NCBI GenBank assembly: GCA_025351795.1 | Contig: JANXVG010000069.1 | Coordinates: 1-37,571 of the forward strand | From: Salinibacterium sp. | GTDB lineage: Bacteria > Actinomycetota > Actinomycetes > Actinomycetales > Microbacteriaceae | DNA length: 37,571 nt | Reading direction: 5' to 3' | Shown: in pieces, positions 1 to 37,571 of the stretch | How the letters are laid out: the number at the start of each line of letters is the position of its first letter | How positions within the stretch are numbered: position 1 is the stretch's first letter | The notes under the pieces: generated by a model | The model's database searches: none | What the model saw: the letters and a program-made list of their open reading frames with translations, nothing else | Told to the model about the DNA's origin: nothing | Made by a program: the position numbers and the translations under genes

Positions 1-1077
1 CACGCCAAACGTGACGCCCGCACCGACCTGACCGGCAGGCGCGCCCTGCTGACCGGTGGCCGCGCGAAAATTGGCATGTACATCGCGCTGCGACTCTTGC
101 GCGACGGCGCACACACGACCATCACGACGCGGTTTCCGCGGGATGCGGTGCGTCGTTTCACGAGCCTGCCTGACTCCGCGGAGTGGATCCACCGCCTCCG
201 CGTGGTGGGCATCGACTTGCGCGACCCCACCCAGGTGATCGGACTCGCGGACTCCGTTGCAGCGGCCGGACCGCTCGACATCCTGATCAACAACGCGACA
301 CAGACCGTGCGCCGCTCCCCCGGTGCGTACCAACCACTGGTGGATGCCGAGCTCGCTCCGCTGCCAGATGGCCCGCTCCCCGAGCTCGTCACTTTCGGCC
401 ACACGAACGACGCCCACCCGCTCGCGCTTGCCAGGTCGGTGACCGCGCACCCAATCCTCGCGGCCGCGGGTTCAGACGGGCACCGGGCACGCGCGTTAAG
501 CGAGCAGGCAATGGCTGCTGGCTCGTCGTCGTTGGAACGACTCGCCGCAGGCACCGCGATCGACGCGGGTGGTCTGCTCCCCGACCTGCACGACGCAAAC
601 TCGTGGACCCAACACGTGCATGAGGTTGACCCCCTCGAGATGCTTGAGGTGCAGCTCGCTAACACGACGGCTCCGTTCATCCTGATTTCACGGCTGCGGC
701 CGGCGATGGTCGCCTCGACAGCGCGCCGCACGTACATCGTGAATGTGTCTGCGATGGAGGGCGTCTTCGGACGCGGCTACAAGGGGCCTGGGCATCCGCA
801 CACCAACATGGCGAAGGCCGCCGTAAATATGCTCACCCGCACGAGCGCGAGGGAGATGTTCGAGACAGACGGCATTCTCATGACGAGCGTCGATACCGGC
901 TGGATTACGGATGAGCGCCCGCATCCCACCAAAGTGCGTTTGGCAGAGGAGGGCTTCCACGCCCCGCTCGATCTCGTAGACGGCGCAGCTCGGGTGTACG
1001 ACCCCGTGGTGCGCGGCGAGGCAGGCGAAGACGTCTTTGGCGTGTTCCTCAAGGACTACGCACCGAGTTCCTGGTGA
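1..1077 (+). CDS. SDR-family oxidoreductase, 5' end outside window
   Basis: The reading frame is open from the first base, so the gene starts upstream of the window. The nucleotide-binding turn (LLTGGRAKIG) lies at about codons 16-25, before the first internal ATG at 76, so that ATG is not the true start. An NNAT motif (codons 97-100) and the NVSAMEG strand follow the SDR plan. The usual YxxxK active site reads TNMAK (802-816), with Thr in the Tyr position and the Lys kept. I recall this HTNMAK pattern from a distinct SDR subfamily, so it is probably a family trait and not decay. The C-terminal VDTGWI stretch fits the cofactor/substrate region. The substrate is unknown. It overlaps the next gene by four bases (GTGA), suggesting co-translation. 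The SDR fold is secure; a classical dehydrogenase reaction is not. Confidence 0.85.
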   Translation, partial: HAKRDARTDLTGRRALLTGGRAKIGMYIALRLLRDGAHTTITTRFPRDAVRRFTSLPDSAEWIHRLRVVGIDLRDPTQVIGLADSVAAAGPLDILINNATQTVRRSPGAYQPLVDAELAPLPDGPLPELVTFGHTNDAHPLALARSVTAHPILAAAGSDGHRARALSEQAMAAGSSSLERLAAGTAIDAGGLLPDLHDANSWTQHVHEVDPLEMLEVQLANTTAPFILISRLRPAMVASTARRTYIVNVSAMEGVFGRGYKGPGHPHTNMAKAAVNMLTRTSAREMFETDGILMTSVDTGWITDERPHPTKVRLAEEGFHAPLDLVDGAARVYDPVVRGEAGEDVFGVFLKDYAPSSW

Positions 1078-1286
1078 TCGATCTGCGCATGACCCCGCCG
1101 GGCACGCGGGTCGTCGTGCGCCATCGGCTCGATGATGGCCGCGCAACAGACGCGCTCGGCTTTCTGCACGCGAGTAACGAGACGCACTGCGTTATCGCAA
1201 CGAAGCGAGGCCTTGAGACAATAGAACTCGCGGCCGTGATCGCCGCGAAGAAAGTACCCCCGGCACCGGAACCGCGCGTTCGCTAG
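1074..1286 (+). CDS. small SH3-like domain protein
   Basis: This is a 70-residue protein with a GTG start that overlaps the stop of the upstream SDR gene by four bases, so the two are probably translated together. The pattern GTRVVVRHRLDDG...DALGFL...CVIATKRG...I resembles the small beta-barrel (SH3-like) domain found at the N-terminus of some actinobacterial GNAT acetyltransferases and also as stand-alone proteins. No acetyltransferase domain is attached here. There is no signal peptide or membrane segment. Its partner and role are unknown; a small binding or regulatory protein is the most that can be said. The coding call rests on the overlap and on the family resemblance. Confidence 0.6.
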   Translation: MIDLRMTPPGTRVVVRHRLDDGRATDALGFLHASNETHCVIATKRGLETIELAAVIAAKKVPPAPEPRVR

Positions 1287-1321
1287 CTGTCAAGCCGCCG
1301 AAAACCCACCTCACAAGTCGT

Positions 1322-1342
1322 GCGCTACGGGTAGCGTAGCGA
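1322..1342. promoter_or_regulatory. putative TetR operator upstream of tetR
   Basis: An imperfect palindrome with half-sites CGCTACGG and GCGTAGCG, centred about 46 bases before the tetR start. It matches 16 of 21 positions of the perfect palindrome at 6251-6271. This suggests that the TetR protein encoded next to it represses its own gene and the divergent lipid operons. Binding itself is inferred. Confidence 0.7.
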
Positions 1343-1377
1343 ATGAGGCCGCGACGACCGAGGCGAAGGGGGTTGCC

Positions 1378-1947
1378 GTGACCGACATTGCGGCAGCGCT
1401 CACCCCACGAGGCCCCAGCATCGACGACCGCATCTTTGCCGCGGCCCTTGAATTGCTGCGTGAGCGCGGGCCGGTCGCCGTAAACATGGAGTCGGTTGCC
1501 GCCGCTGCCGGAGTTGCCAAGACCACGATTTACCGTCGTTTCGAAAATCGCGAGTCCCTGTTGAGCGCCGTCGTTAATGCCGCGACGACCGCCGTGTCGA
1601 TCACGCCGGAGACCACCGCATACGAAACTCTGCATTGGTTTCTCGCGGATGCCCGAGACACGATCGACAACATCGTCGGTCACGGAGCTATCGCTGCGAT
1701 CCTGATCAACGACGATCCAGTATTCACTGCCCACCTGGTCGAAATGCTGCGCGTTCGCAGTAGACCCATCCGCAATCACCTCCGCACTCGGGTTACCGCC
1801 GGAGAATTACGCGCAGACGTAGACATTGAACTCGTTCTGAGCCTCCTGCTGGGAACGTTTGTGGCCGAGTCAATTCGCGGTGAGACGAACCGCGACGGTT
1901 GGGCCGACGACGTGCTGCGGCTGCTGTGGCCGGCACTCGCCGCATGA
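1378..1947 (+). CDS. TetR/AcrR-family transcriptional regulator
   Basis: A 189-residue repressor-type protein. The N-terminal DNA-binding domain covers about residues 14-60, with the helix-turn-helix around residues 35-58 (MESVAAAAGVAKTTIYRRF), the classical TetR signature. The C-terminal helical part is the ligand/dimer domain. The GTG start fits the family length. The stop overlaps the start of the diacylglycerol kinase gene by four bases (ATGA), so the two form an operon. A palindrome just upstream (1322-1342) is nearly repeated between the divergent lipid operons (6251-6271). This TetR is therefore the likely regulator of the whole 1378-10262 block. By analogy with other TetR regulators of lipid genes the ligand could be an acyl-CoA, but that is inference. 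Confidence 0.93.
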   Translation: MTDIAAALTPRGPSIDDRIFAAALELLRERGPVAVNMESVAAAAGVAKTTIYRRFENRESLLSAVVNAATTAVSITPETTAYETLHWFLADARDTIDNIVGHGAIAAILINDDPVFTAHLVEMLRVRSRPIRNHLRTRVTAGELRADVDIELVLSLLLGTFVAESIRGETNRDGWADDVLRLLWPALAA

Positions 1948-2915
1948 CGGCCGACCGCCGGCAGGCCGCTGTCGTTGTCAATCCGGCCCGGGTGAACCTG
2001 GCGCGGCTGCGGAAGGCCATCGCCGCCGCGGAGACGAAGGCCGGATGGCGCGAGTCGTTCTGGCTCGAGACATCCGTCGAGCACAGCGCCGAAGCGTCTG
2101 TGCGGGCGGCAATCGAGCAGGGCGTCTCACTCGTGATCGCTGCGGGAGGAGATGGCACCGTGCGTGAGGTCGGCGCCGCGATGCGGGGTCAGGATGTGCC
2201 GTTCGCGCTCATTCCCGGCGGCACAGCGAACCTCCTGGCCCGCAATCTGGGACTGCCATTGGGCGACACTGCCGCAGCCGCGATAATCGCGTTCGAGGGC
2301 GCAGACCGCCCGATCGACCTCGGTTGGTTGCACTATCGACTCGAGAACGGCAGCGAGGGCGCGCTGCCGTACTTCGTCATGGCGGGTTTCGGGCTCGACG
2401 CCGATATGGTGGCCGGCACTGACCCGCAGCTAAAACGACGGTTCGGTTGGCTCGCGTACGTCGGCCCCATCCTCGGCTCGCTCGCGCGCCGCACCGGCCA
2501 CGAGACCACCTATTCACTCGGCGACGATGCGAAGCGATCTGGCCGCCTCCATTCGCTCATCGTCGGCAATGCGGGCACTGTGACGGCCAACCTGCGCTTG
2601 CTTCCAGAAGCTGTGCTCGATGACGGGATGCTCGATGTGCTCGCCATCCGGTCGATGCGACCGCGCGACCGGGCCACCTTCATCCGCTGGCTCGGCCAGT
2701 CATACAGTTCGTCAAAAGTGATGCCCGCTCTGCGCGTGAACCCGGATGACACGGGTGGCGCCCTGTACTACGCGCAGACCACCGGTGTTACCGCAACCCT
2801 CGACCGCGCCGCGACGTTCCAAGCCGATGGCGATGCTCTGGGTTCCGTCGTCTGGGCGCAATTCAGCATCGAGCCGGGTGCTGTCACCGTGCGCGTACCA
2901 GCTGCGAGACCCTAA
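1944..2915 (+). CDS. diacylglycerol kinase family (YegS/DagK-like) lipid kinase
   Basis: A 323-residue lipid kinase of the DAGK catalytic family, which phosphorylates diacylglycerol or related lipid alcohols with ATP at the inner face of the membrane. The family hallmarks are present: VVNP near residues 11-14, the nucleotide-binding GGDGT at residues 68-72 followed by VREV, and the IPGGTANLLARNLGLP stretch. The ATG at 1944 overlaps the tetR stop (ATGA); an in-frame ATG at 1899 lies inside tetR and is less likely. In this context the substrate may be a diacyl- or alkyl-acyl-glycerol that is returned to the phospholipid pool. That is inference, since family members are too alike to assign substrate by eye. 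It converges with the alkyl-DHAP synthase gene across a strong hairpin (2984-3027). Confidence 0.9.
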   Translation: MTADRRQAAVVVNPARVNLARLRKAIAAAETKAGWRESFWLETSVEHSAEASVRAAIEQGVSLVIAAGGDGTVREVGAAMRGQDVPFALIPGGTANLLARNLGLPLGDTAAAAIIAFEGADRPIDLGWLHYRLENGSEGALPYFVMAGFGLDADMVAGTDPQLKRRFGWLAYVGPILGSLARRTGHETTYSLGDDAKRSGRLHSLIVGNAGTVTANLRLLPEAVLDDGMLDVLAIRSMRPRDRATFIRWLGQSYSSSKVMPALRVNPDDTGGALYYAQTTGVTATLDRAATFQADGDALGSVVWAQFSIEPGAVTVRVPAARP

Positions 2916-2983
2916 GCCGCTCGTGCCGCGGGTAGCTCTAACGCACGTAGCGGTCGATCCCTGCCCAGTCGCCGATCCCCGAC

Positions 2984-3027
2984 CAGACTCCCACTTGTCA
3001 GGACACGTCCTGATAAGTGGGAGTCTG
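2984..3027. terminator. 21-bp hairpin between convergent genes (terminator or REP-like palindrome)
   Basis: Bases 2984-3004 pair with 3007-3027 over 21 positions with a single G-T wobble and only two unpaired central bases, so it is an almost perfect palindrome. It lies between the 3' ends of the diacylglycerol kinase (+) and alkyl-DHAP synthase (-) genes, which suits a bidirectional terminator. There is no T-run on either side. The length and perfection also suit a repeated extragenic palindrome or inverted terminal sequence of a mobile element. Confidence 0.6.
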
Positions 3028-3075
3028 CAGCACTACGGGCGGTGGCCAGCACTGCGGTGCGCCGGAGGCGACTTC

Positions 3076-4746
3076 CTACCCCGCGAAAATCTTCCCTGGG
3101 TTGAAGTTGTTGCCAGGGTCGGCCGCGCCCACGAGGCCGCGCACGAGACCGACGCCCTCGGCAGAGATGTCCTGTTCGAGCCACGCGGCGTGTTCGAGTC
3201 CGACACCGTGGTGGTGCGAGATCGTGCCGTCACTATCGATGAAGGCCTGCTGAATCGCGCTCTTCACGGTGTTGTATTCGGCGATCGGGTCGCTGCCAAA
3301 GACGAACGCGAACGTGAAGTACAGGCAGGCACCCGAGTGATATGAGTGCGACATGTGCGACATGATCCAGCCCTTGATACCGATCTCGTCGTACGCCTTT
3401 TGGGCGGCCGCGTAGACGTTCTCGTGAAGAGAAACGAGCTTCGACCACGGTGCAGCAGTCTCCGAAACGTCGCCAGCAGCACCCATGTCCAGTAGGAAGT
3501 CGCGCAGATATGGCGTGTCGAATTTCTTCTGGTCATAGAGGATTCCGGGACCCTTGCCCACCCCCATGCCGCCGTGCTTCTTCACGATCGCGTCTACCAT
3601 CGACTTCTGTCGTGTGGCGTGCGCCGGTGCGCCCTCAAATCCAATGAATGACAGGCAAATGTCGTCGAGATTCCATCCTTTCGACTTCATGAGACCAGGC
3701 AGAACCGTGCCAGCCAAAAACTTGTCGAAGCCCTTGCGATCCTTGCTGGTCGCGAGCGAAAAACCTGTCTCGCGGGCGTCCGACACCCGGGTGATCGATG
3801 GCGCGGCATCCGATTCGCTGATGGCCTGCATGGCCGCGATGCCAGCCTTCCAGTTCGGAAAGAAGTACGCATAGACGTCGCGCTTTTCGGGGATGCGGTG
3901 CACCTGCACAGTGACCTCGGTGATCACGCCAAGTCGACCCTCACTGCCGAGAATCATTTCGCGCACGCTTGGACCGCTGGATGTCGACGGTAGCGGGCGC
4001 AGTACAAGCACACCGCCCGGGCGCACGACGCGCAGTCCACGCGCGATATCCGCGATGTCACCATACTTGTCAGATTGCATGCCCGACGACCGGGTCGCGA
4101 CCCAACCACCGACTGTCGAATGGGTAAAGCTGTCTGGGAAGTGACCGATAGTCCACCCCCGCGCGTTGAGCTGCGCCTCAAGGTCAGGGCCTTGAGAGCC
4201 TGCCTGAATGCGAGCGAGACCCGAGTCGGCGTCGATGTCGAGCACGGTGCGCAGGCGACCGAGATCGAGCGACACAATGGTGCGCTTCTCGGCCGGGATC
4301 GGTTCAAGGCTGCCAGCAATATTGCTGCCGCCACCGAACGGGATGATGACCGCGTTGGCGGCGATGGCCGCATCCACAATGCCCTGAACTTCGGACTCAT
4401 CAGCCGGGTAGACCACGACATCTGGGCTGCGCAGGATCGAATTGCTTCGGATGCGAACCAAGTCGCGCAGACTCTTGCCGTAGGTATGGATGACGCGCAC
4501 CATGTCATCCGTCGTCACATTGCCCGCTCCGACCACTGCGACCAGCGCCGTCGTGAACGCGGCTGTGGCGTTGCTCTTCGGAACCTTAAGGTCGGCGAAC
4601 GACGGTTCGCCCGCACGCTTCGCCGTGCCGAGATCGAGGCCAACGGCGTACTCAACGAATGGGGCGAATCCTGGCTTGTCTTCGTGGTGGAATCCCACAC
4701 CGTCGACTCCCCACCCCCACCACTTCATGTGCTTGACGTCAGTCAT
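3076..4746 (-). CDS. agpS: FAD-dependent alkyl-dihydroxyacetonephosphate synthase
   Basis: A 556-residue FAD enzyme of the vanillyl-alcohol-oxidase fold, closely resembling the mycobacterial alkyl-DHAP synthase type (N-terminal MKWWGWG). Alkyl-DHAP synthases replace the acyl chain of acyl-DHAP with a fatty alcohol, creating the ether bond of ether lipids. The FAD-binding PCMH domain lies at about residues 110-280 (PFGGGSNIAGS, then TVGGWVATRSSGMQSDKYGDI). The C-terminal cap ends with HHHGVG at residues 511-516, matching the His loop needed for catalysis in the eukaryotic enzyme, and a terminal DPGNNFNPGKIF. It is the last gene of a three-gene minus-strand operon; its start overlaps the acyltransferase stop by four bases. 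The neighbouring fatty acyl-CoA reductase would supply the alcohol. D-lactate dehydrogenase-like oxidases share the fold, but the HHH loop and the context favour AgpS. Confidence 0.88.
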   Translation of the reverse strand: MTDVKHMKWWGWGVDGVGFHHEDKPGFAPFVEYAVGLDLGTAKRAGEPSFADLKVPKSNATAAFTTALVAVVGAGNVTTDDMVRVIHTYGKSLRDLVRIRSNSILRSPDVVVYPADESEVQGIVDAAIAANAVIIPFGGGSNIAGSLEPIPAEKRTIVSLDLGRLRTVLDIDADSGLARIQAGSQGPDLEAQLNARGWTIGHFPDSFTHSTVGGWVATRSSGMQSDKYGDIADIARGLRVVRPGGVLVLRPLPSTSSGPSVREMILGSEGRLGVITEVTVQVHRIPEKRDVYAYFFPNWKAGIAAMQAISESDAAPSITRVSDARETGFSLATSKDRKGFDKFLAGTVLPGLMKSKGWNLDDICLSFIGFEGAPAHATRQKSMVDAIVKKHGGMGVGKGPGILYDQKKFDTPYLRDFLLDMGAAGDVSETAAPWSKLVSLHENVYAAAQKAYDEIGIKGWIMSHMSHSYHSGACLYFTFAFVFGSDPIAEYNTVKSAIQQAFIDSDGTISHHHGVGLEHAAWLEQDISAEGVGLVRGLVGAADPGNNFNPGKIFAG

Positions 4747-5432
4747 GCCGATTCCTTTCCTGAGTGCGCCAGCGAGACGGATGCGTGAAGCCGGCGCACG
4801 GCATCACCAAGTCGAGTGGAGAAGTTCTCGGCGCTCTCGCCGTCGTTCGCGAACATCGGCTCACCGAAGACTACGGCCACCGGCAGTCGTCCGCGCTTTG
4901 GCCAGTTGACGCCACGCGGCATGGCTAGGTTAGCCCCGACAATTGCAATCGGTACGCAGGGAACCCGTGTCGCAATCGACAGTGCAGCCGCCCCCGATTT
5001 AAATCGACCGATCTCGCCATGCTTCGACCTGCCGCCCTCGGGGAAGATCAGGAGCGGCACGCGGCGCTCGAGTAGGGCGCGCGACGAGCCCGAACGTTTT
5101 CCTTCTGAATTGCGTTCGATCGCGAACGCGTTGAAAAACAGAGTTGTGAGCCATTTGCGCCAACGCACGTCAAAGAAGTAGTCCGCTGCTGCACCAGCGG
5201 CGAGATACCGTGCATGTGGCCGCGGAAGCGCACCGATCACGAGAGGCGCATCGAGGTGACTCGAATGATTAGCGATAGCGATAAATGGTCGTTTGAGGTC
5301 AACGAGCTCATGGGTACCATGCACCGTCACGCGAGTGAGCCGCCAGACGAGAGGTTTTAGCATGCCGCGTTGCGCGACGAAGCGCACTCCCGCCACGGTC
5401 GGCGACGTAAACCTGTCGGTCTTCTGGGTCAT
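4743..5432 (-). CDS. 1-acylglycerol-3-phosphate acyltransferase (PlsC-like)
   Basis: A 229-residue acyltransferase of the PlsC/LPLAT family, which moves an acyl chain from acyl-CoA or acyl-ACP to a lysophospholipid precursor at the membrane. The catalytic H(x)4D motif is NHSSHLD (His56, Asp61) and the substrate-binding FPEGGRS motif is at 130-136. The ATG at 5432 was chosen because it overlaps the SDR stop (ATGA) and gives the usual family length; the frame is open further upstream but runs inside the SDR gene. The stop overlaps the start of agpS. In an ether-lipid pathway it could acylate sn-2 of 1-alkyl-glycerol-3-phosphate, or acylate DHAP to provide the AgpS substrate. The sequence does not decide which. 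Confidence 0.9.
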   Translation of the reverse strand: MTQKTDRFTSPTVAGVRFVAQRGMLKPLVWRLTRVTVHGTHELVDLKRPFIAIANHSSHLDAPLVIGALPRPHARYLAAGAAADYFFDVRWRKWLTTLFFNAFAIERNSEGKRSGSSRALLERRVPLLIFPEGGRSKHGEIGRFKSGAAALSIATRVPCVPIAIVGANLAMPRGVNWPKRGRLPVAVVFGEPMFANDGESAENFSTRLGDAVRRLHASVSLAHSGKESA

Positions 5433-6238
5433 AAGTGTTCGTCGGCCTTCACAGCTGATTGTTTGGAGCGCTCGTCGTTCCGGCTTGATGAGATGCCGGC
5501 AGAGATCCACCGGATGGTGCGGTGCGGAAGATGCCGAGCAAACCACCCGAGCACTCGGTACCGAACAGTGGGTATGCACACCACTCGACCACGCCGCGCG
5601 TCGCGCAGGGCGAGGCGAGCGACAACATCCGGGTCCGTCCATAACCAGGTGGGCAGCGAGCTTCTTTGCACCCCCGCCCTCTCATGCCATTCGGTGCGCA
5701 CCCACCCCGGCAACACCACCGTGACGGTCACTGCCGTGCCACGAAGTTCAACGGCAAGGCCTTGGCTATATGAGGTGACCCATGCCTTGATCGCAGCGTA
5801 CGACCCGGTCGCGAGAAAGCTTTGCAGGCTGGAAACGTTGATAATCGTGCCACTACGCTTGCTCATCGAGCGACCGGCCGCCGCACCGAGCACGAGCACG
5901 GCACGGCACATGACATCAAAAGCTCGTTCGTGTTGCGCAGTGTCTGAATCGATGAGTGCGGTGTGCAGACCGAACCCGGCGTTGTTCACGAGGAGGTCGA
6001 TGGGGCGATCAACATCTTCGAGACGAGCGGCGACCCGTGCGACATCGGCCCGGTTCGCGAGGTCAGCAGAGATCGTCTCTACCTGTATGCCTGTAACGGA
6101 ATGTAGCTCAGCGGCGACCGCATCGAGGCGCACGTGGTCACGTGCGACCAACACCAGATTGTGCCCGCTGGCCGCCAGCTGCCGAGCAAATGCGGCACCA
6201 ATACCGGATGTGCCGCCCGTGATGAGAGCCGTTGCCAT
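5429..6238 (-). CDS. short-chain dehydrogenase, candidate alkyl/acyl-DHAP reductase
   Basis: A 269-residue classical SDR. The NAD(P)-binding TGGTSGIG is at residues 7-14, NNAG at 85-88, catalytic Ser in NVSS (about 136-137), and Tyr147/Lys151 in YAAIK. A basic/hydrophobic stretch near residues 210-240 (RVLGWFARHLPHRTIRWI) could associate with membrane. It is the first gene of an operon with the acyltransferase and agpS, each overlapping the next by four bases. Mammalian ether-lipid synthesis uses an SDR to reduce alkyl-DHAP to alkyl-glycerol-3-phosphate, so this position makes it the natural candidate for that step. That is inference; SDR substrates cannot be read from sequence. The promoter lies in the operator-containing gap 6239-6321. 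Confidence 0.9.
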   Translation of the reverse strand: MATALITGGTSGIGAAFARQLAASGHNLVLVARDHVRLDAVAAELHSVTGIQVETISADLANRADVARVAARLEDVDRPIDLLVNNAGFGLHTALIDSDTAQHERAFDVMCRAVLVLGAAAGRSMSKRSGTIINVSSLQSFLATGSYAAIKAWVTSYSQGLAVELRGTAVTVTVVLPGWVRTEWHERAGVQRSSLPTWLWTDPDVVARLALRDARRGRVVCIPTVRYRVLGWFARHLPHRTIRWISAGISSSRNDERSKQSAVKADEHL

Positions 6239-6250
6239 GCTGGATACAAT

Positions 6251-6271
6251 ACGCTACGGTCACCGTAGCGT
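6251..6271. promoter_or_regulatory. perfect palindromic operator in divergent lipid promoter
   Basis: A perfect inverted repeat with 10-base arms around one central base; the arms begin ACGCTACGGT and end ACCGTAGCGT. It sits in the 83-base gap between the divergent SDR-acyltransferase-agpS operon and the ferritin-like/reductase operon, so one bound repressor could control both. The arms match the palindrome before tetR (1322-1342). Confidence 0.85.
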
Positions 6272-6321
6272 CAGCCGGGTAGACTTCTCTTGACTCGCCC
6301 TGCTCTCTGGAGGTATTACGG

Positions 6322-7128
6322 ATGCCTGACCATCACGAGGCGTCCGTGGACATCATGAGATTCCCGGCCCCCGACTTCGACGTACGAGAGTTCGCCCGCC
6401 AAGCGGCAGGCTCCCACCGCGACAAGCTCCACCTCGAGAGCTATCGTCAGGCTCCACTCAGCGCAGACATTCTGCGCATCCTTCGTTATATGCAAATGGT
6501 GGAACGTGCGACGATGACGCACCTGCGCAGTGTGCTGGTCACCGCAACGCACAAAGATGCGCGCATCACCGCGTTCCTCACCACGTGGGCATTCGAGAAG
6601 TACTGGATCGCCGATGCGCTCGAGCAGATCCAGCTCGCGCACCAGCCAGTGGGCACGGATGTCGACCGCGCGCCGTTCACGACCCCGGCCGAGCGCACGA
6701 TCCGCGAGTCCATCGTGGCGAACATCGTCGGTGGGCCGATGATCGCAGTTCACATGGCCCTCGGTACCGTCGACCAGTGGCTCACGGTCGCCGCATACCG
6801 GTGCATTTCGGCACTCGCGGGCCACGCGCAGCTCTCAGCGACCATCACCACGATCGTCAGCCTCAAAGAACGCCAGCTTGAGTTCTTCGAGCCACAGGCC
6901 AGATACCGACTCACCGAATCGAAGCAGGCTCGTCGTATTGCCCGACGTCGCCTTGCGAAGACCCCGTGGCCGATCGGCGCGAAGGCAGAGCCGGCAAGCG
7001 AAACCCGCTTCTTCTTTGATCGTCTTTTCGTGCCGGCTCGAGCGCTGGTAGCCGAATTGGATGCCCGAATCGATACCCTCCCCGGCCAATCCGGGCTCTC
7101 ACTCATTCGAAAGGCCGCCCGGCTGTGA
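6322..7128 (+). CDS. ferritin-like protein with degenerate di-iron site
   Basis: A 268-residue all-helical protein, clearly paralogous to the product of 9468-10262 (shared RYM, the LVT..HK..xxxAF segment, IAVHM, and the VAAY helix). When the two are aligned by eye, ligands expected of a ferritin-like di-iron site are mostly gone here. E77 of the paralogue is K93, H80 is I96, E141 is Q152 and H174 is L186; only E61 and E183 remain. It is therefore unlikely to bind two irons by itself and may be a structural or regulatory partner of the active paralogue. A good ribosome site (GGAGG) precedes the ATG. It is the first gene of the operon, and the stop overlaps the reductase start by four bases (GTGA). 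The exact role is unknown. Confidence 0.82.
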   Translation: MPDHHEASVDIMRFPAPDFDVREFARQAAGSHRDKLHLESYRQAPLSADILRILRYMQMVERATMTHLRSVLVTATHKDARITAFLTTWAFEKYWIADALEQIQLAHQPVGTDVDRAPFTTPAERTIRESIVANIVGGPMIAVHMALGTVDQWLTVAAYRCISALAGHAQLSATITTIVSLKERQLEFFEPQARYRLTESKQARRIARRRLAKTPWPIGAKAEPASETRFFFDRLFVPARALVAELDARIDTLPGQSGLSLIRKAARL

Positions 7129-9449
7129 CTCTCCCCCGCACGACCACCACGCGCGTAGCGACAGCCCGCTCACTCACCAACGAGCACGTGTTTCTCACCG
7201 GCGGAACCGGTTTCGTGGGTCAGGCCATTCTCGAGCGATTGTTGTCGTCGCATCCAGACACCCGAATCACGGTGTTGGTGCGCGGTAAGGGCAGTCTGAG
7301 CGGCGAAGCACGACTCTCCAACATGCTGCGCAAACCCGTCTTCAAGCGGTGGATTGATTCGGTCGGTGACGACGAGGCTCATCGCCAGTTTGCCACGCGA
7401 GTCACGGCTCACGATGGCAGCCTCGGTAACGTCGGCACCCTACCTGCAGATATCGATGTGGTGCTGCACAGCGCGTCGACCGTGTCATTCGATCCACCGA
7501 TCGACGAAGCCTTCGACACCAACGTGGGTGGGGCATATGGCATCTACGGGGCGCTGTTAGCCAGCGGTAGCGACCCCCACGTCGTACACATTTCGACGGC
7601 GTACGTGGGCGGTATTCGTAAGGGGATCGTGCCAGAAGCGTCGCTCACCCACACTGTCGATTGGCGCGCCGAGTACGACGCCGCGAAGTCTGCCCGCGAG
7701 CGCGTCGAGCTGGAATCGCGTCAGCCTGAAGCGCTGCGCCGCCAACTTGCCAAAGCACGAGCGCGTCATGGCAAGACCGGACCGCAGGCCGTTGCGCAGT
7801 TCGCAGAGGCGGCCCGCGCAGACTGGGTGCATGAGCGTCTCGTCGACTTCGGGCGCACCCGTGCCGAGAGCCTCGGCTGGACAGACGTGTACACGCTCAC
7901 CAAGGCGTTCGCCGAGCGCGCGGCCGAGGAACTGTGGGCACAGGCTGGCCACCGATTGTCTATCGTGCGCCCGTCGATCATCGAGAGCGCACTGCACCAC
8001 CCGTTCCCTGGATGGATCGATGGTTTCAAGGTCGCCGATCCGCTGATCATCGCCTATGGTCGAGGCCAGCTGCCCGACTTCCCTGGCCTACCCGACTCCG
8101 TGTTGGACATTATCCCCGTTGACTTCGTGGTGAATGCGGCACTCGCTGTCGCCGCGCGACCCGCCCAGCCCAACGAGCCCAGATACTTTCACGTGAGCTC
8201 GGGAGCATCAAACCCCCTTCCGTTTCACCGCATGTACGAGAACGTCAATTCCTACTTCACTGCGAACCCACTCCCCGACGACAAGGGCGACATCAAGGTT
8301 CCGCTCTGGCGCTTCCCTGGCGGCCAAAAGGTTGAGAACGCCCTTGCCAAGCGCGAACGCCAGGTCGCGCGTGCCGAGCGGGTAATCACGCGACTTCCCA
8401 CGACGCCGCGCACCCGGAGTTGGCTCGACACGGTCACGAGCGGCACGCACGGTCTGCGACAACTGCGAGCATTCACTGAGCTGTACCGCGCGTACGTGCA
8501 GACCGAAATCATCTTCGATGACACGAATACGCGTGCACTCTTTCTCTCCCTGCCCACGCGAGTGCAGGAGTCGGAGGGATTCGACGTGACCGAGATCGAC
8601 TGGGAGCAGTACTTCCAGAACATCCATTTTCCGGCAGTCACCACACTCACACGAGCGTTCGGCAAGCGCCCATCGGCGAAGACAAAGTCCACCAAAGTTC
8701 TTCCTGTTCGCTCGGATGTCGTGGCGATCTTCGACCTCGAGGGCACGGTTCTCGAATCTAACCTCGTCAAGCAGTACCTCATGTTGTGGTCGGGAAGCGT
8801 GCCACGCGCTCGGGTGGCTCACGACTTGGCGAACTTCGTCTTCTCGTTGCGCAAGTACATGCGGGCCGAGAAGCGAGACCGCGGCGAGTTCATCCGCACC
8901 TTCATGCGCCGCTATCAGGGCTTCAAGGTCAGCGAGATCGAGCGCCTCGTTCGTGGCAGTTTTGGTCGCGCCATGATGCGCCGCGCTTTGCCGGACGCGC
9001 TGCGTCGCGTTCAGGAGCATCGGGATGCCGGCCACCGCACGATTCTCGTGACGGGCACAATCGACCTCATGGTGCAGCCGTTCCTGCCCTACTTCGATGA
9101 GGTCGTCGCCGGTCGTATGCACGAGCGCGACGGAGTACTTACCGGCTTCCTCGCTGACCCGCCGCTCGTCGACGAAGCACGTGCGGCCTGGCTGCGTCAC
9201 TACGCAGACAAGAACGGTTTCGATCTCGACCATTCCTATGGCTACGGCGACAGCCACGCCGATCTGGTCTGGTTGCAGCTGCTCGGCAATCCGAATGCCG
9301 TGAACCCCGACATCCAGCTCTACCGACACGCGCAGGAAAAGCATTGGAATGTGCTTGACTGGAAGCGCCGGGCAACCGAGAGCCCGCGCCCTGAGAGCTC
9401 CCCACCCGACACCTCGAACATCACGGAAGGAGTCGAGCAGGCCTCCTAG
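7125..9449 (+). CDS. fatty acyl-CoA reductase fused to HAD-IB phosphatase-like domain
   Basis: A 774-residue two-domain protein. Residues about 20-500 form a fatty acyl-CoA reductase (FAR): NAD(P)-binding TGGTGFVG at 25-32, the STAYVGG strand, catalytic Tyr256/Lys260 in YTLTK, and a C-terminal segment including IIFDDTNTRALF. FARs reduce acyl-CoA to fatty aldehyde or fatty alcohol. Residues about 530-750 are a HAD-IB domain: motif I is FDLEGT (nucleophile Asp537), motif II VTGT, motif IV GDSHAD (709 onward). The second acid of motif I is Glu in place of the usual Asp, so phosphatase activity is open to doubt. The GTG start overlaps the upstream stop. Lying next to agpS under a shared operator, it is the likely source of the fatty alcohol for the ether bond. 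The HAD domain's substrate is unknown. Confidence 0.88.
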   Translation: MTLPRTTTTRVATARSLTNEHVFLTGGTGFVGQAILERLLSSHPDTRITVLVRGKGSLSGEARLSNMLRKPVFKRWIDSVGDDEAHRQFATRVTAHDGSLGNVGTLPADIDVVLHSASTVSFDPPIDEAFDTNVGGAYGIYGALLASGSDPHVVHISTAYVGGIRKGIVPEASLTHTVDWRAEYDAAKSARERVELESRQPEALRRQLAKARARHGKTGPQAVAQFAEAARADWVHERLVDFGRTRAESLGWTDVYTLTKAFAERAAEELWAQAGHRLSIVRPSIIESALHHPFPGWIDGFKVADPLIIAYGRGQLPDFPGLPDSVLDIIPVDFVVNAALAVAARPAQPNEPRYFHVSSGASNPLPFHRMYENVNSYFTANPLPDDKGDIKVPLWRFPGGQKVENALAKRERQVARAERVITRLPTTPRTRSWLDTVTSGTHGLRQLRAFTELYRAYVQTEIIFDDTNTRALFLSLPTRVQESEGFDVTEIDWEQYFQNIHFPAVTTLTRAFGKRPSAKTKSTKVLPVRSDVVAIFDLEGTVLESNLVKQYLMLWSGSVPRARVAHDLANFVFSLRKYMRAEKRDRGEFIRTFMRRYQGFKVSEIERLVRGSFGRAMMRRALPDALRRVQEHRDAGHRTILVTGTIDLMVQPFLPYFDEVVAGRMHERDGVLTGFLADPPLVDEARAAWLRHYADKNGFDLDHSYGYGDSHADLVWLQLLGNPNAVNPDIQLYRHAQEKHWNVLDWKRRATESPRPESSPPDTSNITEGVEQAS

Positions 9450-9467
9450 GTCGGCTCGCGTCATCCC

Positions 9468-10262
9468 ATGGCATTTGACATCGACAACTACACCAGCACC
9501 TCGACGAGTGTGGCGTGGGCAGACCTCGACTTCGACGAATTTAAGACACATCCGCTCCCAGAAGCCACCCTCCGTAGTCTGCGGTACATGTGCGATGTCG
9601 AATATCACACGGTCTGCTACCTGCGCGATCTGCTCGTGACTCCGTCACACAAGGAGGCAGACGTCAGCGCGTTCATGACCATGTGGAACCGCGAAGAGTT
9701 CTGGCACGGTGAGGCACTCGCCGCTGTGCTCGGCGCTCACGGTGTAATCGTTGACTTCGATGAGCTCAAGTCCTCGCGCGTGAAGCTCGGCTGGAAGGAT
9801 CGACTCGATCCCATCAAGCAGTCGCTGCTCGGTAACATTATCGGCAAAGACTTCATCGCCGTACACATGATCTGGGGCGCTGCGAACGAGTGGTCGGCCG
9901 TCGCCGCCTACAACCGCCTTGCTGACCTTGAGAAGCACCCAGTGCTCGCTGAACTGCTGCGACGTATCGCGAAGCAAGAGGCCAGACACGTTGCGTTTTA
10001 TGCGACTCAGGCCCGCGAGCGCCTCGCCAAGAGTCGCAAAGCGCAGGTGCTCGCACGCTTCGCGCTTAAAAACGCGTGGGGACCGGTGGGTTCCAGCATC
10101 ATGGATCCCGCGGAAGTTACGCACGTCATGGGCCATATCTTCTCTGGCCAGGAGGGCCTGCGCGAGATTCGCAAGCTCGACGAGCACATCTCGCGAATGC
10201 CCGGCCTCGACGGCCTTACTATCGTCGAGACCTCGATGGCGAAGTACGGAGTTGCCGCCTAG
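9468..10262 (+). CDS. ferritin-like di-iron protein with intact ligand set
   Basis: A 264-residue helical protein with the two-Glu, two-ExxH ligand pattern of ferritin-like di-iron proteins: Glu45, Glu77-x-x-His80, Glu141 and Glu171-x-x-His174. Such proteins include oxygenases, desaturases, aldehyde-deformylating oxygenases and ferritins; the sequence is not close enough to any of these for me to assign a reaction. Its paralogue at 6322 has lost most ligands. It is the last gene of the operon, 18 bases after the acyl-CoA reductase. The context suggests an O2-dependent step on a fatty aldehyde, a fatty alcohol or the ether lipid itself, for example desaturation of the alkyl chain, but this is inference. 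The ribosome site before the ATG is weak. Confidence 0.85.
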   Translation: MAFDIDNYTSTSTSVAWADLDFDEFKTHPLPEATLRSLRYMCDVEYHTVCYLRDLLVTPSHKEADVSAFMTMWNREEFWHGEALAAVLGAHGVIVDFDELKSSRVKLGWKDRLDPIKQSLLGNIIGKDFIAVHMIWGAANEWSAVAAYNRLADLEKHPVLAELLRRIAKQEARHVAFYATQARERLAKSRKAQVLARFALKNAWGPVGSSIMDPAEVTHVMGHIFSGQEGLREIRKLDEHISRMPGLDGLTIVETSMAKYGVAA

Positions 10263-10301
10263 CGTTTGCCATGCGCTATCGGCGGATCAGTCGCATAATC
10301 G

Positions 10302-12161
10302 TTAGGTTCGAGAGCGGCTGGCCCTCAGGGCATTGAGTATCGTCGCGAGGTCGACAATTTCCTGAATACCCGCGCCGACTGTAGCGGGGATAAAGCCAAA
10401 CGCGGCAACCATCATCAGGCCGAGGCTCAGCGCCATGCCGAGCCAGATGCTCTGCAGCGCAATTCGTACCGTCTCCTGGCCGATTACGAGTGCTTGATAG
10501 ACACGCGAGACGTCGTCGACCAGAATGACGGCGTCTGCTGACTCGCTTGCTGCCGTCGCACCTTTCGCTCCCATGGCTAGGCCGACATCCGCCGCAGCCA
10601 GTACCGGAGCGTCATTGACGCCGTCACCGACCATCAAGACCGGACGTTCGCTGACCCCGTTGACGGCTGCTACCTTGTCGGCGGGCAGACAATTCGCGTG
10701 CACGCTCGTGATCCCGACTTCGTGCGCAACGTGATCGGCGGTGGATCTGGCGTCTCCGGTGAGCATCATCACCGTACCGACGCCCCGACGCCGCAGACTG
10801 GCGATGGTGACAGCGGCGTTGGCGCGAACCGGGTCAGAGGCAACAATACTTCCGGCAAACTGACCATCGACTGCGACATAGATGGCGAGTTCACTGCCTG
10901 ATGTCGTCGTCGTCGAAGCATCCGCAGCGCGTTGCTGAACGAATGCGAACGTGCCAACACTCACCTGGTGGCCACCAACAACGGCGTCAACGCCCTGCGC
11001 CGCTCGCTCGGTTGCCTCAGCGACCGGCATCAGCTCGAGTCCACGATCTACCGCTGCCGTGACGATCGACGCGGCCAATACGTGCGAAGAGAACCGCTCT
11101 GCTGAAGCAACCAGAGTGAGCAGTTGGTCTTCATCACTGGGCGACACTGGCAGAATTCGGGCAATCGTCGGCGTGCCGTGGGTGAGGGTTCCCGTTTTGT
11201 CAAACACCACGGTTCGGATGCGCGCGAGAGTCTCGAGTACCGCACCGCCTTTGACAATGATGCCAGCGCGCGCGGCTCGGCTCATCCCCCCCATGAAAGC
11301 AACGGGAGCCGCAAGCACCAGAGGGCATGGCGTGGCGAGCACGAGCACCTCGGCAAATCGCACCGGATTACCGGACGCAATCCACGCAACAATCGCGATT
11401 GCCAGAGATATCCCGGTAAACGGAATTGCATATCGATCGGCCAATCGCACCACAGGCGCCCGGTTACTTGATGCCTGCTTGACAAGCGCGATGATTCCTT
11501 GAAATTGGCTGTCGCTCGCCGTAGCGGTCGCGACGATGGTCGCAGCCGCGTAGCCGTTAACTGAGCCACTCAGCACCGTGTCCCCGGCAACTCGTTGGGC
11601 GGGCATGCTCTCGCCGGTGATGGACGACTCGTCGAAACCTCCGCTCGCCGAAATGAGTTCGCCATCGACCGGCACTATCTCCGACGGCCGAACCAGAATC
11701 AGGTCACCCACGAGAACTTCGCTCGCCGGAATGTCCTCGACGCGATCGGTCTTGGCAACCAGTCGGTGTGCTTCCTGCGGTTCACGCGCGAGAAGCGCGG
11801 TGAGTTCGCGCTGCGCCCGCCCCTGAGCGAAATCCTCTAGCGCCTTGCCGCCGGTAACCATGAGCACGATGATCATGCTCGCGACGTACTCCCCCACGAG
11901 CACTGTCGAGACGATAGCAATGATGGCGAGCAAATCCACGCCAAAGGTGCCTCGGCGCAACTGGGCAACCATCTGGACTGCCTGCAGAGCAGCGGCTATT
12001 ACGGCAAACGCGCTAAATATCCACGGAATAGCCCCCCCGAGCCCCGTGAGAGCCATCGTCCCGCCAATCGCCCCGACCCCAATGGTTGCTGCGACCGTCG
12101 GGTACCGGATGATCGCCTTCACCGCTCGTGCCTCTTTCCACATACCTTTACGATTCACCAT
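10302..12161 (-). CDS. P1B-type heavy-metal translocating ATPase
   Basis: A cation-transporting P-type ATPase of about 619 residues from the ATG at 12161; an in-frame ATG at 12236 would add 25 residues. The phosphorylated Asp lies in DKTGTLTHG (about residue 321), the hinge is GDGVNDAPVL, and the transmembrane metal motif is TPCPLVLAAP with the typical CP pair. About six to eight hydrophobic segments are visible. The N-terminus has no CxxC metal-binding domain. The usual HP dipeptide of P1B ATPases reads SHV (SSHVLA), so the Pro is absent. The TPCPL variant marks a subgroup whose metal I cannot assign, so Zn, Cd, Co or Cu remain possible. It converges with the ferritin-like gene upstream and is divergent from the CtaG-like gene. 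Confidence 0.88.
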   Translation of the reverse strand: MVNRKGMWKEARAVKAIIRYPTVAATIGVGAIGGTMALTGLGGAIPWIFSAFAVIAAALQAVQMVAQLRRGTFGVDLLAIIAIVSTVLVGEYVASMIIVLMVTGGKALEDFAQGRAQRELTALLAREPQEAHRLVAKTDRVEDIPASEVLVGDLILVRPSEIVPVDGELISASGGFDESSITGESMPAQRVAGDTVLSGSVNGYAAATIVATATASDSQFQGIIALVKQASSNRAPVVRLADRYAIPFTGISLAIAIVAWIASGNPVRFAEVLVLATPCPLVLAAPVAFMGGMSRAARAGIIVKGGAVLETLARIRTVVFDKTGTLTHGTPTIARILPVSPSDEDQLLTLVASAERFSSHVLAASIVTAAVDRGLELMPVAEATERAAQGVDAVVGGHQVSVGTFAFVQQRAADASTTTTSGSELAIYVAVDGQFAGSIVASDPVRANAAVTIASLRRRGVGTVMMLTGDARSTADHVAHEVGITSVHANCLPADKVAAVNGVSERPVLMVGDGVNDAPVLAAADVGLAMGAKGATAASESADAVILVDDVSRVYQALVIGQETVRIALQSIWLGMALSLGLMMVAAFGFIPATVGAGIQEIVDLATILNALRASRSRT

Positions 12162-12355
12162 CGCAGCGCCGTATGCCAGTGCTGAAAGTCCTACACGCGC
12201 CGCAAACACCGCCAGAATGCGGGGGCAACCAGCCAATAGTCAGCACGACACCTGCGGCGTACGATTGCTGACGCACAACCGGCCGACGAAACGGAGACAA
12301 CACGCCACCCGTAGTCACGATTCTCACCACCTGGCGCGGCGATCCCGTCGCGCTC

Positions 12356-13189
12356 GTGGTGATCGCGGCCGCGTTCGCGTTGTATGTCGTCGGCATGATC
12401 GCGGCACGCAATCGCGGCACGCGGTGGCCCCTGTACCGTGCTGTCTGCTTCGTCGTGCTCGGTCTCGGTTCGTACGCTTGGGTGTCATGGGGATTCTTGG
12501 GCGCACACACCGTCGACTTGCGCTGGGCCTTCAGTACGCGAATTGCACTGCTCCTGCTGGTCGTCCCGTGGCTGATCAGCCTCGGTAAACCGATCGGCCT
12601 CGCGAGGGTAGCCTTGCCTGAAGCGGGGCTGCTCCAGCTTGAACGGTTGCTCGATTCGAGAGCGATTCGCTTTATCGGCAACGCGGTCTTCGAGCCACTG
12701 TTCACATTCGGCCTGTTCATGCTCTTTCTGACGCCGCTCGCCGGAATGGCGCGCCTGAGCGTCTACGCGCAAGGGGGGCTCACCGTACTGATACCCGTTA
12801 TCGGGCTACTCACGGTGCTTCCGATCGTCGAGAACGCGGCCCACCGCACGAGCTTCTTCATCACCGTGGAGTTCGTTCTCGCCTTCGTGGCGTTCGTCTT
12901 CGACGCGATCCCCGGCATCCTGCTCAGAATCAACGAAACCGTGCTCGATCGGGTCGCCGCGCCGCTCAATGTGCTGCCGTACTGGTTTCCGAACCCGCTG
13001 CGCGACCAGCAGTTGTCTGGCGACATGCTGTGGTTTCTGGCCGAGCTACTCGACGTGCCCATCCTGATCATCCTGCTCGTGCGGTGGACCCGCATCGACC
13101 GCGGCGAAGCGCGGTCCCTCGATGAGCTGACCGACGAAGAAATGGATGCCCTGACCGTGGCGCATCTGCGTGATTCGCGTCAACACTGA
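12356..13189 (+). CDS. CtaG-like cytochrome c oxidase assembly membrane protein
   Basis: A polytopic membrane protein (277 residues from the GTG at 12356) with about six or seven hydrophobic helices, resembling the CtaG family linked to copper insertion into caa3-type cytochrome oxidases. The SWGFLG, FEPLFTFGLFM and PYWFPNPLRDQQLSGDMLWFLAE stretches fit this family. The frame stays open upstream to 12272, and codons 12320-12355 (ILTTWRGDPVAL) look like genuine family N-terminus, but no ATG, GTG or TTG occurs there. Either a rare start (an ATT at 12320) is used or the first helix is shortened. The divergent neighbour is a P1B metal ATPase, which agrees with a metal-handling theme. The copper role is inherited from the family, not shown here. 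Confidence 0.78.
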   Translation: MVIAAAFALYVVGMIAARNRGTRWPLYRAVCFVVLGLGSYAWVSWGFLGAHTVDLRWAFSTRIALLLLVVPWLISLGKPIGLARVALPEAGLLQLERLLDSRAIRFIGNAVFEPLFTFGLFMLFLTPLAGMARLSVYAQGGLTVLIPVIGLLTVLPIVENAAHRTSFFITVEFVLAFVAFVFDAIPGILLRINETVLDRVAAPLNVLPYWFPNPLRDQQLSGDMLWFLAELLDVPILIILLVRWTRIDRGEARSLDELTDEEMDALTVAHLRDSRQH

Positions 13190-13291
13190 CCGCGTATCAC
13201 CCCGTTGGCGCCTGCGAACCGCGCAGTCGTCCAAACGTATTTCGAACATATTCTTTACACGACGTACACCCCGGTGCTGGATGCTTGGCCC

Positions 13292-15877
13292 ATGATAACC
13301 ATGAAAACGGTTCGAATTGCGATCGCGGCACTGGTCGTTACGACTCTCGTCGGATCCGGCTACATCGTTTTCGAGCACGTCACGGCACCGACCATTGGCG
13401 CAGCAAAGGCCGAATACCTCGCTCAACGAGTGTTGCTTGACCCCACCCCTTCCGACATCGAGCGGCTGGGTGCGAGCGCCTCGGTTTCGGATGCTGTCAC
13501 CCTACTATTCGCAACTCCGTCCGCCGCAGAGGTGGGCAGTTACCAGACTGGCCAGAGAGCGCTTGAGTCAACGGCAACGTCATATAAGACACCCGCCGCG
13601 TTCTCCGACGTGTCATACACCTATCAGCTGGCGCACGATCCGAACCAAGCCGAACTCAAGTTGTACTACCTGTGGGAAAACATTTTCTCCGTCGATGCGC
13701 AAGATAAGGACGAAGGTATTACCTATGCGGATGTCGACGCGCTGCACAAGATTCTGTACGACAACGCCACCGGCAACTACCTCACGATGCTTCAGAAGGT
13801 ACAAACCAACTATGCACTGGATCGCTATCTAAATCTCACCCAGTCCAAGGCCACCAGCCCGAATGAGAACTTTGCTCGCGAGCTCATGCAGCTATTCATG
13901 ATGGGTGTATACACGCCGCTCGATACTGCGAGCGCGCATCCGAACTACTCAGAAGAAGATGTCAGCAGCCTCTCCTACATTCTTACCGGCTACTCCGCAA
14001 CGCAGGATCACCAGGTCGTATTTACCCCCGCCCAACATTTCAGTGGAACTAAGAATCTTCTCGGAACGTCGTTCAATGACCCGGCTGGCGTGATTCAGTA
14101 CATCGCCCACCAGCGTTCACAGCAGATGGCGCTCTTCCTGGCCAGTAAACTTATGCACTATTACCTTTCTGACAGCCCCACCGGCGCAGATATCAGTACA
14201 TTCGCCGACGTCATCCGCCACAACCAGTTCGAGATCCTGCCTTCGCTGAAGTGGCTTTTGAGCTCTGACATCATGTTTGAGCCGCAATACATGAAGGCCG
14301 AACGGTACAAGACACCCCTGGAAGTTGTCGCGTCGTACTATTCGGACCTGTACGGGCGCAACGACTACAGCGTCATCCCCAACGGTCAGCTCCTCGGCAC
14401 GCTGAACTTCACGCCGTACCTTCCTGGCAGCGTTTTCGGGCGAGATGGATTCACGACCAACGCGCTGTTCTACTCGGGAACAATTCTCGAAAACTGGGTG
14501 AACGCCAGCTATCGACTGGTGAACCCGAAAGGGCAAACGGCGCTGCCTCCGGCAATTGCTGCAGCCCGCAAGGCTTCTCAGACACCCGACCAGTTCGTCG
14601 CGACGGTGAGTAGTCAGCTGTATCTGGGTGCACGTCTCCCGGCAAACACGGTGAATCAACTGGTGAGCTTTCTCGGCGCGGATATGAGCAACTCACGCGT
14701 GCTCGATGTGATCGCGCTCATGTTCGACCAGCCCGAGTTCTTCGCAATTGGCGGCAATCTGCAGCAGTCGCCGATACAGGTGAGTAAAGAGAGTTCGACC
14801 GGCTCCGAATCCACGTTGGTCGTGGTTCGGCTCCGCGGCGGAATGGACTATCAGCAGGTGGTGGCCAACACGTCAGACCCCGGGTATGCCTCAGATCGTC
14901 AGTCACTCGCGCTGACCGCAGCGGATAGTACCCCGTTGGCAGCCGGATACGTTCTCAACAATGACGCATCCGCGCTGCTGCCCATCGTGAACGCCGGGCA
15001 GGCCTCGTTCATCAACGCGGTCGGGTTACCCGGCCAGATTCGAGCCCATGACATCGCTTCCCGTCAAATGGAGACCGGCTTGGCGAGCGAAGGAATTCTG
15101 GCGAACCTGCAGAAGAATGACCCGACTCGCACCCTCATCTCGCTATCGCCAACGCCACCGCTCATGATGAGCGGAGCAGCGAGCCTCCAAATCGGAACCA
15201 ACAACCAAGGGCTGTTTCCCCACACGGCTGGCTCGACGGCGCGGTCCGCGATTGAAACTACCTTCAGTTCACTCATGAATGCCCGAGCGTTTCCCGCGAT
15301 CCTCTCGCAGTATTTCGGTCAGGCAATGTTTTTGAACGGTCTGGCGAACGACGCACGGGTACCAGCGGCTACTGGCTCGGCGGTTACCGCTCGCGCTGCG
15401 TCTAGCACCGCACAACAGTTCGCGACGCTGTCCGGCCTCATCAACAAGAATGTCGGCAATACCTACTACGTGTCTGCAACGGGAAACTACGACGACCACG
15501 CCTCGGAAGCCTCGCGATTCGACCCGCTAGCTAAGGACCTCTTCACGAGCCTCGCTCAGTTTTATACCCAAGAGAGTGCTCAGACAAAACTGACGGTAGT
15601 CGTCTTCTCCGAGTTCGGTCGCACCGACCGGGTGAACGGCAGTTCGGGAACCGACCACGGTATCGCGGGCGGCATGATCGTGCTCAGCAACGCAATGAAA
15701 CTCCCGACGATGCTGGGGTCGATGCACCCGAGTACCGATCTGAACAACTGGACCGACACGCAGATTGACGAACGGGATGTCTGGTCCACAATCTTCAACG
15801 ACCTCTATAAGGTTCCACAATCTGCCCTCTTCGGGCGAAGTGCCACGCTGGCGAGCGCGCCGGTGACAATCCCTTAA
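13292..15877 (+). CDS. DUF1800-DUF1501 fusion protein, exported
   Basis: An 861-residue protein with one N-terminal hydrophobic segment (about residues 5-25), probably a signal peptide or anchor. Residues about 45-480 resemble DUF1800, with the core NENFARELMQLFMMG at about 191-205. Residues about 510-860 resemble DUF1501, with the phosphatase/sulfatase-like signature SEFGRTDRVNGSSGTDHG at about 773-790. The two families are usually separate adjacent genes, DUF1800 first; here they are one chain. The biochemical role is poorly known; DUF1501 belongs to the alkaline-phosphatase-like fold. The ATG at 13292 is preferred because the hydrophobic segment then sits at the N-terminus; 13301 is almost as good, and 13205 would put 29 poorly conserved residues in front. 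Base composition matches the neighbours. Confidence 0.85.
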   Translation: MITMKTVRIAIAALVVTTLVGSGYIVFEHVTAPTIGAAKAEYLAQRVLLDPTPSDIERLGASASVSDAVTLLFATPSAAEVGSYQTGQRALESTATSYKTPAAFSDVSYTYQLAHDPNQAELKLYYLWENIFSVDAQDKDEGITYADVDALHKILYDNATGNYLTMLQKVQTNYALDRYLNLTQSKATSPNENFARELMQLFMMGVYTPLDTASAHPNYSEEDVSSLSYILTGYSATQDHQVVFTPAQHFSGTKNLLGTSFNDPAGVIQYIAHQRSQQMALFLASKLMHYYLSDSPTGADISTFADVIRHNQFEILPSLKWLLSSDIMFEPQYMKAERYKTPLEVVASYYSDLYGRNDYSVIPNGQLLGTLNFTPYLPGSVFGRDGFTTNALFYSGTILENWVNASYRLVNPKGQTALPPAIAAARKASQTPDQFVATVSSQLYLGARLPANTVNQLVSFLGADMSNSRVLDVIALMFDQPEFFAIGGNLQQSPIQVSKESSTGSESTLVVVRLRGGMDYQQVVANTSDPGYASDRQSLALTAADSTPLAAGYVLNNDASALLPIVNAGQASFINAVGLPGQIRAHDIASRQMETGLASEGILANLQKNDPTRTLISLSPTPPLMMSGAASLQIGTNNQGLFPHTAGSTARSAIETTFSSLMNARAFPAILSQYFGQAMFLNGLANDARVPAATGSAVTARAASSTAQQFATLSGLINKNVGNTYYVSATGNYDDHASEASRFDPLAKDLFTSLAQFYTQESAQTKLTVVVFSEFGRTDRVNGSSGTDHGIAGGMIVLSNAMKLPTMLGSMHPSTDLNNWTDTQIDERDVWSTIFNDLYKVPQSALFGRSATLASAPVTIP

Positions 15878-16029
15878 GACCACTCCGAGCTACGCACCGG
15901 TTCGCTCCATCATGCCGCGCCACCCGACGTCTTCCGCACGAGCCGAGAACGTGAACCGAGTGCGCGTCGCGGTGACAGCATCCGCAAACAGATCCCGAAC
16001 CCCACTGCCCTCGGCAATAGCCGATACTT

Positions 16030-16045
16030 ATACCCCATGGGGTAT
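16030..16045. promoter_or_regulatory. CsoR/CstR-family operator 1
   Basis: A perfect 16-base palindrome ATACCC-CATG-GGGTAT, the classical form of CsoR-family operators. It lies immediately before the start of the persulfide-reductase gene and overlaps the likely -10 region, so binding would block transcription. The regulator gene is in the same operon (17769). The same arms recur at 19410-19425. Confidence 0.88.
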
Positions 16046-16054
16046 CATGGACAA

Positions 16055-17725
16055 ATGGACCCTGCACAAAAGATTGTTATCGTCGGTGGCGTTGCCGGGG
16101 GGATGTCGGCCGCCACGAGGCTGCGGCGCCTCGACGAGACGGCCGACATAGTCGTTTTCGAGCGCGGACCATATGTGTCGTTCGCAAACTGTGGGCTCCC
16201 CTACTTTGTTGGTGGTTTGATCCCCGATCGCGCTTCGCTGATACTGCAGACACCAGAGTCTCTCGCCCACCGGTTTCGTCTCGATGTACGGCCCGGGCAC
16301 GAAGTAGTCTCGATCGATCGCGAACAGCGCGTGGTTACCGTGCGCGATCTGGGTGCTGGTACAGCTGCGGAGCATCCATACGATCGGCTTATTCTTGCCG
16401 GCGGCGCAACGATGAACCACTTTGCCCACGCGGGCGAGATTCCCACCTTCACGCTACGGTCAATCGACGACGTGGACCAGATCACACACACCCTTCTCAG
16501 CCGCGCCTCCCGCGTCAGCGCTGTCGTGATCGGGGGCGGGTTTATCGGAGTCGAAGCGGTGGAGAATCTCGTACGCCGGGGGGTTCACGTCGTCCTCGTG
16601 CAGCGCGGTGCGCACGTTCTTTCGCCACTGGATAGCGAGATGGCCGTGATCGTGCAGCAGCAGCTGGCGACCTCAGGAGTTGACGTGAGGACCGGGGTAA
16701 CCATCACCGGAACACGTAGCCGGGCCGTGCGGCTCAGCGACGGAACTAGCGTGCTGGCTGACCTGATTATCGATGCGAGCGGCGTGCATCCCGACAGTGA
16801 ACTTGCGCGCGCAGCCGGTCTGCTCATCGGCACATCCGGCGGGATATGGGTAGACGCCGAGCAACGCACCAGCGATCCGCTCATCTATGCGGTCGGGGAC
16901 GGCACTGAGAAAACGGATGCTGTCGATGGAAACGGAGTGCTCGTCACTATGGCGGGACTAGCCAATCGTCACGGGCGAGCGGCCGCCGACAGTATTGCCG
17001 GGGTTCCTACGCCCGCAGCCCCGGCCCTCGGCACTGCGATCGTCGCACTCTTCGACCTCACCGTCGCGATGACCGGCTGGAGTGAGAAGCGGCTCGTTGC
17101 TGCTGGACGTGACCACCGGATTATTCATACTCATCCGGCATCGCATGCCACGTACTACCCCGGATCGGAAACCATGCACATAAAGCTGCTGGTCGACCCA
17201 CAGACCGATGCAATCCTCGGGGCGCAGATCGTCGGAGGTGAGGGTGTCGACAAGCGCATCGACGTATTGTCGACCGCGATGTCGGCCGGGGTCACAGCGT
17301 CTGGGCTGAGCCGGCTCGAACTCGCGTATGCGCCTCAATACGGGTCCGCGAAAGACGCGATCAACCAACTCGGCTACGTTGCTGACAATCTCGCCACGGG
17401 TACCACGTCCAGCATCCAATGGCACGAACTCGAGACCGAACTCGAGCGTGGCGCCATTCTGGTCGATGTGCGGAGTCGCACCGAGTTCGCCACTGACAGC
17501 ATTCCGGGGGCGCTTAATATGCCGCTCGATGAGCTTCGGGATCGACTCGACGAGCTTCCTCACGCGCCGCTGATCGTGCATTGCCACGTTGGGCAACGTG
17601 GCCACACCGCCGCCCGCCTGCTTAGCCAGCGCGGCTTTCTCGTGCACAATCTCGACGGTGGGTACCTAACATGGGTTGCGGGCAGCTCCACCGTTAATTC
17701 CACGGCCCGGCAGAGCGCGGCATGA
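16055..17725 (+). CDS. FAD-dependent CoA-disulfide/persulfide reductase with C-terminal rhodanese
   Basis: A 556-residue flavoprotein of the CoA-disulfide reductase-rhodanese (CoADR-RHD) type, which uses NAD(P)H to reduce CoA disulfide, CoA persulfide or polysulfide. The FAD-binding GGVAGG turn is at residues 11-16. The single redox-active Cys is Cys46 in FANCGLPY, and the second nucleotide-binding loop is VVIGGGFIGVE. The rhodanese domain spans about residues 460-550, with an active-site loop HCHVGQRG whose Cys would carry sulfane sulfur. The ATG at 16055 gives the family's usual N-terminus; an in-frame ATG at 16037 lies inside the operator and is less likely. It is the first gene of an operon with the CstR-like regulator. 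Family and context together point to sulfide/persulfide detoxification. Confidence 0.93.
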   Translation: MDPAQKIVIVGGVAGGMSAATRLRRLDETADIVVFERGPYVSFANCGLPYFVGGLIPDRASLILQTPESLAHRFRLDVRPGHEVVSIDREQRVVTVRDLGAGTAAEHPYDRLILAGGATMNHFAHAGEIPTFTLRSIDDVDQITHTLLSRASRVSAVVIGGGFIGVEAVENLVRRGVHVVLVQRGAHVLSPLDSEMAVIVQQQLATSGVDVRTGVTITGTRSRAVRLSDGTSVLADLIIDASGVHPDSELARAAGLLIGTSGGIWVDAEQRTSDPLIYAVGDGTEKTDAVDGNGVLVTMAGLANRHGRAAADSIAGVPTPAAPALGTAIVALFDLTVAMTGWSEKRLVAAGRDHRIIHTHPASHATYYPGSETMHIKLLVDPQTDAILGAQIVGGEGVDKRIDVLSTAMSAGVTASGLSRLELAYAPQYGSAKDAINQLGYVADNLATGTTSSIQWHELETELERGAILVDVRSRTEFATDSIPGALNMPLDELRDRLDELPHAPLIVHCHVGQRGHTAARLLSQRGFLVHNLDGGYLTWVAGSSTVNSTARQSAA

Positions 17726-17738
17726 AGGACGGCAGTGA

Positions 17739-18047
<309 letters not shown>

Positions 18048-18112
18048 TGCATCATCGTCATGGTGTTCGCGCGGCTCGCACCGTGAAGCGCTCGACACTT
18101 CCCATCGTGCCC

Positions 18113-19366
18113 ATGTCAGGGATGCCGTCGGTCGAGCGGGCGGCCACCCAGCGTCGAATCATCCGGGTGCTGATCGCCGGGCAGATTTTCGGCGGGATCG
18201 GTATCGGTGCGACCCTGTCGCTCGGGGCTCTTCTCGCGGCTGAACTGAGCGGCTCGAGCGCCTGGTCCGGAATGGCCGCAACCATGAGTACTCTGGGGGC
18301 GGCCGTTGTTGCCGTTCCGCTTGCTCGGTTGGCTCAGGCGCGCGGCAGACGTAGATCCCTCGCCAGCGGATCGCTCGTCGCTGCTCTCGGTGCAGTGCTT
18401 GCGATTCTGTCGGTAGCCATCCACGCATTTCCGCTCCTGTTAGGGGCACTGATGCTTCTCGGTGCGGGCTCGGCAACGAACTTGCAGGCCCGCTTCGCGG
18501 CAACCGACCTGTCGGCACCCCACTCCCGTGCACGCGACCTCTCGATCGTGGTGTGGTCCACCACCATTGGCGCGGTTGTCGGGCCGAATCTGTTCGGCCC
18601 GGGAGAGATTGTCGGTGCCGCTCTCGGCCTGCCGCTACTGACGGGAGCTTTCGCGTTCTCCGTGTTAGCGCAACTGGGCGCAGCCGCGATCTACGCCTTC
18701 GTCCTTCGCCCAGATCCTCTCCTCACCGCGCTTGCCGCCCGAGGGCCGACCGCGCCATCGCACCACCGACTTCGTGCACTGTCCATTCTGCGTAGTAACC
18801 CCACAGCGCGTTTCGCCGTGGTCACCATTGCCTTCAGCCACGCGACCATGGTGGCGTTGATGTCAATGGCTCCCGTTCATCTTCGCGACAACGGTGCCGT
18901 GCTCACGATCGTGGGTTTCTCGATCAGCCTGCACGTGGCAGGAATGTACGCACTGTCGCCGGTTTTTGGACGCCTCGCAGACCGCATCGGACGAATGCCG
19001 GTCATCGTGATCGGCCAGGTCATGCTTTTCGCCTCCCTGCTGGTTTCGTCTCTGGGCGGCACAACCGAGGCGATGATGATCACCGCGCTCATCCTGCTCG
19101 GGCTTGGCTGGTCGGCGTCGGTTCTCGCTGCATCCGCGCTCGTGGCCGAAGCCGTCACTGGCGAGCAGCGGGCGCCGCTTCAGGGCTTCTCGGACCTCAC
19201 GATGAATGCGGCGGGCGCACTGGGCGGCGCGATCGCGGGACCGGTAATGATCAGCGCCGGCTATGCCGGACTCGGTTGGATCGCGATGATTCTGGTCACG
19301 GTCATCACTACCTGGTCTGTGGTGCGAATTGTCGGCGCTCGACACGCGATGCTGGGCGCCGCCTGA
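18113..19366 (+). CDS. MFS transporter
   Basis: A 12-helix major facilitator protein of about 417 residues. The cytoplasmic loop between helices 2 and 3 reads LAQARGRRRSLASG, and the matching loop in the second half reads GRLADRIGRMP, both MFS motif-A forms. No substrate can be read from sequence. It follows the CstR-like regulator by 65 bases on the same strand and is probably in the persulfide operon, where a sulfur-compound exporter would make sense (inference). The start is uncertain: ATG 18113 was chosen, GTG 18083 and ATG 18122 are alternatives, and none has a clear ribosome site. Confidence 0.85.
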   Translation: MSGMPSVERAATQRRIIRVLIAGQIFGGIGIGATLSLGALLAAELSGSSAWSGMAATMSTLGAAVVAVPLARLAQARGRRRSLASGSLVAALGAVLAILSVAIHAFPLLLGALMLLGAGSATNLQARFAATDLSAPHSRARDLSIVVWSTTIGAVVGPNLFGPGEIVGAALGLPLLTGAFAFSVLAQLGAAAIYAFVLRPDPLLTALAARGPTAPSHHRLRALSILRSNPTARFAVVTIAFSHATMVALMSMAPVHLRDNGAVLTIVGFSISLHVAGMYALSPVFGRLADRIGRMPVIVIGQVMLFASLLVSSLGGTTEAMMITALILLGLGWSASVLAASALVAEAVTGEQRAPLQGFSDLTMNAAGALGGAIAGPVMISAGYAGLGWIAMILVTVITTWSVVRIVGARHAMLGAA

Positions 19367-19409
19367 CCGCTGATCATTCACTGAGGAGATGAATTTCAAC
19401 TCCGAACCG

Positions 19410-19425
19410 ATACCCTAGGGGGTAT
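19410..19425. promoter_or_regulatory. CsoR/CstR-family operator 2 with overlapping -10
   Basis: ATACCC-TAGG-GGGTAT has the same six-base arms and four-base spacing as operator 1. A TATAGT -10 element (19423-19428) overlaps its right arm, so bound repressor would cover the promoter of the downstream genes (19482-21955). This marks the second half of the persulfide regulon as a separate transcription unit. Confidence 0.85.
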
Positions 19426-19481
19426 AGTTTATTCCATGGAAGTTCATTACTGAACTCTCGGTCGACAGGATGGAGCGCACA

Positions 19482-19652
19482 ATGTGTTCAGCGGTGACGT
19501 GCAGAAAATGCGGCAAGACCACGTGGGCGGGTTGCGGCCAACACATCGATCAGGTCATGCGTGGTGTGCCGGCAGCCGATCGCTGCCAAGGCCACGCGAA
19601 GGCTCAGGCGAGCGGTGGCGGGTTTCTTGCACGAATCTTCGGTCGACGGTAG
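19482..19652 (+). CDS. small Cys-rich protein (zinc-ribbon-like)
   Basis: A 56-residue soluble protein starting MCSAVTCRKCGKTTWAGCGQH, with Cys at positions 2, 7, 10, 18 and 35, enough for a CxxC-type metal or sulfur site. Similar small proteins with the KCGKTTWAGCGQH motif are widespread in actinobacteria and have no known function. The ATG at 19482 is preferred over 19470 because GGAG sits six bases before it and homologues start at this Met. It is the first gene behind CstR operator 2, so a role in thiol or sulfane-sulfur handling is possible. The C-terminal tail is Gly-rich and basic. Confidence 0.8.
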   Translation: MCSAVTCRKCGKTTWAGCGQHIDQVMRGVPAADRCQGHAKAQASGGGFLARIFGRR

Positions 19653-19753
19653 CTACCGGTCGGCCACAGCGGCGAACAGGTGAGCACAAGATGACGACGT
19701 CGCGAAACGCGACTACGGCATCAGATTCGCCACCCCTGAATCGAGGAGACGTG

Positions 19754-20110
19754 ATGAGGTTCTTGAGAAAACGTGGCCCCAGAGCGGCCTACGCGGTTAT
19801 CACAGCGGAAGAAGCGCTCGGCGAACTTCGCGCCGGCGCAATTCTGGTCGATGTGCGAACCGGTCTCGAGTGGAATGCCGGACACGCTCCCGGAGCGCTC
19901 CACCTACCGTTGGAATCGGTGGGCCGTCGCGCATCCGAACTGCCCTCAGACGCTCGAATTATTGCGGTCTGCCAGTCGGGTCACCGCTCGGCAATCGCCG
20001 CACAGAATCTAGCAAATCGTGGATTTTCGGTGTCGTCGATTAGCGGTGGGATGCCAGCCTGGAAAGCGGCTGGCGGCGGGGTGGAGCGACGAAACCCGCG
20101 AGCTCAATGA
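19754..20110 (+). CDS. single-domain rhodanese (sulfurtransferase)
   Basis: A 118-residue rhodanese domain that would carry sulfane sulfur on a Cys persulfide and pass it to an acceptor. The active-site loop is CQSGHR with Cys73; LVDVRTGLEW and GHAPGALHLPL are the usual strand signatures, and GGMPAWKAAG ends the fold. The start at 19754 has AGGAG five bases upstream; an in-frame ATG at 19691 would add 21 poorly conserved residues. It lies in the operon behind CstR operator 2, matching the rhodanese tail of the reductase behind operator 1. No signal peptide is visible, so it acts in the cytoplasm. Confidence 0.88.
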   Translation: MRFLRKRGPRAAYAVITAEEALGELRAGAILVDVRTGLEWNAGHAPGALHLPLESVGRRASELPSDARIIAVCQSGHRSAIAAQNLANRGFSVSSISGGMPAWKAAGGGVERRNPRAQ

Positions 20111-20240
20111 CAGTGAAACAATTGCCCAGCATCACAACCGTGGGACTAAAGGCCCTTACTCCCAGAACCGACCCCGCCAATACTCACTGAGTGAGCGTGC
20201 ACGTGAACGGGGCCTGCCGCTACTGCCAAGGAGGTTTTTC

Positions 20241-20501
20241 ATGATGTGGGGTAACGACGGTCAGGGAAGCTGGAGTTGGAGTTGGGTGTTCGGCACGCTC
20301 GCGGTTGTGGGAGTCATCGTTCTCGTGGTGCTGGCCGTGCGGGTGACGTCATCGTCGCGTACTCGATCGAATGCTGGTGCTCCGCCGGTCGTTGAGGTGC
20401 GCCCATCGCCGAAGCAGATTCTCGATGAGAGATACGCGCAGGGCGAACTTACCACCGAGGAATACCGTGAACGGCTGACCGCGCTAGGACATCACCCGTG
20501 A
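20241..20501 (+). CDS. SHOCT-domain small membrane protein
   Basis: An 86-residue protein with one transmembrane helix (about residues 13-33) and a C-terminal SHOCT motif (ILDERYAQGELTTEEYRERL), a short helical module often found at the ends of membrane-associated bacterial proteins. The start is fixed by AAGGAGG five bases before ATG 20241; the frame is open further upstream but without such a site. The stop overlaps the multicopper oxidase start by four bases (GTGA), so the two are coupled. The role is unknown; in several bacteria SHOCT proteins sit beside copper or metal-stress genes. Confidence 0.85.
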   Translation: MMWGNDGQGSWSWSWVFGTLAVVGVIVLVVLAVRVTSSSRTRSNAGAPPVVEVRPSPKQILDERYAQGELTTEEYRERLTALGHHP

Positions 20502-21955
20502 CCGAACCAATGAGCCGACGGACCGCTCTGACATTGGGAGGAATTGGCGCCGCGCTCGTCGTCACAGGCGTGTCTGGTGTCTTGTGGAATGTGACCGCGA
20601 ATACCCAGCCAGCCATCCCGACCGGAAACGGGAAGTCCCTGCTACAACCCACCGTGCTTCGAAGCGCAAACCGCCGGCTAGACGTTGCGCTGGTGGCCGC
20701 TCGGTCGACAGTCTCGATAGGCGGCATATCGGTCGCGGCCCTTACCTACAACGGTGCGCTGCCCGGCCCCACCCTCGTCATCACACCGGGCGACACCGTG
20801 ACAGTCTCGTTGCGCAATCAGCTCGGCGACCCCACGAACCTGCACACTCATGGACTTCACGTATCGCCCGAGGGATCGAGCGACAACGTGTTCAGACGCG
20901 TTGACTCGGAAACCACCGCCGAGTACCGATATGAGATCCCCGAAAACCACCCGCCGGGTGTCTTCTGGTACCACCCCCACCATCACGGGATGGCGGCCGA
21001 CCAAGTCTTTGGCGGCCTGTATGGCGCGATCATTGTGGAAGACGCGATTCCTATTTCGTCGACACAAGAGCGAGTGCTCATCGTGTCTGACATGACCTTC
21101 GATTCGGCCGGCCACATCGCCGCGGCGTCACAAATGGACCGGATGAGCGGACGAGAAGGATCAACCGTGCTTCTCAACGGACAGGTCAATTCGACCATGA
21201 CGGCGCATCCTGGTGACCGCGAACGCTGGCGCATCGTGAACGCCTGCACGTCACGGTATCTCAACCTTCGGCTGGATGGACAAACTCTTCAGCTTCTCGG
21301 CAACGATTCGGGGCGCTTCGAGAAACCACGAGACGTCAATGAACTCACCCTGACACCGGGAAGCCGCGCTGATGTGCTCGTCACCATGGCTGCTGGCACG
21401 TCAATATTGCGGGTGATCGCGGTCAATCGCGGATCCGCTGGCGGAATGATGGGCGGAGGTGCACCGACCGAAAGTTCCGCGATTCTTGCAACGCTGCAGG
21501 TGAGTGGCGGCGCGGTAACGTCATTGGCGACCGTTCCGACATCCGCGCCTCGCGACCTCAGGAACGCACAACTCAGTGGCAGTCGAACTCTCACTCTCGC
21601 GATGGGCGGGGCGGGGATGGGTGGCGGCATGATGGGATTCACCATCGATGGCAAACGGTTTGACCCCACTCGCGTAGACCAGGCCGTAATTGCTGGCGCA
21701 GTCGAGGAATGGACCATCGTCAACACCAGCCCCATGGATCACCCCTTCCACTTGCACGTCTGGCCGATGCAACTGATCGAGATCGGTGGAGAACGTATCG
21801 ATTCGCCGATCTGGCAGGACGTCGTAAACGTGCCGGCCCACAGTAGTTCTCGGGTTCGAATCGCCTTCGATGACTTCACGGGTAGGTCGGTATTTCACTG
21901 CCACATTCTGGACCACGAAGACAACGGCATGATGGGCGTCATTGTGGTCGTCTAA
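20498..21955 (+). CDS. multicopper oxidase (CueO/laccase-like), Tat-exported
   Basis: A 485-residue multicopper oxidase. All four copper-binding motifs are present: HTHG (116-119), WYHPHHHG (157-164), HPFHLHVWP near residue 415, and HCHILDHEDNGMM near residue 465. The last contains the type-1 copper ligands with Met in the axial position. The N-terminus has SRRTALTLGG followed by a hydrophobic stretch, a Tat signal as expected for an enzyme folded with copper before export. Met- and Gly-rich segments (GGMMGGG, GMGGGMMG) resemble the Cu(I)-binding insert of CueO. The GTG start overlaps the SHOCT gene. It is the last gene of the CstR operator-2 unit. Cuprous or phenolic oxidase activity is the family expectation. 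Confidence 0.93.
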   Translation: MTEPMSRRTALTLGGIGAALVVTGVSGVLWNVTANTQPAIPTGNGKSLLQPTVLRSANRRLDVALVAARSTVSIGGISVAALTYNGALPGPTLVITPGDTVTVSLRNQLGDPTNLHTHGLHVSPEGSSDNVFRRVDSETTAEYRYEIPENHPPGVFWYHPHHHGMAADQVFGGLYGAIIVEDAIPISSTQERVLIVSDMTFDSAGHIAAASQMDRMSGREGSTVLLNGQVNSTMTAHPGDRERWRIVNACTSRYLNLRLDGQTLQLLGNDSGRFEKPRDVNELTLTPGSRADVLVTMAAGTSILRVIAVNRGSAGGMMGGGAPTESSAILATLQVSGGAVTSLATVPTSAPRDLRNAQLSGSRTLTLAMGGAGMGGGMMGFTIDGKRFDPTRVDQAVIAGAVEEWTIVNTSPMDHPFHLHVWPMQLIEIGGERIDSPIWQDVVNVPAHSSSRVRIAFDDFTGRSVFHCHILDHEDNGMMGVIVVV

Positions 21956-21965
21956 GCCCACCTGC

Positions 21966-21979
21966 CCGGCATGGGCCGG
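21966..21979. terminator. weak GC hairpin after the multicopper oxidase
   Basis: CCGGC-ATGG-GCCGG forms a short five-pair stem 11 bases past the stop. No T-run follows, so termination is possible but not supported. Nothing else was recognised in the 241-base gap before the MarR gene. Confidence 0.25.
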
Positions 21980-22196
21980 CTGGGGCCTGATCACCTGTGC
22001 CATCCGCCACCGATCACTGCCGGAGCCTCGTCTGCGGATGCTCACGAGCAGTTCCGAGAATAAATCTCACGGTGTGCGCCGCGTGCTGGTGGTACGGCAC
22101 TTCGGTCGAATCGGCGACCACCGAGACTCGCAAAAGATCATCGGATCTACCGCGAATTCATAGGATAACCTTGCAATTCCGTCGAAAGGATGTCCC

Positions 22197-22736
22197 TTGG
22201 CAGCAGCAGGCCCACTACCGATCGACCCGATCGCCGAAGCTCGCCGCCAATGGATGGACCATGGGTGGCAGGATTCCGCTGATGGTATGGCCGCCGTCAC
22301 CTCGGTCATGCGAGCCCAGCAGCTCATGCTCGCTCGCGTCGAAGCCACACTGAAGTCGTTCGACCTGTCGTTTGCCCGCTTCGAAATGCTCACCTTGCTC
22401 CGCTTCACCCGTGATGGCGTCATTCCGATGGCAAGCGCCAGCGCCCGCCTGCAGGTGCATCCCACGAGCGTCACGAACACCGTCGACCGGCTCGAACGTG
22501 ACGGTCTTGTACGGCGCCAGCCCCACCCCACCGATGGCCGCGCGACCATCATCGTGCTTACCGACACCGGCCGCGATCTGGCCGCTCGCGCGACGCTGGC
22601 GCTCAACACCGACGTTTTCTCCACACCCCGCATCGCACACGACGACCTCATGACACTGGTACGGATCCTCGCTAACTTCCGTCAGGATGCGGGCGATTTT
22701 TCTCCCCCGCAGCCGCTCCCCGAGCCACTGTCGTAG
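22197..22736 (+). CDS. MarR-family transcriptional regulator
   Basis: A 179-residue winged-helix regulator. The recognition helix and wing are visible: LQVHPTSVTNTVDRLERDGLVRRQPHPTDGRATIIVLTDTGR at about residues 83-125, the classical MarR signature. The TTG start at 22197 gives the usual N-terminus; a weak AAAGGA lies upstream. It converges with the valine-catabolic operon (22794-27952) and is its likely regulator by position, although no operator could be identified. A CoA-thioester or branched-chain acid ligand would fit, but this is inference. Confidence 0.9.
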   Translation: MAAAGPLPIDPIAEARRQWMDHGWQDSADGMAAVTSVMRAQQLMLARVEATLKSFDLSFARFEMLTLLRFTRDGVIPMASASARLQVHPTSVTNTVDRLERDGLVRRQPHPTDGRATIIVLTDTGRDLAARATLALNTDVFSTPRIAHDDLMTLVRILANFRQDAGDFSPPQPLPEPLS

Positions 22737-22743
22737 CGGTGCT

Positions 22744-22758
22744 CCCCACGACATGGGG
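22744..22758. terminator. short hairpin between convergent MarR and enoyl-CoA hydratase genes
   Basis: CCCCA-cgaca-TGGGG forms a five-pair GC stem in the 57-base gap between two converging genes. It could act as a weak terminator for both, but no T-run is present. Confidence 0.3.
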
Positions 22759-22793
22759 TCCCCAGACCGAGGGATATCAGGTGTGTTGCGCAC

Positions 22794-23570
22794 TCAGCCG
22801 TGCACGAACACGGCAGGTCGCTTCTCGGTAAACGCGGCCATGCCCTCTTTCTGATCGTCGAGTGCGAAAAGCGCATAGAAAGTGCGGCGTTCGAAACGGA
22901 TGCCCTCCGCCAGCGTCGACTCGAGGGCAACGCTGACGGCCTCTTTAGCCGCATACGCCACGGGCAGCGATTTAGCCGCAATCAGGGTCGCGGTCGCGAG
23001 GGCCTCATCGAGCAGCTCGGCCGCGGGAAGCACCCGGGCCACGAGACCCGCACGCTCAGCTTCGTCGGCGCCCATCATGCGGCCCGTGAGGACGAGGTCC
23101 ATCGCCTTCGACTTGCCTACTGCGCGAGTGAGTCGCTGCGTGCCCCCCATACCGGGAATGACGCCCAGATTAATCTCAGGTTGCCCGAACTTCGCGGTGT
23201 CGGCAGCCAGGATGATGTCGCACATCATCGCGAGTTCGCAACCGCCGCCGAGAGCGTAGCCAGCCACCGCGGCGATCGTGGGGGTGCGGATCGCCGCAAA
23301 CGTGTCCCATGCTGCGAACAGCCCCTCGAGGTAGATGTCCTGAAAGGACTTCGTCGCCAGCTCCGTGATATCAGCGCCCGCCGCGAAGGCGCGCTCAGAG
23401 CCGGTGACGACGATCGCGCCGATGCCCCGGTCGGCGTCGAGCTCAATCGCCGCTGCCACAAACTCGTTCATCAGGGTCGCGTTCAGCGCGTTCAGCGCCG
23501 CCGGCCGATCGAGAGTGATCATTCCGACACGGCCGTGCCGTTCCACCCGGATGCTGGTGTAGTCGGTCAT
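22794..23570 (-). CDS. enoyl-CoA hydratase (valine pathway)
   Basis: A 258-residue crotonase that would hydrate methacrylyl-CoA to 3-hydroxyisobutyryl-CoA. The oxyanion-hole stretch FAAGADI and both catalytic acids are present: Glu in [11 protein letters not shown] and Glu in [19 protein letters not shown]. The C-terminal [10 protein letters not shown] is the usual end of the fold. ATG 23570 overlaps the mmsB stop by four bases. The frame is open further upstream to 23837 but only through mmsB. It is the last gene of the five-gene operon. The family is secure; the substrate is assigned from the operon. Confidence 0.93.
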
Positions 23571-24472
23571 GCCGCGTCCTCCGCGTTCTGCGCACGGATC
23601 ACATTGATGATCGCCGAGAAGTCCTGCATGGCACCGTCGCCGGCGGCGAAGTTTCGGTAGATCTCGCTGGCTAGAGCGCCCACCTTCGCATCCGTGCCAG
23701 TGAGTGCGAATGCAGCCTCGGCGAGACCGAGGTCCTTCGCCATCAGCGCACCGGAGAATCCTGGCCGGTAGTCGTTGTTGGCCGGGCTTGTGAGAACCGG
23801 GCCGGGCACCGGGCAGTTCGTGGTGAGCGCCCAGCACTGGCCGGACGCGTTGGACGCGACTTGGTAGAGCGCTTCGTGGCTGAGTCCGAGCCGCTCACCG
23901 AGCACGAATGCCTCACTCACAGCGATCATCGAGATACCGAGAATGAGATTGTTGCAGACTTTCGCGGCCTGGCCGAGGCCACTTCCGCCGCAGTGCACGA
24001 TGCGCTTGCCCATGGCCTGAAGAATCGGTAACGCAACCGCGAAGTCCTCGTCGTTGCCGCCGACCATGAACGCCAGAGTCGCCGCTTCCGCACCGACCAC
24101 ACCGCCGGACACCGGGGCATCCATGCCGCGATGCCCCGCGACGACTGCAAGATCGTGCGCCGTACGAGCGTCGTCGACCGCGATGGTAGACGAGTCGATG
24201 AACAGCGTTCCCGGCCGCCGGGCCGCGGCCAGCAGTCCGCCCGCATACAGCCCGATCACGTGCTCACCACCCGGCAACATAGTGATCACGACGTCGGCAT
24301 CGCGCACCGCATCTTCAGCCGATGCGGCGATGGAGAGCCCGGCTGTTCGACCCGCCTCAATCGCCACCGGCACCAGATCGAACCCGGTCACCCGATACCC
24401 CGCGCGCACTAGGTTGGCCGCCATCGGCCCGCCCATGTGTCCGAGACCAATGAACGCGATGGTTGTGCTCAT
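23567..24472 (-). CDS. mmsB: 3-hydroxyisobutyrate dehydrogenase
   Basis: A 301-residue NAD-dependent beta-hydroxyacid dehydrogenase that oxidises 3-hydroxyisobutyrate to methylmalonate semialdehyde. The N-terminal [21 protein letters not shown] is the dinucleotide-binding turn, PVSGG is the substrate-binding motif, and the catalytic Lys is in [11 protein letters not shown]. The start at 24472 was chosen because an AGGA site precedes it and the fold begins at once; an in-frame ATG at 24490 overlaps the upstream stop. It lies between the hydrolase and enoyl-CoA hydratase genes, where valine breakdown expects it. Confidence 0.93.
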
Positions 24473-24486
24473 CTGTTCCTCATTTC

Positions 24487-25581
24487 TCATATTTCGGGGT
24501 TCGTGACTACCACGGCGTCAGCGACCCGTGTAAAAAACGTCAGGTCATCATCGAGGGCCGCAAAATATGCGGCCACCGAGTCGGCGCTCACCTCTTCGAG
24601 CGTTGCTGGTTGCCACTGCGGATGGCGATCCTTGTCGATCACCCGGGCTCGAACCCCCTCAACGAAGTCGTGCGAGCCGTGCAGGCGCGTGCCGAGCCGA
24701 TACTCCTGCACCAGCGCCTCCTCGAGCTGATCGAAGGATGCCGCCCGCCGCAGGGCCTCCAGCGTGACCACGAGAGCGGTCGGCGAGTTCGCCACCATCA
24801 GATCGGCTGCGTCGCCCTGCTCCTCGCCAGGCTTCGCCCGCAGCCGGGCCATGATCCCGGCGACACTATCGCCCGCGAACGCGTCATCAATCCACGCGCG
24901 CTTCGAGGCAAGTCGTGCCTCCGGGGGCTCAGCGGCGACGGCGGCGATTGCCGCGTCGACATGCTCCGACTCGAGCCGTCGCTCCAGTTCGTCCAGCCGG
25001 TCGACGCGCACGAACGTGTCAGCGAGTCCGAGCAGAATCGCGTCACCGGGGCCCACCGAACCTGCCGTGAGCGCAAGGTAGGTGCCAAGCTCGCCTGGTG
25101 CGTGCGAGAGCAACCAGGTCCCTCCCACATCCGGTACGAAGCCAATGCCCGTCTCGGGCATCCCGAGCTTCGAACTGTCTGTCACGACGCGGTGCGACGC
25201 GTGCGCAGACAATCCAATCCCACCCCCGAGCACGATGCCACGCATGATCGCGACGAATGGCTTCGCGAAGTTCGCAATGCGGGCATTCAGTCGATACTCG
25301 TCACGCAGGAAGCGAGCGGATGCGCGGCCATCCCCCGCGGTCGCGTCTCGATACAGTTCCACGACGTCGCCACCCGCGCAGAGCCCGCGTTCGCCGTTGC
25401 CACGCAGCATCACCGCCGCCACAGAATCGTCGCGCTCCCACTCGTCGAGCGCCGCATCGATCAGCGTGACCATCTCATGCGTGAGGGCGTTGATCGCCGC
25501 AGGCCGGTTGAGCGTGAGCACACCGAGGTGGCCACGACGTTCGTCAATCACCGAAGGAGCGTGAGCGTGCTCGGCGCTCAT
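24487..25581 (-). CDS. 3-hydroxyisobutyryl-CoA hydrolase
   Basis: A 364-residue crotonase-fold hydrolase. The longer chain than a hydratase, the GLCAGGDVVELY motif, and GGGIGLSAHASHRVVTDSSKLGMPETGIGFVPDVGGT are typical of 3-hydroxyisobutyryl-CoA hydrolase, with Glu in MPETGIGFVPDVGG as the catalytic acid. It releases free 3-hydroxyisobutyrate for MmsB. The start at 25581 overlaps the acyl-CoA dehydrogenase stop by four bases (ATGA). The C-terminal DKDRHPQWQP is also typical of the family. It could be mistaken for an ordinary enoyl-CoA hydratase, but length and motifs favour the hydrolase. Confidence 0.92.
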   Translation of the reverse strand: MSAEHAHAPSVIDERRGHLGVLTLNRPAAINALTHEMVTLIDAALDEWERDDSVAAVMLRGNGERGLCAGGDVVELYRDATAGDGRASARFLRDEYRLNARIANFAKPFVAIMRGIVLGGGIGLSAHASHRVVTDSSKLGMPETGIGFVPDVGGTWLLSHAPGELGTYLALTAGSVGPGDAILLGLADTFVRVDRLDELERRLESEHVDAAIAAVAAEPPEARLASKRAWIDDAFAGDSVAGIMARLRAKPGEEQGDAADLMVANSPTALVVTLEALRRAASFDQLEEALVQEYRLGTRLHGSHDFVEGVRARVIDKDRHPQWQPATLEEVSADSVAAYFAALDDDLTFFTRVADAVVVTNPEI

Positions 25582-26729
25582 GCCGCGTCCTTGAGCACGG
25601 TGCGGCCGATGATGACGCTCATTATCTCGTTAGTGCCTTCCAGAATTTGATGCACCCGCAGATCGCGGACCACCTTCTCAAGCCCATATTCGCTCAGGTA
25701 GCCGTACCCGCCGTGCAGCTGCAGCGCCGAGTTGGCGACATCGAACGCGGTGTCGGTGATGAAGCGTTTCGCCAGCGCGCACACCACCGCCACATCGGCG
25801 GCATCTTCCTCGAGCACGATGGCGGCGCGCGTCAACAGTGTGCGCGACGCCTGCAGACCCACCTCCATGTCAGCGAGCCGAAACACGAGCGCCTGCTGCT
25901 CGGCAAGCGGCTTGCCGAATGCCTCGCGCTCCTTCACGTAGCGAAGTGTACGTTCCATCGCCCACTGGGCGCCGCCCAACGAACAGGCCGCGATGTTGAG
26001 ACGGCCACCATTGAGTCCTTTCATAGCAATGCTGAAGCCGGTGCCCTCGTGGCCAAGCAAGTTCGACGCCGGAACCCGAACGTCGTCGAAAATCACTTGG
26101 CGCGTGGGCTGCGCGTTCCAGCCCATCTTCTTTTCTTTCGCACCGAATGACAGGCCGGGGGCATCGGCCGGTACCAGAATCGCGCTGATCCCCTTCGCAC
26201 CAGCACCGCCGGTGCGCACCATCACCAGATATACGCTCGATGAACCGGCACCGGAGATGAACTGCTTTGTTCCGTTCACCACGAACTCGTCGCCCTCGCG
26301 CTTCGCCGTCGTCGTCAGCCCGGCCGCATCAGACCCCATACCCGGCTCGGTCAGGCAGTAGCTCGACAGTTGCTCCATCGCGGCGAGGCCCGGGATCCAC
26401 GTGGCGCGTTGCACATCGGTACCGTAGGTGTCGATCATCCACACGACCATGTTGTGGATGGAGATGTAGGCGGCAATCGTCGTATCCCCCTTGGCGAGCT
26501 CCTCAAAAATGAGAGCCGCATCCATCCGGCTCAGGCCCGAACCGCCGTGCTCCTCCCGCGTGTAGATGCCGCCAAGGCCCAACTTGCCGGCCTGTCGCAA
26601 CACGTCGATCGGAAAATGCTTCGTCTGGTCCCACTCGACGGCGTTCGGGGCGAGCGCCGACTCCGCGAATTCACGAACGGCATCGACGATCGCGACCTGA
26701 TCGTCACTCAGCTTTGGCCATTGCGACAT
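25578..26729 (-). CDS. acyl-CoA dehydrogenase, probably isobutyryl-CoA dehydrogenase
   Basis: A 383-residue FAD acyl-CoA dehydrogenase. Typical stretches are YCLTEPGMGSDAAGLTT (FAD/substrate binding), QFISGAGSS, the ALQLHGGYGYL helix, and the catalytic base in QILEGTNEIM. In the operon it would oxidise isobutyryl-CoA to methacrylyl-CoA. ATG 26729 has AGGAG six bases upstream; the frame is open further upstream to 26801 but without a better site. It lies 17 bases after mmsA and overlaps the hydrolase gene. Chain length and motifs are full, so it is probably active. Confidence 0.93.
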   Translation of the reverse strand: MSQWPKLSDDQVAIVDAVREFAESALAPNAVEWDQTKHFPIDVLRQAGKLGLGGIYTREEHGGSGLSRMDAALIFEELAKGDTTIAAYISIHNMVVWMIDTYGTDVQRATWIPGLAAMEQLSSYCLTEPGMGSDAAGLTTTAKREGDEFVVNGTKQFISGAGSSSVYLVMVRTGGAGAKGISAILVPADAPGLSFGAKEKKMGWNAQPTRQVIFDDVRVPASNLLGHEGTGFSIAMKGLNGGRLNIAACSLGGAQWAMERTLRYVKEREAFGKPLAEQQALVFRLADMEVGLQASRTLLTRAAIVLEEDAADVAVVCALAKRFITDTAFDVANSALQLHGGYGYLSEYGLEKVVRDLRVHQILEGTNEIMSVIIGRTVLKDAA

Positions 26730-26746
26730 CGCGTCTCCTCTTCCGA

Positions 26747-27952
26747 CTAGTGCATCGTCGGGATGACGAAACTGGGGTCTTCTTTGATGCCAGACGGCCA
26801 CCGCTCGGTCACCGTCTTGGTCTTCGTGTAGAAACGGAATGCGTCCGGGCCGTGCTGGTTGAGGTCGCCGAACCCGGAGCGCTTCCAGCCGCCGAAGGTG
26901 TGATATGCGATCGGCACCGGAATGGGGACGTTCAGACCAACCATGCCCACGTTGACCCGGGTCTTAGAGTCGCGCGCGGTGTCACCGTCACGAGTGAAGA
27001 TCGACACGCCGTTGCCGTACTCGTGTTCCGACGGTAAACGGAGGGCTTCCTGGTAGTTGTCTGCCCGGGTGATGATGAGCACCGGCCCAAAAACCTCTTC
27101 CTTGTAAATGGTCATCTCGGGTGTGACGCGGTCGAAGAGCGTTGGGCCGAGGTAGAAGCCGTTCTCATAGCCGTCGACCGTGTGACCGCGACCATCAACG
27201 AGCAATTCAGCGCCCTCATCGATGCCCGCCTGAATGGCTGTGGAGACGCGATCGACCGCGTCGCGCGTAATCAGCGGCCCGTAGTCGGCATTCTCATCGT
27301 GCGCGTGGCCGATCTTCAGATCCTTGACGCGCGCGGCAGCGGTCTCATAAATGTACTGAGCGATCGGGCTCGACCCAACGAAGCCGATGGCCTTGACCCG
27401 GTCGTCGGTGAGCAACGTATCAACGGCTTCCTTATCACCGTTGACGACGTTGAGCACTCCCTCGGGCAGTCCAGCTTCGAGGAATAGCTCGGCGATGCGC
27501 ACTGGCACGGAAGGATAGCGCTCACTCGGCTTGAGGATAAAGGATTTGCCGGCCGCAAGTGCCGGGCCCATCTTCCACAGGGGAATCATCGCGGGAAAAT
27601 CGAAAGGGGTGATACCGGCGACAACGCCCAGGGGCTGCCGCATCGAGTAGACGTCGATTCCGGTGCCGGCGCCTGTCGTGTATTCACCTTCCAGCAGATG
27701 TGGGGTACCGGCGGCAAACTCGATGACCTCGACGCCGCGCTGGATGTCACCCTTGGCATCCGCGATGGTCTTGCCGTGCTCTGACGACAGCAGGCGCGCG
27801 AGCGAATCCATGTCCCTGGCAATGAGGTCAAGAAACTTCAGGAGCACCCGCGCCTGGACTTCGCCCGTACTCGGGTCGAAGACGTCGGCAAACCTGCCGG
27901 ATGTGCCGACGATGTGCTTACCGCCAACAAAGTGCGTCACCTCGCGAACCAT
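26747..27952 (-). CDS. mmsA: methylmalonate-semialdehyde dehydrogenase (MmsA-like) lacking the catalytic Cys
   Basis: A 401-residue protein of the CoA-acylating aldehyde dehydrogenase family, by N-terminus (GGKHIVGTSGRFADVFDPSTGEVQARV), VGMVGLNVPIPVPIAYHTFGGWKRS and overall order. Usual MmsA chains are near 500 residues. The frame is open, but no cysteine occurs anywhere, so the nucleophile normally in GQRCMA is absent. Two segments seem missing: about 34 residues after residue 36 (ARV joined to LLKFLDLI), and about 75 after residue 207 (ETAAAR joined to VKDLKIG), which would hold the catalytic Cys. The conserved Asn of the PFNFP motif is Asp118 here (PFDFP). A GGAG site precedes the ATG and this gene heads the valine operon. 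It is probably inactive as a dehydrogenase; another copy may exist elsewhere in the genome. Confidence 0.85.
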   Translation of the reverse strand: MVREVTHFVGGKHIVGTSGRFADVFDPSTGEVQARVLLKFLDLIARDMDSLARLLSSEHGKTIADAKGDIQRGVEVIEFAAGTPHLLEGEYTTGAGTGIDVYSMRQPLGVVAGITPFDFPAMIPLWKMGPALAAGKSFILKPSERYPSVPVRIAELFLEAGLPEGVLNVVNGDKEAVDTLLTDDRVKAIGFVGSSPIAQYIYETAAARVKDLKIGHAHDENADYGPLITRDAVDRVSTAIQAGIDEGAELLVDGRGHTVDGYENGFYLGPTLFDRVTPEMTIYKEEVFGPVLIITRADNYQEALRLPSEHEYGNGVSIFTRDGDTARDSKTRVNVGMVGLNVPIPVPIAYHTFGGWKRSGFGDLNQHGPDAFRFYTKTKTVTERWPSGIKEDPSFVIPTMH

Positions 27953-28038
27953 TGTTTCTCCAGTATTTCCCGAGCTACACCCAGGTAACTTCGCTTCTCA
28001 TAAGATATGTGGAATCCCAACGATTTACTAGGGGCTGC

Positions 28039-28067
28039 TTGTATTTTATTGGAAGGGCACATAATAC
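28039..28067 (+). promoter_or_regulatory. sigma70-type promoter for the 28151 gene
   Basis: TTGTAT (28039-28044) and TAATAC (28062-28067) are separated by 17 bases in an AT-rich stretch of a GC-rich genome. Transcription would begin near 28074, giving a leader of about 77 bases before the GTG at 28151. Confidence 0.5.
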
Positions 28068-28150
28068 TGTGACAACCGCTTCCGCATGCTCTGAGCGCCG
28101 CGTGCAGGCGAGTTCGTTTCCGAGCTAGACACGTTTCGAAAGGGTGATCG

Positions 28151-28474
28151 GTGACGATTGCGGTTCTCGTCACCGAGGCATCGGACACATACGGCGCACG
28201 CGTGCGTGATACCGCAACCGGCGCTATCGATCACGGCGCAAGCGATGCCGTGACCGCCGAAGTCAATGAGCGTGCGTTCGAAGTCGCCTCGCGATCACCC
28301 GTGCGTATACCGATGGGCGAGGATGGCCCCAACGCGAGGCGTGAACGTTTCCTGAATGACGCGCTTCAGTTCTGGCGAGGCCAACTGGCACTCCCCGTCA
28401 CCACCGACAACATCGCCGAGGGCGCGAGTGCTGTCAAAAAACGACACGACCCGAATTGGAAGCGGCGCCGATAG
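28151..28474 (+). CDS. small protein, possible crotonase C-terminal remnant
   Basis: A 107-residue protein with a GTG start behind an AAAGGG site. Its C-terminal half ([11 protein letters not shown], then [17 protein letters not shown]) resembles the last helices of enoyl-CoA hydratases, including the EGxxAFxEKRxPxW ending. The crotonase core with its GGG and catalytic Glu motifs is absent, so it cannot be a working hydratase. It may be a gene that lost its centre in frame, like the nearby mmsA. It is 16 bases upstream of menB and could be co-transcribed. The resemblance is by eye only. An unrelated small protein is also possible; no membrane segment or signal peptide is visible. Confidence 0.55.
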
Positions 28475-28490
28475 AAGGAACAATGGAGTA

Positions 28491-29327
28491 ATGACCGATC
28501 CCCTTGACATCGTCTGGACCGAGTCCGGCGAGTACGAAGACATCAGCTACGCGACGACCGAGGACGGCATCGCGAAGATCACCATCTGCCGGCCAGAAGT
28601 GCGCAACGCTTTCCGGCCGCAGACGTTGATCGAGGTGTCGCAGGCCCTCAACATTGCACGTGAAGACCTGACGGTCGGCGTCATCATCCTCACGGGCCAA
28701 GGCGACCAGGCGTTCTGCTCGGGCGGGGACCAGCGGGTGCGCGGCGACAGCGGCTACACGTCGTCGGCATCCGACGTCGGCCGATTCCATGTCACCGACC
28801 TGCACGTGCAGATGCGACGCACCCCCAAGCCCATCGTGGCGATGGTCGCTGGCTGGGCAATCGGCGGTGGGCAGGTGCTGCAGATGGTGTGCGACCTCGC
28901 CATCGCGGCCGACAATGCCAGATTCGGGCAAGTCGGACCTCGGGTCGGATCGTTTGACGGCGGCTTCGGCGCTTCCCTGTTGACCGAGCTAGTCGGCGCC
29001 CGCAAGGCCAAGGAGATCTGGTTCCTCTGCCGCCAGTACAACGCCCAGCAGGCCTTGGACATGGGCCTCGTCAACACCGTCGTGCCTCTGGCCGACCTCG
29101 AGCGCGAAACCGTCAAGTGGTGCCGGGAGATGCTGGCGCTTTCGCCGTTCGCACTGCGCCTGATGAAGGCGAGCTTCCACGCGGCCGAAGACGGTTTCGC
29201 AGGAATCCAGCAACTCGCTCACGATGCCAACCTGTTGTTCTACGGCAGCGAAGAAGCCAAGGAAGGCAGGGAAGCGTTTAAGGAAAAGCGCAATCCAGAT
29301 TTCGCGCAATTCCCGAAACGGCCCTGA
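28491..29327 (+). CDS. menB: 1,4-dihydroxy-2-naphthoyl-CoA synthase
   Basis: A 278-residue crotonase closely matching MenB of menaquinone synthesis, which closes the ring of succinylbenzoyl-CoA to 1,4-dihydroxy-2-naphthoyl-CoA. Typical stretches are [49 protein letters not shown] and [22 protein letters not shown]-like sequence (here [22 protein letters not shown]), ending [19 protein letters not shown] 28491 follows a GGAG site six bases upstream; the frame is open earlier but lacks the conserved N-terminus. No other men genes are in the window, which is common since they are often scattered in actinobacteria. It is on the opposite strand to the valine operon. Confidence 0.93.
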
Positions 29328-29422
29328 GCTCCCGTGTTCCTGATATCTGCCCGCACCGAACAAGCCAATTGGTGCTCTCCTGACTCTTCCGTGAGTTAAT
29401 TCCGGCCGAGGAGCGTCGGATC

Positions 29423-29680
29423 GTGCTCACCCTCGATCCGACCGCTGCCGGTCCTGGGCTGCTCTTATTGCGCCGCGACATCGAATCTGCCGTTGCGCGT
29501 GCTGTCGCCCAAGCGGTCATCGGTATCAGCCACGCCATGGTCATCGCAGAACGCTGGGTGACTGTTCGTCAGCTCGTTGGTTGCGAACCCACGCTCGTGG
29601 AAACGGTAGCCTGCATGATTGGCGCGTGGCTCAAGGAAACACTGCACAAAACAGCAAACACCTCCGAGGTTCGCGGTTAA
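29423..29680 (+). CDS. small hypothetical protein
   Basis: An 85-residue frame with GTG start, preceded by GAGGAG about nine bases upstream. Codon use has the high third-position GC of its neighbours, which supports coding. The chain is Ala- and Val-rich and looks helical, with two Cys and no signal peptide. No family is recognised. It lies between menB and the convergent rbsD gene, about 95 bases past menB. Spurious prediction remains possible, since a shorter frame is also open on the other strand. Confidence 0.4.
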   Translation: MLTLDPTAAGPGLLLLRRDIESAVARAVAQAVIGISHAMVIAERWVTVRQLVGCEPTLVETVACMIGAWLKETLHKTANTSEVRG

Positions 29681-29717
29681 CCATCACCCGTGCTGCGGTT
29701 CTCGCGCCCGGCATAGC

Positions 29718-30101
29718 TCAGAATGCGACGCCGCAGATCAATGCGACGTTTGCATAAGGCGTCGCCTCGCCGGTGCGAATAATCAACTTGGCAGAGGTGG
29801 ACAGCTCTTTCAACTTGGCGTGACTGATGTACTGAATGTCGGCGAACCGCGCGGTCAACCACGGCTCTGCTGTCAGATTTTTTACTTCGCTCGCCGCGAT
29901 GCAGCCCTCAAAAACCAGTTCAGCGAGCAGAGCGTCTAAAACGTCTTCCAGTCGCGGGATACCCTGTACCAGCGTCAGATCAACAACCGGCACGTCCAGC
30001 GGAATCGGCATGCCGCAGTCCACGACGAACACGAGATCGGTGTGGCCCAGTCTGCTCAGCGCCCCGTTTAGTGCTGGGTTCAAAATTCCGTACTTCTTCA
30101 T
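29718..30101 (-). CDS. rbsD: D-ribose pyranase / mutarotase
   Basis: A 127-residue RbsD-family protein, which interconverts beta-pyran and beta-furan forms of ribose (or fucose for the related FucU). The N-terminal MKKYGILNPALNGALSRLGHTDLVFVVDCGMPIP is the family signature, with His of GHTD as the likely catalytic residue, and TGEATPYANVALICGV closes the fold. A GGAAGG site precedes the ATG. It is alone: no ribose transporter, kinase or regulator lies beside it, so its sugar is uncertain. It converges with the small hypothetical and is divergent from the YHYH lipoprotein. Confidence 0.9.
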   Translation of the reverse strand: MKKYGILNPALNGALSRLGHTDLVFVVDCGMPIPLDVPVVDLTLVQGIPRLEDVLDALLAELVFEGCIAASEVKNLTAEPWLTARFADIQYISHAKLKELSTSAKLIIRTGEATPYANVALICGVAF

Positions 30102-30251
30102 TTTCAGCCTTCCGGGTCAGCCGGTTCGTTCGAACAATGTGTGGGAAACCCGCATGCGGCACCCCACCGCGAAGTATGCCAGTTGCGACAGGTCCCCTCG
30201 TGGCCCGCTATCTTTATGAGTACTCTCCGTACCCATAGACTCAGGATCCCG

Positions 30252-31196
30252 ATGACCCGAACTGTTATCCATATTGTCGCGTTCGGGGCGATACTCGCCT
30301 TAACGGGGTGCACCGCATCGACGATCCCGGTCGCATCGTCGCCGTCACCGAGCGCTTCGACCCCGAGCGCGACGGTCGCCGGAAATACTTGGTTGAAGCC
30401 CGGCAGCGTGCTAGCCACCGCGATTCCTCTCGGCGACGGTCACATTTCTACGATCACCGCTGCAGTCGGTTCGGTGTTCTCGTGCACTGCCGGAAATGCG
30501 AACATAGGAGGCTCGCAAACGGACGGTCCGTGGATAACCGGTGCCTTCTGGAATGCGCATGAAAAAATTGCGGTCAATGGAAAGGTCAATTGGCCGACCG
30601 CGAAAGTCACGATCACAGCGGAAAACGCGACTCGAGTCATCGTCACCAACGATCTACCCACCGATCAGGCGACCGGCATCTTCCCAATCGCAACAGCAGA
30701 CCCCGCGTACGCCTACGATCGCAATCCGAATACCATCAGCGCAGCAACATCGACAACGATCATCCTTCCCGCGACGGCTCAGCCGGCAGCGACTCCAACC
30801 TGTCTAGGCGGTGGCGCCATCGGTGTGCTGCTCAACGGGGTATTTCTGTACGACGCGCTCGACGGGCCAGGCCGTGATGCCGTGGCACATGAAGAGCAGG
30901 ATGCGTGCGACGGACACCCCGAGAGAACCGGGCAGTATCACTACCACGAGATCCCCACCTGCCTTGAAAACGCACTGGTCGCTCAATCCACCGTGGTCGG
31001 TTGGGCAAATGACGGATTTCCCATAGTCGTCGAACGGGATGCCGCCGGCAACCTACCCAACAATGCCGATCTCGACGCGTGTCACGGACGCACCAGCAGT
31101 ATTACCGTCGACGGCAAAGCGACGACCCAATATCACTACTCGGCGACCCTCGAATACCCGTACACGATGGGGTGCTATTACGGCACACGGTCATGA
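30252..31196 (+). CDS. YHYH-domain lipoprotein
   Basis: A 314-residue secreted lipoprotein. The N-terminus is a signal peptide ending in LTGC (lipidated Cys20), followed by a Ser/Thr/Pro/Ala linker to about residue 45. The C-terminal part is a YHYH domain: GQYHYHEIPTC (Tyr229 onward), NDGFPI, and QYHYSATLEYPYTMGCYYG. The repeated His/Tyr and paired Cys suggest metal binding, but the family's role is not known. ATG 30252 with AGGA upstream puts the signal peptide at the N-terminus; 30141 and 30216 are less likely. It would be anchored to the outer face of the cell membrane. Confidence 0.9.
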   Translation: MTRTVIHIVAFGAILALTGCTASTIPVASSPSPSASTPSATVAGNTWLKPGSVLATAIPLGDGHISTITAAVGSVFSCTAGNANIGGSQTDGPWITGAFWNAHEKIAVNGKVNWPTAKVTITAENATRVIVTNDLPTDQATGIFPIATADPAYAYDRNPNTISAATSTTIILPATAQPAATPTCLGGGAIGVLLNGVFLYDALDGPGRDAVAHEEQDACDGHPERTGQYHYHEIPTCLENALVAQSTVVGWANDGFPIVVERDAAGNLPNNADLDACHGRTSSITVDGKATTQYHYSATLEYPYTMGCYYGTRS

Positions 31197-31213
31197 ATTT
31201 TAGGACGCGATAG

Positions 31214-32557
31214 CTATCCTGCTGCCCAGTCGACCGCATCCTGCTTTCTGACGAAGTTAATTTCTTCCACGTCACGCCCCGGCCAGCGCAGTGTGCTGAC
31301 AGCGGCCGGCGCCGTCGCTATCAGTGCGCCGTGGGCCACTACGTGCGTGGGCCGCACCTGGCGACGAATCACATCGAAGGGATCCGCGGCCGGAAGAATA
31401 ACGAAGCTCGCCGGGCGACCGACCGCGATGCCGTATTCGGCTGACAGCCCAAGAACCGCAGCCGGTCGGTCGGTGATCATTCGAAAGCACTCGGCAACCT
31501 CGGCGGGCGACGTGAGCTGCGTGGCGTGAGCACCGACGAATGCCACGCTAATCGGGTTCGCCGTGCCCATCGGGTACCACGGATCCATGATGTCGTCATG
31601 CCCGAAAGCCACATTCACCCCGGCAGCGAGCAACTCTTTCACTTGGGTGAGACCACGACGCTTCGGGTAGGAGTCGAACCGGCCCTGTAGGTGAAGATTG
31701 ACGATCGGGTTGCAGACAATGTTGATACCCGACCTCGCGATGATGCGCTGCAGTTTGTAGCTGTAGGCCGCGTTATATGAACCCATAGCGGTCGTGTGGC
31801 TGGCCGTAACCCGGTCACGAAGTCCGGTGCGATGCGCCTGGGTAGCGAGCACCTCGATGAATCGCGACTGCTCGTCGTCAATCTCATCGCAGTGAGCGTC
31901 AACCTGCAGACCGTACCGCTCAGCGATGTCGATCGCGATCTCCACCGAACGAACTCCGTCTTCACGGGTGTCTTCGAAGTGTGGGATGGCTCCGATGGCG
32001 TCCACTCCGCGGCGTGCCGCCTCCTCCAACAACTCTGCGCCCTGGGGAAAGGAGCAAATACCTTCCTGCGGAAACGCGACCAGTTGAAGTCCGATGACGT
32101 CGCGAACGCGGTCTCGTACCTCAAGCAAGGCGTCCAAAGCAACCAGGTCGGGGTCAGTGACATCAACGTGCGAGCGCACGTGCAGCGCGCCATTGGCCGC
32201 ATACCACCGTAAGACTTCCTCAGACCTAGCCACAACGTCGTCACGAGTCAGCAGCGGTTTGCGCTCGGTCCAGCAGGCGATTCCTTCCCACAGCGTGCCG
32301 CTCTCGTTCCACCGAGGCTCGCCCGCCGTGAGCGTCGCATCAAGATGCACGTGCGGCTCCACGAACGGTGCGCTGATCAGTGCGCCACCGGCATCGATGG
32401 TGGTACGAGCCTGTGCTGCACCGGAATCCTCCGCGGCGGCCGCATCGATCGCACTCGGAATAATCGCTGTGAAACGGCCATTGTCGACGGAGATGTCGAC
32501 CAACGCATTGCTGTCGCTGCCGATCACGCGAGCCCGGCGCACAATTAGATCAATCAC
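31214..32557 (-). CDS. codA: cytosine-deaminase-family amidohydrolase
   Basis: A 447-residue metal-dependent amidohydrolase of the cytosine deaminase family. The metal and catalytic residues are in place: HVH at 69-71 (EPHVHLD), His222 and Glu225 in DAHCDEID, His254 in SHTTAMGSYN, and Asp321 in FGHDDIMDPWYPMG, the last being a close CodA signature. Relatives act on cytosine, isocytosine, creatinine or triazines, so the substrate is not certain. It is the last gene of an operon with an NCS1 permease, a deacetylase and a ureohydrolase; its start overlaps the ureohydrolase stop by four bases. Cytosine to uracil plus ammonia is the family default. Confidence 0.88.
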   Translation of the reverse strand: MIDLIVRRARVIGSDSNALVDISVDNGRFTAIIPSAIDAAAAEDSGAAQARTTIDAGGALISAPFVEPHVHLDATLTAGEPRWNESGTLWEGIACWTERKPLLTRDDVVARSEEVLRWYAANGALHVRSHVDVTDPDLVALDALLEVRDRVRDVIGLQLVAFPQEGICSFPQGAELLEEAARRGVDAIGAIPHFEDTREDGVRSVEIAIDIAERYGLQVDAHCDEIDDEQSRFIEVLATQAHRTGLRDRVTASHTTAMGSYNAAYSYKLQRIIARSGINIVCNPIVNLHLQGRFDSYPKRRGLTQVKELLAAGVNVAFGHDDIMDPWYPMGTANPISVAFVGAHATQLTSPAEVAECFRMITDRPAAVLGLSAEYGIAVGRPASFVILPAADPFDVIRRQVRPTHVVAHGALIATAPAAVSTLRWPGRDVEEINFVRKQDAVDWAAG

Positions 32558-33528
32558 GACAGCGCTCCCGGTGCTGACAGCGCGCCACCAGCCATGAGGG
32601 ACATGATCTCGTACGCGACAGTGGCACCCGCAAGCGAGGTAATCTCGGCGTGGTCATAGGCCGGGCTGACCTCAACCACATCCGCAGCGACCAATTGCTC
32701 ACCTGGCATCCCTCGCAGCAGGGCGAGAAGCTCGCGCGAGGTGAAACCGCCCATCTCAGGGGTACCGGTACCTGGTGCAAATGCAGGGTCGAGGACATCG
32801 ATATCCACCGAGAGGTACACCGGCGCATCACCCACCCTTTCGCGTGCTCGACCCACCACTTCTGCCGCACCGAGCCGATCGAAATCGCCGGCACGGATTA
32901 CCGAGAACCCGAATCCGACATCCGCGACGAGGTCGTTGGAGTCGTAGAGCGGGCCTCGAATTCCGACGTGGATGGAGGACTCGGGTATCAGCAGGCCCTC
33001 CTCATACGCACGACGGAAGACCGTTCCGTGCGTTCGGTCGGCTCCAAAATAGCTGTCCCACGTGTCGAGGTGTGCGTCAAAATGGATGAGCGCAACTGGC
33101 CCATGTTTCTTCACCACGGCGCGCAACGCACCGAGAGCGATTGTGTGATCTCCCCCCAGTGTGACAAGTTTTTGCTGCCGCTCGATTACCTCGCTAGCGG
33201 CATCATCAATCTGCTGCAGCGCTTCATCGATGTCGAATGGATTGCACGGCACATCACCCGCATCAACGGCCTGCAGCACCCGGAACGGCGATACCCCGAG
33301 GTCAGGATGAAAAGCTGGCCGCAGGTGGCGTGATGCCTGACGAATCGACGATGGGCCGAATCGAGCGCCAGGACGAAACGAGACTCCGCCGTCGAACGGT
33401 GCCCCGAGTATCGCGACGTCGTACCGCGAAACCTCGTCGATGCGAGGCAACCGGGCGAAGGTCGGCGCACCGGCGTATCGGGGCACTTTCGTGCCGTCGA
33501 CCGGACCGATAATGGGTTGTTCATGCAC
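32554..33528 (-). CDS. agmatinase/ureohydrolase family protein
   Basis: A 324-residue ureohydrolase (agmatinase/arginase fold), which hydrolyses a guanidino group to release urea. The two-manganese ligands are visible: GGDH (126-129), DAHLDTWD (151-158) and SVDIDVLDPAFAPGTGTPE (240-258). Such enzymes include agmatinase, guanidinobutyrase, guanidinopropionase and guanidine hydrolase; the substrate cannot be told by eye. The GTG at 33528 is eight bases after the deacetylase stop and is preferred to the in-frame ATG at 33576, which lies inside that gene. Its place in a cytosine-permease/deaminase operon is not typical of polyamine genes and points to use of a ring-opened or guanidino nitrogen source. 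Confidence 0.88.
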   Translation of the reverse strand: MHEQPIIGPVDGTKVPRYAGAPTFARLPRIDEVSRYDVAILGAPFDGGVSFRPGARFGPSSIRQASRHLRPAFHPDLGVSPFRVLQAVDAGDVPCNPFDIDEALQQIDDAASEVIERQQKLVTLGGDHTIALGALRAVVKKHGPVALIHFDAHLDTWDSYFGADRTHGTVFRRAYEEGLLIPESSIHVGIRGPLYDSNDLVADVGFGFSVIRAGDFDRLGAAEVVGRARERVGDAPVYLSVDIDVLDPAFAPGTGTPEMGGFTSRELLALLRGMPGEQLVAADVVEVSPAYDHAEITSLAGATVAYEIMSLMAGGALSAPGALS

Positions 33529-33535
33529 GTCAGGC

Positions 33536-34429
33536 TCAGATCTCTGGTTGCGGGAAAGCACGCGGAATGAGGCCAAGCGACCGGGTGTGCGTGGCGACCT
33601 CTGCAGCCGTGGTCACCCATAGGTCAGCCCAGCCGGTCATCGTGGTCACCAAGTCTTCCAGGGCTCGCAGTCGCCCGAGTCGTCCCGTGAGAAACGGATG
33701 AGCGGTGAGAGTGAAGCAGGTACCCTCGGCATGCGCCTCCACCAGTTCGCCGCGCCACATTGACAAGCTCTTGGCTGGATCCTCGATGAGCCCTGATCCG
33801 AAAACGTCGGGCAAGTAGCCGTACTGCTCCCAATCATCGAGCGACCACGAGACCGGAATCTCGACGATGCTCCGTGCGCCGTCACCCGGTCGTTCAGCGA
33901 GTTCGTAGGGAACGTCACAGTCCATCAGGCTCGAGTCATAGAGGAATCCGCGATCGAGGAGAAGTTGCGCCGTCGCGTAGGTCGTTTCCCACATCGGTGC
34001 GCGGTATCCGACCGGCCGCTGACCGGTAATACGCTGCAGCGCGTCGAGCCCGCGATCCAACACGTCGGCTTCCTGCTGCACACTCATGCCTTGGATCGCT
34101 TCGTGCAGGTAACCGTGATGGGCCACCTCGTGTCCGTCGTCGAGGACCCGACGGACCAGGTCCGGATACCGCTCGGCCGTGTAACCAGGGCAGAAAAATG
34201 TCGCGCGCAGTTCGTGGCGCCGCAGCATCGCGAGGATTCGAGGCATTCCGGTAACCGGCCCGTACGCCTGATGTGACATCACCGACAGTCGTCGGCGGTG
34301 CTCGGGGTTAATCGCGAGCACCACCGACTCGGCGTCCATGTCAAACCCGAGCACAGCAGCCGCCCGCTTTCCCGCCGGCCACTGGATGGGCTCGGCGGGG
34401 CGGGTGGCATCCTGAGCTGTCGGAATCAC
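33536..34429 (-). CDS. polysaccharide-deacetylase-fold hydrolase (allantoinase-like)
   Basis: A 297-residue protein of the NodB-like carbohydrate esterase fold. The metal motifs are FDMD (about 29-32) and HHGYLHE (104-110), followed by YRAPMWE and LTAHPF. This sequence type, without a signal peptide, resembles the metal-independent allantoinase (PuuE) group and related ring-opening amidohydrolases more than cell-wall deacetylases. The GTG at 34429 overlaps the permease stop (GTGA); the frame is open further upstream but inside the permease gene. In an operon with a nucleobase permease, a deaminase and a ureohydrolase, opening of an N-heterocycle is a reasonable proposal. The actual substrate is unknown. 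Confidence 0.85.
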   Translation of the reverse strand: MIPTAQDATRPAEPIQWPAGKRAAAVLGFDMDAESVVLAINPEHRRRLSVMSHQAYGPVTGMPRILAMLRRHELRATFFCPGYTAERYPDLVRRVLDDGHEVAHHGYLHEAIQGMSVQQEADVLDRGLDALQRITGQRPVGYRAPMWETTYATAQLLLDRGFLYDSSLMDCDVPYELAERPGDGARSIVEIPVSWSLDDWEQYGYLPDVFGSGLIEDPAKSLSMWRGELVEAHAEGTCFTLTAHPFLTGRLGRLRALEDLVTTMTGWADLWVTTAAEVATHTRSLGLIPRAFPQPEI

Positions 34430-35847
34430 TTCGTCGCGAGCCTGACGTGCATCCGATCGCCCTGAATACGCAGCCCGATCACGTAGGCGAGCCCAGCAAC
34501 GATCGAACCAGCCAACCATGACAGGTCGATGCCCCCGAGCGCGCTGGCCGCCGGCCCCTGCAACCACGTCGGTACCGCGTACTCAAAGCTCCAGGTTGCG
34601 ACGATCCCGAGCACGAAGGCAACGATTGCCGCCCACGACACATCAACAAGGGCTCCGCTTCGCGGTGGCTGGAACAGGGCGTCAACATCAACGTTTCCCT
34701 TCTTCACCCCATAGAAGTGGATGAGCATGATCGTCGCCCACGGTGCCACCCAGGTCACAAGGCCACTGAGCCAAGCATCTAGGTCCGAGGCAAACTGCCC
34801 GTTCACAATCAGATAGATATTGAAAGCCAGGGCGAGAATTCCGACGCCGTAGCTGAGCTTGCGCCGGTCAACCTTCCAGTCCAGTGTCAACGCCGACAGG
34901 CTGCAGGAGTAGATATTAAGAACGTTTGTGGCGATCGGGCCGTGGATAACAAGAAAAATCACCGGGATAGCTAAGAACCCAAACGCGTTGACGACGAGTT
35001 GGCCGGGGTCCACCGTCTGGGAAATGGTGGCAAGCGTCGCACCGAAGATTCCCAGCCACACGGTGGGAATGAATTGCCCGAGAACGCTACCAAAATAGAG
35101 CTTGCGCGGGGAGACAGTGCGCGACACGAATCTCGAATAATCCGAGGCGTACGCAAACCAGGTTATTCCCCAGCCGATGCCGATCGCCGTCATCAAAGTG
35201 CTGAGGGCGCTCCACAGTGCCGTGCCTTCCAGCCCGCCTCCTGCATATCCCCAGTGCACACCGCCACTAGTCCACGCGAAGACCGTCATTGCCGCCAGCA
35301 CAACAAGCGTGATGGGAACAGTCCACCGTTCGAAACGGGCAATGGCGCGGAATCCAACGGCAGCGAGCCAGACCTGTAGCGCCATGACGAGCACTGCCAC
35401 AAGGATTTTGAACACAAGACCGCCGTCGAAACCCAGCTTGGCAAACAGAGCCACGACGAGATCGAGAATGACCCAGGTATTGATCGCGCACCAACCGATC
35501 GCGAGCAGACCCTGCAGCAGTGCAGGGACATAAGCACCGCGACGACCGAAGGCGCTTCGCGATAACACCATCTGGCTCACCGCAGTGCGCTGACCCATCA
35601 GCACGAAGAAACCGAAGACCGCCATCCCGATTAGGTTGCCGATCACCAGCACCAGAATTGTCTGCAGGAGGCTGAGCCCGAGAACAATTCCGAGAGCACC
35701 CAGAACCCAATTGATGGGGGCCACGTTCGCCCCTGACCAGATCCAGAACTGGTGAGCCACCGTGGATGTTCGTGCCTTCTCAGGAATCGGCATGAGCGAG
35801 TGCTCGACTGACTCCGTCGCTTGTAAATCATCATTGATTATGGACAA
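34426..35847 (-). CDS. NCS1-family nucleobase permease (cytosine permease-like)
   Basis: A 473-residue, 12-helix transporter of the NCS1 purine/cytosine family, which brings nucleobases, hydantoins or related compounds in with protons or sodium. Family stretches are HQFWIWSGANVAPINWVLGALGIVLGLS, FGRRGAYVPALLQGLLAIGWCAINTW and the ASDYSRFV loop. The TTG at 35847 is preferred to an ATG at 35874. GGAGG lies four to five bases before the TTG, and the predicted promoter (-35 TTGACT, -10 GATACT) would start transcription near 35869, downstream of that ATG. It is the first gene of the salvage operon. The final segment is hydrophobic with a short basic end. Confidence 0.9.
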   Translation of the reverse strand: MSIINDDLQATESVEHSLMPIPEKARTSTVAHQFWIWSGANVAPINWVLGALGIVLGLSLLQTILVLVIGNLIGMAVFGFFVLMGQRTAVSQMVLSRSAFGRRGAYVPALLQGLLAIGWCAINTWVILDLVVALFAKLGFDGGLVFKILVAVLVMALQVWLAAVGFRAIARFERWTVPITLVVLAAMTVFAWTSGGVHWGYAGGGLEGTALWSALSTLMTAIGIGWGITWFAYASDYSRFVSRTVSPRKLYFGSVLGQFIPTVWLGIFGATLATISQTVDPGQLVVNAFGFLAIPVIFLVIHGPIATNVLNIYSCSLSALTLDWKVDRRKLSYGVGILALAFNIYLIVNGQFASDLDAWLSGLVTWVAPWATIMLIHFYGVKKGNVDVDALFQPPRSGALVDVSWAAIVAFVLGIVATWSFEYAVPTWLQGPAASALGGIDLSWLAGSIVAGLAYVIGLRIQGDRMHVRLATK

Positions 35848-35875
35848 GGACCCTCCAAGGTTTGCAGTGGGCATT

Positions 35876-35905
35876 AGTATCGACCACCTATGTACGATAA
35901 GTCAA
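35876..35905 (-). promoter_or_regulatory. sigma70-type promoter of the permease operon
   Basis: On the minus strand, TTGACT (35905-35900) and GATACT (35881-35876) are separated by 18 bases. Transcription would start near 35869, about 22 bases before the TTG start. The rest of the 292-base gap to the divergent XRE gene holds no other recognised element; the regulator's operator is probably here. Confidence 0.55.
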
Positions 35906-36139
35906 TCAGCGTGACCATATTTCAACAGGAGTGGGTCTGTTGCACGGCGGCAAGCAGCGCAAATCGGTGACCGGCTGGATTGCCCGGGTGTGGAAGTGAT
36001 AGCGGAGGATAGCCTCAATACCAGCGCCAACCCGAGTTGTTTGGAGTTGACCACAATGAAGGTTCGGCACGAGGAAACCGGCGACGGCGCGAAGTTCCGG
36101 CCGGCAAATTCATCCTCTCTTACCGCCGAGGAGGCGAGC

Positions 36140-36715
36140 ATGACTGACTCCGCAACACCAGCAACCGGGTCGGACACTCAGCACGTGGGCACTCGCATCC
36201 GCCAACTTCGCCAGGCCAAGGGACTCTCCGGCCGCGAACTGGCGCACCGGGCCGGGCTTACCGCCTCCTACATCAGTCGCATCGAGAATGCCAAAGTGAG
36301 TCCCACCGTGGCGACGTTGGGGAAGACGGTTCAGGCGATGGGCGAAACTTTCGCCAGTCTTTTTGGCGACTCCCAAGCGGAGGGGCCCATCGTACGCGCA
36401 CAAGAGCGGGTACCCCTACATAGCCACGGGGTGGATGACTACCGGGTTAGTCCAGCATGGGCCTCCCGCCTGGTCGTGGTGGAATCCGTCATCGAGCCGG
36501 GGCAGGCCAGCGGCATAAACCCCCACACCCACCCGGGTGACGAGGAATGCGTACTCGTGATCGAAGGTCACCTGATGGTCTGGCTGGATGGCCGCGAGTA
36601 CCTGCTCAACCCAGGAGACTCGGCCACCTATCTCTGCCGTCTGCCACATCGGTGGCGAAACCCCGATCACGAATCAAGCCGAGTTCTGTGGATCATCACT
36701 CCCGCGATCTACTAG
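36140..36715 (+). CDS. XRE-cupin transcriptional regulator
   Basis: A 191-residue regulator with an N-terminal helix-turn-helix of the XRE (Cro/cI) type at about residues 15-75 (GTRIRQLRQAKGLSGRELAHRAGLTASYISRIE) and a C-terminal cupin (about 110-185) with HTHPGDEECVLVIEGHLMVWLDG and LPHRWRNP. This architecture is common for regulators of small-molecule catabolic operons, the cupin sensing the ligand. ATG 36140 is preceded by AGGAGG; the frame is open to 35990 but less well supported. It is divergent from the permease-deaminase operon, which it very likely controls. Confidence 0.92.
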   Translation: MTDSATPATGSDTQHVGTRIRQLRQAKGLSGRELAHRAGLTASYISRIENAKVSPTVATLGKTVQAMGETFASLFGDSQAEGPIVRAQERVPLHSHGVDDYRVSPAWASRLVVVESVIEPGQASGINPHTHPGDEECVLVIEGHLMVWLDGREYLLNPGDSATYLCRLPHRWRNPDHESSRVLWIITPAIY

Positions 36716-36748
36716 TACTACAGTCGTGTTTATTTCGTTGCCTTCGGC

Positions 36749-37222
36749 GTGTCCGATAATCTCACTGCTCTTGTCGAGGGTTCGAGTAAGAGCATTCTGG
36801 TGGGACTGTTCTCCTCCCATGCAAACGAGCTTGGGAAGGTTCACCGGCATCTCTCGAACGTGTCGACCGGTAACCTGCCGCTTACACCCCAGAGCAGCAA
36901 GCGCAAATCACAGCCACGACTTTCGGATCAGAAAGCCTCTCAGATCGTCGCAGCGTATGAGGCGGGAAAGACCGTCAACGAACTTGCCACTTTTTATAGC
37001 TGCCATCGAGTGACAGTCAGCGCTGTCCTGCACCGGAAAGGGGTCGCCCTCCGATTTACCTCGCCGACACCTGAGCAGATCCATGAAATGGTTCATTTCT
37101 ATCAATCAGGACTGTCTCTGGCAAAGGTGGGTGAACGCTTCGGATTCAATCCGAGCACGGTGCTTACTCAGCTACGCAAGGCGGGAGTCGTGACGCGGGA
37201 TGCACATGGTCGGGTTCGATGA
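36749..37222 (+). CDS. HTH-domain protein (recombinase-like DNA-binding tail)
   Basis: A 157-residue protein with GTG start. Two helix-turn-helix segments are visible: LSDQKASQIVAAYEAGKTVNELATFYSCHRVTVSAVLHRKGV (about residues 58-100) and a second one ending SLAKVGERFGFNPSTVLTQLRKAGV (about 123-148). They resemble the DNA-binding tail of serine recombinases, but no catalytic domain is present. Similar small proteins are common in actinobacteria near variable regions and their role is unknown. It starts 34 bases after the XRE gene on the same strand. A relic or regulator of mobile DNA is possible. Confidence 0.75.
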   Translation: MSDNLTALVEGSSKSILVGLFSSHANELGKVHRHLSNVSTGNLPLTPQSSKRKSQPRLSDQKASQIVAAYEAGKTVNELATFYSCHRVTVSAVLHRKGVALRFTSPTPEQIHEMVHFYQSGLSLAKVGERFGFNPSTVLTQLRKAGVVTRDAHGRVR

Positions 37223-37243
37223 AGATCCCCCTGATGGTCGAGG

Positions 37244-37462
37244 CTAATTCGAGACCTTCTCCACCACATAGCCCGCCTTCTTGATATTGACATCGAGATA
37301 GTGCCCCACGCTCGGAGCAGCGACCATAGCGGCGTGAACCGCGGGCTGCACATTGAAGTACTGATGCACGCCACTTTTTTTGAACTCGACTTCTAGGGTC
37401 ATCGTGCTCGGGTCATAGCCAACCGCGGCAACATTGCCGCTGACTACTGGTGAACGGTTCAT
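37244..37462 (-). CDS. KTSC-domain protein
   Basis: A 72-residue protein matching the KTSC domain (SGNVAAVGYDPSTMTLEVEFKKSGVHQYFNV...APSVGHYLDVNIKKAGY), a small domain of unknown function found alone or beside nucleic-acid enzymes. A GGAAGGGG site lies upstream, and the ATG overlaps the stop of the preceding gene (37459-37571) by four bases, so both are probably in one unit. No signal peptide or membrane segment is visible. Confidence 0.85.
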   Translation of the reverse strand: MNRSPVVSGNVAAVGYDPSTMTLEVEFKKSGVHQYFNVQPAVHAAMVAAPSVGHYLDVNIKKAGYVVEKVSN

Positions 37463-37571
37463 CCTTCAGCCCCTTCCTCTTTCTTCACGTCGAGTTCAGC
37501 GAACTTCGACGCCATTGTCGGGTTGTTCTTAGTGAGCTTCATGATTGTGACGTCCTGGGCTTTGTCATTGG
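37459..37571 (-). CDS. C-terminal end of an unidentified protein, partial
   Basis: The last 36 or so codons of a minus-strand gene whose start lies outside the window. The translated tail ends with NPTMASKFAELDVKKEEGAEG and then TGA, which overlaps the KTSC start (ATGA). The tail is charged and probably unstructured; no family can be named. The overlap with the KTSC gene supports that this frame is real. Confidence 0.6.
   Translation of the reverse strand, partial: NDKAQDVTIMKLTKNNPTMASKFAELDVKKEEGAEG

Follow-up and report, generated by a model that had tools for sequence, protein, structure and literature searches.

A conserved actinobacterial ether-lipid gene module and a ferritin-like candidate for the vinyl-ether step of plasmalogen synthesis

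What does an intact ferritin-like di-iron protein do among genes that resemble those of glycerol ether lipid synthesis, and could it form the vinyl-ether bond of plasmalogens? Positions 1378 to 10262 of the window (the whole 37,571-nucleotide stretch of Salinibacterium sp. DNA analyzed here) encode a TetR-family regulator, a lipid kinase (DAGK), and two divergent units, AgpS-PlsC-SDR and FLP1-FAR-FLP2 (Table 1), with 4-base overlaps in four adjacent gene pairs (TetR/DAGK, AgpS/PlsC, PlsC/SDR, and FLP1/FAR). Pfam matches and coordinates confirm the gene list given in a sequence-only reading of the locus, including its overlapping genes and its two ferritin-like proteins on either side of the reductase, and the ether-lipid interpretation offered there is supported.

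Table 1. Features of the ether-lipid locus and their positions in the window
Feature	Position	Strand	Evidence or remark
Imperfect copy of the putative TetR operator, 5' of tetR	1322..1342		5/21 mismatches to the 6251 site
TetR-family regulator	1378..1947	+	PF00440 1.2e-13
DAGK/YegS-type lipid kinase, accessory	1944..2915	+	PF00781 3.5e-19
AgpS-type flavoprotein, alkyl-DHAP synthase homologue	3076..4746	-	2uuu 387 bits, 4bby 290 bits
HHH loop of AgpS, residues 511-513	3208..3216	-	same His triad in 76/76 AgpS
PlsC-type acyltransferase, probable acyl-DHAP and/or sn-2 acylation	4743..5432	-	PF01553 6.6e-20
SDR, likely alkyl/acyl-DHAP reductase by context	5429..6238	-	PF00106 5.5e-37
Palindromic operator, 21 bases, CGCTACG-N5-CGTAGCG core	6251..6271		in the SDR/FLP1 gap
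FLP1, degenerate ferritin-like paralogue of FLP2	6322..7128	+	Lys/Arg at metal positions; purifying selection
Fatty acyl-CoA reductase (FAR; NAD_binding_4 + Sterile-like) fused to HAD-IB domain	7125..9449	+	PF07993 1.7e-45, PF12710 2.6e-31, 7eoz 1.4e-47; Sterile match (PF03015) under cut-off
FLP2, ferritin-like protein with intact di-iron site, candidate Delta1' desaturase	9468..10262	+	EEHEEH 98/98; fold of acyl-ACP desaturases
Span of six predicted FLP2 iron ligands	9600..9989	+	motif and alignment, no metal-bound structure
Predicted FLP2 ligands E45, E77, H80	9600-9602, 9696-9698, 9705-9707	+	motif and alignment
Predicted FLP2 ligands E141, E171, H174	9888-9890, 9978-9980, 9987-9989	+	motif and alignment

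Gene content and conservation of the module

The window's AgpS matched the Dictyostelium alkyl-DHAP synthase ADPS at 387 bits and 4bby at 290 bits, compared with at most 75 bits against D-lactate/glycolate oxidases (the best being a D-lactate dehydrogenase). A D-lactate-type oxidase, the identity that would have undermined the sequence-only reading, is ruled out by these scores, and judged by them the protein is a true alkyl-DHAP-synthase relative. It carries the HHH loop already recognized in that reading, together with Arg320 and Tyr469 of the AGPS active site; we take all of these to have active-site roles in AGPS, with Tyr469 as a catalytic residue. The three histidines and Arg320 are kept in all 76 called AgpS proteins and Tyr469 in 68, with Met or Glu in its place in the AgpS of Subtercola and Labedella (8/76 rows, one strain twice). 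A LarA-like gene lies between FAR and FLP2 in exactly the seven Tyr469-altered loci and in one AgpS-less genome, G305. The loss of Tyr469 implies that either AgpS works differently in Subtercola or the alkyl ether has another source there.

Searching with FLP2 gave 80 loci, and in 70 of them all six core genes (AgpS, PlsC, SDR, FLP1, FAR, and FLP2) were matched; 68 of those 70 keep the window's gene order and strands. The six-gene loci span Microbacteriaceae, Jiangellaceae, Ruaniaceae, and Streptomyces. Across 219 Microbacteriaceae genomes, AgpS orthologues occur in 59 and FLP2 in 67, with both in 59 and AgpS without FLP2 in none, a co-occurrence test that takes no account of phylogeny or linkage. 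An FLP1-type second match is present in every one of the 67 family genomes with FLP2. The company that the ferritin-like genes keep with agpS and the reductase, on which the sequence-only reading depended, is thus borne out by the 70 six-gene loci and, at the family level, by the AgpS orthologues in 59 of 67 FLP2 genomes. Both AgpS and FLP2 are retained even where they lie >10 kb apart, as in Naasia and four Jiangella genomes; FLP1 is missing in Jiangella.

Exceptions run in both directions. A syntenic AgpS-PlsC-SDR/FAR block in G245 and an AgpS-PlsC-SDR block in G411 have no FLP gene there, so that FLP2 can be separated from the core, as expected of a tailoring enzyme. In seven Microbacteriaceae genomes (G032, G063, G083, G102, G141, G202, and G215), FLP1 and FLP2 are neighbors although an AgpS orthologue is absent and FAR has no match at E ≤ 1e-40; two Agromyces also lack AgpS, and G305 and G367 have FLP2 and FAR with no AgpS. 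These cases show that FLP2 can persist without the module's AgpS. In the FLP2 tree, six AgpS-less sequences fall at two derived spots inside module-linked ones, a position suggesting that the AgpS-less state is a secondary change.

The description of the locus as a regulon holds only in part: the window has both TetR and the shared operator that had been noted (a palindrome between the divergent units), but only a minority of relatives have them. Of the 80 loci, 28 have a TetR orthologue (≥45% identity) and 10 have DAGK (≥40% identity); both genes lie outside the conserved core. Every TetR-bearing locus has the operator somewhere, with 24 of the 28 having it in the SDR/FLP1 gap; the other four, all Plantibacter, have one site elsewhere, which in the two loci inspected for position (L043 and L044) is just upstream of TetR. 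Among the 52 loci without a TetR orthologue, nine have no SDR/FLP1 gap, 41 have a gap without the site, and two have a gap with it.

An intact and a degenerate ferritin-like protein

Only one of the two ferritin-like proteins is intact, as the sequence-only reading had proposed: FLP2 keeps all six iron ligands, its EEHEEH di-iron site being complete in 98 of 98 sequences, and FLP1 does not. Structure prediction of the pair, which that reading had recommended, placed FLP2 nearest to acyl-ACP desaturases and FLP1 nearest to R2lox. In a Foldseek search with the predicted FLP2 model (pLDDT 87, pTM 0.88), the 15 best PDB matches were all acyl-ACP desaturases, many of them entries for a single castor protein, with TM-scores of 0.53 to 0.64 and RMSDs of about 8 to 10 Å, the latter so large that the match reaches the helical bundle and not its detail. 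FLP2 shares with these enzymes the fold, at moderate TM-scores, and the di-iron ligand pattern. The nearest solved folds are thus the soluble acyl-ACP (stearoyl-ACP) desaturases, which include DesA2 and have two ExxH iron motifs; FLP2 differs from them in its ether-lipid context and is only 12 to 17% identical to them in the top 20. DesA2 of Mycobacterium tuberculosis is the one natural protein among the FLP2 PDB sequence matches (E = 0.033). The match of FLP2 to the acyl-ACP desaturase family PF03405 (19.7 bits) is under the cut-off of 22.7, and weak matches to Rubrerythrin and Ferritin_2 are likewise below Pfam cut-offs. FLP2 looks like a soluble protein.

FLP1 has no Pfam or NCBIfam match and was recognized through its ~32% identity to FLP2. 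Its second and fifth metal positions are Lys or Arg in 75/75 and 74/75 sequences, respectively. A decaying pseudogene was set aside since dN/dS indicates purifying selection, at 0.14 to 0.24 in comparisons between the window and seven relatives (dS about 1 or higher) and 0.04 to 0.12 in four closer pairs, with 0.53 in a fifth; in the same seven comparisons, dN/dS was 0.05 to 0.08 for FLP2 and 0.07 to 0.11 for AgpS. The FLP1 model matched R2lox best (E no better than 0.006), class Ie R2 came lower in the ranking, and FLP1 shares the superfamily fold with the R2-like ligand-binding oxidase and class Ie NrdB. Class Ie NrdB also substitutes lysine for metal ligands, and the Lys substitutions of FLP1 may resemble it, a likeness that we treat as a lead only.

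Candidate enzymes for the vinyl-ether step and alternative readings

The sequence-only reading had found no CarF/PEDS1 here, and the CarF family (PF10520) has no match in the window's genome or the other 218 Microbacteriaceae genomes (0/219), nor in the 14 control genomes of that search, which does match 9 of 246 genomes of the phylum; PF10520 is also absent among the Pfam matches of FLP2. Around CarF in six of those nine genomes there were no close module genes; two had generic matches to SDRs and P-type ATPases, and a short contig, L144, had weak matches to FAR and AgpS. PF09989, which we take to be a marker of the anaerobic PlsA route, occurs in a single family genome of the 219, G067, which is outside the module set, and in 4 of 14 controls; with no module genome of the 219 carrying it, the PlsA route was set aside. 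The membrane desaturase PF00487 was likewise set aside: it does not track the module, being widespread in the family (201 of 219 genomes) yet undetected in the module genomes G047, G129, and G211.

We infer instead an aerobic, AgpS-based plasmalogen pathway. FAR would supply the fatty alcohol, and the PlsC-type enzyme would provide acyl-DHAP, the sn-2 acyl group, or both. AgpS would form alkyl-DHAP by replacing the acyl group with the alcohol; this product would be reduced by the SDR to 1-O-alkyl-glycerol-3-phosphate for entry into phospholipid synthesis, while DAGK, where present, might salvage alkyl-acylglycerol. FLP2, with O2, would then dehydrogenate the alkyl chain at C1'-C2' to yield the vinyl ether, taking the role of CarF/PEDS1 from outside the CarF family; the O2-dependent step earlier proposed for the intact di-iron protein is thereby narrowed to Delta1' desaturation. 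FLP1 would be a paralogue that has lost catalysis but persists as a partner of FLP2 or as its regulator, and TetR, where present, would act at the shared palindrome to repress AgpS-PlsC-SDR and FLP1-FAR-FLP2 alike. The ether-lipid part of this scheme is nearly certain; that FLP2 serves in it as a soluble di-iron Delta1'-desaturase is probable, though by a modest measure. We give barely better than an even chance to the fuller proposal, in which FLP2 is a second, unrelated, O2-dependent plasmanyl Delta1'-desaturase (a soluble ferritin-like di-iron enzyme) that forms with AgpS a third plasmalogen route, employed by aerobic actinobacteria beside the CarF and PlsA routes, and explains the branched dimethyl acetals (DMAs) of Subtercola, with FLP1 as a pseudo-enzyme partner and with a LarA-like enzyme recruited in Subtercola and Labedella together with a change in AgpS.

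PEDS1 is a membrane enzyme, and the soluble appearance of FLP2 counts against such a role. FLP2 might instead carry out another O2-dependent step of an ether-lipid cluster, such as mid-chain desaturation or hydroxylation of an alkyl or acyl chain or AGMO-like oxidative cleavage of alkyl glycerols, with any vinyl ether made by a different enzyme. We consider this possible but rather unlikely. Its closest folds act mid-chain, and the seven family genomes with the FLP1-FLP2 pair but neither AgpS nor FAR suggest that FLP2 may act on lipids more generally; the loss of Tyr469 and its link to the LarA-like gene also lower the odds of both Delta1'-desaturase readings and slightly raise those of this one. 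However, AgpS orthologues never occur without FLP2 in the family survey (59/59), the PF00487 desaturase that would be the obvious alternative enzyme does not follow the module, and Subtercola chains are mostly saturated and branched (one later report differs), and DMAs have to arise from a vinyl ether or an aldehyde.

Any aldehyde yields a dimethyl acetal on acid methanolysis, and FLP2 is a ferritin-like protein adjoining a reductase, so the locus could serve fatty-aldehyde or hydrocarbon metabolism, with FAR making aldehyde or alcohol, FLP2 resembling aldehyde-deformylating oxygenase (ADO), and DMAs reflecting free or bound aldehydes. This seems improbable, as it leaves AgpS-PlsC-SDR in 70 of 80 loci and the joint retention of FLP2 and AgpS as non-neighbors unexplained; ADO-type alkane synthesis was set aside because ADO is absent from the FLP2 PDB sequence matches and from the best 50 of 322 Foldseek matches. 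A reading of FLP1 and FLP2 as ferritins for iron storage or stress that lie in the locus by chance is less probable still: the subthreshold Rubrerythrin and Ferritin_2 matches would fit, but the six-gene module recurs across four actinobacterial groups, FLP2 evolves more slowly than AgpS, and its fold resembles desaturases.

Comparison with known systems and the dimethyl acetal phenotype

The step order assignable to the locus is that of the animal peroxisomal pathway (FAR1, GNPAT, AGPS, acyl/alkyl-DHAP reductase, AGPAT, and PEDS1/TMEM189) as outlined in the available text of PMC9131029. Both have an alcohol source, an acyltransferase, an AgpS with the HHH loop, an SDR reductase, and an O2-dependent di-iron step, but the desaturase candidate of the locus is a soluble-looking ferritin-like protein instead of the membrane CarF/PEDS1. 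Myxococcus xanthus, also an aerobic bacterium, groups AGPS, FAR, and acyltransferase (MXAN_1676 AGPS; MXAN_1675 FAR-acyltransferase) and has an elb operon and CarF; its ElbB is a HAD protein, and in the locus a HAD domain is fused to FAR (same source, in part: PMC9131029). CarF makes the vinyl ether in Myxococcus, while in the hosts of the locus CarF was not found and FLP1 and FLP2 are present. The anaerobic reductases PlsA/PlsR, described for some other Actinobacteria, yield the product class proposed for the locus but, unlike it, reduce the ester directly with no DHAP route (PMC9702350, in part). Among the papers listed in a literature search that covered few subscription journals, none named a ferritin-like protein for vinyl ethers or plasmalogen genes in Microbacteriaceae.

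The module is conserved in aerobic soil and water actinobacteria, where it apparently builds ether-linked membrane lipids. If FLP2 makes the vinyl ether, an unstudied iron protein would form the plasmalogen bond in place of the animal enzyme, and the reaction would have arisen on at least two occasions, in separate families of O2-activating di-iron proteins; being soluble, such a plasmanyl desaturase would also be much easier to study than the membrane enzyme.

For branched DMAs, which aerobic actinobacterial species descriptions report with no gene named in the portions available, the locus offers a set of genes to test in named strains that can be cultured. Subtercola vilae DB165 carries the complete six-gene set (locus L060) and contains iso-C16:0 DMA (17.0%), anteiso-C15:0 DMA (3.2%), and anteiso-C17:0 DMA (1.9%), and DMAs also occur in three other Subtercola species (PMC5945732, in part). 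This plasmalogen signature is found in a six-gene strain, although DMA could come from other bound aldehydes, and a vinyl ether in these hosts is deduced from DMA. The AgpS of this DMA-positive strain is one of those with an altered Tyr469, which counts against the proposed pathway. Frigoribacterium adelgis and F. faeni have anteiso-15:0 aldehyde/DMA (PMC12823222, in part), and two Frigoribacterium MAGs (L038 and L039) have the six genes with Tyr469 present. On the opposing side, Agreia has DMA only at ≤4% (PMC5945732, in part). S. endophyticus shows no DMA, which bears on the phenotype side alone, and Lacisediminihabitans profunda has only a trace of C14:0 2-OH, a peak sometimes mistaken for DMA. 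Frondihabitans is said to be without DMA and Kineococcus rubinsiae to have it, and branched DMAs have been reported in Subtercola since 2000.

Gene content and layout of the cluster

Gene calls and domain searches returned the gene content that the sequence-only reading had listed for the cluster, in a window that is one complete contig (C73) of a 2.5-Mb, 97% complete assembly whose nearest relatives put it in the Microbacteriaceae. Two divergent units point outward from a short interval (see table), with an SDR, a PlsC-type acyltransferase (PlsC) and an alkyl-DHAP synthase homologue (AgpS) on the minus strand and a ferritin-like protein (FLP1), a fatty acyl-CoA reductase (FAR) and a second ferritin-like protein (FLP2) on the plus strand. 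The genes of a TetR regulator and a lipid kinase (DAGK) overlap each other and stand apart from these units, on the plus strand past the far end of AgpS. AgpS scored 387 and 290 bits against solved alkyl-DHAP synthases, versus at most 75 bits against lactate, glycolate and hydroxyglutarate oxidases, and FAR matched the solved fatty acyl-CoA reductase 7eoz (1.4e-47). At its C terminus FAR carries a HAD-IB domain, in which DxEGT stands in 67 of the 69 called relatives and DxERT in the other two; the usual HAD motif is DxDGT, and judging from this substitution the phosphatase activity of the domain may be altered. We consider it highly probable that the window holds an ether-lipid cluster of the AgpS route, all of its reactions being predicted ones. 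The pathway logic would be that of animals and myxobacteria, whereas the candidate desaturase, FLP2, belongs to a different family from theirs; among the papers listed in literature searches, none connects these genes by name with plasmalogens.

The SDR/FLP1 gap holds the palindrome in 24 of the 28 loci with a TetR orthologue. Among the 52 loci that lack one, the gap is missing in nine and present but free of the site in 41, and two (L019 and L029), whose stretches end before the expected TetR position, have both gap and site. The first bases of the contig match the end of another contig of this assembly, C35, at 94% identity, which may reflect overlapping contig ends from different strains.

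Positions of features in the window and in related loci
Feature	Locus	Positions
Probable ether-lipid cluster	window	1378-10262
Interval between the divergent units	window	6239-6321
Palindrome	window	6251-6271
FAR with HAD domain	window	7125-9449
Segment resembling the end of C35	window	7-237
LarA-like gene	L060	7564-9102
LarA-like gene	L033	7691-9244
LarA-like gene	L124	10900-12477
LarA-like gene	L059	
LarA-like gene	L063	
LarA-like gene	L066	
LarA-like gene	L068	
LarA-like gene	L078	
AgpS-less FLP1-FLP2 and neighbors (Agromyces)	L048	6348-10795
AgpS-less FLP1-FLP2 and neighbors (Agromyces)	L062	5276-10795

The ferritin-like pair and the proposed vinyl-ether step

The di-iron pattern E45, E77xxH80, E141, E171xxH174 was found in all 98 aligned FLP2 sequences. 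At the same columns, 75 FLP1 sequences have, in order, Glu, Lys/Arg (75/75), mostly Ile, mostly Glu/Asp/Thr, Lys/Arg (74/75) and His/Gln, the window FLP1 reading E-K-I-Q-K-Q. Both proteins are under purifying selection, which is stronger on FLP2 (dN/dS 0.05 to 0.08 against seven relatives of the window) than on FLP1 (0.14 to 0.24 against the same seven, with dS near or above 1; 0.04 to 0.12 in four closer pairs and 0.53 in a fifth). AlphaFold2 models of both had a pLDDT of 87. The best 15 PDB matches of the FLP2 model were acyl-ACP desaturases (TM 0.53 to 0.64; E 2e-4 to 4e-3, below 0.001 for three), with R2-like ligand-binding oxidases and R2 ranking next, while the best matches of FLP1 were R2-like ligand-binding oxidases, none at E < 0.001. 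FLP1 is probably a noncatalytic partner, and since Jiangella genomes have FLP2 without FLP1, it is not strictly required.

The sequence-only reading had remarked that the known aerobic plasmalogen desaturase, CarF/PEDS1 (PF10520), is missing here, and this holds well beyond the window: no match was found in 219 Microbacteriaceae genomes, among them that of Subtercola vilae DB165 (G093, identified by coordinates), or in 14 control genomes. The same search matched nine of 246 genomes across the phylum, so it does detect CarF. These nine (G539, G585, G634, G635, G665, G684, G694, G723 and G732) are other Actinomycetota, eight in family f51, outside the module's family. PF09989, which we take to mark the anaerobic PlsA route, occurs in one family genome (G067, outside the module set) and in four of the 14 controls. 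Desaturases of PF00487 occur in 201 of the 219 genomes and, being near universal, do not track the module. On balance we favor FLP2, by a modest degree, as the enzyme that would make the vinyl ether.

Conservation and co-occurrence of the six genes

Eighty named loci were taken from the 175 confirmed in one FLP2 scan. All six core genes (AgpS, PlsC, SDR, FLP1, FAR and FLP2) were matched in 70, bearing out the expectation that the ferritin-like genes mostly accompany agpS and the reductase; order and strands are those of the window in 68, L052 and L081 being rearranged, and L019, L030, L037 and L051 give no more than a partial match to AgpS. Of the ten exceptions, two are contigs that begin within the module (L017 and L080), three have FLP1-FLP2 alone (L032, L048 and L062) and five FLP2 alone (L036, L061, L073, L074 and L083). 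A search of nine of these genomes (all except that of L080) recovered an AgpS orthologue at 64 to 78% identity in seven, and none in two Agromyces genomes. True separation, with AgpS more than 10 kb from FLP2, is seen in Naasia (L032) and four Jiangella. In L017 the contig breaks off, the orthologue being present in its genome, and L036 is a second FLP2 copy of a genome that has the entire module at its first (L042).

In the 219 Microbacteriaceae genomes, evenly drawn with a requested completeness of at least 90%, FLP2 orthologues (62 to 100% identity) occur in 67 and AgpS orthologues (at least 64%) in 59 (split into two pieces in G134). Both occur together in 59, AgpS alone in none and FLP2 alone in eight (Fisher p = 4e-45, with no correction for phylogeny or linkage), and all 67 FLP2 genomes have a second, FLP1-type match. 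One of the eight (G107) is, by its coordinates, the L080 genome, with the module at a contig edge and FAR present; in the other seven, FLP1 adjoins FLP2 and FAR is not found at E <= 1e-40. Five further genomes, including G141 of those seven, have only an AgpS-like protein of 34 to 40% identity, a paralogue widespread in the class. Within genus g78, to which Microbacterium sp. K24 belongs, just one of seven listed genomes (G371, by its coordinates that of locus L008) has FLP2, with all six genes, as expected of a unit gained together. Even inside the window's genus the module is patchy: of the four genomes there (G000, G085, G143 and G188), two carry both FLP2 and AgpS and the other two carry neither.

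Class-wide (296 genomes; cutoffs of at least 60% for FLP2 and 50% for AgpS), FLP2 occurs in 25 and AgpS in 34. AgpS lacks FLP2 in 13 genomes, FLP2 lacks AgpS in four (G083, G141, G305 and G367), and eleven more have FLP2 at only 39 to 55%, also without AgpS. G245 has a syntenic AgpS-PlsC-SDR/FAR block with neither ferritin-like gene, G411 keeps AgpS-PlsC-SDR with both missing from it, and G429 has FAR/SDR-PlsC-AgpS at one site and an FLP1-like gene with FLP2 at another. This asymmetry fits a tailoring enzyme with the product of AgpS as its substrate. In the FLP2 tree, six AgpS-less sequences take two derived positions among module-linked ones. The AgpS-less FLP1-FLP2 pairs of Agromyces adjoin genes for a PadR regulator, an ABC1/UbiB-type kinase and a PLDc_N/SHOCT membrane protein, as family searches in L048 showed; such neighbors hint at a different lipid substrate.

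Dimethyl acetals of relatives and the Subtercola variant

Dimethyl acetals (DMAs) are described in excerpts of published work on several relatives. S. vilae DB165 contains iso-C16:0 DMA (17.0%), anteiso-C15:0 DMA (3.2%) and anteiso-C17:0 DMA (1.9%), with DMAs also in S. frigoramans, S. boreus and S. lobariae, at most 4% in Agreia and none in Frondihabitans (PMC5945732); anteiso-15:0 aldehyde/DMA is noted in Frigoribacterium adelgis and F. faeni (PMC12823222). All six genes are present in S. vilae DB165 (L060), S. lobariae (L063), Agreia bicolorata (L070) and S. boreus strains P27479 and P27444 (L066/L068), which are not the type strain.

In aerobic Kineococcus rubinsiae, anteiso-C15:0 DMA was named C14:0 2-OH by the MIDI system and taken by its authors as indicative of plasmalogens (PMC7472656). 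By analogy, DMA may also underlie the C14:0 2-OH given as 15.6% in S. vilae (PMC9287328) and as 17.0% in F. faeni and 4.2% in Glaciihabitans tibetensis (PMC7033078); the G. tibetensis locus (L057) has the six genes. Excerpts of the same sources give only a trace of C14:0 2-OH for Lacisediminihabitans profunda (PMC7033078) and none for S. endophyticus (PMC9287328), and those of PMC10713820 mention neither DMA nor C14:0 2-OH for Agromyces and Salinibacterium species. The module is present in Lacisediminihabitans changchengi (L018) despite the mere trace in L. profunda.

Six Subtercola loci and Labedella (L033) have Met or Glu in place of AgpS Tyr469, which aligns with a catalytic tyrosine of AGPS and is Tyr in all 68 other rows of the 76 compared. 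Exactly these seven loci have a LarA-like gene between FAR and FLP2 (PF09861 match in L060); elsewhere among 145 loci it occurs only in G305 (L115/L124), with FLP2 and FAR and without AgpS. Since the strain best linked to the phenotype has both changes, its pathway is modified, which weakens the claim that Subtercola DMAs arise via a normal AgpS and leaves FLP2, whose di-iron site is intact in these loci too, untouched. An extra acyltransferase lies beside the LarA-like gene in L060 and L124, and the genes adjoining FAR in L124 resemble larB/C/E, by eye from the start of their sequences.
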